Notes under the pieces: model-generated
What the model saw: only the letters and a program-made list of their open reading frames with translations
What the model was told of the DNA's origin: nothing
Database searches by the model: none
From: Dichotomocladium elegans
Lineage: Eukaryota > Mucoromycota > Mucoromycetes > Mucorales > Lichtheimiaceae
Reading direction: 5' to 3'
NCBI GenBank assembly: GCA_025716815.1
Contig: JAIXMN010000058.1
Coordinates: 1-59,609 of the forward strand
Length of the DNA stretch: 59,609 bases
Made by a program: the position numbers and the translations under genes
Part shown: piece by piece, positions 1 through 59,609 of the stretch
Layout of the letters: each line of letters begins with the position of its first letter
Position numbering within the stretch: position 1 is the stretch's first letter

Positions 1-1
1 G

Positions 2-223
2 CCTCCATATTCCCCATTCCTTAATCCGATTGAAGAATTCTTCTCAAAGGTGAAGGCGATATTTCGACGTGTAGCAGTTGGCCTTGATCCCGAGAATGCA
101 CCGATGCTACACGACCGCCTGACCCAAGCAATTGCAGAAGTCCGCGCAGAGGATTATGCTGGATGGGCACGCCATGCAACTACTTTCTTCACTCCTTGCC
201 TTGAACGTGAGGATATGCTTTAG
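2..223 (+). CDS. Tc1/IS630-like DDE transposase, C-terminal fragment
   Basis: An open frame runs from the window edge to TAG at 221-223 and encodes about 73 residues. It starts with a PPYSPFLNPIEEFFSKVK-type segment, which carries the third catalytic acidic residue (Glu of NPIE) of Tc1/mariner-IS630 DDE transposases. It ends in an ARHATTFF...EREDML tail. The same block closes the 538-aa transposase at 13060..14727, which ends KESML, so the two are paralogs. The first two catalytic Asp residues lie outside the window. Known family role: cut-and-paste transposition into TA. Whether the whole gene is intact cannot be judged. Confidence 0.85.
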   Translation, partial: PPYSPFLNPIEEFFSKVKAIFRRVAVGLDPENAPMLHDRLTQAIAEVRAEDYAGWARHATTFFTPCLEREDML

Positions 224-449
224 TTTCACTCTTTTTGGTCCTTTTTTTTTCTTTTTCTACTGTTATAAGAAAGTTTGCATACTGCACATCGAAGAACGGA
301 ATAGACATATCCACTAGAACAAAAGTGTGATGTTAACTTCTTGAGGACTGTATCGCCATCTTAAAATTACAGGAGCCAAGTTCATAAAAGCTTGCTTCTT
401 TCAGATAGCACAAACTTTACCCCGAATTCTTGAAAAGCTACCAATTACC

Positions 450-1866
450 ATGTCTTCCTCGAACGCTACTGCAGTTAACACCAGCAAGCATGCCGAGCCT
501 AGGCTCATTCGCCAGCTTTCAAGAACAATGTCCGACATGACAATCGACGACGCTGATTCCAATGGTATTTCATGTTTCTAAAGTGATTTGGATAACATAC
601 AGTATATTGAATGTGTACGAAGTAGAAGCTATCGCTCTCGGGGACAACGAAGCTGAAGAGTCGCCATCCCGTCAAAGTAAGACATCGTGCCTATGAATCT
701 AAGGTACTGACAATTTACTATTATTCATCTTAGGTGGCGAAATCATGGAAGAAGATCAGGACCCACAGGAAAGAACAAGACCTCTGGCGAGAGCAACTGA
801 CAAAAGGAAGCAGCAGGTGAAAACTTCGAGGGCTAAGACCTATGATATTATGTCGTACGAGCGTCGAGTGCATGCTCTTAATAGCATGCTGGACACCAGT
901 GCGGGCCCTTCCACCATTGCTGCACGATTGGGCGTCAGCGTGAGCACGCTGAGATCCCTCCGCAAGTGATACTATGAGGAAGGGAGAATTGAGAATCTCC
1001 GAAGAGGTCGTTCCGGCGGCGCAGAACTTGGCCCTGATCAGGCAAAGATAGTTATCAGGGCAATGGATCAGAATCCCGCGCTTTCTGTTTCTGAGGCCCG
1101 TAGCATCTTGGAAGCTGCGCAGGTGACGAGTGGGGAGTTCGGCAGCGGCAAGTACGCCGAGACAACTCTTGTCTCGTTCCTTCGCAAGAACTGCAAGGTC
1201 GCGATGCAGCGGTGCCTCTCGTATCCAGGTGAAGCTAGACCCACTCCAGAGGAATCTGTTGCGACTGTCATTGAAAACGTACGTCAGAGGATGGAGCGGG
1301 GGCATGTTTCCCCTGAAACGAATTGTGTCTTCATTGGTGAAGCTGCTTGGCGTATCCGGCCGAGCAAGGTTTGGAACAAGGCACCGCCTAAAAAGGCACA
1401 AATGGAGAATGACGACCGTGTGCCTTCTCATTCCTTCTTCTTGGCAATGAACGCGTACAACGTCGTCGTGACAACCGTGCGCTCCCCTGCTCTCCAAACT
1501 ACAGAAGAGCATATGATGGCCTTTGTCAAAAAGGTCATTGATTATTTCGACGATGTCCCTTGCGAGAATCCGAAGCTGGTATTTGACGCAATGCCAGATA
1601 CAACGGCGAACAAGATCACGGCTTTGGCAATGGAGTACGGCTTCATTGCATTCTTTCTCCCTCCTCTTCAGTCTGGGACGTTGAACCCGGCAGAGGCCGT
1701 CCTCGGCAAAATCCAAGAGTAGTGCCCGCGGCACAAAGAAACTGGTGACAGAGATCGCGTCTCTCAGCGGCTGGAAGCTACAGCCAGAAATCTGCCCAGT
1801 GAGACGTGCTTGAATGCTATTCGTGAGGCATTCAGCTTCATCACGGTCCCCTCTCCAAGCGAATAA
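450..1866 (+). pseudogene. Degenerate DDE transposase paralog of E0, three exons, two nonsense codons
   Basis: Start ATG at 450. Inferred exons are 450..564, about 626..676 and 734..1866, with introns GTATTT...TAG (an alternative acceptor at 622 also keeps frame) and GTAAGA...TTAG (677..733). Exon 3 has an N-terminal HTH-like region (AARLGVSVSTLRSLRK). It then reads in one frame through an in-frame TGA (967-969) and TAG (1720-1722) to TAA at 1864-1866. Both sides of each stop match the E1 paralog at 11257..12707, so these are nonsense mutations. In the RNase-H-like core the first catalytic motif is CVFIGEA (Gly instead of Asp), the second is VFDAMP (Asp kept), and the third is LNPAE (Glu kept). 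It lies directly downstream of the transposase fragment on the same strand. Function unknown; a regulatory or partner role is conjecture. Confidence 0.8.
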
Positions 1867-3127
1867 ACAGCGCTTTCCTTCTTGGATGGTTTTGGATTCT
1901 GTTTCATTACCATCACTTTTTCGTCAATGATTTCGTTTGATTCTCAGTATTCTGCTCAGTGCTCGTAGATTATTTTCACCATGCTGATGTAGGCGCGCAA
2001 TGCGCCATTCCTTTCTTTCAAATCCTCGTATCGCTTTCAATCCTTCCAAAGATTACCTCGGTTTTTATTTTTTTCTGCATGATCTTTTCCACACTGCCAT
2101 TCGCATTCTTTGCAGTATGTACGCGTTCCTTTCTATCCCAAGTCTGTTGGATGCGTTGTAAGAGAGCAGCAGGCAGTTTCTTAACGTCTGCATAAGGAAG
2201 CCTCGTTAGAGCAGGAGAGAGAGAGAGGGAGAGTTTGGTACTGCAATAATGTCACCCAATCGCGGATTACAAATAATGGAAATACGTATAGCTGCAGGGT
2301 GCTCATCGTCTTGACTATATTACGCGTCAAAATGCCGCCTTAACGTCAATCTTTCCTTGGCACCAGGATATTTGGCGGCGACTTCACCATCAGTAGCGGT
2401 GACCGTGTAATTGTGTGGATGTTGCATTAAGAAAAAAAAATACTTACGCGGAAGAGGACCAAGGAAAAAAATTACGCAGAAGGCCACCATGAAAAAATTT
2501 TTTCTGCGAAAACCGCCGTGCGCCTTCCCTTTTCAAAGCGGACAAAGACCTTCTTCTCCCAAGGAGAGTCTTTCTTGTCTCTCCTTATATAGTAAAAGCT
2601 GTCAACTGATAGCGTGCATAAATCCTCTTTACTGACGAATATTCTTTACCCTATTAAATTAAAGTAGTATCCTATGAACATGGTCCTACCAACCAAAATA
2701 ATCACCAGAGGTGCGAATATATTCTTGTACCCAGTGCAAGTTCGATGCTATGAAAATGGTCTCGCAAAGGATCTGTGCAACTGGTACTGCGAAAATAATA
2801 TTCGGGGGACTAATTGATATCTTCCATCTGACGACCAAAAAATAAAAACTTTTACAGTGAACCGGCTATCTGGTACTCATTTGCTTCTGTGTGGCGAAAA
2901 TCCAAATTGCAAGTGTCAGTTGCTTTCTTCAACCCTACACCTTTAGTAATCGCACCCTTACTTCTTTTTGCTTCTATAGCATATAAAACAGAGGGGAAGT
3001 CGAAATACATATACCCTCCCATGAATAAAATGTACACTCAACCATTCTTTTCCATTCGTCCAACGAAAAGAAAAAACCTTTGAACATTTCTTTCCTTCAA
3101 TTACTCGGTAAATTACCGAAAATCCTG
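1867..3127. repeat. Probable right TIR arm of E0 (no gene seen)
   Basis: About 1.26 kb without a credible coding region, between the paralog stop and the CAGGATTTTC-type terminus. In E1 the equivalent interval is a 1.13-kb TIR starting about 100 bp beyond the paralog. Only the outermost bases can be matched to family members here, because the partner arm is off the window. A small AT-rich palindrome (TCGGTAAATTACCGA) lies just inside the end. Confidence 0.45.
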
Positions 3128-3191
3128 TATACAGCGTGGAGGAAGCGCGAACGCGACGAGAAGAACGATGTTTATAATAATACAACGTGGG

Positions 3192-3217
3192 GATGCCCGA
3201 CGTCACAGGGCATCCTT
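3192..3217. repeat. Short perfect inverted repeat (hairpin) between E0 and M1
   Basis: GGATGCCC and GGGCATCC, 8 bp each, are separated by about 9-10 nt in the roughly 93-bp stretch between two TA-inserted elements. No function is claimed. Confidence 0.5.
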
Positions 3218-3224
3218 GTTTATA

Positions 3225-3590
3225 CAGGATTTTCAAGAAGAAGTTTGCCACAAATTTTAGTTTTTCGTATAGACCATCTAGGTTTTTCGTTTTTTTTTGC
3301 TTCAAATTCGAATACCAATTTTAGTACTTCGTTGCTACCCTTTTGTCAAATTTAAAGGCAATAGTAGCAAGAACATTTCAATCAAGGCTATAGGTGAGTC
3401 TTCCTTCTCTTCTTTTTACACCAGAATAGTTTTGGGAGGCCAACCATTTATGTTTCATTCTAATTTCAAAGGAAGAAGAGAAACGAAATACTAAAACTTG
3501 TATTCGAATTTGAAGCAAAAAAAAACGAAAAACCTAAACGGTCTATATGAATAACTAAAATTTGTGGCAAAGTTCTTCTTGAAAATCCTG
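3225..3590. mobile_element. M1: 366-bp MITE of the CAGGATTTTC family
   Basis: Non-coding element bounded by TA (3223-3224 and 3591-3592). It has TIRs that begin CAGGATTTTCAAGAAGAA and continue through a TTTGCCACAAATTTTAG-like block for about 60 bp; the right arm is GGTCTATATGAA...CTTGAAAATCCTG. A near-identical copy, M2, lies at 41491..41855. The outer bases match E2 (51331..54980), so it was presumably mobilised by that family's transposase. Confidence 0.9.
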
Positions 3591-3852
3591 TATAGTAAAC
3601 AGTAGCGGGGTAATTACAGTGGTATACATATAGGATCGTCGTACAGAGAAAGTGAGTGTGGTACATAATGTCGTCGCCGGAGATGCGGTCTTGATTGTGA
3701 TCGTTATCCTTGTAGTATCTTGGTCGTCGGTCAAGAGTGACCCGTCACTGTAGCTACTGCTACACCCACACTCAATTAATCTTTTTAATTGGGTGCAGAG
3801 TGTACAACGCCAGCTCTCGGAGCAAGCGAAGCAATTGTCCGCTCAGGACAAA

Positions 3853-4851
3853 ATGATGCACCAACTACAGGAGCTATTTGCTGAACGAGATCAGCTTAGA
3901 GTTGACCTCGCACAGGAGCGTGCAACATCAGCACAGCTGCGACAAGAATTGGACAATTTGCGCAACCTTCCACCAAAGCAGCAACCAACCCCAACGCAGG
4001 AGGACGGAATCCCACTTGAACGAACACCTGCGGTGGTGCGCTTCATGGAATCAGTGGCAATCCCGGGATCATCCACTATGGATTCCCGCCATTGCCCTAA
4101 CAACGACACACCCGCCACACACCCAACGACTGCCCCAACCACTTGGGCCTCGGTCACAAAAAAGAACACATCGCCATCGCGAGCTCAACGTCGCCGACAA
4201 CGTGTGGATCAACCAACTGAAGGCATGCGCAACTGGGCTACCCACTCTTTCACACCAGCAATAGAAGGTGAGCACAGGGGATACTCGATGCTGTATCTCT
4301 CGTCCCTGCGTCGTACGCAACACAGCGAAGTTAGAAGAGCCCTCTCAATCCTTGGTGTGCCTCAAGGACGCATTATTGATGTTCATTTTCCTGTGCGGGG
4401 TGTCACAAACCTGTTGGTGCACTCCTCCTTCGTCAATGAGCTAAAGGAAAAGCTCGCCCAGGCCAAGATTACCGTGATTAAATTTGATCCCGTTGCAGCT
4501 GATACCATCGTTCAACCGGCCTATGCTGATCTCAACACCGATCAACGCATACAGAAAGCCCGCGAATTGTACGCGGAACGAATGTTGCGGGCTTGCGTCC
4601 GCATGCCTAAAGCGCATCTCGGCTATGCCATCCTCCGTCACTTTGCGAGAGATGTAGATGTCAATGACCCTCATCGGCTGGACCAGTCCATCCTCAATCG
4701 CTTCCTTTTGGCGCGCCCCCGCCCCATAAGGAGACAGCCTGCTGTCCCCTCCCAAGACGACGTGCGAGCCGTGTTTGGCAATCCCACGACGCAGGAGGAT
4801 GTCATTGACGTAGACGCGGATGATGCAACGGCAGAGGAAATGCAACAATGA
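3853..4851 (+). CDS. LINE ORF1 protein (coiled-coil, nucleic-acid-binding type)
   Basis: About 332 aa from the first ATG; the frame is open upstream to 3754 and the residues before this ATG already look like coiled coil. The true start may therefore be lost, or lie beyond a splice acceptor (a GGGTGCAG site sits at 3791-3798). The N-terminus is a leucine-rich coiled coil (QLQELFAERDQLRVDLAQE). A low-complexity Pro/Thr linker and a basic patch (RAQRRRQR) follow, then a folded C-terminal half. No CCHC knuckle is seen. In LINEs, ORF1 binds the element RNA. It ends in an acidic tail, and its TGA overlaps the ORF2 ATG as ATGA. Confidence 0.75.
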   Translation: MMHQLQELFAERDQLRVDLAQERATSAQLRQELDNLRNLPPKQQPTPTQEDGIPLERTPAVVRFMESVAIPGSSTMDSRHCPNNDTPATHPTTAPTTWASVTKKNTSPSRAQRRRQRVDQPTEGMRNWATHSFTPAIEGEHRGYSMLYLSSLRRTQHSEVRRALSILGVPQGRIIDVHFPVRGVTNLLVHSSFVNELKEKLAQAKITVIKFDPVAADTIVQPAYADLNTDQRIQKARELYAERMLRACVRMPKAHLGYAILRHFARDVDVNDPHRLDQSILNRFLLARPRPIRRQPAVPSQDDVRAVFGNPTTQEDVIDVDADDATAEEMQQ

Positions 4852-7224
4852 TAAACCACATCAAGATTGGTTTATTGAATGCTCGCGGGCTTCAACGATC
4901 ACCAGACGAGCTTTTACGACATTGCGTTAATTTCAACATTGACCTTATTTTACTAACGGAAACATACCTAACAACAGGACGACTTACCACGGACTGGATA
5001 CAACACCACAACTATGCACACATACCGACTAACAGCACCCGTGGTATTGGCGGGCTCACGTTGCTGGTTCGACCAGAGTTCCCATACCACATCCATCGCA
5101 TCGACCACCCATCACCCTACGTCCTCAGCTTCGCATTAGGTCACTACGTCGTCCATGGACTGTACCTACCACCATCCCTCCCGCTCCACCAATACAATCA
5201 ATTACTCAACGACCTCACTGTTGATGAAAACACCATCCTGCTCAGTGACTTCAACACGCGGATCATCGATCTCCTTGGTGACCAGATCACCAACGAACGC
5301 GGCCCTCCTTTCCGTGACTGGCTCATGGAGAGAGGGCTCCACATCTGGAACAGTACCCTAGCACGTGGCCAGTTCACATTCGAGTCGCACCTTGGATCGA
5401 GTATCATCGACCTCTTCATCTCACGCTACGACGCAGTACGTGATCCATCACTCGTTGTCCATGAGGAACTCTCGCTGAATTCCGACCATCATCTCTGTGA
5501 GTTTTCCTTTCTCCCAACGATGCCGATACTGCAACAGCCTCTTCCTAACGCCCCGCGCCAACACTGGAAACTCCAACGCCTTCAAGATCCTGATATCCTC
5601 GAACTCTATGTCCAACGATTTACACAACTAGCAGAGCCCATAGGGGAAGAGATCACTGCACACCTCGATATCGAAGCATTTCACCTGACCCGCGCCGACC
5701 TGATTGAGCAGATTGGTACCCGCGTTACCAACTGTATTACCCAGGCATTGGATGAGAGCGTGACCCAAGGGTGTATGCGGCCAAAGCATTGGAAATGGTT
5801 TTGGACCGAGGAACTCCAGCGCTTGGCAGACGCCCGTGAAGCCGCCTATCGGGCTTGGCACACCGCCAGCCATAATCTTGTCGCGCGTGCTGTACTTTGG
5901 GCCCATTTCATCCGTGTTCGGGACTCTTTCGACAGGGAATTACGACGAACTCGCCGAGCACACTGGAAGCAATTTTGTCAGACGATGGAGCACAAACCCC
6001 ACGGAGAGATGAACGCGGTGATCAAACAGATGCAGCAAAGCCGACGGGCACCCGTATGGCTATCACACCGTGACGGACCACAGCAAGCCGCAGAGATGAT
6101 GGTGACACACTTGGAGAACGTGTTTGGGGGTACCCTTCATGAGGGCACTCGACCGCCTCCTGGTGTTGACCCTGCTGAGATCGGCACATCTCCCTTTCGA
6201 TTCGAGACTGTCCTCTCAGTCATCCGCGCCCAGCCCAGCCACAAGGCGCCCAGAGTAGATCACATCACTGGGGCAATGCTAAAACCGATTGCCATCCCCC
6301 TCGCTGAGCTGCTCACGAGTTTCTTTACCCTCTGCTGGAGGTGGTCCTGGACCCCAAAGGCATGGCGCATAGCACAGGTCGTGCCTATCTACAAGAAGGG
6401 TGACCCTGCACAACCTGGCAACTTCCGGCCAATTAGCCTGACCAGCTTGTTCCACAAGATCCTCGAACGGTGCATGCTGCCACATCTCTTGTCCAAAATC
6501 CCGGCATTGGACATCGCTCAAGGGGGCTTCCACCAAAACCGCGGTGCGCTGGACCAAGCCTTCTGCTTGCAAATGTTGATGCGCAGATACCAGCAAATGC
6601 ATGGTGCGTGGCCCGTCGTCGCCTTCCTGGATATTAAGGCTGCGTACGACTCGGTGAACCGCGAGGTCATCTGGTCTCGCCTACGTGGCCTTGTCCCCAG
6701 GCCCCTACTTCAGCTATGCCATCATCTCTTTGAAGATGTTCATATCTCTGTCATCCTCCAGCATCATCAATCGAGGTCGATCCAGCCTGCTCGAGGCGTC
6801 CTGCAAGGTTCTATTCTCAGTCCCTTGTTATACGCGTTGTTTATCGATTCGCTGCCCCAGGTTCTGCGCTCTCGCGTGCCCGTCCTATCGAGGCCGCTGA
6901 TCATCCATACCACTCCCATTGACGGCATCACGGAAGCCTGCAGCAATCATTTGCGCTATAAACAAAATCTTCAAGGTGGATGTCCCCGTCGCCGCCCCGA
7001 CGTCGACTTGCTGATCGCCAATTCGTTACTATACGCAGATGATGTCGCTCTTGTTGGCGCGCCTGAAGACATGGTGCTAATGCTGGCTATTGCTGAAACT
7101 CATTCAGTCGAGCTTGGTTACCGCTGGCACCCCGACAAATGTGTCATGCTCAACGCTCCTGATGGGTGGAACTTTAGCTTGTATAACACCCCAATTGCAA
7201 CCGCGGATCTCTGGGAGTATAACA

Positions 7225-8613
7225 TGCCACACTCTAAATATATATATCTATATATTACTATAATAATATATATGCTTGTGTTACACAACATTGCCTATAT
7301 ATGTAAAATGGGTCGGGGAGTCCAAAAATGATCATTTCAAACCCCGCTAACTATTGCACTTCCCTAGAAAACTTGTTTTTTCTTTGTTTTATCTATAAAC
7401 ACACCATATGATACTCCCTGAATGATTATGATCTATTTCTGGAAAACTTTTATAACTTGTCATTCATTTTTAGTAACTGAATCGACCATTTTTCAGCAAT
7501 TATTGACCATTTTTTTTCTTATGCCAATTTTACAATATTTTAGCTGCATAATTATAGCAATAAATACAGCAATCTTTATGTGAAAGTTGTCCCTACTATA
7601 TTACGGTGATACAAAGCCTGTGAAACCTCAAAATCAAGGTGAATGACTGCCTCATCTAATATATGTTTTTAAAGGCTCCCAAATCGTTCAGTCTGTGGAA
7701 GTGGTTAGGGTGTTAGGTAGGGAATGGAAAAGTTCTGGGTTCAACCCCCGGCTTTTTGCAATTTATACTGTACATGTATTTTTTAATTCCTGGACCTCGG
7801 GTTCAGAGTGGAAAGGTCCTGGGTTCAATCCCCAGCCCTTGCAGCTTGCACTTTTTTATTTTTCTAGAAAGTCTTGATGAAATGTAATGTATGATCTCAG
7901 ATTTGATTACTAATCGAATAAAAATATTACCCAATAGGAAATAATCATATGATAATCATATGATAATCACATGCTTATCTTGTGATAATGTGTAGAACCT
8001 AGAAAAATGTATAAAATGCCATAGTTTTCCTGCTTCACATATATCCCCTATTCTACTTGTATGTCTACTTCTACCACACTTACTATCGAAAGCTCCCTTA
8101 CCTTCAAGGATATAGCACCTATTCTTTTAGACTGTGTTCAGCCATCAAAGTAAGTCATTAGAAGCAGTAATAGTTTATTATAGCTAAAGCATCTAAACTA
8201 GATGGCTACTTGATATTGGGGCCTTATATCCTGAGAAGTTCCACTCAGAGGGGTCCAAAATAGCTATAGTCTCACCTACTGGGAAAGCACCACCCTTACA
8301 GAGGTGCTCTCTATAGCACCAGGCATTGACAATAGGAAGTCGATATAACTATCTAACTGTTCAGCTCATATAGTAGTAGTAGGTACAGCAGTTGTAGCTG
8401 ATCAGGAACTCAATGAAAGTGAGTATAGTGAGGAGGAAATCCTTCCTGTTAGCAAAAGAGTGTGAAACAGTAAATAAAAGAGCTATACTAGAAAGGGAGA
8501 AGAAGCTGAAATCTAAAGACAAAGTGAAGTATATATGTGTCGGGGTTTAAAATATTGTTACACGATGCGCGTTATTTAGAACTATCAGAATATATAATTT
8601 TTATGTTTGTAGC
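7225..8613. mobile_element. AT-rich 1.39-kb insertion within LINE ORF2, type unresolved
   Basis: The LINE coding sequence stops at about 7220 (aacatgcc) and resumes at about 8614 (catgattgg). CATG occurs at both junctions and could be a target duplication, but removing the insert with one CATG does not restore phase, so the boundaries are approximate. The interior is AT-rich. It holds tRNA-like B-box motifs (7680..7850) and a short frame from ATG 8060, followed by GTAAGT, resembling a decayed first exon. Possible imperfect termini are CCACACTCTAAATAT and the complement CTACAAACATAAAAAT. The class of element is not recognised. Confidence 0.5.
7680..7850 (+). repeat. tRNA-like (SINE-like) relic with two B boxes
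   Basis: GTGGTTAGGGTGTTAGG resembles an A box and is followed at RNA polymerase III spacing by GGGTTCAACCCC (B box). About 80 bp further on there is a second GGGTTCAATCCCC. No cloverleaf can be closed, so this is not called a tRNA gene. A tRNA-derived SINE or head fragment inside the insertion is the likeliest reading. Confidence 0.4.
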
Positions 8614-9911
8614 ATGATTGGTGCACCATCTAGGTCAGATTGAAAGTGTGGCGTGCTATACTCCCATTCAGCCACGCATCACAAAGGCTACCAGTGCCAT
8701 GGGAATGCTACAGCAACTCGGCATTCATCCATATGGGCTTGGATTGTGGGCTGCACTGCGTACCTATTGTACGTTTGTGCGTCCCGTCCTGGAGTATGGC
8801 CTCGCCATTGCCTCGCTCACCGCTCCTCAACTGCAACTGATTCATACAGCACAGATCAGCTGCGTTAAACTCGCCATGAACAGTACAGTGTCTCGCCGCC
8901 TCCCCACCATCGTTCCAATGGTAATGACTGACCTCCCGTCGATGCAGCTCCATGCACAGATACTGCAAGCAAAGTTTGTGATTCGTGCGTACGATTTGCC
9001 GACCCCAACAATGCTGCGCTCGATCATGTTGACGTGGTTGAGTCGCATGCGCACCGATGACAACTGGCGAAAGTTATCGCGTGCAAATCCAGTGTGGCAT
9101 ACGTGGAAAAGCCTGGTCACCTCCGCGGAGCTGCCGCGTGACCCAGTTCATGCAGCAGTCAGCCACCAACGTGACTTGGAATTCATTCGCCGCCGCAAGC
9201 TCCCCACCATTTCAAGACTCAGGCCCACAAGGCAGATCGACCCAATCCTGTTCCTACCAGCAAGCAGTCGCGATCGGCATCGCCTGTAGCACTGGCAGAT
9301 GCACTGGCTACTGTCATATCCCCTTCGTCCATGTCGCTGTGGGTGGGTCAAAGCTGACCGTACCCATTATAGTACATGTCCCTTGGTGCTTCCGGCCCTG
9401 GACGACCTTCGGTTTGCCTATCCATATCCCTTTCCAGAAGATGAGCACCCGATTGACTTCTTGTGCAACGCACTACCCCGGAATGCTTCTGGACTCAAGA
9501 CCCGACGATGGATTGACACCTGGCCCGCCCTACTATGCTACCTTCGACGGGTAGACTTTCTCAGTCATGCCGAAGCCGATCCGCATGAGTACATGGGAGA
9601 AGACGACCCAGTGCTGGCCCTCGACCAAGCCCTTGCAATGGAACTGGCCTGACTTCGACAAGAAGCTGTAGATTAGACCCCCCAACCATATGGCTTGCCC
9701 TCACGCCAGTGCCAAAAGGCACATACTTTTTCATTTATTTTCTTCTTTCTTACCAGTGGTTGGCTTTTCCCCTCAGGGGTTTTTAATGCACCACTTGGAA
9801 ATTCACACTGTATTCCCCTACATCTATCAGCCCACTTATAGACGCTAATGGAGTGGCCATATGCCAACAGGCGGGGGCCATACGTCTCCTCAATAAAATA
9901 TAAAATGTTTT

Positions 9912-9928
9912 GACTGAGCTAGCAAGGC
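9912..9928 (-). pseudogene. 5' stub of a tRNA-Lys gene, cut by the LINE
   Basis: On the minus strand GCCTTGCTAGCTCAGTC matches the first 17 nt of the intact tRNA-Lys at 28270..28342, with one A/G difference in the D loop. The LINE 3' tail abuts the D-loop break. Its 5' flank on the minus strand is gAGATCT, then the MULE. Confidence 0.75.
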
Positions 9929-9935
9929 GAGATCT

Positions 9936-10027
9936 TATCGAGCATCGCGCGCGGCGAATTCGAGGTCGTTATATAGTTTTCGGCTAAAAATGTACCCTAT
10001 CACACAACAAAATTCCACGCACTCGTA
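9936..10027 (+). repeat. MULE left TIR, outer part (continues at 17141)
   Basis: 92 bp that are the reverse complement of 22452..22543. The match continues without a break on the far side of E1. Confidence 0.85.
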
Positions 10028-11153
10028 CAGGACTTTTCACAAGAAGTTTGCATTTTGTAAAAGTTTTTCGGACACGGTGATAGTTATCCGAAAACTAGTA
10101 AGTGAAAATCGGATATGGTGTTGTTGTAAGTCGGAAAGCTCGACTTGATTTTTCATGGTCAGGTTCAAGGTTTATCCAGAAACGAGAACCGAATTTTTCG
10201 GAAATCCTCACAATTTTTTTTCGTCCTTGGAGAACTTAATTTTTCGGACAGGCGACAAGCTTTCTTTCGAACTTGAGGATTTGATTCATTCGTTCTCTGA
10301 CAGACATTTCATTCGGAAGCCTGCACTCCGTTATCCGCAAAACGTCCCTCGATTTACCGTAATCGTCCACTGAGAGCATTCGGACGAAGTCTTTAAATAA
10401 TCGCGGTTGTATATACAATTCGAAATCGTGCAATGTTGTTCGGAAAGAAGATGGCTTTTATTCGGAAAGGAGCTAAACTCGCTATGCTTCTGTAATGCAC
10501 TCGCATGGGTACAGTTACTTTTAGTTTCTCCACTAGTGATTGAGCAGGTCGAATGGAGGTGTCAATTACAGGCGAGGGATTGGAGCTAAAAGAAAAACGC
10601 GACTGCCGAAAAATTTTACTATTTTTACTTGTGGGAAGTAGAACGGAAAATATGTGTTCCCTTCCCTTCATCACCGTCCTGAACGTTTCACTCCCAAATT
10701 CCGCACGAGTTCTCAGCCGACATAGTATTGCTACAATAATGGGATAAATGCCTACGCTCCTCCCTGCCACAAATCGCTTTCATCCCGGCACATTTTACAA
10801 GCAGCTAAAGCTCTGATTTCATGGCAGCAAAGTCGTTGATTTGTGTTCTTGTAAACGCATTGGCGGGGAATGTCATATAGTACGTCCGCATGCTTGTTAA
10901 CACTATTGGATCAAACAGCATTACTCCAGAGATTTACCTATATAGTTGTAAACACAAGTTTGAATTACATGGAGGCGGTATAGGTGAGTGTCTCTGATAC
11001 AATGCCATAGAAAATGGCTAACATGCATCCTCTAGTGCCCTGAAATATTGTTCTTACGTTGCTATCTCTCAACATGACGGGATGGCCCTTTTTACGTACA
11101 TGTTATGATTAAACGTGACAGTGGGTTGGTACAAGGAAAACAGTGGACGGTGC
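10028..11153 (+). repeat. E1 left TIR (about 1126 bp)
   Basis: Reverse complement of 16015..17140; identity stops at CGGTGC (11153), where the two arms diverge. Short frames inside occur in both arms and have no recognisable protein; none is called. The remaining 100 bp to the paralog stop hold nothing visible. Confidence 0.92.
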
Positions 11154-11256
11154 TTTACCGTGTCTATAGATGCTCAATCGTAAGAATGTATACAAGTCGA
11201 CAGGATATACAGCCGAGTAGAGTATGAGTATTTAATAAATGAGCAAAATGCCTTTA

Positions 11257-12707
11257 TTAATCTGAAGCGGACGGAAATGCCAGGAAGATATAGTCTTCGC
11301 ATTTTGATGGCGACATGGATTCAAAGACGGCATCAAAGCGATCGCCGACTGTTTGCCTTCCCCCAGGCGACAGCTGTCGGTTGCAGCAAAGTAGCAAGTC
11401 TCGTACCAAATACTCAGCAGGGTTCCAAGCCAACTCCTGCGCTGGAAAAATGAAAGGGGTGTGGCCCTTCTCCTCAGCTTTTTGAAAGACCGGCGCTGCC
11501 ACCTCAGCAGGGAGAGGATCAAATCCAAGAAACAGATTCTTCCGTTTTTCGGCATCCAAAATCGCCACAATGTCAGCAACAAATTGGATAAATTCATCCT
11601 TGGTGACGCGTCCTTCGAAAGATTTTGATGCTGTGGTTATAATGCCAGTGTGGTCGAACGCAATTAGAAGGCACAAGTGTGGCTTTTTATCGTCCACATC
11701 GGCGGTCTGCGAAGACGATTCTGTGGAGCGTGCTGGGTACGTGCGCCGGCCGTTCACCAGGAATGCCACTTCCGCGACGAACACGACATTCTTGTCAGGT
11801 TCAAATTCAGCTCTGGCTGACAATCGGTTAAATTGCCTTTCGTGCTCCTGCGCCGCTTCGATCGATCGCTCCACATTAAAGCTTTTCAATCGCTGAAACG
11901 TGATTCTTGCGTTCTTTTGTAGCCATCTTTGCAGTGGCACGCGCGAAGGGAGCCCATCGATATCTTCATCCATGCAATGCGATAACACATCGTCAACAGC
12001 GCAAACTGGGTGAGTGTCAACGTATTCCAGGATCAATCTAACCAGGGCCTTGCTAAATGGGGCCTTGGCTTTCGGGCCTCGCTTTTTAGGCGATTCTTGC
12101 TCCAACTGGTAACGAGCGAGGTGGTCAGAAAACGTCGACACTGCCATATTCGCAGATTTGGCGGCTTCAGCCATCGGGACACCGCACATGATGTGCTTCT
12201 CCATCGCCGCCTTGACTACTTCCGCATTGTGACGCTTGTACCCGGTCTTGTCACCGCGCTTGTACACCTTGCCCGTTTTTGGTGCAGCCAAACTTTTGCT
12301 GGCTGACACTTTCTTGCTACGAACTCGACGAACAGATGCAGCTACAGGTTCGACAGCAGTGGCTGTTTGGGTCTCCTCCATGTCGTGGTCGTCTGTGTGC
12401 ATCATCTATAAGCTCTCCACACGTGATTCTTTTCCCATTAACTCACTATCGATGCTGAAGGTGTATTCCTCAGCAAGAATACCGGGGTCGGCCTGTCTTT
12501 GGACTTAATGGTATAGTCATCGATACAAGGTAGGTAAGTTGAAATGAGCGTAGGTCAGTTGCTAAGATACTAACGTTGATGTTCGTCGTCCTCGTCCTGG
12601 AAACTAAACGACTTCATTTGTCCAGTCAGCGCGTAGATCGCGTCTCTTTCGCGCTCTGACAAAGTATCAATCTGCATAGTGGAGCTACGTTGTTCGTCGT
12701 TGGTCAT
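11257..12707 (-). CDS. E1 transposase paralog lacking the first catalytic Asp
   Basis: Exons inferred at 12707..12575, 12496..12447 and 12405..11257 (donors GTTAGT and GTGAGT, acceptors AAAG and TATAG), about 443 aa; only the 382-aa last exon is certain. It has two helix-turn-helix-like segments (KRHNAEVVKAAMEKHI...AAKSANMAVSTFSDH, and a second one containing VPLQRWLQKN) and then an RNase-H-like fold. Aligned with the E1 transposase, FIDEA becomes FVAEV (Asp to Ala). Asp in GFDPLP and Glu in WNPAE stay. The pseudogene in E0 has Gly at the same site and the same three-exon layout. It lies 3' of the transposase, same strand, 352 bp away. A DNA-binding partner or a repressor of transposition are possible roles (inference); a catalytic role seems unlikely. 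Confidence 0.8.
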
Positions 12708-13059
12708 GTTATATGTCGCGTCTCTATTCAGTGGTCATAAGTAAGCGGGTAATGCTCTATGAGCGATCGTGAAAAGGATAGCTTACTGAGGTAGAGGTAC
12801 GTGATGTGAAGTTTATCAGGAAGAAAGAGGAAATTGGGGAGAATAAAATCAATGGTTCACAAAAGGATGATTGAGATTTCTCAACGGAAAGAGTGTTGCA
12901 CATTGCACTGATAGTTTAACTACCTGTTTCGACAGCAGTAATAATAACGATTTTGACACCCGATGATAATAGTTGTATATATTTTGACTAGAACCACAGT
13001 AAAATGAGGAAAAAGAAGAAATGTGAGAAGGACTGGATACAAAGGATAAAGTGCGTGAT

Positions 13060-14727
13060 CTACAGCATTGATTCTTTTTGGCGGCATCTCTCGAAAAAGC
13101 TAATTGAATGCATAACCCAGCCTTCATAATCGCCTGGGGTCACTTTTGACATCGACTCGGTCATGCGAGCCACAATATCACTGATTATGTTATCTTCGTT
13201 GATCGGGTCTTGACGGCATAACGCTTTAACCTTGGAGAAGAATTCCTCTATCGGATTAAGGAATGGCGAGTAGCGGGGCAGGAAGACAAGATGATAACCA
13301 CGCTCTTCGACTGCTTCTGCAATAAAAGAAGGAGTATGGATCGGTGCGTTGTCACAAACCAGGTACGCACCCTGTCTACTCTGACCGTCGAGTCTGTTCA
13401 TTACTAAATGCAAGAACGCCAAGAAGTCAAGACTGGTCGTGCCTCTTCTTTTAGACTCTTTCAATGTTGCCCTGGCGGTGGTAGCGGAATTGTCCTTGTT
13501 CACTGCCTTGTCTCGTGCTGCAGTCTTGATGATCGCTTCGACAAGCCCATCCCTGCTGATAGCCGCCAATAACGTCATTGACGGGGCGCGAAGGGCGGGG
13601 ACCATGACCCGAGCTGGACATCCAACTTCGGACCTGGCGTAGTTGCGTCGCATACTGGCACTGAACGAAGCCTCGTCTATGAAGACACAGTTGCGCTCGT
13701 AGTCGATTATCTTCTTGTCTATCCAGTTGTAGACGTAATCTTGCCTCATCTGCTTAGTTTCATCATCATCGCGACGCTCAGGGTATCTGCCTGATCGCTT
13801 AAGGGTCAGCCGGCACTGATATATGAGGTGCCGGTGAAGGGTGGAAATAGAGACCATGCTGTTGAATTTTTCGAAGTATTTTTTCTGGATTTGGCCTAGT
13901 GTCGCGCTGTTGTGAAGCCGGATAAATTCCCGAAGAAAGGAGTCGCCCTCCACGCTGATCTTTCTTGGAGCTGTTCTCCCTTTAGGCATCGACTCCCAGT
14001 TGCCTCCATTATTTTTGAATCGGCGAAGGATGTGACCAACGTTCTGCCGTGTGGTGCCCACGATCTTTGCAGTCTCAGCATGTGTCATTCCGCATAAAAT
14101 TGCTAAATGGATTATACGTTTAATCTCCTTCTCGCTTAGGTTCGGCCCATTCTTTACACGGGTCTTTTTCTCGGCAGTGCGTACTGGGACGATTTGCATT
14201 TGTTCTATCACTTCAGAGTTGAAGGTAGGCGGCATCGGCGCTCTGACAGCCGGCAGCAATGACTGCATGCCCAGCATTTCGTGAGCAGGTGGCGTAGTTA
14301 TCGCAACATTCATAGCATTTTCGTCATCGCTGTCGTCGTCGCCGCTGCCACCACTGCTTTCTTCCTTGCCGCTGCTACTGTAGTCCGACTCAGACTCATC
14401 TGCTACGAAACGATATTGGAGGAAACGGGATTCATCCTCGTCTTCGCTCATAGCGTCATCGTCTACTTTGATTTAGCGGATACGTCAGGTTATGAAAGTA
14501 ACAAATAACTAACCACGCTCAACCTCTGTAATCTCATCCAGCTCTTCGTGGGGAGTGACTTGGCGAAGATCCAGAGAGTTCAAGGTATCAGCAAGGTTGG
14601 GTGTATCAATTGAAAGACTATTGCCCGCACCGCGCGAATGGATAGCAAGTCGATGCGTACGTTTTGAAATTCTACCCGAGGAACGAGTTGAGATGTTTCG
14701 AGTTTTGGTAAGTTTAGATGTGGTCAT
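13060..14727 (-). CDS. E1 DDE transposase (Tc1/IS630-like), apparently intact
   Basis: Two exons, 14727..14514 and 14462..13060 (intron GTTAGT...TAG, 51 nt), 538 aa. The N-terminus is basic and Ser-rich. Next comes an acidic Ser/Asp/Glu tract (SEDEDESRF...SSSGKEESSGGSGDD). An HTH pair follows (LSEKEIKRIIHLAILCGMTHAETAKIV, then a TLGQIQKKYFEKF-type HTH). The catalytic core has CVFIDEASF (first Asp), AYLVCDNAPIH (second Asp) and FLPRYSPFLNPIEEFFSKVK (Glu), which is the full DDE set. Known role: binds the TIRs, then cuts and rejoins at TA. The same N-terminal exon and acidic tract recur in the truncated gene of E2. It is preceded by the accessory gene (75 nt away) and followed by the paralog. 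No stop or frameshift is seen. Confidence 0.92.
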
Positions 14728-14802
14728 TGAGCGATGGTTTACGGTGGAAAAGAGAGAGGAAGAGTATCTTATGAAAGCATGGGAAGAATATATAATAAAC
14801 TT

Positions 14803-15526
14803 TTAAACATTTCTTTTTGACGCCAACAACTTCTGAACGCTTTTCTCCACCTTCTCTATCTTTGATATCACAATGCGGCACTCATATAGCATTGCTTTTC
14901 TCAATGCAGACTGAGAGACTGTCATATAGGTCTTCGTTCCATTTGCCACTATGGGCTCGGTGAGTGCCGAACAACTGCATTCAGCATCGGCGGGCACCTT
15001 GCTTGCGCTGTCATCGTATTGTGGCGGCTCTTGTAATTCACCTCTTGGAAGATCGGCGAGCTCGGCTGGTGCTTTACAGTTGGTTACTACGTTAAATAAT
15101 AGAGAAAGATAGCTATCACTTACAAACACAGTCTTCTAGTCGCAAGCATTTTACGGCATCTATAATCTCCTCCACAGGGCCGGATAAAATATCCTGTTCC
15201 AGGATTAGCACAGGTTCCACATCTGGGTCGTCCAAAAGGGTAAACTCCGGGATTCGTCGGAGCATTTCATCGAGGATTGGCGTCGGCTCTACATCCTGAC
15301 TTGCTTCGGTTGTCTGGTTATCTTCATTAGATAACGGTGCATCTACCTGCGCAGAGGATGCCCTTGCATGTTTCAGGTCATTGACAGCGTCCACAAGGGA
15401 AGTCAATGACCTAATAGCTGCCTCCAATTGCTCTGCAGTCGGACCAAGTTTCCTAGTTGACCGTTTTCTTATCGCCGACTTGTTTGCTGCTCCTCCCTTG
15501 CCATTTGCTTTTTTAACTTTTGTCAT
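14803..15526 (-). CDS. E1 accessory protein, unrecognised
   Basis: Two exons, 15526..15124 and 15086..14803, joined across a 37-nt GTAAGT...CGTAG intron, 228 aa. The ATG at 15526 is chosen; an in-frame GTG lies two codons upstream. The N-terminus is strongly basic (TKVKKANGKGG...IRKRSTRK, possibly a nuclear signal). The middle is acidic (LLDDPDVEPVLILEQD) and the C-terminus is a Lys/Glu-rich helix (SKIEKVEKSVQKLLASK) suited to a coiled coil. No known domain is recognised. It is the first of three minus-strand genes in E1, 75 nt upstream of the transposase. Its position suggests a transposition or regulatory partner, but that is only inference. The region 15533..16014 upstream holds no visible gene and may contain its promoter. 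Confidence 0.65.
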
Positions 15527-16014
15527 CGTCACAGGAGATACTTGCTGTACTGCGGATTAAACTGAAAGAAAGGTGGAGAAGAGAGGTTCTCTGTAAGGTC
15601 GGCGCGTTAGTTCAATGATATGGATCCTTACGTTTGTACAACGCGGTACATCAGCAAGTGCAACCTTACGACCTCCGCATTTGCTTACTGATCCCCTATC
15701 CTCGGCTGGATCATGATTATTGCCGAGATTACGGGAGAGGATACAGCAGCTGTGCAAAGTGATATCCAGATATTTTCAAAAATAATAGTTTGCTGTTGGG
15801 ATTACGTCAAACCATGATACAGAACATCAGACACAATAAACAACTGTTGGCCGCTAAAAGAAATGGTATTTACTCTAACGCTTGACATAACCAAGTCGTT
15901 TCGTAAAAGCTCCATAAAAAATGTTTTCTACCCCGAGGGTGGAAGCAAAAGGCTCTCGAACACCATTACTCCACATGGAATAGCTTCAAAGTTGAAATCG
16001 CAGAAAATAGTAAG

Positions 16015-17140
16015 GCACCGTCCACTGTTTTCCTTGTACCAACCCACTGTCACGTTTAATCATAACATGTACGTAAAAAGGGCCATCCCGTCATGTTGAG
16101 AGATAGCAACGTAAGAACAATATTTCAGGGCACTAGAGGATGCATGTTAGCCATTTTCTATGGCATTGTATCAGAGACACTCACCTATACCGCCTCCATG
16201 TAATTCAAACTTGTGTTTACAACTATATAGGTAAATCTCTGGAGTAATGCTGTTTGATCCAATAGTGTTAACAAGCATGCGGACGTACTATATGACATTC
16301 CCCGCCAATGCGTTTACAAGAACACAAATCAACGACTTTGCTGCCATGAAATCAGAGCTTTAGCTGCTTGTAAAATGTGCCGGGATGAAAGCGATTTGTG
16401 GCAGGGAGGAGCGTAGGCATTTATCCCATTATTGTAGCAATACTATGTCGGCTGAGAACTCGTGCGGAATTTGGGAGTGAAACGTTCAGGACGGTGATGA
16501 AGGGAAGGGAACACATATTTTCCGTTCTACTTCCCACAAGTAAAAATAGTAAAATTTTTCGGCAGTCGCGTTTTTCTTTTAGCTCCAATCCCTCGCCTGT
16601 AATTGACACCTCCATTCGACCTGCTCAATCACTAGTGGAGAAACTAAAAATAACTGTACCCATGCGAGTGCATTACAGAAGCATAGCGAGTTTAGCTCCT
16701 TTCCGAATAAAAGCCATCTTCTTTCCGAACAACATTGCACGATTTCGAATTGTATATACAACCGCGATTATTTAAAGACTTCGTCCGAATGCTCTCAGTG
16801 GACGATTACGGTAAATCGAGGGACGTTTTGCGGATAACGGAGTGCAGGCTTCCGAATGAAATGTCTGTCAGAGAACGAATGAATCAAATCCTCAAGTTCG
16901 AAAGAAAGCTTGTCGCCTGTCCGAAAAATTAAGTTCTCCAAGGACGAAAAAAAATTGTGAGGATTTCCGAAAAATTCGGTTCTCGTTTCTGGATAAACCT
17001 TGAACCTGACCATGAAAAATCAAGTCGAGCTTTCCGACTTACAACAACACCATATCCGATTTTCACTTACTAGTTTTCGGATAACTATCACCGTGTCCGA
17101 AAAACTTTTACAAAATGCAAACTTCTTGTGAAAAGTCCTG
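16015..17140 (-). repeat. E1 right TIR (about 1126 bp)
   Basis: Mirror of 10028..11153 and ends ...AAAAGTCCTG before TA. The two arms differ by isolated substitutions only (for example ACTTTTAG versus ATTTTTAG). Confidence 0.92.
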
Positions 17141-17142
17141 TA

Positions 17143-17592
17143 ACACCATCACCATCACCACCACGACCCCAGATCCCACTCCCGGCGACACTAACGTGCC
17201 CGACAGTTGCACGACCACAGCAAAACGCCGACATTCCCTTATGCCCCATGCTACAAAGATCCCAGGCCTAGCTGCAAAAAGACAATTTACCGTACAAAAA
17301 TAGCTGGTCTTGAAATATTTCAGCAGCCAAAAAGAAAAATTTATTTGTACAAAAATTGCGGGACTTTAAACTTGAAGCCCCCCCAAAAAAATTTTTTGGA
17401 TAATTGCCTCAACCAGCAATGCATGGGCACCTCATTTTCGCGTTTTTTTTTTCTTGGAAAACCAATTGCATTCAACTTTCACATGACCATGCACCACATT
17501 CCTGCACAGTCATGAAAATTGCGGAAACGGCATCAGCAACAATGCAGCTAATTATAACGAGAGACTTTCCCTACGCATGTGCGTTTGCTTTG
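17143..17592 (+). repeat. MULE left TIR, inner part of the well-conserved arm
   Basis: Reverse complement of about 22001..22451 with high identity; differences are mainly in the A/T runs. It resumes the arm interrupted by E1. Similarity falls off after CGCATGTGCGTTTGCTT. Confidence 0.85.
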
Positions 17593-17764
17593 AAGTAAGT
17601 GGGAACATGCCAATTCGGCGATTTAGGACATTCGTTTTCATTCCTTGTCGTGTCATCCATTAACATTACATTGTGTGCTTCAGGCAATCATACTCTTTTA
17701 TTTTATGTATGACGTGCTCGTTCTCCGTTTCTTAGATGGCATTTGCGCAACGTTGGTTTGCCAC

Positions 17765-18160
17765 TGTGGTGTTTTAGTTGTTTTTTAAGTTGGACAGTTA
17801 GAATACGATGAGACTCGTGGATGTCTTTTATTCGAATGAAATCGGAATTAAGATCCTCCATCGCTACACATTTATCTACTATTTATATGATTTATGGCAG
17901 AGGTCCTAATTAGGTCAACTGGCTACTCCGTCTTACACGGGTACTCGGAGATGGTAGCACTATTACAGGTAAGGTGCTTGTGTGTGTATTGGTGACCTCT
18001 ATCATACGTTATATGTCCTTGTTCCTTTCAGACCATCCTCACGTCGGTAAAACCTCATAAAAACCCAGTGGGAGAAAAATAGAGGGAAAAAGACTGTGGA
18101 AATGGATCTGGTTATAACGCGGCGTCATGGATCCTTCAATCCGTAATCACCTATGCGACA
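17765..18160 (-). repeat. Solo LTR A (5-bp TSD GCCAC)
   Basis: 396 bp starting TGTGGTGTTTT and ending ATGCGACA, flanked by GCCAC at 17760-17764 and 18161-18165. The inner block ACCATCCTCACGTCGGTAAA and both ends match solo LTR B at 49326..49780. A minus-strand TATAAATAG promoter-like motif gives the orientation. It accounts for most of the extra length of the MULE left arm. Confidence 0.85.
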
Positions 18161-18165
18161 GCCAC

Positions 18166-18640
18166 GCACATTTCGTTGCAAATGAAGCTGGTTAATTTAT
18201 GGGAACATTACATTTATTTGGTTTTCATTGCCATGCAATTGCCAAATCTAACATTGTATTGTACCTTTGACGCAGGACCAACTCTTTTGTTCGAAAAGTT
18301 ACGCGTTTATCTTATGTTGTCTGGCAAATTCGACTTATACTTCAGCAATGCGGTTTGTATGCCATCTACATTTCGGCGACATTGAAGGTTAATTAGAAAC
18401 GGAATGCGAGGCAGGGAGAAGGAAAGGTATACAGAAGTGTGTGCACTAAGCCTAAGGGAAACTCTGCTTTGTTGAGAGATAATATAAAATATAAAAATAT
18501 TACAAATAAAAAGAACACCTTTTTTGTCCTTCCAGCCACCATCGTTTTATACAGTATGCCCAATCTGCATGTTCCATTCCGCATCTGTCTCAGCAACGTG
18601 TAGATTTACGTCAGATTGCCATTGCAATCTTCATCTTGAG
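18166..18640. repeat. MULE left subterminal arm (diverged)
   Basis: Imperfect reverse complement of about 21380..21840. Shared blocks include GGTATACAGAAG-like, GTATGCCAT and CAACGTGTAGATTTACGT. Much more diverged than the outer arm. No gene seen. Confidence 0.7.
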
Positions 18641-18709
18641 TTTATCTTCAACATTCTGAGTAATTACCGGAATGGTCGCGCACATCCTAACCAGCTAATT
18701 ATATAGATC

Positions 18710-21244
18710 ATGCCACGAAATCTCGTCCAAGAAGCTGCGGAATTGTTACGAGAATCTTTTGTTGACGACGTTTACGATTACGACGCTGATTGCCCTGCAG
18801 TAATCGAGACGGGGTGGGGCTCATTTCAGGCATTCTTTAACGAGGAGGAAAAACGGACTGGGTGCACGTTCTACAACGAAACTACTGGAGGTACACGCAA
18901 CAGTAACAAGAAGTTTCTGCAGCGCCTTGGTGAAACGCCCAATGAGGATGTATCTGATGCTACCAGCGTAGCCAGTGGCGTGAAACGCGGTCGTCCAAGC
19001 GGCAATAGCTTTACTTTGGTATGTACAAGCTCTTTGCCATTGATATTACCTCCTTATTTCTTCTTTGCAGATCTTTAAGTGCCACAGGCACAAGAAGCGT
19101 AAAGCATCCAGGAGTTCAAACCGAGCTCATGAAAACTTGCCTTGTGGGTGTACTGCAACAATCAAAGCTGTGAGATATATTAGTGATCCAGCAATGGTCA
19201 CTGTGACATATAACTGGCGCCATACTGGGCATGTTCCTCGTTCACGCCAGGATTTTGCTACTGCTCCCAATAGCAGAGACGTTCGTGAGACCCTTACTCG
19301 TCTGGTTGAGAGCGGATTAACCTGGAAAAGCATCCAACAAATGGTGAATCTTGATCGGTCTGTTTTGGAGAGGATTTTAAGCCATCAGGACAGCCAACAA
19401 ACAAATGTCATTGGCGATGCAATGCCATTAACCAATGGATTCCCAGAAGCTGTGCCGCGCTCATTACGCATAACTTACCGACATGTGTACTATGCAATGA
19501 GCAAGTGCATTAAAAAGAAAGCGATGCATGCACCAGACATCGACACGAGCTTGGACCATTGGGCTGAGAAGATCGGAAACGAGGATGGGATTGTTTTGTG
19601 GAAGAGGATGAATGATGTTCAAGAAGGGCTGTTTGTTTTTGCCTTCCTTTCGAAGTGGCAACGACAGGTACTTGTAATATATATATTATTTATTTATTCT
19701 TGTGTGAGTGTTGCTAATCACTGGTTTAAGACCCTGCTTGAGAATGGCAGCTTAGTTTGCATCGATTCAACCCACAAAACATGTGTGTACAAAGATGGTG
19801 CGCACTGCTTCCTTTACACGATCGTTGCCAGATCACATCAAACTGGTAAAGGTGCACCACTTTGTTGGATGGTAACCAACTCTGAGACACACTTTCCCAT
19901 TGTCGAGTGGTTTAAATGGCTTAAGCATGAGGTCGGCTTTTTCCCTGAGAAGATCATGATCGATAACTCTGACACAGAGATACTTGCGATTAGAACGGTC
20001 TTCAATGATGGTTGCCAAATCCTTCTTTGTTTTTGGCACATTCCTTCGTGCATGGCGGAAGAACATTCGTTCTAAGGTGATGCCGCACATTGGAATCCAG
20101 AAAACAATGCAAGAGAAGAGGCAACACAGAGATGATGCTTTACAGTATCTTGCAGGTATGATGTATGCAGATACTGAAGAGGACTACAATATGATATATG
20201 ACGAGATGATTATGTGGGCCGAGCATCATCAGCAGGAATGGGATGTGGATGACTTCATTGCTTACTTTGACAGCTATTACGCCGAGAAAAAGGAAAAATG
20301 GTCAAGAGTTTGGCGACGAGTAAGTACCAGGGCACCACGTGAGATAATTATTTACACGCGTTTCTATAGGGCAATTACAATATTGACACCAACAACTTTA
20401 TCGAAAGTTGGCATCAATCATTGAAGGAAGTGTACTTGAGCGGATTAAAGCGGCAACGCGTGAACGTTCTTATATACATCCTCTGGGATGTGGTATTGCC
20501 ATCAGTAATGACTGATCATGCACAGACAGCTCTGTTGGTGAAGAGTGCTACAATGACGAAAGCAGAGCGAGATCGTTATAATGCTGCGAGAGACATTCAA
20601 GGTAAGTTAATCATTCAAATACAGCATGATCGCTTTCCTGTATTCCCTTCAATCGTCTGCTGTATAGTTGTAGTAGAATTAATAATGTTTTTTTTTAAAA
20701 AAAAAAAGATGGTGACGCAAATGCAATGGTTACAGAATACAGTGACAATTCTGCTACAGTATCGTCGTTTACTGACAGCAATAGATCATACAATATTATG
20801 ATCGTCAACGGCAAAATGACTTCATGCATGTGTCCCGACTTCCAGCGCAGCCATGCATCTTGTAAGCATATGTATTTGCTCAACAGAGTAAAACATACAG
20901 GCTTGCTCGATACGCGCCGCGTTGTTCCAATAGCACATATCGCTAATCAAGATCCAGCACCTACCAGCGATATACAACAAGGAGATGCACTACAAATCGC
21001 ACTCAGCAGGTATATAAGTATTGCTGTCCTTGATCATTTATACCTTTCTTCGCTAACTTTACATAGATTCCACAGAATGCTTGCCAATCTGGTGACGCAA
21101 AGTGAATGGGTGAACCCTTCACACTATACAGTAGATTCTGCTCGCTTTTTAAATCGTGTGTCAGAGCAATTACGTGCTTTGACATCAGAATTACAGGATC
21201 AGGAGAATGTCAATAGAAACATTCACCACCAAGGTCGCTTCTAA
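18710..21244 (+). pseudogene. MULE transposase, six exons, one frameshift
   Basis: Exons 18710..19018, 19071..19667, 19731..20319, 20370..20601, 20709..21009 and 21067..21244, all with GT-AG introns of 50-107 nt that keep phase. Domains: an acidic N-terminus; a Cys/His WRKY/FLYWCH-like DNA-binding fold (FKCHRH...PCGCTA...WRHTGH); a MULE DDE core with VCIDSTHKTC, IMIDNSDTE and NNFIESWHQ; and a SWIM zinc finger CMCPDFQRSHASCKHM. Between CFWHI and RAWRKNI, at about 20041-20046 in exon 3, the frame slips by one base, which disables the protein unless this is a sequencing error. The next TIR block follows immediately, and no other MULE gene is seen. Confidence 0.88.
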
Positions 21245-21379
21245 TTGAACGTTTTCATTCAACCTTTTCCCCAGCAATTACAACCTCTCTTTCATGATTT
21301 CAAAGCAATTTGTTAGGATGTGCGCGATCATTCCGGCGAGTACTCAGAATGCTGAAGATGAACTCGAGATGGAGATTGT

Positions 21380-21840
21380 AATAGTAATCCCACGTAAATC
21401 TACACGTTGCTGAGAGAGATGCGGAATGGGGCATGCACATTGCATGTACAGTTTAAAGTGATGCTGGTTGGAACGAGCAGAAAAGCAATATTTATATTTA
21501 TTTTTGTACTTTTGTATTTGCGGCCAAAAAGCAGAGTTTTCCTAAGCCCAACGCACTGTACTTCCATACAGCATTCTCCTGCATCTGCCGTGCATTTCAT
21601 TGTACTGACCTTCAATGTCACCGAAATGGTAATGGCATACAAACTTCATTACTAAAGTACATGTCAATTCGCCAGAGAAAATAAGATGAGCGCGTAACTT
21701 GTACAATAAAATAGTTCGCCTTGCCTCGCAAGCACAACGCAAAGTTGGTTTTAGCAATGGCATGGAGATTAATGCAAATGGATGCAAAGTGCCCACAATT
21801 AATCAGTTCCACTTACAACAAAATGTGCAAGTCCAACCAA
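21380..21840. repeat. MULE right subterminal arm (diverged)
   Basis: Counterpart of 18166..18640. 21245..21379 and 21841..22000 show no gene. Confidence 0.65.
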
Positions 21841-22000
21841 AATTGCGCAGATGCTAGTGAAGAAATGCGGAATGAGCGTGTCACATGTTCAATAAAAGAG
21901 TGTGCCTTGCGTAAAACAAGCTGCGATATTAACATTAGCAATTCCATGACAAAGTATATAAAGAAACGTTCTGATCTCTGAATTACGCGTTTTACTTGCA

Positions 22001-22543
22001 TAGAAGCAAATGCGCATGTGTAGGGAAAGTCTCTCGTTATAATTAGCTGCATTGTTGCTGATGCCATTTCCGCAATTTTCATGACTGTGCAGGAATGTGG
22101 TGCATGGTCATGTGAAAGTTGAATGCAATTGGTTTTCCAAGAAAAAAAAAACGCGAAAATGAGGTGCCCATGCATTGCTGGTTGAGGCAATTATCCAAAA
22201 AAAATTTTTTGGGGGGCTTCAAGTTTAAAGTCCCGCAATTTTTGTACAAATAAATTTTTCTTTTTGGCTGCTGAAATATTTCAAGACCAGCTATTTTTGT
22301 ACGGTAAATTGTCTTTTTGCAGCTAGGCCTGGGATCTTTGTAGCATGGGGCATAAGGGAATGTCGGCGTTTTGCTGTGGTCGTGCAACTGTCGGGCACGT
22401 TAGTGTCGCCGGGAGTGGGATCTGGGGTCGTGGTGGTGATGGTGATGGTGTTACGAGTGCGTGGAATTTTGTTGTGTGATAGGGTACATTTTTAGCCGAA
22501 AACTATATAACGACCTCGAATTCGCCGCGCGCGATGCTCGATA
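22001..22543 (-). repeat. MULE right TIR, also the empty site of E1
   Basis: Near-identical mirror of 9936..10027 plus 17143..17592. Around 22450 it reads through GGTGTTACGAGTGCG, i.e. a single TA where E1 interrupts the left arm. Confidence 0.88.
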
Positions 22544-23037
22544 TGTCGGTTTTCTTGTTTCCTAGTTGTCTTGTCTCTTTCCGCTTTTGTAATAATATCT
22601 TTATCCAGCCCAAAGAGTACTCAAACTAGCAGTAAACAAGAGGATATGCGCCGAGGAAGCCTTGATTTCAGGAGGAAGCGGAATATAAGAATAAGAGTAG
22701 ATAGATTGACTGTTCTTTATTGTAGTAAAGGATACAGCTGATATTTATACTAATGTCTAAAGAAGATACTAGCAAAAGCTACTGATGGTTCTAGAGACAT
22801 CCTTTTTCTAGAAGAGTCGACGTGACATGACTGGTGTGGTGGGGAAGTAATCGTGGAGCAAGTTCCAGAAGATGCCAGGAAGCGCCATGGCATTTTAGCT
22901 TCCGAAAGGCACGTGACAAGAGGGATGTTTGGGATCACGTGCTTCGAATTGAGTGCTTGGGTCGACCGGGATTTCTGGGCTTGAATCTTTGCCTTGATTT
23001 GGCAGTCCTGGAGCCAAAACTCCGTTCGTCCACGACA
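22544..23037 (-). repeat. G1 3' LTR
   Basis: 494 bp; contains a minus-strand TATAAATAT motif (about 22742-22750). The pol frame runs 103 nt into it before its stop. Confidence 0.95.
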
Positions 23038-26000
23038 TTACTCCCTCCCGAAACACTTGTTCGTCTCTGAACAATGGCGGAATCGTGGTGACCAAAACTT
23101 GCAGACCGGTCAGTCAAATGGTCTTCGTCAACGGTGTTAGTAACAAGCTTGTCGACTTCGTCATTGTCAGGTGGTAGACCCATCTTGGAACGCCATTCGG
23201 CACGAGCAGTTGTAGGGTCAAACCATGGAGTTGCCGGCTCCGTGTCAAAGTTCACTTTTGCCAAACGATCGACATGTACCCAGGAAGCAAGTGGTTGTCC
23301 CTGTAAGGTCTCCAGCTTGTACGTTCCGAAGTCTTCATTCTTGGCGGTAACAACGTAAGGTCCTTTGTACTGGGGTTCCAAACCGTAGCGGCCTTCGTGT
23401 GTAAGCTTGACATAGTCACCGACATCAAAGTCAACAATGTTTAACGCCTGGTCCCATCGTTCCTTGTCCTTTTGTCCAACAGCCTGCATTCTTGCCGTAG
23501 CAGCAGCACGAGCGTGGTTCACCTTTTCCAATTCTTGAGCAGTCAATTCTGCCACAACTCGAGGGTCCTTGAGAGCTTCTTCCGAGATGTATGGGCGAAG
23601 GGGGTCACCTGGCAGTATTGGGTCTCTTCCATAGGTAAGGTAAAAGGGGCTGTATCCAGTAGTGGCATGTGTTCGGACACGGCAAGCAAATAAAGCAGCA
23701 TCCAAGTAATCATCCCAAAGATGAAGGGCGCCATTTACATACTTGCGCAACATGGACTTCAAAGTACCATTCAAACGTTCGCACTTGCCATTGGTTCTCG
23801 GGTGAAAAGCAGATGTAAACTTGTGGGTAGTACCGATGCGCGTTGTATAATGGGATAACACTTTGCTCATAAAGTTTGCACCGCGATCAGTGAGGATTTC
23901 CTTGGGACAGCCAAAACGCACCACAATCTCTTCGTACAAGAAGTCAGCTACAGCTTTACCAGACGCAACAGGAACAGCTCTTGCAATTGGATAGTTGGTC
24001 ATGTAATCCACAGCAACTAGGATCCACCGGTTTCCACGAACAGTCTTCGGCAGTTCGCCAATGAAGTCGAGGTGCCATCTTGAGAAAGCCGCAGGGACAT
24101 CCAAGGGGTGCATGACATCATGATGAGCACGATCGCGTCTACTATTCATTTGACAAGCAGGACAGGTAGACAACCAATCACGGATGTCAGCACGCATAGT
24201 GGGCCACCAATAACGAAGATGCATCAAGTCGAATACAGTAGTCTTGCCGGCGTGTCCAAATCCATCGTGAAATGTTTTGACTTTATCAGCACGAAGAGCA
24301 AATGGTAGATAACGAACTTCCTTAATAAGAGGATCACCGTCACCGGACTTCAGCTTGATCTTGCGATATACTTTACCATCACGCACCACGAAGTGTTCTT
24401 GCTCTTGGTCCAGGAAAGCAGTTACTTCCTTGGGCAAATCAGCAGGGCGAGAGACATAATACAATGGCCAGTCTTGACGATGAGATTCCGGTAATACATT
24501 CATGCTTGCATAAAGGAATTGGGGTTCTAATGACGTATCATTGGGTGGGGCATCGTATGCTTTTCTTGAAAGGGCATCAGGAACACCGTTTTCCTTCCCA
24601 GGCTTGTACAGGATTTCAGGGTCGAAGAGTTCCAGTTCATTCATCCAGCGTGCAAGTCTTGGTGTGATTTTGGCTTGAGACCGCAAGTACTTCAGAGAAT
24701 TATGATCGGTATAGATCTCATATTGACGTCCTTCCAGAAAACATCGCCACGTCCTTAATGCATGCAATATAGACAACAGTTCGCGTTCTTGTGCCGGATA
24801 GTTTCTTTCTTGAGGGGACAACTTGCGGGATTCGTACGCTAGAGGATGCCATACACCAGTGTCATCGGGCTGTAATAATACAGCACCAACGCCGACATCT
24901 GATGCATCACATTCGACACGATAGGGCTTGCTAGGGTCGGGAGCTTGCAGCACAGGAGCAGTGGTCAACTTTTCCTTGATCAGATCGAAACTTGCTTGGC
25001 ATCCGTCAGTCCATACGATAGGTCTCTTCTTGGATCCAGAGCCTTTGGTCAAGTCGGTAAGGGGTGTCGCAATGCTCGCAAAAGATGGGATGAAACGCCG
25101 GTAATGTTGAGCTAGTCCAATAAATTGCCGGACCTCTTGGACATTGGTAGGTGGCTCCCAATCTTGAATAGCTTTAAGCTTTCCCTCTGCCGGTTTGATC
25201 CCTTTGGCTGAAACACGGAATCCCAAGAACTCAACTTCCGTCTTACCAAACTCGCACTTTGACATATTGGCATACAACCTGGCTTCCCGTAGTCGATCCA
25301 GTACCATCTTGACATGCTTGACATGTTCTTCTTCTGACTTGCTGAAAATCAATATGTCGTCGAGATACACCAGCGCAAAACGGTCGATATAGTCACCGAG
25401 TACTCGATTCATCAGGCTTTGAAAGGTAGGCGGAGCATTGCACAATCCGAAAGGCAGTACCAAAAATGAGAATTGACCATAGCGGGTGTTGAAAGCCGTT
25501 TTAGGGACATCTTCATCCTTGATCCGAATTTGGTGATATCCCGACTTGAGATCTAAACTGGTGAAGTACAAGGCACCTTGTAGTCGTTCAAGGCATTCAT
25601 CGATTCTTGGTAGTGGATGTTGATTCCGAATCGTCACCTTGTTCAATGCACGATAGTCAATGCACATTCTCATACTGCCATCTTTCTTCTTGACAAAGAG
25701 TACTGGGGCTCCCCAAGGTGATACACTAGGCTTGATCAGGCCAAGTTTCAACAACTCATCCAATTGGCGGCGTAGTTCATCTAATTCCAAAGGAGACATC
25801 TTGAAAGGCGGTCTTGATATAGGTTTTGCATCTCCAGTGTCGATCACATGTTCCAGTTCCCTCTCAGGTGGCAATCCAGGTAATTCGGCACGAAAAACGT
25901 CGCTGTATTCATCCACCATTGCTTGTAAGGTAGGTGGGATATCCTTGGACTTGATTTCATTCTCCAACAAATGTAACATGTATACGGCTTCGACTTTGTT

Positions 26001-26768
26001 CTTGCGCACGGCTTTACCAACTTGTCGATGGGTCAACAAGTAACGCACACCAGATTCGCCCAAGTACCGCTCTGGTTCCAGCTTGTACTTCTTGCCATTC
26101 AAGACGATATTCCAGACATCAGTTTTCCAGTCTGCCTTTGGTGTGTATTCTGCCAGCCAATTCCTTCCAAGGACTACGTCAAATTTGGTGTCTAGCACAT
26201 ATGCATCGACCTTCATATCACAACCGGATAGTGAGAATGGGAACGCCACCTTCTTGGAGATCTTCAGTCTGTGTCCGCCAGCAGTTTCAACATCGCGCGC
26301 CACAATATCAATTTTATCCAAGTCCTTGCAAAACCTTGATGAAACATAACTTGCACTTGCGCCTGTATCGATCAGAGCCAAAATACGCTTTTTCCTTGTC
26401 ATGCCACCATACAATGGTAACGATTCACCCGTGCAAGCGTTCAACTCTTCCAAGTGACAGCAATCTTCTCGCAGCTCTTTCTCCTCAGTGTGAGCATTTT
26501 GAACAGCATCATCACTGCGTTGGCCACCCACAGCTGCGTCCACCAATCCATCACTTGGAGTAACCTGCATGCCCTCAACATTAGTATCAGACGCTACAGA
26601 ACTTTCCTTGCCTTGGTGGATAACATTGGCCAACCCCACTGGAGAATCCTTTTCTTGTGGACCCTTGTGAACAATCCCCTGATCCTCCAGCGACCGGTTT
26701 TGCTTCTTCTTAAGGGGAAGTTCATGGCTGCACGTACGTTTCCCCTTGCTTATGCACGTGCGTTGCCA
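22935..26768 (-). CDS. pol: G1 Pol: protease, reverse transcriptase, RNase H, integrase
   Basis: Open throughout in the -1 frame of gag and expected as a Gag-Pol fusion after slippage at 26768..26774; the frame has no natural ATG near its start. Protease [12 protein letters not shown]. Reverse transcriptase [13 protein letters not shown] and catalytic YLDDILIFS. RNase H begins [16 protein letters not shown]. The integrase has an HHCC finger (H...H in [10 protein letters not shown], then CPACQ) and the DDE core [31 protein letters not shown] module (YKGPYVV) follows. No chromodomain is seen. The C-terminus extends 34 codons into the 3' LTR. This is a typical single-chain Ty3/Gypsy order of about 1275 aa. 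No inactivating change seen. Confidence 0.95.
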
Positions 26769-27664
26769 AAATCCTGGCTTGATGATTGTGCTTGTGTTTG
26801 GTCATCGTTGTTGCTTCTTGGTTGTCGACATTCACGACGATAATGACCCATTCGACCGCAACGGAAACAGCGAATACGTGAACGATTTGATTGTGCCGGG
26901 GAGAGAGCATCCAATTCCATAGGTGTTGGCTCAGAGGTAGTGTATGTGTTACGAGCAGCACCATGATGGCCAAAACCAAAAGCAGGACGAGAATTGTGTA
27001 GACCGCGAGCCACTCGTTGAGCACTTTCGTATGATTCAGCCAGTTCGTACGCCTTGTGGAGAGTATCCGGTTTGTGGATCAGCACATGCAGCTTGACTTG
27101 ATATTTTAGACCGTTGGTGAAAACAAACAGAGCATCCTTGACATCCATATTAGGTAGTTCGAGCATGATATCCCGGAAGGCACGGACGTAAGAAGACACC
27201 GAGCCACGCTGCTGTAACTCTTGAAGCTTTTGTCGAGCAATTTGTTCGGCATTTTCGGGCTTGAATTCTGTACGGAATGCATCGCAAAATTGTTGCCATG
27301 TTTGGGGGGTCGCCACATTTGTGTCGGACTCTAATTGACGCCACCAAGTAATAGCACCATCTCGAAGTAGAGCCACAGCAAACAACACACGTTGATGATC
27401 ATGGCGCATTTGCACCAATTCGCAATACTTTTCGATAGTGTACAACCAAGCATCGACCTTGTGCGAATTACGTTCACCGGAGAAAGTGTCAGGTTTGACA
27501 GGTCGGAGGGCTTGCAAAAGAGTCCGATTGTCTTCTTGTCCAGTGCCATGCATGAACTCGTCTTCCTGTGGGACTTGCTGTTGTCGTTGCAGTAGTTGTT
27601 GCAGTGACTGCATTACCGTCATCAGAGCTTGTTGCTCGAAGGTAAGACTGTTATCGGTGTCCAT
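26750..27664 (-). CDS. gag: G1 Gag
   Basis: 304 aa from ATG 27664, 101 nt inside the 5' LTR. Gln-rich N-terminus ([10 protein letters not shown]), a retrotransposon Gag capsid core ([49 protein letters not shown]) and one CCHC knuckle [14 protein letters not shown] that binds RNA. It forms the virus-like particle. The stop at 26750 is overlapped by the pol frame. Confidence 0.95.
26768..26774 (-). promoter_or_regulatory. G1 candidate -1 ribosomal frameshift site (G GAT TTT)
   Basis: The heptamer GGATTTT is phased as G GAT TTT in the gag frame, six codons before the gag stop. The pol frame is open from here. It is less canonical than the sites in G2-G5 because the P-site pairing is imperfect. 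Confidence 0.55.
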
Positions 27665-27764
27665 GGTAAGTCAGTTATCGGGTAGTAGTTCTTGTTAAGC
27701 AAATAAAGTCGTATCCAATCTTGATCTTGTATTCAGTGGGAACGAATGATCATCAGCTACCAGT

Positions 27765-28258
27765 TGTCGGTTTTCTTGTTTCCTAGTTGTCTTGTCTCTT
27801 TCCGCTTTTGTAATAATATCTTTATCCAGCCCAAAGAGTACTCAAACTAGCAGTAAACAAGAGGATATGCGCCGAGGAAGCCTTGATTTCAGGAGGAAGC
27901 GGAATATAAGAATAAGAGTAGATAGATTGACTGTTCTTTATTGTAGTAAAGGATACAGCTGATATTTATACTAATGTCTAAAGAAGATACTAGCAAAAGC
28001 TACTGATGGTTCTAGAGACATCCTTTTTCTAGAAGAGTCGACGTGACATGACTGGTGTGGTGGGGAAGTAATCGTGGAGCAAGTTCCAGAAGATGCCAGG
28101 AAGCGCCATGGCATTTTAGCTTCCGAAAGGCACGTGACAAGAGGGATGTTTGGGATCACGTGCTTCGAATTGAGTGCTTGGGTCGACCGGGATTTCTGGG
28201 CTTGAATCTTTGCCTTGATTTGGCAGTCCTGGAGCCAAAACTCCGTTTGTCCACGACA
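27765..28258 (-). repeat. G1 5' LTR
   Basis: 494 bp. Same short frames as the 3' copy and one observed difference (CGTTTGTCC here, CGTTCGTCC in the 3' LTR). Its outer end lies 11 nt from the 5' end of tRNA-Lys. Confidence 0.95.
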
Positions 28259-28269
28259 GATAAGATCTC

Positions 28270-28342
28270 GCCTTGCTAGCTCAATCGGTAGAGCGTGAGA
28301 CTCTTAATCTCAAGGTTGTGGGTTCGACCCCCACGTAGGGCT
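28270..28342 (+). tRNA. tRNA-Lys (anticodon CTT)
   Basis: 73-nt cloverleaf closes by eye: acceptor GCCTTGC/GTAGGGC with G-U pairs, D stem GCTC/GAGC, anticodon stem TGAGA/TCTCA with loop CTCTTAA, T stem GTGGG/CCCAC with TTCGACC loop, discriminator T. No intron. G1 lies 11 nt upstream and G2 starts 33 nt downstream. Confidence 0.95.
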
Positions 28343-28375
28343 TCACCTTTTACTATTTCGTGTCGCTGTGTCGTG

Positions 28376-28681
28376 TGTCGTCTTTTTGGATACCACGAAG
28401 GAAGGTTGACGACGTCCACGAAGAGAACCACAAAGGATAGGATCGCCACTAAGAATATATTAGGCAGAGCGGGGACCACGAAGTAAAATAGCCACACAGG
28501 CAGTATCCAGAGTAGAAAAGATATTCTGTCGTTTAATGATAATGATGGTGCTCTATTTATACTATTGTCTATTACGCTAAGCGGCTGCGCACCGCAGCAT
28601 TTAGTTATGATGATAGCTGCGGCAAAAGGAGTGCTGCGCATCAAGAAGTGTGTCTGTGACCTCCGACTATTTGCTGCGACA
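28376..28681 (-). repeat. G2 3' LTR
   Basis: 306 bp, TGTCGTC...GCGACA. Minus-strand TATAAATAG motif. The pol frame ends 41 nt inside it. Confidence 0.95.
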
Positions 28682-31600
28682 TTATCTCCCCCCCAGACTG
28701 TTGGGCGTCCTCGACCAACATGGGCTTTGGGCGGTCGAGATTACGAATGGCGACAGGATCATACCAAGGGGAGGTGGGCGGAGACTTTGCATGGACAGGA
28801 CGTAAACGATCGGTATGCACCCAGGAGCGGTATACTTGATTATTCATATCCTTGAGCTGGTAGGTGTCGGAATCGAGATTGCGCTTGATGATGGTGTAAG
28901 GCCTTTCCAATTGTACTCGAGGCTTAATTTGTTTTCGTGGCGCATGGCCACAAGGTCACCAACAGAAAAAACTTGATGAGTCATGGTGGAATCCCAGATA
29001 GCCTTGTCACGATTGGCGTTGACACGGAGGCGTTCGGCAGCAGTGGCCCGTTCCTCTCGCAGACGCAGCAACGAGGGATTTCGACTATCGACTAACGCGG
29101 CAGGTACGGCAGTTGGGTCTTGCAATACCATTGGTCGTAATACATCTCCAGGTAAACGGGGTTCAACGCCATAAACCATGAAAAAGGGGCTGAGATTGGT
29201 TGTGCGATGCTTACGGATGCGGCATGCAAACAATGCTGGCTCCAAGAAATCATCCCATCGGTAAATCGCGCCATTGGTATACTTACGGATCATCTGCTTC
29301 AAGATGCCATTCGTGCGTTCAACCTTGCCATTTGTCCGAGGATGGAATGCGGAAGTGAGCTTGTGATGGATCTTGGCACGCCCGAGGTAGAAATTTAGGA
29401 CTTGTGACATGAAATTAGCGCCACGGTCAGTCAGGATTTCCTCCGGGCAACCAAATCGCATGACGATTTCTTCGAAGACAAAATCCGCAATGGCTTGACC
29501 AGTAGCTGCAGGTACGGCGCGAGCAATCGTCCAGTTTGTTGTATAGTCAACAGCGACTAATATCCATCGATTTCCTTTGAGGGTTGTAGGCAATTCGCCG
29601 ATGAAATCCAAGTGCCATCGAGAAAAAACGGGAGGAACATCTAAAGGGCGCATGGGTGCATGATGCTTGCCGCGGTCAGCATTGGATGCTAACTGGCATT
29701 GTGGGCAAGATCTCAGCCAGTCTTGGATGTCCTCTTTCATTCCTGGCCACCACCAACGTTTCTTGATGATATCGTACACCGTTTCCGTTCCCGTATGTCC
29801 AAAACTGGTATGGGTGTACTGTACGATATCTGCACGCCGAGCAAACAAGGCAAACCGGATTTCCTGCGTCGATCCACCCGATCGTACCTTGCGGAAGACT
29901 TTGTCTCCGTGTACGACGAACTTCTCACGATGCTTGTCTAAAAGATCCTTATACGTGGTTGGCCACTTGCTCTCTTCGCGCGTATAAAACTTAGGCCAAT
30001 CCGATTCCTCGATAGACTTCAATGCATACAGGTATTCTGGTTCTAGAGAAACCTCCTTGGTATGACAGTTGGGCCCGTCCCGTCGGGACAGCAAGTCTGG
30101 CACCTGGTTGTCTTTGCCACACTTGTAGTGGATCTCGGGATCATATAGCTCAAGCTCCGCGATCCAGCGAATCAGACGAGGGGGTGGTGGTTTTGTGCGA
30201 CTGCGAAAGTACTGGAGAGGATGGTGGTCCGTACGCACCACATAACGCCGACCTTCCACAAAACAACGCCAACAACGTAAGGCATGCAAGATCCCAAGTA
30301 ACTCCCTCTCTTGGGCTGGGTAGTTCCGCTCGGCCGACGATAACTTCTTCGATTCAAAGGCGATAGGGTGCATCTGGCCATCCTTCCCCTCCTGCAGCAA
30401 TACCGCGCCAATACCAAAATCGGATGCATCAGTCTCGATCACATACGGCAATTCAGGGTCGGGTGGCAGCAAGACTGGTGCTGATGTCATAAGCTCCTTG
30501 ATGGTTTGAAAAGCGGCTTGACATTCGTTTGTCCAGTCGATAGCTCTTTTCTTGGTACCTACACCACGTGTCAAATCGGTCAAAGGAGCAGCGATCGTCG
30601 AGAAGTTACGAATAAAGCGGCGATAATGGGAGGCCAACCCCACAAACTGTCGCACTTCTTGGACATTCGTCGGTTGTGGCCAATCTTGGATTGCTTTTAC
30701 CTTGGACGGCGACGGGAGGAAACCAGCACTAGAAACAAGGTAACCGACAAACTCCAACTCGGTCTTGAAAAACTCACACTTCTTGAGGTTGGCCACCAGT
30801 TGAGCGTCATTCAAGCGATCGAGAACATGCCGGACATGCTGCATATGCTCCTCTTTGGTCTTGCTGAAAATAAGAATGTCGTCCAAGTATACTAATGCGA
30901 ACTTGTCCAAGCAGTCGCCAAGCACCGAGTTCATGAGCCGTTGAAAGGTAGGTGGGGCATTGGTCAGGCCAAACGGTAGCACTAAGAACTCATACGACCC
31001 ATATCGTGTGTTGAATGCAGTCTTGGGCACATCCTCCTCGCGAATGCGTACCTGATGGTAACCGCTCTTCAAGTCAATGCTGGAAAAATACTTAGCACCA
31101 CCAAGCTGCTCGAGACACTCGTCGATCCGGGGCAGTGGATGGGAATTACGTTTCGTCACCTGATTGATGGCCCGGTAGTCGACACACATACGCATGGAGC
31201 CGTCTTTCTTCCGAACGAACAACACCGGTGCACCCCACGGAGACGCGCTTGGGCGAATCAGTCGTAGGTCGAGCAGCTCCTTAAGCTGCTTGCGCAACTC
31301 ATCCAACTCTAACGGGCTCATCTTGTAAGGCGCACGATTAATCGGGGAGGCATCGCCAGTATCAATCACATGGCTGACATCCCGGACTGGTGGCAACCCC
31401 GGCAGTTTGTCTTGGAAAACCTGCGGATAGGCCTTGATTAAGGATTGGAGGTCGTCTTGGTCGGGGAACTCTGACTCAGGCGGATCATTACGGACGTAGC
31501 AGAGGAACAACTCCTCAACCTGCCCTCGTTCTTGCAACCGTTCCACCTGGCGTGATGAGAGGAGATAGGACAGGTTGGGTTCCGGAAGTGATGTGATCGG

Positions 31601-32188
31601 TCGTAGTGTATATCGGGCGCCATCCACAGAGAACGTCCAAGTACCTGCATCCCAATCCGGCAATGGCCGTATGCGCCTGATCCAATCCAACCCAAGAATC
31701 AAGTCGAACTTGGTGTGTAGGACATAAGCTGAGACGTCGTGCCTAAAACCAGCAGCAGATAAGGACAAAGTGACGACTCGATCAATCTTGAACATGTGAC
31801 CACCAGCCGTCTCGGCGTGACGAATTGGTACATCGCGGACAGGGCAACCAGCAGCCAGATGAGGTGAGACGTATGAACAACTGGCGCCACTGTCCAAAAG
31901 CACCGTCACCACCCTCCCATTACAGACCATCGAATACAAGGGCAAATCAGTGTTTATTGCGTTTAAAGACTCAATGTACGATATATCAGCTTCGAACTGC
32001 GCCTCGTTGTCGTGGAGCGCCTCATCGGACAGTGGTTCTTCGGTAAAATCGATTAACTGCGCGACAGGTGGGTTCGACGGATTGCTGATGGGGTGGTCGG
32101 TCATGACTGGTTCGTGATGACCGTTCACCACGTTGAGAGATATAGGTTGGCGCGAGGGGACTCTCTCTACTCCCAACGCGCTTGGTCT
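28641..32188 (-). pseudogene. pol: G2 Pol, one frameshift in the GPY/F module
   Basis: Read in the -1 frame of gag from the slippery site at 32188. Protease LLDSGASCSYVS. Reverse transcriptase with LPFGLTNAPPTFQ and YLDDILIFS. RNase H IETDASDFGIGAVLLQ. Integrase HHCC (CPQCQ) and DDE blocks [26 protein letters not shown]. The frame is open for about 1135 aa to LEYNWKG. It then loses one base at about 28900-28902 and continues in the next frame (PYTIIKRN, WVHTDRLRPVH) to a stop at 28641 inside the LTR. Everything catalytic is upstream of the shift, so some activity is possible. No chromodomain. Confidence 0.92.
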
Positions 32189-33228
32189 TTTAAAGCGCTG
32201 GCCTGCGACTGGCGAACACCACGAGCCTCTCCTTCCGGGGGTGATGGGCACTGTCGTGCGATATGATTACGTCCACCACAGTTGTAGCAGAGACGAGAAT
32301 GGAAACCACCACGACGCGGACCACCAAAACCAACGGACGGACGAGGGCGAGAAAAAGGCTGTCGGTCTTGGATGGCGTCAATATCCATGGGTGTGGGACC
32401 ATGCTGCGGCTGTGCTGCTTGAAACGGCTGTGGCTTACTTGGCACTGCATGCACCGAATCGCGTAGGCCCATCGCATACTCTTGTACCGCTTCAAAGTGC
32501 TCCGCTGCATTATATGCATCTGTCAGGGTTTTGGGTTCCCTTAGTAGTACTTGCATGCTCGCTTCATATGATAAGCCAGTGATAAACTCATGGACAGCAT
32601 CGTCATCGTCCATATATGGTAAGTCAAGCATGATGTCCCTGAACTTAGTCACATACTCGTGGATAGTCTTGGATGGTACCGATTCTTGTGATAGCATGCG
32701 TAGTTTACTGCGCGCAACCTGAGCCGAGTTACGCGGCTTGAACTCAGACCTGAATGCAGCTTGAAAGTCCCGCCAAGTTTTTGGTGTTTTATTGGAACCG
32801 TCGTCGGGGTGGATGGCGGTTTCTAGATGGCGCCACCAAGTGGCTGCGGCGTCGCGCAGCAATGTGGAGGCGTACGTCACTCGCTCAGCATCCTCCATAT
32901 CGGGAAAACAGTCGCAATACTTGTCCACCGTGTGTAACCAAGCCTCCACCATTGAGGATGATCGAACGCCACGGAAAATATCCGGCTGAACGGGCTTGAT
33001 CTTGTGTTTACTTGGAGATGTTTGCCGGTGGAGTAGCTTGAGCTCCTCTTGTTGCGCCTGTAGTTGCTCAATCATCGCCTTCATCGTTGCTATCATCATA
33101 CTTGCTTCGGAGTGATTTTGTGCCATGCTTGGCTGATCGTCGTCTGAATCAGAGATGTCGTTGCGTCGGGAACGGTAGTGTTGAAATGCTGTTTGTTGAT
33201 AATTTGCTTGTGAAGGATCACTGGACAT
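32167..33228 (-). CDS. gag: G2 Gag
   Basis: 353 aa; the ATG at 33228 sits inside TGGTAGCTGATG, only 11 nt from the LTR. Capsid core (VEAWLHTVDKYCDCF, ATWWRHLE, FRSEFKP, YVTKFRDIMLDLP) and a CCHC knuckle CYNCGGRNHIARQC. Intact; the stop at 32167 overlaps pol. Confidence 0.94.
   Translation of the reverse strand: MSSDPSQANYQQTAFQHYRSRRNDISDSDDDQPSMAQNHSEASMMIATMKAMIEQLQAQQEELKLLHRQTSPSKHKIKPVQPDIFRGVRSSSMVEAWLHTVDKYCDCFPDMEDAERVTYASTLLRDAAATWWRHLETAIHPDDGSNKTPKTWRDFQAAFRSEFKPRNSAQVARSKLRMLSQESVPSKTIHEYVTKFRDIMLDLPYMDDDDAVHEFITGLSYEASMQVLLREPKTLTDAYNAAEHFEAVQEYAMGLRDSVHAVPSKPQPFQAAQPQHGPTPMDIDAIQDRQPFSRPRPSVGFGGPRRGGFHSRLCYNCGGRNHIARQCPSPPEGEARGVRQSQASALKDQARWE
32188..32194 (-). promoter_or_regulatory. 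G2 -1 ribosomal frameshift site (T TTA AAA)
   Basis: Heptamer TTTAAAA phased exactly as X XXY YYZ in the gag frame, seven codons before the gag stop, in the gag-pol overlap. Confidence 0.72.
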
Positions 33229-33239
33229 CAGCTACCAAA

Positions 33240-33545
33240 TGTCGTCTTTTTGGATACCACGAAGGAAGGTTGACGACGTCCACGAAGAGAACCACAAAGG
33301 ATAGGATCGCCACTAAGAATATATTAGGCAGAGCGGGGACCACGAAGTAAAATAGCCACACAGGCAGTATCCAGAGTAGAAAAGATATTCTGTCGTTTAA
33401 TGATAATGATGGTGCTCTATTTATACTATTGTCTATTACGCTAAGCGGCTGCGCACCGCAGCATTTAGTTATGATGATAGCTGCGGCAAAAGGAGTGCTG
33501 CGCATCAAGAAGTGTGTCTGTGACCTCCGACTATTTGCTGCGACA
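33240..33545 (-). repeat. G2 5' LTR
   Basis: 306 bp, same as the 3' copy by eye. Confidence 0.95.
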
Positions 33546-33578
33546 CGTGTGTCATAGCAACATATCAGATCTTCTTGA

Positions 33579-33912
33579 TGTCGCATACAAATACGCCATC
33601 CAATCAGAAAGGTTCATTGTCATAACCAAAAAAAGGGGAATTATTCAAAAGCGCCCGATTCGGACTGCATGTATTACTTACGGTGCATTGATTGATTCAC
33701 TGCGTTTATTACTTCCGTGCATTGATTAACCCACGGCAATTATTGCTACAGCTACATATATTAATTTCCAAATGATTACGATTAACCTCAACATCCCCAT
33801 CAATGCATTCTAGAATCTAGTATAAATACCCTCGATCCAACTATAATAAAAATCATCACTACTCAACTCGTCCCTACACTGGCCAAGGTTCATCCGCCAA
33901 AAATAGCCGACA
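33579..33912 (+). repeat. G3 5' LTR
   Basis: 334 bp, TGTCGC...GCCGACA; TATAAATA at 33821-33828 is the likely promoter core. Confidence 0.95.
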
Positions 33913-33931
33913 ATTGGTAGCTGATGATTAT

Positions 33932-34978
33932 ATGAGCCATCCACCCACGCCAAGCTTCCAGACATACCGCACACGACACCTTTTAGAATCCGACGACGAA
34001 GAATCCCCGACAACAAGATCGATACTAGAGGACCTACCAGAGAGCCCTACGATGTCATCTACGGAACAAGAAGAGCCAATGAGGGTGATGCTCCAGGCAG
34101 TCATGGCCCTATTGTCAAAGAAAGATGGCTTCCCAGTGAAGATACGAGAACCCGATACATACAATGGCGACAGATCGCTAGATGCCGTACAGAGCTGGAC
34201 TCGCTCAGTGGAGAGGTACTTGGGGTTGTCGTCACTCCCCAAGCATGAATGGGCAGATTATGCCAAGACCCTGTTACGCGGGAACGCCGAAACCTGGTGG
34301 CAACACGAAGAACGCTTTGGAGAAGACATCTCCGACTGGAACGAGTTCAAGAAACGAATAATTAGCACATTCAGCCCAGTGAACGCTAACCAACTAGCGC
34401 GCGATCGATTGGCAACCTTGAGGCAGACCGGGTCTGTGCAGACTTATGTGACACAGTTCCAATCCGCCTGCGCACCGCTAACGTCTATGACCGATGAAGA
34501 AGCCCTAGACAGGTTCACGAGAGGACTGCAGGAAGAAGTTCGCGTCCACGTAAGGACTTGTTTTCCGCAAACATCGACCGACGCCATCCGCGTTGCATTA
34601 GCTTATGAAAGCGCTCGTTTGATGAGTTGCGAGTTCGGCCAGGATCGCAGAATTTTTCCCGACGACCAGATGCAAGGCCAATGTATAAGCAACTCGGCGG
34701 CACCACAGTATCTGCGAACCAACGGTGTTGCACCCATGGACCTGGACACCATCCAGTCCAGACGCAACTCAGACCGTACCTGGAACAATGGTAATCGAAG
34801 TACCAACCGTGGCCGACGCGACCATCTTCGAGGCAAAGAATGTTTTAACTGCGGAGGTCGAGGGCACTTAGCCCGGGAATGCCCAACCGAACGCACCGAA
34901 CCTAGGAATTACCACAAAGGTTACCAGCAGCGGAACCATAGCCAGAGCCACCCAAAAGGCAAAGCGCGGATGGATTGA
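33932..34978 (+). CDS. gag: G3 Gag
   Basis: 348 aa from ATG 33932, the first ATG of the frame and just after the primer site. Capsid core (VQSWTRSVERYLGL, AETWWQHEERF, FKKRIISTFSPVNANQLARD, YVTQFQSACAPL) and CCHC knuckle CFNCGGRGHLAREC. Ends KARMD. Intact and homologous to the interrupted Gag of G5. Confidence 0.94.
   Translation: MSHPPTPSFQTYRTRHLLESDDEESPTTRSILEDLPESPTMSSTEQEEPMRVMLQAVMALLSKKDGFPVKIREPDTYNGDRSLDAVQSWTRSVERYLGLSSLPKHEWADYAKTLLRGNAETWWQHEERFGEDISDWNEFKKRIISTFSPVNANQLARDRLATLRQTGSVQTYVTQFQSACAPLTSMTDEEALDRFTRGLQEEVRVHVRTCFPQTSTDAIRVALAYESARLMSCEFGQDRRIFPDDQMQGQCISNSAAPQYLRTNGVAPMDLDTIQSRRNSDRTWNNGNRSTNRGRRDHLRGKECFNCGGRGHLARECPTERTEPRNYHKGYQQRNHSQSHPKGKARMD
34951..34957 (+). 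promoter_or_regulatory. G3 -1 ribosomal frameshift site (C CCA AAA)
   Basis: Heptamer CCCAAAA phased as C CCA AAA in the gag frame, six codons before the gag stop. The pol frame is open only from 34942, so slippage must occur in this short interval. Confidence 0.72.
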
Positions 34979-37900
34979 AGGGAGCCCATCCGCGCCCATA
35001 CACACACCAGCAATCCCTCAACATCTTGAAAACCGAACCTCCCAAGTCGATAGTCCCTGAGAAGCCCCTCATCGACCTCGCCGACACGCCAGTACCCGAA
35101 ATCCAGGAACCATTAAAGGACCTAGAAGCAGACAAGGAGTATTTCAACTCTTTATTATCAATAAATGAGACTGAATTGCCAATGTATTCTATGCTGTGCA
35201 ATGGTCGACCAGTAGAGGTCCTTATCGATTCCGGGGCCACCGGTTCCTATATTGCACCCCGTGTCGCTGTTGACCTACCAATACAACCTGTGGCCAAGCG
35301 AGAGGTAGAAACCGCTGGAGGCCACACTCTAGAGATTACTGCACGAGCAACGCTAGACCTAAATGCCGGAGGATATAAGCACACAGCGGAGGCATATATT
35401 CTCGATACCAAATTCGATCTGATCCTCGGTCGCGATTGGCTTAAGCTAGTTAACCCCATACCTGATTGGGACCTGGATACGTGGCGAATCGATTCAGGAA
35501 CAGACACCTACACACTACGACCATCGCAGCAGCGCGAAGTCCCTGATCTGGTGTACCTCATTTCGCATCGACAAGTCCAACGATTGGAACGTGTCAAACA
35601 AGTCGATGACATGTTCCTTTGTTACGTGCGACATGATCCCATCGATATCACGCCAGTCACGGAGGGACGTTTCGGAAAGTTGGTAAGCGAATTCGGTGAT
35701 GTATTCCAAGACAAGCTACCAGGTTTACCCCCGGAACGTGAGGTCGAACATATAATTGACACAGGTGACGCAGCGCCAATCTCACGCCCTCCTTTCAAGA
35801 TGAGTCCGCTAGAGTTAGACGAGCTACGGAAACAATTGGGTGAACTACTCGATCTTCGTCTCATCCGCCCTAGTGCATCTCCTTGGGGCGCACCCGTTTT
35901 ATTCGTCCGAAAAAAGGATGGTAGTATGCGGCTTTGTATAGACTATCGTGCAATTAATAGAGTCACTCGCCGCAATACGCACCCTCTACCACGGATCGAT
36001 GAATGCCTCGAGAGACTGGGAGGTGCCAGGTATTTTTCCAGTATCGACTTACGAAGCGGATATCACCAAGTGCGTATTCGAGAGGAAGATGTACCTAAGA
36101 CGGCCTTCAATACCCGCTATGGTTCTTACGAATTCTTGGTACTGCCATTTGGGTTAACGAACGCGCCGCCTACCTTTCAGAAGCTAATGAATGCCGTACT
36201 GGGAGACTATCTGGACGATTTTGCTTTGGTTTATTTGGACGATATTCTGATATTCAGCAAGACTGAAGACGAGCATTATCAGCATGTCCGACAAGTGTTG
36301 GAACGCCTCCGCAAGTCGCAGCTCATTGCTAACCTTAAGAAGTGTGACCTGAACAAAACAGAACTCGAATTCGTAGGCTTCCAAGTATCTGCAAAAGGGA
36401 TCCGGCCGTCAAAGAAAAAGGTGCAAGCGATTCTGGATTGGCCACAGCCAACAAATGTACAGGAAGTACGCCAGTTCATTGGTCTCGGGTCGCACTATCG
36501 ACGGTTCATTCGCGACTTTGCAGCGATCGCCGCACCTTTGACCGACTTGACAAAGGGAGTGGGTGCAAAGAAAAGGAAAATTACCTGGACCCCCGACTGC
36601 CAACATGCGTTTGAGGAAATCAAAGCCCGAATGTGTAATGCACCGATTCTATCACCGCCCAATCCGGAACTGCCGTTTGTGATCGAAACAGATGCTTCCG
36701 ATTTTGGCGTAGGTGCTGTGCTGCTACAAGAAGGCGACAATGGACAAATGCACCCTATAGCATTCGAATCTAAGAAGCTATCGACCGCCGAACGGAATTA
36801 TCCCGCGCAGGAACGCGAACTCCTGGCCATTCTTCACGCCCTCCGAGCCTGGCGCTGTTTCATCGAAGGACGACGATACATAGTGTACACCGACCATCAC
36901 CCACTAAAATATTTTCGTTCCCAAGTCAAGCCAACACCAAGACTAACTAGGTGGATCTCTGAGATGGAGTTGTATGACCCAGACATTCACTATAAGCCGG
37001 GAAAAGACAACCACGTACCCGATCTTTTATCCAGACGCGACGGTGCTGCATGCCTAACTACCGAAATTGACCTCGAACCTGAATATCTATATGCAGTTCG
37101 CTCGATACAAGAATCTGACTGGCCGAAATTCTATGCCTTACCTGAAACTCAGTGGCCACGAATTTACAAGGACTTACTGGAGAAACACAGGGACAAGTTC
37201 ACTAGTAATAACGGTCAGGTATTTAGGAAGATAAAACTCGGCCAGGAACTACAGGAAGTCAGATACGTCCTTTTTGCACGACGCGCCGACTTGGTGCAGC
37301 AATTCCACCGATCCTTCGGGCACGCCGGCAACACTACGATGTACGACCTGATGCGAAAGAGATGGTGGTGGCCGGGCATGCGTGCAGATATCCAGGAATG
37401 GGTAGCAACTTGCCCCCAGTGCCAATTAGCGTCCAATGCAGGCAGAAACGTCCATCACGCGCCAATGAAACCCTTGGAAATACCACCCGCTTTCTCGCGC
37501 TGGCATCTTGACTTTATCGGTGAACTCCCAACCACGGCTCAGGGCAACCGTTGGCTCCTGGTTGCCGTAGACTCTATGACAAATTGGACTATCGCCGGGC
37601 GGTCCGTGAAGCTACCGGAGAAACTATCGCCAACTTTTTATATGAAGAAATTGTGCTACGTTTCGGCTGCCCTGCTGAGATTGTTACTGATCGCGGATCC
37701 AACTTCATGTCCAAGGTTCTCACCAACTACCTTGGTCGCCTCAAGGTCAATCACGCTCTGACTTCGGCCTATCACCCACGCACCAATGGCAAAGCTGAAC
37801 GCACCAATGGCATCCTCAAACAAATGCTACGGAAGTACGTCGATGGTAATATTTACCACTGGGACAAGTTCGTCGAACCGGCTGTGTTTGCCTGCCAAAT

Positions 37901-38522
37901 TCGAAAACATCGGACGACGGGATTCAGCCCGTTCTTCCTGGTCTATGGCCAAGAGCCCAAACTTCCAGGTGATTTTCTGCGCCCCTTCCTCGACGTTACC
38001 ACATCGCAAACTGCACCCTCAGATCCTGCCCTGAATCGCATTCCTGAGGTTCGACGGCTACATGAAGCACGACAACTGGCAGCACAGCGTCTGAACAATA
38101 ATGCGACGAAGGATAAGGCTCGCTGGGATTTATTTATAAGACCCCAGAAGTTCACTATCGGAGACCACGTACTCTTGCGCCACGAAAACAAGCTGAGCCT
38201 CGAATACAATTGGCAGGGACCATACCGCGTAATTGGCTCGAACCCCTCCACCGATATCTATAAGCTAATAGACTTAAAAGGCGTCGAATACTCTTCCTGG
38301 GTTCACACAGATCGGCTTCGTCCAGTACATGTGGGCTCCCACATAGACAGCACTCCATGGTACGATCCAGCTAGTTCCCGCGCCAATGAACGACGGCACC
38401 TCGAAGCAGCAGCTGCCGCCACCGCTCACATGACTGGGTTGTCCAGGGACGTCCAACACTCTGGGGAGGGGGTGTTGTCGCATACAAATACGCCATCCAA
38501 TCAGAAAGGTTCATTGTCATAA
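34957..38522 (+). pseudogene. pol: G3 Pol, frameshift in the integrase core
   Basis: -1 frame relative to gag. Protease LIDSGATGSYIA. Reverse transcriptase [22 protein letters not shown]. RNase [17 protein letters not shown]. Integrase HHCC (CPQCQ) and first catalytic block WHLDFIGE. At about 37595 one base is missing in a C/G run after SMTNWTIA. The protein continues in the next frame with RAVREATGE, IVTDRGSNF, NGKAERTNG and the GPY/F block LEYNWQGPY, to a stop at 38522, which is 47 nt inside the 3' LTR. As it stands no full integrase can be made. Confidence 0.92.
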
Positions 38523-38809
38523 CCAAAAAAAGGGGAATTATTCAAAAGCGCCCGATTCGGACTGCATGTATTACTTACGGTGCATTGATTGATTCACTGC
38601 GTTTATTACTTCCGTGCATTGATTAACCCACGGCAATTATTGCTACAGCTACATATATTAATTTCCAAACGATTACGATTAACCTCAACATCCCCATCAA
38701 TGCATTCTAGAATCTAGTATAAATACCCTCGATCCAACTATAATAAAAATCATCACTACTCAACTCGTCCCTACACTGGCCAAGGTTCATCCGCCAAAAA
38801 TAGCCGACA
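38476..38809 (+). repeat. G3 3' LTR
   Basis: 334 bp; differs from the 5' copy at AAACGATTACG versus AAATGATTACG. Confidence 0.95.
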
Positions 38810-39107
38810 TTGATCAGTATTGTCTTTTGTATGATTGTATCACCTTATCTCTTTTACGCTGCGCCCTCCATCATTACTTCGCCACATCCATATTACTTAG
38901 CCATCTTGACATACTTAGCCACGTCCAACAGTATAAATAGTGGACCATCACATAGCATAAAGGGTATCGAAGATCCTCGCCATCCTCATTATATTCCTGT
39001 GTGGTCTCATTCCTTCGTGGTTATACTCCTTTGTGGTCTTACTATCTTCCTCTCGGACGTCGTCTATCATCCTGTGTGGATTCAAAAAGAAAGACGACAC
39101 GTGTGTC

Positions 39108-39432
39108 TGTCGTCTTTATTTTTACTTGAATACGGAAAGACGACGACCACGAAGGATAACCACGAAGAGAGTAGACCAGGAAAACGCTCGGTAGATGAGT
39201 ACCTTTATTGCTGTCTACTTGTCCCTTATTTATACTGTTTTCTACTACTAAAATTATACATGCGATATCGTCATTCGTACAGGCGATGCTGTTAAAGAAG
39301 TAATTATGTCTGTCATTATCCATGTCGGTCGTGATATCAAAAGAAGAAAGTCGGCCAAGCATTACGTCAGGCATCATACGAAACTGGAAGTAGGTCGGTT
39401 GATCAAATCGCCGGTTGGTGTAAGCTACGACA
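39108..39432 (-). repeat. G4 3' LTR
   Basis: 325 bp with a single copy of the CCACGAAGGATAACCACGAAG unit. The pol stop (39433) sits exactly at its border. Confidence 0.94.
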
Positions 39433-42400
39433 TTATCCTCCCCCAGACTGTTGGGCGTCCTCGACCAACAAGGATCGAGTATCGTGGATTTCGAGACGCA
39501 TAGCGGCACGGGAAGTAAGAGGATCGTACCATGGGGAGGTGGGCGGGGACTTGCAATGAATAGGATGGAGGCGGTCAGTGTGCACCCAGGAAGAGTATTT
39601 TTTGCCATTGAGATCCTTGAGCTTGTATGTGTCTGAGGCTAAGTTATGGTCAACAATAGTAAAGGGACCCGCCCAATTGTATTCGAGGCTTAATCGTTGT
39701 TCGTGGCGCATTAAGACTTGGTCTCCTACTGCGAAAATCTGGTGCGTCATAGCCGCATCCCAGATAGCCTTGTCACGTGCCGCGTTGGCGCGTAATCGTT
39801 CTGCAGCCTCCGCCCGAGCTTCGCGCAGTCGCAAGAGTGATGGTTGTCTGGCCTGGTCGATAGTGGCAGGATTGCTACTAAGGTCCTGGGTGACGACCGG
39901 GCGAAATACGTATATCTCCTGGAAGGTGGGGTTCCACACCGTAAACCATAAAAAACGGACTCTTACCCGTGGTACGATGTTTCTGTACGCAACACGCGAA
40001 AACCGATGGTTCGACGAAGTCATCCCATTGGTGGATAGCACCATGGACATATTTCCGCAGCATTTGTTTTAGTATACCGTTAGTCCTCTCGGCCTTGCCA
40101 TTGGTTCGAGGATGAAAGGCCGACGTCAATTTGTGATGGACTTTCGTGCGGCCAAGATAGAAGTTAAGGACCTTAGACATAAAGTTGGCGCCGCGATCTG
40201 TGAGGATTTCTTCAGGGCAACCAAAACGCATGACTATTTCATCATAAATGAACTCGGCGATTGCTTGCCCCGTAGCATCTGGGACGGCCCGGGCAATAGT
40301 CCAATTGGTGGCATAGTCGACTGCTACAAGTAGCCACCAGTTACCGCGGAGCGTTGTTGGTAGCTCACCAATAAAATCTAGGTGCCATCGTGCGAATGGA
40401 GCGGGGACATTGAGCGGCCGCATGGGTGCGTGGTGTGTGCCTCGATCAGCGTTGGCTGCCAGTTGGCATTGGGGACAATCTCGGATCCACTCTAGGATGT
40501 TTTCCTTCATGTTGGGCCACCACCATCGTTTTTTTACAAGGTCGTACACCGTTTCTTTTCCGGAATGCCCAAAGCTTGTGTGGAAATGTTGTACAATATC
40601 GGCTCGTCGAGCGAACAAAGCATATCGGATTTCATGGACATTATTTCTGATCTTGATTTTTCGATATACTTGGTCTGCCCTGACTAAAACCTTGTCCTTG
40701 TGTTTGATCAGTAGATCCTTGTACATCTGCGGCCACTTGTCTTCGTTCATAGTATAGAACTTTGGCCAGTCTGAGTCTTTGATGGATTTAAGTGCATAGA
40801 GATAGTCTGGTTCGAGTGCGGTAGGGTCTGGTGTGCAGTTTGGACCGTCTCGTCGAGACAATAGGTCAGGGACGTGATTTTCCTTCCCACTCTTGAATTG
40901 TATCTCAGGATCATATAGTTCCAGCTCAGCAATCCAGCGGATGAGGCGAGGCGGTGGCGGTTTGCTCCAGTTACGAAAGTAGAGCAGTGGGTGGTGATCA
41001 GTTCGTACCACATAGGGGCGCCCCTCAATGAAACACCGCCACGATCGAAGGGCATGCAAAATACCGAGCAATTCTCGTTCCTGTGCAGGGTAGTTGCGTT
41101 CAGCAGCAGAAAGCTTCTTGGACTCGAAAGCAATAGGGTGCATTTTACCATCCGCCCCTTCCTGAAGTAGCACAGCCCCGACGCCAAAATCAGAGGCATC
41201 AGTCTCTACCACGTAGGGCAAAGCTGAGTTTGGAGGTAGCAAAATAGGAGCCTGGGTCATGCGGTTTTTGATCTTATCGAACGCTGTTTGACAAACCGAC
41301 GTCCAAGCAATCGGTCTCTTCTTCACACCGGTACCTCGAGTCAAATCCGTCAAAGGAGCCGCAATAGCAGAGAAGTCCCAAATGAATCGGCGGTAATGCG
41401 AGGCAAGGCCCAAAAATTGGCGAACTTCTTGGACATTGGTCGGTGCCGGCCATTCCTGAATTGCTTGTACCTTGGATTTTGACGGAAGTACAGGATTTTC
41501 AAGAAGAACTTTGCCACAAATTTTAGTTGTTCGTATAGACCGTCTAGGTTTTTCGTCTTTTTTCGCTTCAAATTCGAATACAAATTTTAGTATTTCGTTG
41601 CTACCCTTTTGTCAAATTTAAAGGCAATAGCAGCAAGAACATGTCAACCAAGGCTATATGTGAGTCTTCCTTCTCCTCCTTTTACACCAGAATAATTTTG
41701 GGAGGCCAACCATTTATGTTTCATTCTAATTTCAAAGGAAGAAGAGAAACGAAATACTAAAATTGGTATTCGAATTTGAAGCAAAAAAAACGAAAAACCT
41801 AGACGGTCTATATGAACAACTAAAATTTGTGGCAAAGTTCTTCTTGAAAATCCTGTATACCGGCCGCGGAGACATGGTAACCCACAAACTCCAGTTCGGT
41901 TTTGAAGAATTCGCACTTCTTTAAATTGGCGACAAGTTTGGCGTCTCGTAGGCGATCAAGCACTTGCCGAACCTGATGGATGTGATCCTCCTTGGTTTTG
42001 CTGTAAATAAGAATGTCGTCGAGATAAACCAACGCGTATTCATCCAAACAGTCGCCTAACACTGAGTTCATGAGGCGTTGAAAAGTGGGCGGTGCATTGG
42101 TTAGACCGAAAGGGAGAACCAGAAATTCATAGGAGCCGTATCGAGTGTTGAACGCCGTTTTTGGGACGTCTTCGTCGCGTATCCGTACCTGGTGATAGCC
42201 GCTCTTTAGGTCGATACTGGAGAAGTATTTTGCACCACCGAGGCGTTCCAAACACTCATCAATCCGAGGTAGGGGATGCGAATTCCTTAGTGTGACTTGA
42301 TTGATAGCACGATAATCGACACATAGGCGCATTGATCCATCCTTCTTACGAACAAACAGCACTGGTGCACCCCAAGGCGAAGTGCTCGGGCGAATTAGTC

Positions 42401-43346
42401 GGAGGTCGAGGAGTTCCTTGAGCTGTTTGCGCAGCTCGTCCAGTTCTAGAGGACTCATCTTGTATGGAGTACGATTGATGGGTGCGGCACTTCCAGTATC
42501 AATAACATGGGTAACATCGCGATGAGGTGGTAAACCTGGCAATTCGTCCTTGAACACATCTGGGTATTCTTGCAGCAGTTGTTGGAGCATTTCTGGTTGA
42601 AGCTGCTCTGCCTCCTTACCGTAGTTACGCACATAACATAAAAATAACTCTTCAATCTGGTGTTGTCGAGTTAATCGCTCTACTTGCCGGTGTGATATCA
42701 AGTAAGCCAGCTCGGGAATCGGACAGTCGAACTTAGGGCGAAGAGTATAGGATCTATTTTTGTTGGTAATTCGCCATGTATCCTGGTCCCAATCTGGCAC
42801 CGGCTTCATACGTTTAATCCAATCACGACCGAGGATAAGATCAAATTTGGTATCCAGTACGTAGGCGAAGACATTGTGGATCAAACCGCCCATGTTCAAG
42901 GATAGGGTGACGGCGCAGTTGATTTCGAAAATGTGACCTCCGGCAGTTTCGACTTGGCGACTGGATACTGGTTGGACTGGGCACCCTGCTGCCAAGAGCG
43001 GCGAGACATATGTGCAGGTAGCACCGCTATCCAATAAAGCATCGATAGATTTCCCGTTGCAGACCACAATGTACAAAGGTAAGGCAGTATGATTTATTGT
43101 ATTCAACGATTCGATGTGTCTAACGTTTGCTTGGTGTGAACCTTCCTTCGCCCCTTCCTCGTCGATCGATGAATCACTAGTTAGGTCGATTAGCGGCATA
43201 TCCACAGCCGTTGTTGATGGGAGAACCGTTACAGAGACTGGGGTGGCCGAGTGAACTTGTGACGAGGCGGGCACGGTGTTTTGGAGAGCATTAAGGGATG
43301 GGAGCGAGCGCGAAGGGACTCCCTTTAATCCCGACGCGCTGAGCCT
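39433..43346 (-). pseudogene. pol: G4 Pol, interrupted by M2 and frameshifted
   Basis: From the slippery site: protease LLDSGATCTYVS, reverse transcriptase LPFGLTNAPPTFQ and YLDDILIYS, to VGYHVSAAGI. There MITE M2 is inserted at a TA; dropping M2 and one TA leaves the frame unbroken into the following PSKSKVQAIQEW. Then RNase [17 protein letters not shown] and the integrase with HHCC (CPQCQ), [17 protein letters not shown] and NGKAERTNG. A further one-base shift lies at about 39900-39910, just after EPHLPGD; the GPY/F-type tail (LEYNWAGPF) runs on in the next frame to 39433. No chromodomain. Confidence 0.92.
41491..41855. mobile_element. M2: 365-bp MITE inserted in G4 pol
   Basis: Flanked by TA (41489-41490 and 41856-41857). 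Same TIRs and interior as M1, with few substitutions. Being inside G4 it is younger than that insertion, so the CAGGATTTTC family was mobile afterwards. Confidence 0.93.
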
Positions 43347-44496
43347 TTTAAATCCTTGGGTTGCCAACGAGTAGCGGAAACAGAGCTAAAGCTAGAGCCT
43401 GCCTTGCCTTGTGAGGGTGATGGACAATCGCGCGCCAAATGTCCACGACCATCGCAATTGTAACAACGACGAGGACGGTACTGCTGTCGATTTTGCGGAT
43501 AAGCGCGATGTTGGATAACATCGAGGTCCATCAGCACTGGGCCACTTGAAGTATCCTGAATCGGTCGAAAAGGCATACGTGGATTAACTGGTCTGGGGTG
43601 TTGGAAACTGTCTCGTATGCCGGCCGCGTACTCGTGGACTGCTTCGAATGCCTCGGCAGAATTGTATGCATCTCGTAGAGAAGTTGGTTCCTTGAGCAGC
43701 ACCTGTACGCGAGCATCATATGACAATCCACGGATGAATTCATGCATGGCATCTTCGTCGAACATTTCGGGGAGATCGAGCATAATGTTGCGGAACTCGA
43801 CTACATATTCGCGGATGGTTCCAGACGCCGTCGACACTTGCGATAACGCACGCAGTTTGTTACGTGCCATTTCCTTGGCATTCTTGGGCTTGAACTCAGC
43901 ACGAAACGCGGTTTGAAAGGCACGCCACGTCTTGGGGGTGAGATCACCATGAATATCGTCGGGGTCGATGGACATCTCCAAGTGTCGCCACCACGTTGCT
44001 GCGCCTTCGCGTAACAGTGTCGAGGCGTAGGTGACACGTTCCTTATCGTTGAGGCCGGCGCAATCCCCATACTTGTCAACTGTGTGCAATCAGGCCTCTA
44101 CCTCCGCGGATGACTGCACACCACGAAAAAGGTCAGGTTCAACAGGTTTGATCCTTGTATCGGAGCGATGATTTGCCTGCTCTCGTAACGCCTTGAGCTC
44201 CTCTTGCTGGTTCTTGATTTGCTGTAACATCGCCTGCATTGTCGCCAGCATTTCTGTTTGATGATGTTGTTGTTATCATGGCCCACCGCGCGTAGGAAGC
44301 TTTGTGCGAGTGTCCTCGCACGTTCTTGTAACGCTGCTAAGTTTCCTTGGGAGAACGATGTACGCTGATTTTCTGGAATTACTAATTGCGGTACCTGCGC
44401 TCGATAAGTTCCATGTAGTTCATCAGGTAACTGTTGTAGGACATATTCCTGGATAATATATTGTCGTTGCTGTTCGTCGGTGAAAGCCATTGTCAT
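43325..44496 (-). pseudogene. gag: G4 Gag, frameshift and nonsense
   Basis: ATG 44496, inside TGGTAGCTGATG. The N-terminal part (TDEQQRQYIIQEY) loses frame at about 44265. The correct frame (MLATMQAMLQQIKNQQEEL) then meets TGA at 44090-44092, where G2 has Trp in VEAWLHTVDKY. The rest, with the capsid core and the CCHC knuckle CYNCDGRGHLARDC, is open to 43325. Confidence 0.9.
43346..43352 (-). promoter_or_regulatory. G4 -1 ribosomal frameshift site (T TTA AAA)
   Basis: TTTAAAA in the gag frame as T TTA AAA, seven codons before the gag stop; same position as in G2. Confidence 0.7.
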
Positions 44497-44507
44497 CAGC
44501 TACCAAA

Positions 44508-44926
44508 TGTCGTCTTTATTTTTTACTTGAATACGGAAAGACGACGACCACGAAGGATAACCACGAAGAGAGTATCGACCACGAAGGATAACCACGAAGA
44601 GAGTATAGACCACGAAGGATAACCACGAAGAGAGTATAGACCACGAAGGATAACCACGAAGAGAGTAGACCAGGAAAACGCTCGGTAGATGAGTACCTTT
44701 ATTGCTGTCTACTTGTCCCTTATTTATACTGTTTTCTACTACTAAAATTATACATGCGATATCGTCATTCGTACGGGCGATGCTGTTAAAGAAGTAATTA
44801 TGTCTGTCATTATCCATGTCGGTCGTGATATCAAAAGAAGAAAGTCGGCCGAGCATTACGTCAGGCATCGTACGAAAATGGAAGTAGGTCGGTTGATCAA
44901 ATCGCCGGTTGGTGTAAGCTACGACA
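44508..44926 (-). repeat. G4 5' LTR with expanded minisatellite
   Basis: 419 bp. Contains four tandem copies of a roughly 31-bp unit (CCACGAAGGATAACCACGAA...) at about 44547-44670, against one copy in the 3' LTR. Otherwise a few substitutions. Confidence 0.93.
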
Positions 44927-45262
44927 TGTCGTCATGTCGTTGCCCTGGTCACGAAGATCCTTTTTGTAGCGGGTAACGGCAAATTCACACAGAACGGGAA
45001 TGTCACGGAGACTATTCAGAAATATTAGAAGCTTGGAGGTTCTTTATTACTACCGCTAGATGCATATTTATATGTATTGTTAATTTTAGGTAGCTAAGCA
45101 TCTTGACAAGGGAAACTATTAAATGGCTGCGCATTACATGCCTTGGCAATAATGCTCAGCAAATAGTGAATGCTCAGCAGATAGCGAATGCTCAGCAAAA
45201 CGGCTACGCATTGTACTCCTTCGAGAAAGGTTACACATTTGACTGTACCGTGTAACCAGTAG

Positions 45263-45604
45263 TGTCGTTGTTTTTGGCGGATAGACCTTGGCCAAATGTA
45301 GAGACAACTGAATTTAGAGAAGAAGATGATTATTCCCTTTTTAATGTATGAATTGATGAGCCTATATATACTACTACTTTGATGGTTACTAAAGAAAAGA
45401 TACGGGAGGATAATAATAATAATAGAATGAATATAACTATGTGAGAGATGCTGTTGTGAAGGATGGAAGGAAGCAGGCAGACAATCCATTGGTAATAATT
45501 GACAGTAAGGAGGCATTGGTAATCCGCACAAAAACAGGAGGTGATGACCGTGAGCATAGTCGGTGTTGCTAGTATTTCAATTGGCCACCAAATCTAATCC
45601 GACA
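45263..45604 (-). repeat. G5 3' LTR
   Basis: TGTCGTTG...CCGACA; minus-strand TATATATAGG promoter-like motif. The 145-residue low-complexity frame over it is not a gene. Confidence 0.94.
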
Positions 45605-45650
45605 ATACCCCCTCACCAGAGTTTTGTATGTCCTCGGACAATGTTGATGG

Positions 45651-48600
45651 CTAAGAGGACCTGACGTCGTCCAGTTTTTGGCGTTCGTTCGGCCGGGCAG
45701 TAGTTGGGTCATACCATGGAGAGGTGGTGATACGAGAGCCTGGATGTACTGGACGAAGGCGGTCTGTATGGACCCATGAGGAATATTCGACGCTTTGCAA
45801 GTCGCTGAGCTTGTATATATCAGTCGACGGATTGACAGCAATTATTCGAAAAGGGCTGCGCCAATTATATTCTAGACTAAGCTTGTTCTCATGGCGTAGC
45901 AGCACATGATCACCGATTGAGAACTTTTGTGGACGGAGAAGAGCATCCCATCGAGCTTTGTCCTTAGTGGAGTTGTCGTTAAGGCGTTTTTCCGCGATTT
46001 GCCGAGCTTCGCGTAAGCGACGAACCTCTGGAACACGACCAAGCGTAGTGTCTACAGCTGGATGGTCTGCTGAGGGGTCTGTCAGGTCAAGTGATGGGTT
46101 AAGAATATCACCGGGGAGCTTAGGTTCTTGACCATATACAAGGAAAAAGGGGCTGAAACCCGTGGTGCGATGCTTTCGTATGCGGCAGGCGAAAACGGCT
46201 TGCTCAATGAATTTGTCCCAATGGTAAATATTACCATTGACATACTTTCGCAACATTTGTTTAAGAATTCCGTTAGTGCGTTCTGCTTTTCCGTTGGTTC
46301 GAGGGTGATAGGCTGAGGTTAACAAATGATTGATTTTTAAGCGACCGAGGTAGCAATTGAGAACTTTAAACATGAAATTTGAGCCGCGATCGGTGACGAT
46401 CTCCGAAGGGTAACCGAAACGGAGAACGATTTCTTCATATAAGAAATCCGCGATGGCCTCACCAGTAGCGTCGCGAACGGCACGGGCAGCAGTCCAATTG
46501 GTCATAGAATCAACGGCGACAAGTAGCCATCGATTGCCCTGAGCAGTGGTTGGTAGCTCTCCAATAAAGTCAAGATGCCATCGGGAAAAGGCAGGTGGAA
46601 TTTCCAATGGCTTCATTGGCGCATGATGTATGTTGCGACCGGCGTTGGATGCTAGCTGGCATCGTGGGCAAGATGCCACCCATTCTTGAATATCGGCGCG
46701 CATGTCCGCCACCACCATCGCTTCCGCATAAGGTCGTAAATCGTGAGGTTACCAGTATGTCCAAAAGACTGATGGAACTGCTGGACCAGGTCTGCACGCC
46801 GTGCAAAAAGAACATACCGAATCTCTTGTATTTCATTATTGGCTTTTACCTTCCCGAAAACCTGGCCATTCCTGTTGACGAATTTGTCCTTGTGTTTGTT
46901 TAGAAGATCCTTGTAGACTTGTGGCCATTGATGCTCAGGTTGAGCATAGAACTTCGGCCAGTCCGATTCCTGGATTGCACGGACCGCATACAGGTAGTCG
47001 GGTTCGAGGTCGCTTTCCGATGTCGCACAATCTACGCCATCACGTCGTGATAGTAGATCAGGTATATGATTCTCCTTGCCGGGTTTGTAACTGATTTCCG
47101 GGTCATAGAGTTCCATTTCCGCGATCCAGCGTGTTAACCTGGGTGTAGGTTTTGCTTGGGAATGGAAGTACTTTAAAGGATGGTGGTCGGTGTACACCAT
47201 GTATCGCCGTCCTTCAATAAAACAACGCCATGTTCGAAGGGCATGCAGGATGGCGAGAAGTTCCCTCTCTTGTGCTGGATAGTTACGTTCGGCTGGCGAC
47301 AGCTTTTTGGACTCATATGCTACTGGATGCATTTGACCGTCATCACCTTCTTGGAGTAATACCGCGCCGACACCGTAGTCGGAGGCATCCGTTTCGATTA
47401 CAAATGGCCTATCGGGGTTAGGCGGAAGCAGAATTGGCGCATCACTCATTCGGATTTTAATTTCTTCAAAAGCTCGTTGACAATCCGGGGTCCAGGCGAT
47501 GCTTCTTCTTTTTGCGCCAGTTCCTTTTGTCAGATCAGTCAAGGGGGCAGCGATTGCCGCGAAATCTCGAATAAATCGGCGATAATGTGATCCAAGTCTG
47601 ATGAACTGCCGCACCTCTTGAACATTCGTCGGTTGGGGCCATTCTTGAATCGCTTTCACTTTCTTTTTGGATGGGAGAATGCCCTGAGCTGCTACTTGGA
47701 AACCGATGAACTCAAGCTCGGTCTTGTTCAGTTCGCATTTCTGGGGGTTGGCGATAAGTTGTGCCTCCCGCAATCTGTCTAACACTTGACGCACGTGGTT
47801 ATAATGGTCCTCTTTTGTTTTGCTGAAGATTAGTATGTCATCCAGATAAACCAAAGCGAAGTTGTCAAGGTAGTCTCCCAGCACCAAGTTCATCAATTTC
47901 TGGAAGGTTGGTGGTGCGTTAGTTAAACCGAAGGGCAGTACCAGAAATTCGTAGGAGCCATAGCGAGTGTTGAAAGCTGTCTTTGGAATGTCTTTCTCTT
48001 GAATGTGCACTTGATGATATCCGCTTTTGAGGTCAATGCTAGAGAAGAACTTGGCTCCTCTGAGCCTCTCAAGGCATTCGTCAATGCGCGGTAGAGGATG
48101 TGTATTCCGCAATGTGACTCTATTGACAGCACGATAATTGACACAGAGGCGCATAGTGCCATCCTTCTTGCGGACGAATAGCACTGGGGCTCCCCAAGGA
48201 GATGAACTTGGTCGGATTAGACGAAGATCGAGCAATTCGCCTAATTGTTTTCTTAGCTCGTCTAGCTCCAGCGGACTCATTTTGAAAGGTGGCCTGGATA
48301 TCGGTGATGCTTCACCAGTGTCGATAACGTGCTCCACCTCTCGATCCGGTGGTAGTCCCGGCAGCTTGTTTTGAAAAACATCGCTGAACTCTTCTATTAG
48401 TCGAGTAAACCGATCATCGGTGGTGGTTGCATTTGGAGGCGAATCTTGTCATACATAGCATAGAAACATATCCTCCACTTGTTTCGCACGTTCCATCCGT
48501 TGAACTTGTCGGTGCGAGATAAGGTACGCCAGGTCTGGGGTATCACGCTGGAGTATAGGGCGCAGGATATGTGTCTTACCTTCTGACTCAATTCTCCATG

Positions 48601-49123
48601 TGTCTAGGTCCCAATCAGGTACAGGATTGACCTTTTTTAGCCAGTCGCGACCGAGAATGACGTCGAATTTGGTGTCCAAAATATACGCCTCTGCTGTATG
48701 CTCGTAACCTTCGGCGTTGAGTGTCAGAGCGACCTTTCTGGTGACTTCGAGGATGTGCCCTCCAGCTGTTTCTACCTGTCGTCCAGGTACCGGCTGTGTA
48801 GGTAGTGCTAGGGTAATGCGTGGTGCGACGTATGACCCAGTGGCACCCGAGTCAATCAGAACTTTGACACGTTTACCATTACACTCCATGGGATACATTG
48901 GTAACTCTGTTTCATTTATTGACAATAATGAATCGAAGTATTCCTTATCGGCCTCCAAATGTTTTTGTGTTTTCACAGTGCTTCGGTCGGTACTTTCTGA
49001 AAGATCGATAAGTGTGTCCTCTTGAAAGTCCTGCTGAGGTGTATTATCCTCGACCATGTTAAGGGATTGTTGATGCGTGTACGAGCGCGAGTGGACTCCC
49101 TTCAATCCATTCGCGCTTTGCCT
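45651..49123 (-). pseudogene. pol: G5 Pol, nonsense and frameshift
   Basis: -1 frame of gag. Protease LIDSGATGSYVA. The frame then meets TGA at 48449-48451 in FLCYV*, where G3 has Arg. It continues with LPGLPP, reverse transcriptase LPFGLTNAPPTFQ and YLDDILIFS, and RNase [17 protein letters not shown]. At about 46706, after KRWWW, one base is missing. The integrase ([31 protein letters not shown]) and GPY/F region (LEYNWRSPF) follow in the next frame to 45651, which is 46 bp before the LTR. Inactive. Confidence 0.92.
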
Positions 49124-49129
49124 TTTGGG
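49123..49129 (-). promoter_or_regulatory. G5 -1 ribosomal frameshift site (C CCA AAA)
   Basis: CCCAAAA phased C CCA AAA in the gag frame, six codons before the gag stop; same site as in G3. Confidence 0.7.
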
Positions 49130-49325
49130 TGGCTTCGGTAATTGCTCCGCTGTTGATCGGTTATACGTTCTCGGTGTTCGGTACGCTCGCTAGGGCATTC
49201 CCGTGCTAGATGTCCATGGCCGCTGCAGTTGAAACATGCCTTATTGCGAAGATGCTCACGCCTTCCACGAGGACTTTGTTGCCACGTCCGAGTTTGGATT
49301 GCATCCAGATCCATTGGTGCGACAC

Positions 49326-49780
49326 TGTCGCATAGGTGATTGCAAGAGCACCAATGAAGTGAATATCCATGGCAATGATGTAAAGAACTGGAACAACCGC
49401 AATACAGAAACACGACTCAGCCAAGGGAAACACGATCATACATAGCCACTAGATCCATATCCACAGTCTTTTCTCCTCTATTTTTTCCCACTGGGTTTTT
49501 TGAGGTTTTACCGACGTGAGGATGGTCTGGGATTCAGCTACAGGAACGAACGAAAAGTTTTTCTATGACTTGTCAAGTACTGCACCCCAACAACTCCTCT
49601 TATGGAAATTTCCAGGACAATTGACCCATGTCAATCGGGCGGAATCTATTTTATCCATAACAATATATAAACAACTATGTAGTGTAGGAGTAAACAGGGA
49701 GAAGAATTTTTCTTTCTATTAAAAACACCTCCAAGAGTCTCATTGTACTTTGACAGTCTCTACAAACCTTATTTACCACA
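49326..49780 (+). repeat. Solo LTR B (5-bp TSD GACAC)
   Basis: 455 bp, TGTCGCATAGG...TTACCACA, flanked by GACAC (49321-49325 and 49781-49785). Shares termini and the ACCATCCTCACGTCGG block (reverse orientation) with solo LTR A. A plus-strand TATATAAAC motif lies near 49665. No coding content. Confidence 0.85.
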
Positions 49781-50587
49781 GACACCATTTGATCGTAGGT
49801 ACTGAGGTGCCTCTGTGCGACTTGGAACTGGGAACTGAAGAGGACTGACCTCCGACCTATTCCGGTCCATGGGGTATGTACGTGCGCTCTCGTAAGCCAA
49901 TGCGATTCGGATGGCGTCAGATGAGGTTTGCGGAAAGCGAGTACGAACTTGGACGCGTGCTTCTTCCTTAAGTCCTCTCTCAAACCTGTCAAGCACTTCT
50001 TCGTCTGTCATGGTCGTGAGTGGCGCGCAGGCAGCTTGGAATTCCGTAACGTACTTCTGTACTGATTCAGTCTGCGTCAAGGCTGCAAGCTTATCGCGTG
50101 CCAGTCGGTTAGCATTTACCGGGCTGAACATCCTGATGATGTGTTGTTTGAAATCACTCCAGTCGGAAATATCGGCCCCGAAACGTTCTTCATGCTGCCA
50201 CCAAGTCTCAGCATTACCACGCAGTAGTGTCTTTGCATATTCAGTCCACTCATGCTCAGGAAGCGATGACATACTTAGATATCTTTCGACTGATCGTGTC
50301 CAGCTCTGTACAGCGTCCAGCGAGCGATCTCCATGATATGTATCCGGCTCTCGCATCTTGACCGGAAACTTGTCCTTCTTGGCCAAGAGAGCAAGGATCA
50401 TCTGAAGCATGGCTTCCATGGTGTTTTCTTGTCCTGATGTTGGCATTGTAGGGCTTTCCGGTAAGTCTTCTAATATTGACCTTGTTGTAGGAGCCTCGTC
50501 GTTGTCTGAATCTTGCGCTTGTCTTGTGCAGTAGGTTTGGAAACTTGAGCTTGTGTTTAGGTGGTTCATATAAACATCAGCTACCAA

Positions 50588-50930
50588 TTGTCGTTGTTTT
50601 TGGCGGATAGACCTTGGCCAAATGTAGAGACAACTGAATTTAGAGAAGAAGATGATTATTCCCTTTTTAATGTATGAATTGATGAGCCTATATATACTAC
50701 TACTTTGATGGTTACTAAAGAAAAGATATGGGAGGATAATAATAATAATAGAATGAATATAACTATGTGAGAGATGCTGTTGTGAAGGATGGAAGGAAGC
50801 AGGCAGACAATCCATTGGTAATAATTGACAGTAAGGAGGCATTGGTAATCCGCACAAAAACAGGAGGTGATGACCGTGAGCATAGTCGGTGTTGCTAGTA
50901 TTTCAATTGGCTACTAAATCTAATCCGACA
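50588..50930 (-). repeat. G5 5' LTR
   Basis: About 343 bp; differs from the 3' copy at a few sites (for example GGCTACTAAA versus GGCCACCAAA). Confidence 0.94.
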
Positions 50931-50981
50931 GTAGCAGACCACGACATGTGCTACAACATCCCAAAGGACAAAAATATACCA

Positions 50982-51054
50982 CGAGGCTACCAGGGGTCGA
51001 ACCTGGAATCTCCTGATTCGTAGTCAGGCGCCTTATCCATTTGGCCATAGCCCC
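50982..51054 (-). tRNA. tRNA-Arg (anticodon ACG)
   Basis: 73 nt: acceptor GGGGCTA/TAGCCTC (one G-U pair), D arm GCC...GGC, anticodon stem CCTGA/TCAGG with loop CTACGAA, T stem CCAGG/CCTGG with TTCGACC loop, discriminator G. No intron. It faces tRNA-Lys 3' to 3' across the Gypsy stack. Confidence 0.95.
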
Positions 51055-51064
51055 TTCTCCTTAT

Positions 51065-51255
51065 TGTCGTAAACAAACAAAATTTGGACTCCAGGAATGC
51101 CAAATCAAGGCAAAGATTCAAGCCCAGTAATCCCAGTCGACCCAAGCACTCAATTCGAAGCACGTGATCCCAAACATTCCTCTTGTCACGTGCCTTTCGG
51201 AAGCTAAAATGCCATGGCGCTTCCTGGCATCTTCTGGAACTGTCATGTCCTGTGT
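51065..51255 (+). repeat. Relic of a G1-family LTR upstream of tRNA-Arg
   Basis: Starts TGTCGTAAACAAAC and then matches, in reverse orientation, the part of the G1 LTR nearest its 5' end (AATGCCAAATCAAGGCAAAG, GTCGACCCAAGCACTC, GCACGTGATCCC). It has an internal deletion after CTTCTGGAAC and no 3' end. Its outer end is 10 nt from the tRNA-Arg 5' end. Confidence 0.82.
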
Positions 51256-51330
51256 GATTTGTCACTGCGCCCAGAGTGAGGAATACCCCACCCAAAAAGT
51301 GGGTTATTCTTGGGTGGATTCTTGAGAATA

Positions 51331-52407
51331 CAGGATTTTCAAGAAGAAGTTTGCGACAAGGATTAGTTGTTCGTTGCCGTATTTTTTAGTTCGTTATTGC
51401 TGAGAAAAGTTTGGGCATAGAAACTTTGGTTGTTGGTGAATTGCGGCCCTGAATTTGGCCGGCAGCGGCTATTGAATTCGCAAAAAATCGTCGAGGTTTT
51501 TCGTTTTTTTCGTCTATCCAATTCGTCTCCCACAGCCCAGTTGTTCGGCAGCATTTCGAAGGTCGATGCCACATACAAAGATGTTGGATCCTGCAGTATT
51601 ATTTTATCGTCAAGAGGATTCTTTTTTTTGGATTTGGTTGGCAAGGACATTCGCGCAAACAATGCAAGTTCTCGGTTTTAGTAATCCCATTTGGTTACTA
51701 CCAAGTCGCATTTGGAACGCACTTTTATTTTGTTCGCATGGCATCTCTATATATTTCGCAATCTCTCTTGCCGCACTTAACTCAAACATTTGTGCGATTA
51801 AAAGAAAAAGCGGCGAACAGTGGGAGACTGGCAGCTGCTGAAAGGTACCAAACTCGGCATGCTGTATTCTTTTCTTGTCATCCGTCGCCATTTCTGTGCA
51901 GCAAAGCTGGCAATTGGCCATTGGCTAGTTCGCCACAATGTAAGAATAAGATGGGTGAATGGCGTGAACGTGGAGGTAAAAAGGAGACAGTGATTGTCTG
52001 GAAAATAAAAGAAAGCCTTTAAAGCTTAAAAACAAAACGGGAGAGAATGGTACAGTAGGAGAATAAAAATGGGCGCGACGCGGTTAATTGAAATATCGAT
52101 GCGCTTCCCACCCTTTTTCTGGTAGTGCGCCCTCGCATTATACTTTTGAACATGTGCAAAACGAACCATCCTGCTCTTAATTAAACACAAGCTATTGTGA
52201 GGAAAAAGAGAAATGGCAACAACTTCTCCGAGATTCTGCTTTCTCACGAAAACCATGCTGCTACTCTATTTGCCGCTTCTTTCGACACATGTGTGCACCC
52301 TTGTCTTTTGCAAACGTAAGCCTTGACATCGACAGGACCTTGCTGGTCTTCAACAAAGTCAAGCTGCGGTTAATGTCTAGATCTAATGTAAGAATAGCAT
52401 TCGCTGG
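51331..52407 (+). repeat. E2 left TIR
   Basis: 1077 bp, reverse complement of 53905..54980. The only difference noticed is a one-base length change in the T run near 51621. Confidence 0.92.
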
Positions 52408-52971
52408 CAACAGCGACCGCAAGGTTGACATTTGTCGAGCTGATTGGGAGATTTCTATCACAGTACTGCCTCTACGAGCGTCGTAGTTGGTATTGGCCTC
52501 ATCACTATCACTTTCACTGCCAGTACTGCAATCGCTTTCCGTTTCGTCGACCTGGAAGCGGTATTTGGTGAACGCCAAATCATTCATCCTATCCAACATT
52601 CCTCCTTCGAGATCGATCTCTTCACCGCCTTCATCATCGTCGTTCACGTCATCGCCATCGTCATCGTCATCGTCCTCACTCATAGGACTGGCCTGGGTAT
52701 CAGCTATGTCTGTCTTTTAATGAGGCTGTATTTTGTAGAGTTTCTGATATGGATCATTGCCCTTTTCTCGAAATGGACGACCAGTCTTACTCATACCATC
52801 TCCACGAAGATCTAGTGATGCCATAGATCTGGTCAAACGTCGCGTAACGACTGGGGAACACCTATGCGCAAGTTGCAAGCGTGTCTGCGAAGGGATTACC
52901 GGTCGATAATGGTGTTTCGTGACCTTGGCAACAGTGCGTGCCGAGATTTTGTTGGATTTTGAGGAAGCCAT
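52261..52971 (-). pseudogene. Truncated E2 transposase (N-terminus only)
   Basis: Exons 52971..52797 and 52703..52261 (intron GTATGAG...ATAG), 205 aa. Exon 1 (MASSKSNKISART...SLDLRGD) and the acidic start of exon 2 (SEDDDDDDGDD, KYRFQVDETESD, LRSLLPA) align with the 538-aa E1 transposase. After LRSLLPA the frame enters the TIR and stops. HTH and DDE domains are absent. It could still act as a dominant-negative or dimerising fragment, but that is speculation. Confidence 0.82.
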
Positions 52972-53904
52972 TTTATGGTGAACAAGAGTATAAGGAAAAC
53001 TTTGGAGGGGAAAAAGGCGTTAAAGAAATTCACATTTATTATGAGTAAGTATTCGTTCTAGCTTTTGTAACACAACACCACCACGAACGGTGAATAGGCT
53101 TAGCAGTTCTGCTTAATCACCCTGTCAGATGACATGCTCTAACAGGCGTCCGTTATGCACTTATTACTAAATCACAAGCGCCCCAACCATCCTTTTTGAT
53201 CACAGAATGCACAAACTGATCTTCAACTATCGCATTCTCAAAAATATCACTTCTTTCCAGTACTTTTAACTTCGTTACTCAGTATAGCTAAGTACCAAGT
53301 AGAGCGATATGTACAGATAAAGCTATCCATCCTCAATGTCCGCAAATTTTCACCAGCTTATCCATTTACCCCACATATTGCAAATGCTGTATAGCTGGAT
53401 AGGCTACCCTTTTACTATCATTTCTTCTGTCGGCCAACACAGGAAGTTCTACCAAGACCTATGCCGACGATTAATTAGCTAATTTTTTGAATAGGGTTTC
53501 TCCCTTAATCTTTTTTCCCTCGTTGACATAGATTGCGCCTTGACGCATCAAGGGTATTACCTTTCATACGTCCATGATCGAATCGACCAAGTATATGAAT
53601 GATTTCATTGATTCCTGCTGCTATTTCGATGTTGAACGGGGTATAAAAGAAGCACATGTTTAAGCGGAATGCGAGAGACGTTTAAAGCGTAAGCATTCAC
53701 CGTCTCTTTTCAGGGATCTCCATGATCAATGTCACATTGTGCTTCGAAATCACGCGATTTTCCGTATATTCGTGATATGTGCCATATTCGAGAGACATTT
53801 AAAAAGGCGGAAACGCGTTCATAGTAGCACGGTATGGCATTGAGTATTTCTTTATAATAACTAGTAAGTTACTTTGCTCGACATTATTGCAATCAGCACC
53901 TTGA

Positions 53905-54980
53905 CCAGCGAATGCTATTCTTACATTAGATCTAGACATTAACCGCAGCTTGACTTTGTTGAAGACCAGCAAGGTCCTGTCGATGTCAAGGCTTACGTTT
54001 GCAAAAGACAAGGGTGCACACATGTGTCGAAAGAAGCGGCAAATAGAGTAGCAGCATGGTTTTCGTGAGAAAGCAGAATCTCGGAGAAGTTGTTGCCATT
54101 TCTCTTTTTCCTCACAATAGCTTGTGTTTAATTAAGAGCAGGATGGTTCGTTTTGCACATGTTCAAAAGTATAATGCGAGGGCGCACTACCAGAAAAAGG
54201 GTGGGAAGCGCATCGATATTTCAATTAACCGCGTCGCGCCCATTTTTATTCTCCTACTGTACCATTCTCTCCCGTTTTGTTTTTAAGCTTTAAAGGCTTT
54301 CTTTTATTTTCCAGACAATCACTGTCTCCTTTTTACCTCCACGTTCACGCCATTCACCCATCTTATTCTTACATTGTGGCGAACTAGCCAATGGCCAATT
54401 GCCAGCTTTGCTGCACAGAAATGGCGACGGATGACAAGAAAAGAATACAGCATGCCGAGTTTGGTACCTTTCAGCAGCTGCCAGTCTCCCACTGTTCGCC
54501 GCTTTTTCTTTTAATCGCACAAATGTTCGAGTTAAGTGCGGCAAGAGAGATTGCGAAATATATAGAGATGCCATGCGAACAAAATAAAAGTGCGTTCCAA
54601 ATGCGACTTGGTAGTAACCAAATGGGATTACTAAAACCGAGAACTTGCATTGTTTGCGCGAATGTCCTTGCCAACCAAATCCAAAAAAAGAATCCTCTTG
54701 ACGATAAAATAATACTGCAGGATCCAACATCTTTGTATGTGGCATCGACCTTCGAAATGCTGCCGAACAACTGGGCTGTGGGAGACGAATTGGATAGACG
54801 AAAAAAACGAAAAACCTCGACGATTTTTTGCGAATTCAATAGCCGCTGCCGGCCAAATTCAGGGCCGCAATTCACCAACAACCAAAGTTTCTATGCCCAA
54901 ACTTTTCTCAGCAATAACGAACTAAAAAATACGGCAACGAACAACTAATCCTTGTCGCAAACTTCTTCTTGAAAATCCTG
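53905..54980 (-). repeat. E2 right TIR
   Basis: Mirror of 51331..52407. It contains a 185-codon open frame at 54391..54948, largely mirrored in the left arm; not called as a gene. Confidence 0.92.
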
Positions 54981-54989
54981 TACATCAGA

Positions 54990-55051
54990 GAATAACACTG
55001 TGTTATTCTTCAGCCTGAAAATGAGTTCCATAAGAATCCACTGGTGGATTC
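54990..55051. repeat. Two short perfect palindromes flanking the E2 insertion site
   Basis: GAATAACAC-T-GTGTTATTC (54990-55008) and GAATCCAC-TG-GTGGATTC (55034-55051). The left flank has related words (GTGGGTTATTC, GTGGATTC at 51299-51321), so E2 probably split a small foldback repeat. Confidence 0.6.
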
Positions 55052-56038
55052 CTCAAAACTAGTCCATAAACGGACAGGCCGGTTTTCCCATTGAACATGA
55101 CCCCCCAAGTTTTATTCTGTCCATATATGGTTGTTTTGGTTATTTATAAAATCTGTGCCATATTCCCAACCTTCCATGATGGGATTATAGTTCAAAAAAA
55201 CTATCCGTTTTTTCTTTTACGATGGTATCACAATGGAACTGAATGGAAGGATTTTTTTTTCAATAAAGGAGTAGACGTAGTTTCGTTTTGGATCATAGGA
55301 TTATGGGATAGTATATTGTATTTTTTATTATTTTGACTGGCAAAAGCAATAGCGACATTTTACATGGAGCATGGCATTGAAGTAAGAAGATAATGTGGAA
55401 AGGCTATTTAGGCCGCGCTCTACTATTACCACCACCGAGGGATTCTGATCATTACGAAATGGGGATATTGAATGGCAGTAATGGAGATTGAACAAGTAAA
55501 TGGAGCAAGTCGTTTTTATTCATTAGCCTACGAACCTCTGTAGCTTTGATTAATTTGAGTGAAGTATGAGCGAATGCAGAACTAACCTTTTACCATAGAA
55601 GTGAAGGTGGTAATTCTATTCGAAAAGAAGAGAATCAATATAAAGAGAAGGCATACCGAAAATGTTTGCAAACATACCTCAAAGAACTATGAAAGCGATT
55701 CTGTCAAATCCAAAACTACCAGAAAGAAGATGAATGTCAAAAAGGCCTTCGTCACTAGCCCGATATCAACAAATGAAATACTTTACTTACTTGTACTGAA
55801 GAATAGACCATGATCGTGAGGGAGGTATTGAATTCGAAAGAGAAAGGAAACATCAGAATTGCGCCCGATTCCTATTTAATACCTGAGAAAACATTTACTA
55901 AAAATGGGAGCCGTGTCATCCCTGATACCCTGTCAAGAGACAGCCTCCGTTTTCATCCTTGTTCCCATTTACAACGCGAGTATTCAAAGTAATAATAAAG
56001 AAAAATCCATAAAAAGATCAATACTTATCTTTCCATAG
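55052..56038. other. AT-rich stretch with no recognisable gene
   Basis: Only short unrecognised frames (for example 55601-55813, Lys-rich). The CACTA termini expected left of the next gene were not found by eye. An acceptor-like TTTCCATAG just before ATG 56039 suggests that a 5' exon or leader intron may lie here. Confidence 0.4.
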
Positions 56039-57087
56039 ATGTCCTTCCATAGCAGTGCCTCCAACGACTCCACAGCTGAAGAACGCGAGCAACATGCTCG
56101 CAATCTGGAAATAGCGAACCTGCGTGCCACTATTCGTCGACTTGAAAATCGACTTGAAGATGAGTGTGTCAGCTTCCAAGCTGAAAAAATGGCGCTTCGG
56201 CAGCAGCTTGGCGGTCTTGCAGCTCTCGTTGCAGCAAACCAGCAACAATCTCTGGTGGCTGTTCCACCTGCGGGTCCCCCTGCAGACTTGGTGCAAAAGG
56301 CACTGGTATGTAACTTTACGAGTGTATTCGTAGCTTCTCCATTCCATAGTAACCTCTAGAGGAAACTCCAGAGAAACATTAGCCGTTGCCATGACGCGTA
56401 TGCTGCAGGCGACGGTTACAAGTATGGTGAAGACTTCCGGTCGCGCCATAACAATGGTGTGACCACAGCGATTGCTGCATTTTGCCGCAATTCCGTGGAC
56501 GGCCAAGTACTGGACGAGAAGATCTTGCGCGCCAAGATACACCAGTACTTCAAAGGCCAGAAGCGCGAGCACAAGCGTCGGCAGCGAGGGGGGAAGGGAT
56601 CGCCGAGGAGGGACGCCTGAAAGTCCAGAAAAAGCGCAGCAAGCGGGTGTGGAGCGTAAATTCATATTACGCTATCTTAAATTACGATGAATCACTTACA
56701 TTGAATTCACAATAGAAACTTAGAGCTCGCAAGATTGCTCGCGCCCAAAATGCTGCTACTTTGGAGGCAGAGTTCTCCAATGGAGAGCGCCTCCTGCGCA
56801 AAGAATGCATGTCGCCGGAGATTTCCGACACAGAGTCGGGCGTCACTTACGTCCTAAAGCCTGGATTCCGAAATGAGAACGTAAGACCTTTTTATAAGGA
56901 TTCAACGCTGTACTAACCGTTATTCGCCTTGATGTAGGTGGCACAATATTTTGACACGTTAGATAGGCTGGCAGAGGCCAGTAAGAAGATCAAGGGGAAG
57001 AAAATGTTGAAGAGGGAGGTGATGGTCGACAATGGTGCTGAATTGCCAAACGAAATTAGGAGCGAGCTGCCCGAATGGGCTCAATAA
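56039..57087 (+). pseudogene. Putative companion protein of the CACTA/Tnp2 element, frameshifted
   Basis: Exons 56039..56305, 56360..about 56660, 56716..56880 and 56938..57087; introns GTATGT...TAG, GTAAAT...ATAG and GTAAGA...TAG. Exon 1 is coiled coil (AEEREQHARNLEIANLRATIRRLENRLEDE). Exon 2 has a compact block (YKYGEDFRSRHNNGVTTAIAAF) and a very basic segment (KGQKREHKRRQR...KVQKKRSKR). At the G6 run 56588-56593 the frame shifts by one, so the gene is broken unless this is a sequencing slip. The end is NEIRSELPEWAQ. No domain is recognised. It converges on the Tnp2 gene 110 bp away; a DNA-binding partner, as TnpA is in plant CACTA elements, is inference. Confidence 0.6.
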
Positions 57088-57196
57088 AATTCTTTTATTA
57101 TTTTTTTGCGTGCGCTCTATTTCTTTTACCGCCATTTCTCTCTTGCTCTCTACATCTCTTATTGACACTATGCAGCAATTCTTCGCGTTAACGGGA

Positions 57197-59609
57197 TTAC
57201 AACGATCTTTGCGGTGGTGGGATTGCTTTGAGATCCATAGGTGACGACAGCAGCTTGCGAGAAAATTCGGTGGATAGGCAGGAACACTGGCAGTCATCAG
57301 CCATGAAACTGTTTCGCCATTCCTCTAAACCTTGGTCAATGAATCGCTGTGTTGATGCCTCTGTGCGGTACCAACGAACATAGGCAAAGTAATGCTTAAC
57401 AGGAATGCGGTTGATGACAATAACATGGCTGAAATAGAACTGTACTTGTCCGTCCAGGCGATAGCGCGGTCGTTCTGAACAAATAGAGCCTGTATGTGAG
57501 ATCCACGAATGGAACGGGCTGTTGCTGATCTGTATGTCTGTCCAAAGATTTCGATCGTCCGAAACTTCTCAACTTCGCTTGACAGTAAATTCGGCCTGCC
57601 TGTCGCGTGTTGATGCTGACGACGCCTTCGTAATGGTTTTGGTAATGCTGCACCAACAAATCATGTAGCGCTTCGCTCAAGTGGGATTTCGGCCATCGCG
57701 CATGGAGGCAAAGGTGTCTGGTGGTATTGGTTCGCTTCCCGAAATATTAGCGTCGACATTGCACGAAAAATCCATGAATTCAAGTGGATCGAAGTTTGGA
57801 GTGTTCATTTCGGTACAAACTAGACGTCACTGGCCAGCAATACGCAGCAAGATACTGAGCTCCAAGCCACGTCCCATCAACCGACTACTAACTTCGTTAT
57901 GGACAAAGTCGAGGGCACAGGTCTTCTCAATGAAGCGCTTCATGAACGTCAGTTCAAATGAGTCCTTTTGGTTGGTTTCAACATTCTTCATATATCCGTT
58001 ATACCGCTCAAAACTGAATAGCCAAAAGGCGTAGATGGGGCCAAAATCTTGGATGGTGCGGGCCAGATGCAAATGCAAATGCATATTTGGTGTTACGCTT
58101 TCAGCACCGTAAAGCTGGCAGCAACCTCGAACAAAGTCGACCAGGAAATTGTGGGCTTCATCGATGTCAGAGTATGCGATAACGGTCTTGGCGAGCAGCC
58201 GGCAGGCGGAGACAAACAGCATCCAGTGCTGGAAATAGCGAGCAGCAAGGACACCTTTTAAAACAAAGGGAGAGTAGACCAGACACCATGCCTTCCAATC
58301 GTCTGCGGTCATAAACCCGAATTTTCGCTCTATTTTGCGGTTCAGGGACGGAATTCCAGGCGGCAGCACAACTCCATCTGCAAGCTTCTGCATTTCGACA
58401 CCGTCTGCGTCAGTGAGTAGCCCATGATTTCGCCATAGTCGCACCATTCGTTCAGCAGTTCCGAGAAAGAGGTTGTGCATTGGGTCAATAATGGAATCTC
58501 GAACAGGATCGAAATAATGGAGCCGATGAATCTGTGACCAGCGCGTGCCAGTAGCACGCTCAACGCGAATGCGACCCGCTGGCGTTGTCTGGGCTAACCA
58601 CTCCTCCGCATTACGTGCATTAGCCGCCTTTGTTCTTAAATCGCCAATAGTATGTCCAGAGTAGTCAAGATTCGAAGTACCCGTGAAAACGACAAACTCG
58701 CGAGTGCACTTGTTGCATGCTCTGGTACTGTTGTGCGATGTGAATCCCCCGACTTTGCGACTAGCTGGAATGTCGCACGCAATGTTAAACAATGCTGCGC
58801 GTATGGTTGTTCCACTTGGAATTTCAAAGGTAGGAATTCGGATTCCATTGTAGAGTTCAAGTAAGTCATCGACAAGTGGCTGCAAATAATGGTTCATTTC
58901 GTAGGTACTCGGCTCTTTTGGCCCAGGCATGACACCAGCAAGGATCACATTCTCAGTTTTATATCGCTCTGCGCGAGGCAAGTTGTTGACGATAAGGTAG
59001 ATTGCACCGCATGAATACCCACTATCAAAAGGGGCAAACCAGTCGACGTTCAATGTAAGCATCAACGAGCGAGGAGTTTCGACAAAAGGAAGTCCATTGT
59101 CTGGATTGTGAAGAGAACGCCATCGTACGCCGTCATAAACATCGCTGAACACTCCTGGCCAGTATTGACGATGCTCCCACTCTGTTATCTTCTGCTCAAA
59201 GCCTTCTCGTTTGAAAAGCCGTGCCAAGCTTTGACGAAGTGGATAGTAGGCATACTGCTTGATCGGTATCCGATTATATGGATTGCTCAACGTCGACTTC
59301 AATAATGTGGTGCCGCAAAGATCGCCATTCATGCGCCGACTTTCATTTATGCATGTTTGGGGGCCAGGCAACGGGTAAATGGCATGGCATTTGGAGCACG
59401 CACTGTACATTTGGAGATCATTTGTGAGACGATCAAAGCCAATCCATTTTCGCAAGCTTGTGATTGTTTCTGGAACCAAGAGGAAGGGATTATCGGTAAA
59501 GGCTTGAACCAGTGCGGCAGCAAAGGTGATAAGGATGGCTGCTACTCTCTCAGACGTGTGATGTAACTGGAACAGCACGAGGAAGACAAACGCGAACAAC
59601 AGAGGGTGA
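57197..59609 (-). pseudogene. CACTA-type (Tnp2-like) transposase, 5' end outside window, decayed C-terminus
   Basis: Open from the right edge. Zinc-binding cysteines CSKCHAIYP...CINE. Tnp2 family hallmarks: LNVDWFAPFDSGYSCGAIYLIVNNLPR, NVILAGVMPGPKEP, ACDIPASRKVGGF, ACNKC, and the region from DPMHNLFLGT to HLHLHLART and FSFERYNGYMK. The main frame stops at TGA 57827-57829. Homologous C-terminal sequence continues in frame (EPIPPDTFASMRDGRNP), then through shifts at about 57680, 57570 and 57465 (ALHDLLVQHY; then HIQALFVQND; then FYFSHVIVINRIPVKHYFAYVRWY) to TAA at 57197. Known role: cut-and-paste transposition. Non-functional as it stands. Confidence 0.88.

Follow-up and report, generated by a model that had tools for sequence, protein, structure and literature searches.

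A Tc1/IS630-type transposon of the fungus Dichotomocladium elegans encodes, alongside an active-type transposase, a collinear transposase paralog that has lost the first catalytic aspartate and whose codon changes indicate that it evolves under constraint. The element occupies positions 10028–17140 of a 59,609-nucleotide stretch of contig JAIXMN010000058.1, hereafter the window, and is, judged from its sequence, a recent insertion. The most likely role of the paralog, to which we assign a probability of about 0.6, would be that of a non-cutting subunit in a mixed transposition complex; the main rival is a self-made repressor.

The element is bounded by terminal inverted repeats of 1,131 bp, the left (10028–11158, plus strand) starting with CAGGACTTTTCAC and the right (16010–17140) lying on the minus strand, with a TA dinucleotide on either side (10026–10027 and 17141–17142). 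Including the TA, the two repeats (10026–11158 and 16010–17142) are 99.8% identical over 1,133 nt, which rules out a chance inverted repeat. Elsewhere in the window, on the minus strand at 22452–22453, both element flanks run uninterrupted around a single TA; the TA is thus a true target-site duplication, as is characteristic of the IS630-Tc1-mariner superfamily. Two further copies of the flanks (C13:99440–99441 and C35:2391383–2391384), taken from match tables only, show the same 2-base overlap, and TA opens all 15 element ends inspected, seven of which were found with a pattern that itself contains TA. The repeats span 1.03–1.15 kb in all five lineages measured at both ends.

Inside the repeats lie three genes, all on the minus strand: the transposase, its paralog and a third gene. 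According to the predicted gene structures, these genes probably carry introns, which were absent from the gene models of an earlier note on this DNA. The main exon of the transposase (13060–14462) contains an ORF of 463 aa from an ATG at 14451, with D259, D367 and E402 forming a DD34E triad; the last two acids are thereby separated by the ~34–37 residues typical of mariner-type DDE/D enzymes, and the ORF (13060–14451) matches Pfam DDE_3 with an E value of 2e-19. A predicted exon 1 (14514–14727, minus strand) encodes MTTSKLTKTRN..., and reading by eye picked out a similar start in lineages B to E. All 20 transposase motifs retain the first catalytic Asp, and structure prediction returned a mariner-like fold. 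The third gene is predicted to comprise exon 1 (15124–15526, with the ATG at 15526), an intron (15087–15123) and exon 2 (14803–15086), for 228 aa in all on the minus strand; neither exon ORF matched Pfam, and inspection of the translated sequence upstream did not pick the gene out by eye in lineages B and C, where it may nonetheless be present.

The paralog ORF (11257–12405, minus strand) encodes 382 aa with A211 at the first catalytic position, followed by D296 and E331. Between the transposase and the paralog lies a conserved, predicted coding stretch (12570–12707, minus strand) that may be a 5' exon of the paralog; over a 90-nt segment of it, 12 of the 21 codons that differ between lineages A1 and A2 are silently changed. 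By itself the paralog ORF yields a weak DDE_3 match (E 1e-4, under the curated cut-off). Profile–profile comparison aligned the transposase and paralog families over 336 columns (probability 99.9, E 2e-32, 18% identity), pairing FIDEA with FVAEV, CDNAP with FDPLP and NPIE with NPAE. The first catalytic Asp is absent from all 31 paralog motifs, and among 12 representatives of the paralog family the second position is Asp in eight and the third Glu in nine; this variability of the second and third acids points to an old dead transposase and not to a point mutant. The paralogs form a single clade that the tree does not place inside the A–E transposases, so the partner may derive from another transposase. 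Single-chain structure prediction gave a Mos1-like fold, with the two parts, DNA-binding and RNase-H-like, that mariner transposases have. The earlier note had described three genes within very long repeats, an intact-looking DDE transposase and a second protein with Ala for the first catalytic Asp, all of which the present data uphold; its further statement that the other two acids are kept is correct for the window copy and does not extend to the family.

The two genes travel together. At 27 of the 28 transposase loci of lineages A–E in the D. elegans genome, the paralog lies downstream on the same strand, the exception being C85, where a transposase stands without a paralog; family copies in this genome thus do not, for the most part, lack the paralog. 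The paralog has been retained in lineages whose transposases are only 41–46% identical. Its recurrence across loci and near-universal adjacency rule out a one-copy oddity. Among the 26 other rows of the adjacency table, seven are transposase fragments 41–51% identical to the query, and these could be decayed relatives without a paralog. There are also paralog frames for which no transposase is listed, C24:307078, C42:5797, C90:1474320 and C73:44556 among them.

Selection on the paralog was gauged from 20 pairs, five of which were saturated and five of which held too few changes; 10 of the 20 gave a significant estimate, with dN/dS of 0.14–0.26. For the six unsaturated between-lineage pairs, dN/dS was 0.14–0.24 at dS of 0.2 to 1.5 (Fisher P 6e-13 to 4e-38). 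In three of the five low-change pairs, all close, the ratio is 1.51 (six changes), 0.92 (four) and 0.58 (three). The sole pair with both genes well measured, A1–A2, returned 0.141 for the paralog and 0.128 for the transposase. Over long distances the paralog evolves about twice as fast, with a dN between A1 and B of 0.584 versus 0.293 for the transposase. Neutral drift, for which dN/dS near 1 is expected, is contradicted by these values. The earlier note had read the second protein as a retained, catalytically dead partner; its retention, the loss of the first Asp in all motifs read and its single clade support that reading in part.

We also looked for the paralog beyond D. elegans. A single-sequence search and a search with a 10-lineage profile, in both of which a protein must share 5-residue words with the query and in the latter of which the best 7,994 candidates were scored, recovered only two proteins, both of D. 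elegans. Transposase homologues numbered 110, the named organisms being Circinella, Lichtheimia, Absidia, Rhizopus, Parasitella and Rhizomucor. Examined by column, these homologues contain no paralog-type motifs at positions 2 and 3 where aligned, several partial proteins being gapped; a different residue stands at the first Asp column in four of them (P0010, P0062, P0080 and P0094), at the second catalytic column in P0024 and at the third in P0009 and P0031. No paralog relative was found in viral contigs. The same contigs hold 63 transposase relatives. Titles and abstract openings in the literature, with most subscription papers outside reach, gave no description of a Tc1/mariner element that carries a dead paralog of its transposase.

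Taken together, a model for the element can be put forward. The transposon, presumably of the cut-and-paste type, would be moved by a mixed complex of two element-encoded subunits. The transposase, with all three cutting residues, would cut at the TA-CAGGA ends; the paralog, without the first cutting residue, would be a non-cutting, structural or DNA-holding partner that contacts DNA inside the ~1.1-kb repeats or associates with the transposase, and in so doing assembles, positions or licenses the complex. The third gene would be accessory.

Whether the paralog acts as a structural subunit or as a regulator is something we infer from sequence. In the repressor reading, which we regard as possible, if rather unlikely, the element would keep its own copy number down through the paralog, which would sit on the ends or enter inactive mixed dimers with the transposase. 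This reading would suit a protein that keeps the predicted fold and a DNA-binding-type domain and not the catalytic site, and it draws on six loci at which the N-terminal region of the transposase (residues 1 to about 145) is fused to the paralog from about residue 23, a construction that a poison subunit might have; at three of these loci the frame is intact, with 512 codons. However, the intact fusion copies display no sign of selection among themselves, with two silent and no replacing changes in one comparison and one silent and five replacing changes in another. The constraint measured for A1–A2 and the retention of the paralog beside such divergent transposases also speak more for a component on which spread depends than for one that restrains it. 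The marks left in sequence would be much alike for an indispensable subunit and for an inhibitor of the element's own making.

The remaining readings set the paralog outside the cutting complex, or keep it cutting, or deny it a function. That it is a DNA-binding factor, with a role such as activating the element's transcription, aiding nuclear import or selecting target sites, is improbable: helix-turn-helix Pfam models do match seven of 10 lineage representatives (E up to 0.1), but a simple binder would not need both domains, the RNase-H-like one included, to be collinear over the 336 aligned columns. In the window copy, the outer half of the repeat has eight occurrences of the hexamer TCCGAA/TTCGGA versus 0.65 expected for that word, which also favours such a factor, yet the excess loses weight when every hexamer is counted, as seven of 200 shuffles hold some hexamer at least as frequent; across lineages, hexamer arrays in the repeats are suggestive in A1 and A3 only. 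Residual nuclease activity through another residue is very improbable. Its candidate, E212 beside the lost Asp, is invariant in all 10 paralog lineages, but the equivalent neighbour of the catalytic Asp, E260, is likewise an invariant column in a 43-row alignment of ordinary transposases, and the incomplete conservation of positions 2 and 3 weighs against it. Least credible is a functionless passenger, carried because the copies are young: stops or frameshifts in some paralog copies and the five close pairs with too few changes to reveal constraint would agree with it, but the six unsaturated pairs and the near-universal adjacency to the transposase do not. A non-cutting subunit of a mixed complex is thus the reading we prefer.

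The D. elegans element shares the DDE_3 domain, DD34E spacing, TA target and mariner-like predicted transposase fold with Tc1, Mos1 and Sleeping Beauty of the IS630-Tc1-mariner group. Tc1/mariner repeats are mostly short, and the transposase typically works with copies of itself; the D. elegans element, in contrast, combines three genes, among them a dead paralog of the transposase, with repeats of ~1.1 kb. Non-cutting, inhibitory transposase derivatives are made by the P element (KP) and Tn5 (Inh), and the paralog resembles them as an element-made, non-cutting transposase-like protein. KP and Inh arise from the transposase gene by truncation, whereas the paralog is encoded separately, by a diverged gene with both domains; it is 18% identical to the transposase and falls in a clade of its own.

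Tc1/mariner elements typically encode only the transposase, as stated in the accessible text of PMC12242761. Several genes per element are found, as in D. elegans, in the ciliate Tc1/mariner elements TBE (Oxytricha) and Sardine and Thon (Paramecium). In the accessible parts of their descriptions, Sardine and Thon repeats measure 425 to ~700 bp (PMC3464196) and TBE accessory genes are under purifying selection (PMC4724952); besides the transposase, TBE encodes a 57-kDa zinc-finger/kinase protein together with one of 22 kDa, and Sardine and Thon a tyrosine recombinase and hypothetical ORFs; those parts hold no mention of a second transposase. The second gene of the D. elegans element is of neither the tyrosine recombinase nor the zinc-finger/kinase type; it is a DDE_3-type transposase homologue.

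A comparable principle is that of Pgm and the PgmL proteins of Paramecium, domesticated piggyBac transposases in which, according to the accessible text of PMC6143343, an active transposase is joined by interacting, essential paralogs without a catalytic site. The D. elegans paralog, too, is homologous to a transposase and lacks the catalytic triad, and selection has kept it; both systems pair such a paralog with an active transposase, a pairing that in D. elegans would amount to partnership. Pgm and PgmL are encoded by the host, come from a different superfamily and remove internal eliminated sequences, whereas the dead paralog of D. elegans is borne by a mobile element. We put at even odds the broader proposition that this is a cut-and-paste family with a two-subunit machine, in which an active DD34E transposase and an ancient relative unable to cut have stayed together from lineage to lineage alongside ~1.1-kb repeats, a division of labour inside a mobile element of a kind so far known from host-domesticated piggyBac proteins. 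If so, the conservation of a dead partner within the element itself would show selfish DNA to be a place where asymmetric transposition machines can arise; their origin would become testable, and an element-borne dead partner could also account for the upkeep of very long repeats.

Inverted repeats of 1,131 bp, 99.8% identical and each preceded by TA, bound the element at window 10028–17140. Its insertion is directly demonstrated by an empty site with a single TA at window ~22452–22453 on the minus strand, where the flanking stretch of the element occurs without the element. Flank pairs are 99–100% identical: the right flank (17141–17440) shares 99% identity over 300 bp with its inverted counterpart (22154–22453), and the left flank (9936–10027) shares 100% over 92 bp with 22452–22543. 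Because this empty site is near-identical to the flanks, the insertion is recent. Further flank copies on contigs C13 (94% and 90%) and C35 (80% and 94%) of the searched assembly, G000, show the same two-base overlap in the match tables; the insertion target is TA.

On the minus strand, the gene order is gene 3, transposase, paralog; the introns of all element genes are predictions from sequence. The transposase ORF encodes 463 residues with D259, D367 and E402, and a predicted upstream exon, placed by comparison with sister lineage A2 and inspection of splice sites, extends it to 538 residues; on visual inspection, lineages B, C, D and E show a start resembling that of this exon. An extra coding stretch (12570–12707) lies upstream of the paralog ORF. 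Gene 3 is predicted to have two exons encoding 228 residues, and its exon ORFs had no Pfam match. Homologous first exons turned up in lineage A and, as a weak match, in D; by eye, a gene 3-like start was read in lineage E and none was recognized in B and C.

Long repeats characterize the family as a whole. Measured without the flanking TA, they span 1,131 bp in the window copy, 1,150 bp in a lineage A3 copy (C57) carrying a transposase–paralog fusion, 1,027 bp in lineage B (C72), 1,033 bp in lineage C (C56) and 1,138 bp in lineage E (C59); arm-to-arm identity in these five measured copies is 99.0 to 99.8%. All tips read CAGGA (CGGGA in one C57 arm) followed by a T-rich stretch, and four A2 copies carry the same kind of tip, the second arm of the C32 copy matching over only 550 bp. 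Length and tip are kept across lineages, although the inner repeat sequence varies. In the outer half of the repeat (window 10028–10592), TCCGAA/TTCGGA occurs eight times against 0.65 expected for that word; this array, seen in lineages A1 and A3, is a possible set of binding sites.

Adjacency was assessed using 56 of 107 transposase rows, omitting the weakest rows and the second half of any split match, and 66 of 109 paralog rows, omitting second fragments and rows that were the transposase itself. Lineages A to E comprise the first 30 transposase rows, giving 28 loci when two copies taken as split are joined; they were grouped by identity and coverage, and the tree holds only eight of these loci. 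The earlier note had stated that its reading would fail if most family copies lacked the paralog; instead, at 27 of the 28 loci a paralog match lies downstream of the transposase and on its strand, the exception being the locus on C85. The distance is within 1.2 kb at 23 loci and 2.7, 4.8, 5.8 and 12.8 kb at four, which are probably interrupted copies; one of these, C13:68076, has an additional paralog fragment ~0.6 kb away. The other 26 transposase rows have no paralog within 20 kb. They are for the most part more divergent transposases, but seven are fragments 41–51% identical to the query (C56:24590, C46:1908830, C73:22358, C101:518959, C69:59629, C59:109391 and C68:1038594) that could be decayed relatives of the lineage A–E group. 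Paralog frames also occur without a listed transposase, e.g. at C24:307078, C42:5797, C90:1474320 and C73:44556, and likewise at the contig ends of C28 and C58.

The window start (2–220 and 928–1833) holds a second, truncated lineage E element, with a C-terminal piece of the transposase and a paralog frame that two stops interrupt. Like transposase matches are paired in opposite orientation ~2–5 kb apart at C31:604857/610245, C43:191533/194814 and C35:1584853/1587358, as if a related element carried the transposase inside its long repeats. Decayed, repeated paralog-like pieces, ~32–33% identical and with a stop, lie at nine positions (C59:156815, C59:153619, C93:15808, C73:56985, C2:343099, C56:155242, C57:1231718, C59:74674 and C80:2569), possibly another paralog-bearing derivative family.

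Selection was gauged by Nei-Gojobori dN/dS for 20 paralog and 13 transposase pairs. Ten of the 20 paralog pairs had measurable dS and Fisher P < 0.05. Their ratios were 0.141 (A1–A2, dS 0.84), 0.170 (A3–A2) and 0.199 (A1–A3, dS 0.23) between A lineages; 0.264 (A1), 0.193 and 0.251 (A2) and 0.239 (B) within lineages; and 0.152, 0.238 and 0.136 between E lineages (dS 0.6 to 1.5). Neutral drift, with dN/dS near 1, which the earlier note had named as the other refutation of its reading, is not borne out by this range of 0.136–0.264. Silent sites were saturated in five cross-lineage pairs, and five close pairs had too few changes: one with zero, one with two silent and no replacing, and three in which six, four and three changes gave ratios of 1.51, 0.92 and 0.58, respectively. 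Two between-lineage comparisons of the transposase escaped saturation, at 0.128 (A1–A2) and 0.079 (E); its close pairs ranged from 0.19 to 0.52. At larger divergences the paralog evolves faster than its neighbor (A1–B dN 0.584 vs 0.293 for the transposase).

A tree built from eight transposases and 12 paralogs, together with 27 of the 110 homologues from the database, unites the paralogs in one clade (99.7/100). Among the transposases and among the paralogs alike, A1 pairs with A2 and B with C, with E set apart; the placement of lineage D among paralogs is unsupported. The paralog clade lies outside the A–E transposases and next to a cluster of further homologues (96.3/98), so its ancestor may have been another transposase and not a duplicate of the element's own, although long branches could mislead. 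Between the A–D and the E transposases the tree places, with moderate support, homologues from other genomes; the transposase–paralog pair may therefore be older than those species.

Six loci (C55, C57, C59, C72, C92 and C94) carry a fusion in which transposase residues 1–~145 run into the paralog from residue ~23. The fusion is a single intact 512-codon frame at three (C55:26632–28146, C57:41267–42781 and C92:4552–6066) and is interrupted or shifted on C59, C72 and C94; two annotated database proteins, P0001 and P0002, correspond to parts of such fusion frames. The fusion-bearing elements have the same tips and look like non-autonomous deletion derivatives. In the paralog part of the intact copies, two silent and no replacing changes (C57–C55) and one silent and five replacing (C57–C92) give no sign of selection on the fusion protein. 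Its action as a repressor is possible.

In the most likely working model, the transposase would cut and join at the TA-CAGGA ends, as its motifs suggest together with the insertion, and the paralog, unable to use the transposase's chemistry, would hold DNA or shape a mixed complex of active and non-cutting subunits. We give this mixed complex a probability of roughly 0.6, because between A1 and A2 the paralog is under about as much constraint as the transposase, and because it stands nearly always beside the transposase and keeps both domains. A repressor would lack cutting activity too, but constraint over the long term, with the paralog retained almost everywhere, favors a part needed for the spread of the element, and a repressor role for the paralog seems unlikely.

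The element is a member of the IS630-Tc1-mariner superfamily, for which the literature searched described no dead transposase paralog encoded by the element itself. Sardine and Thon carry several genes and long repeats (PMC3464196), and the Oxytricha TBE elements have two accessory genes that evolve under purifying selection, termed surprising for Tc1/mariner (PMC4724952, PMC12242761). Unlike the D. elegans element, none of the three has a second transposase mentioned in the portions of these reports consulted (PMC12242761, PMC4724952, PMC3464196). For the Paramecium PgmLs, which act beside Pgm, a DNA-holding or complex-shaping role has been proposed (PMC6143343), the role that the D. elegans paralog would play.
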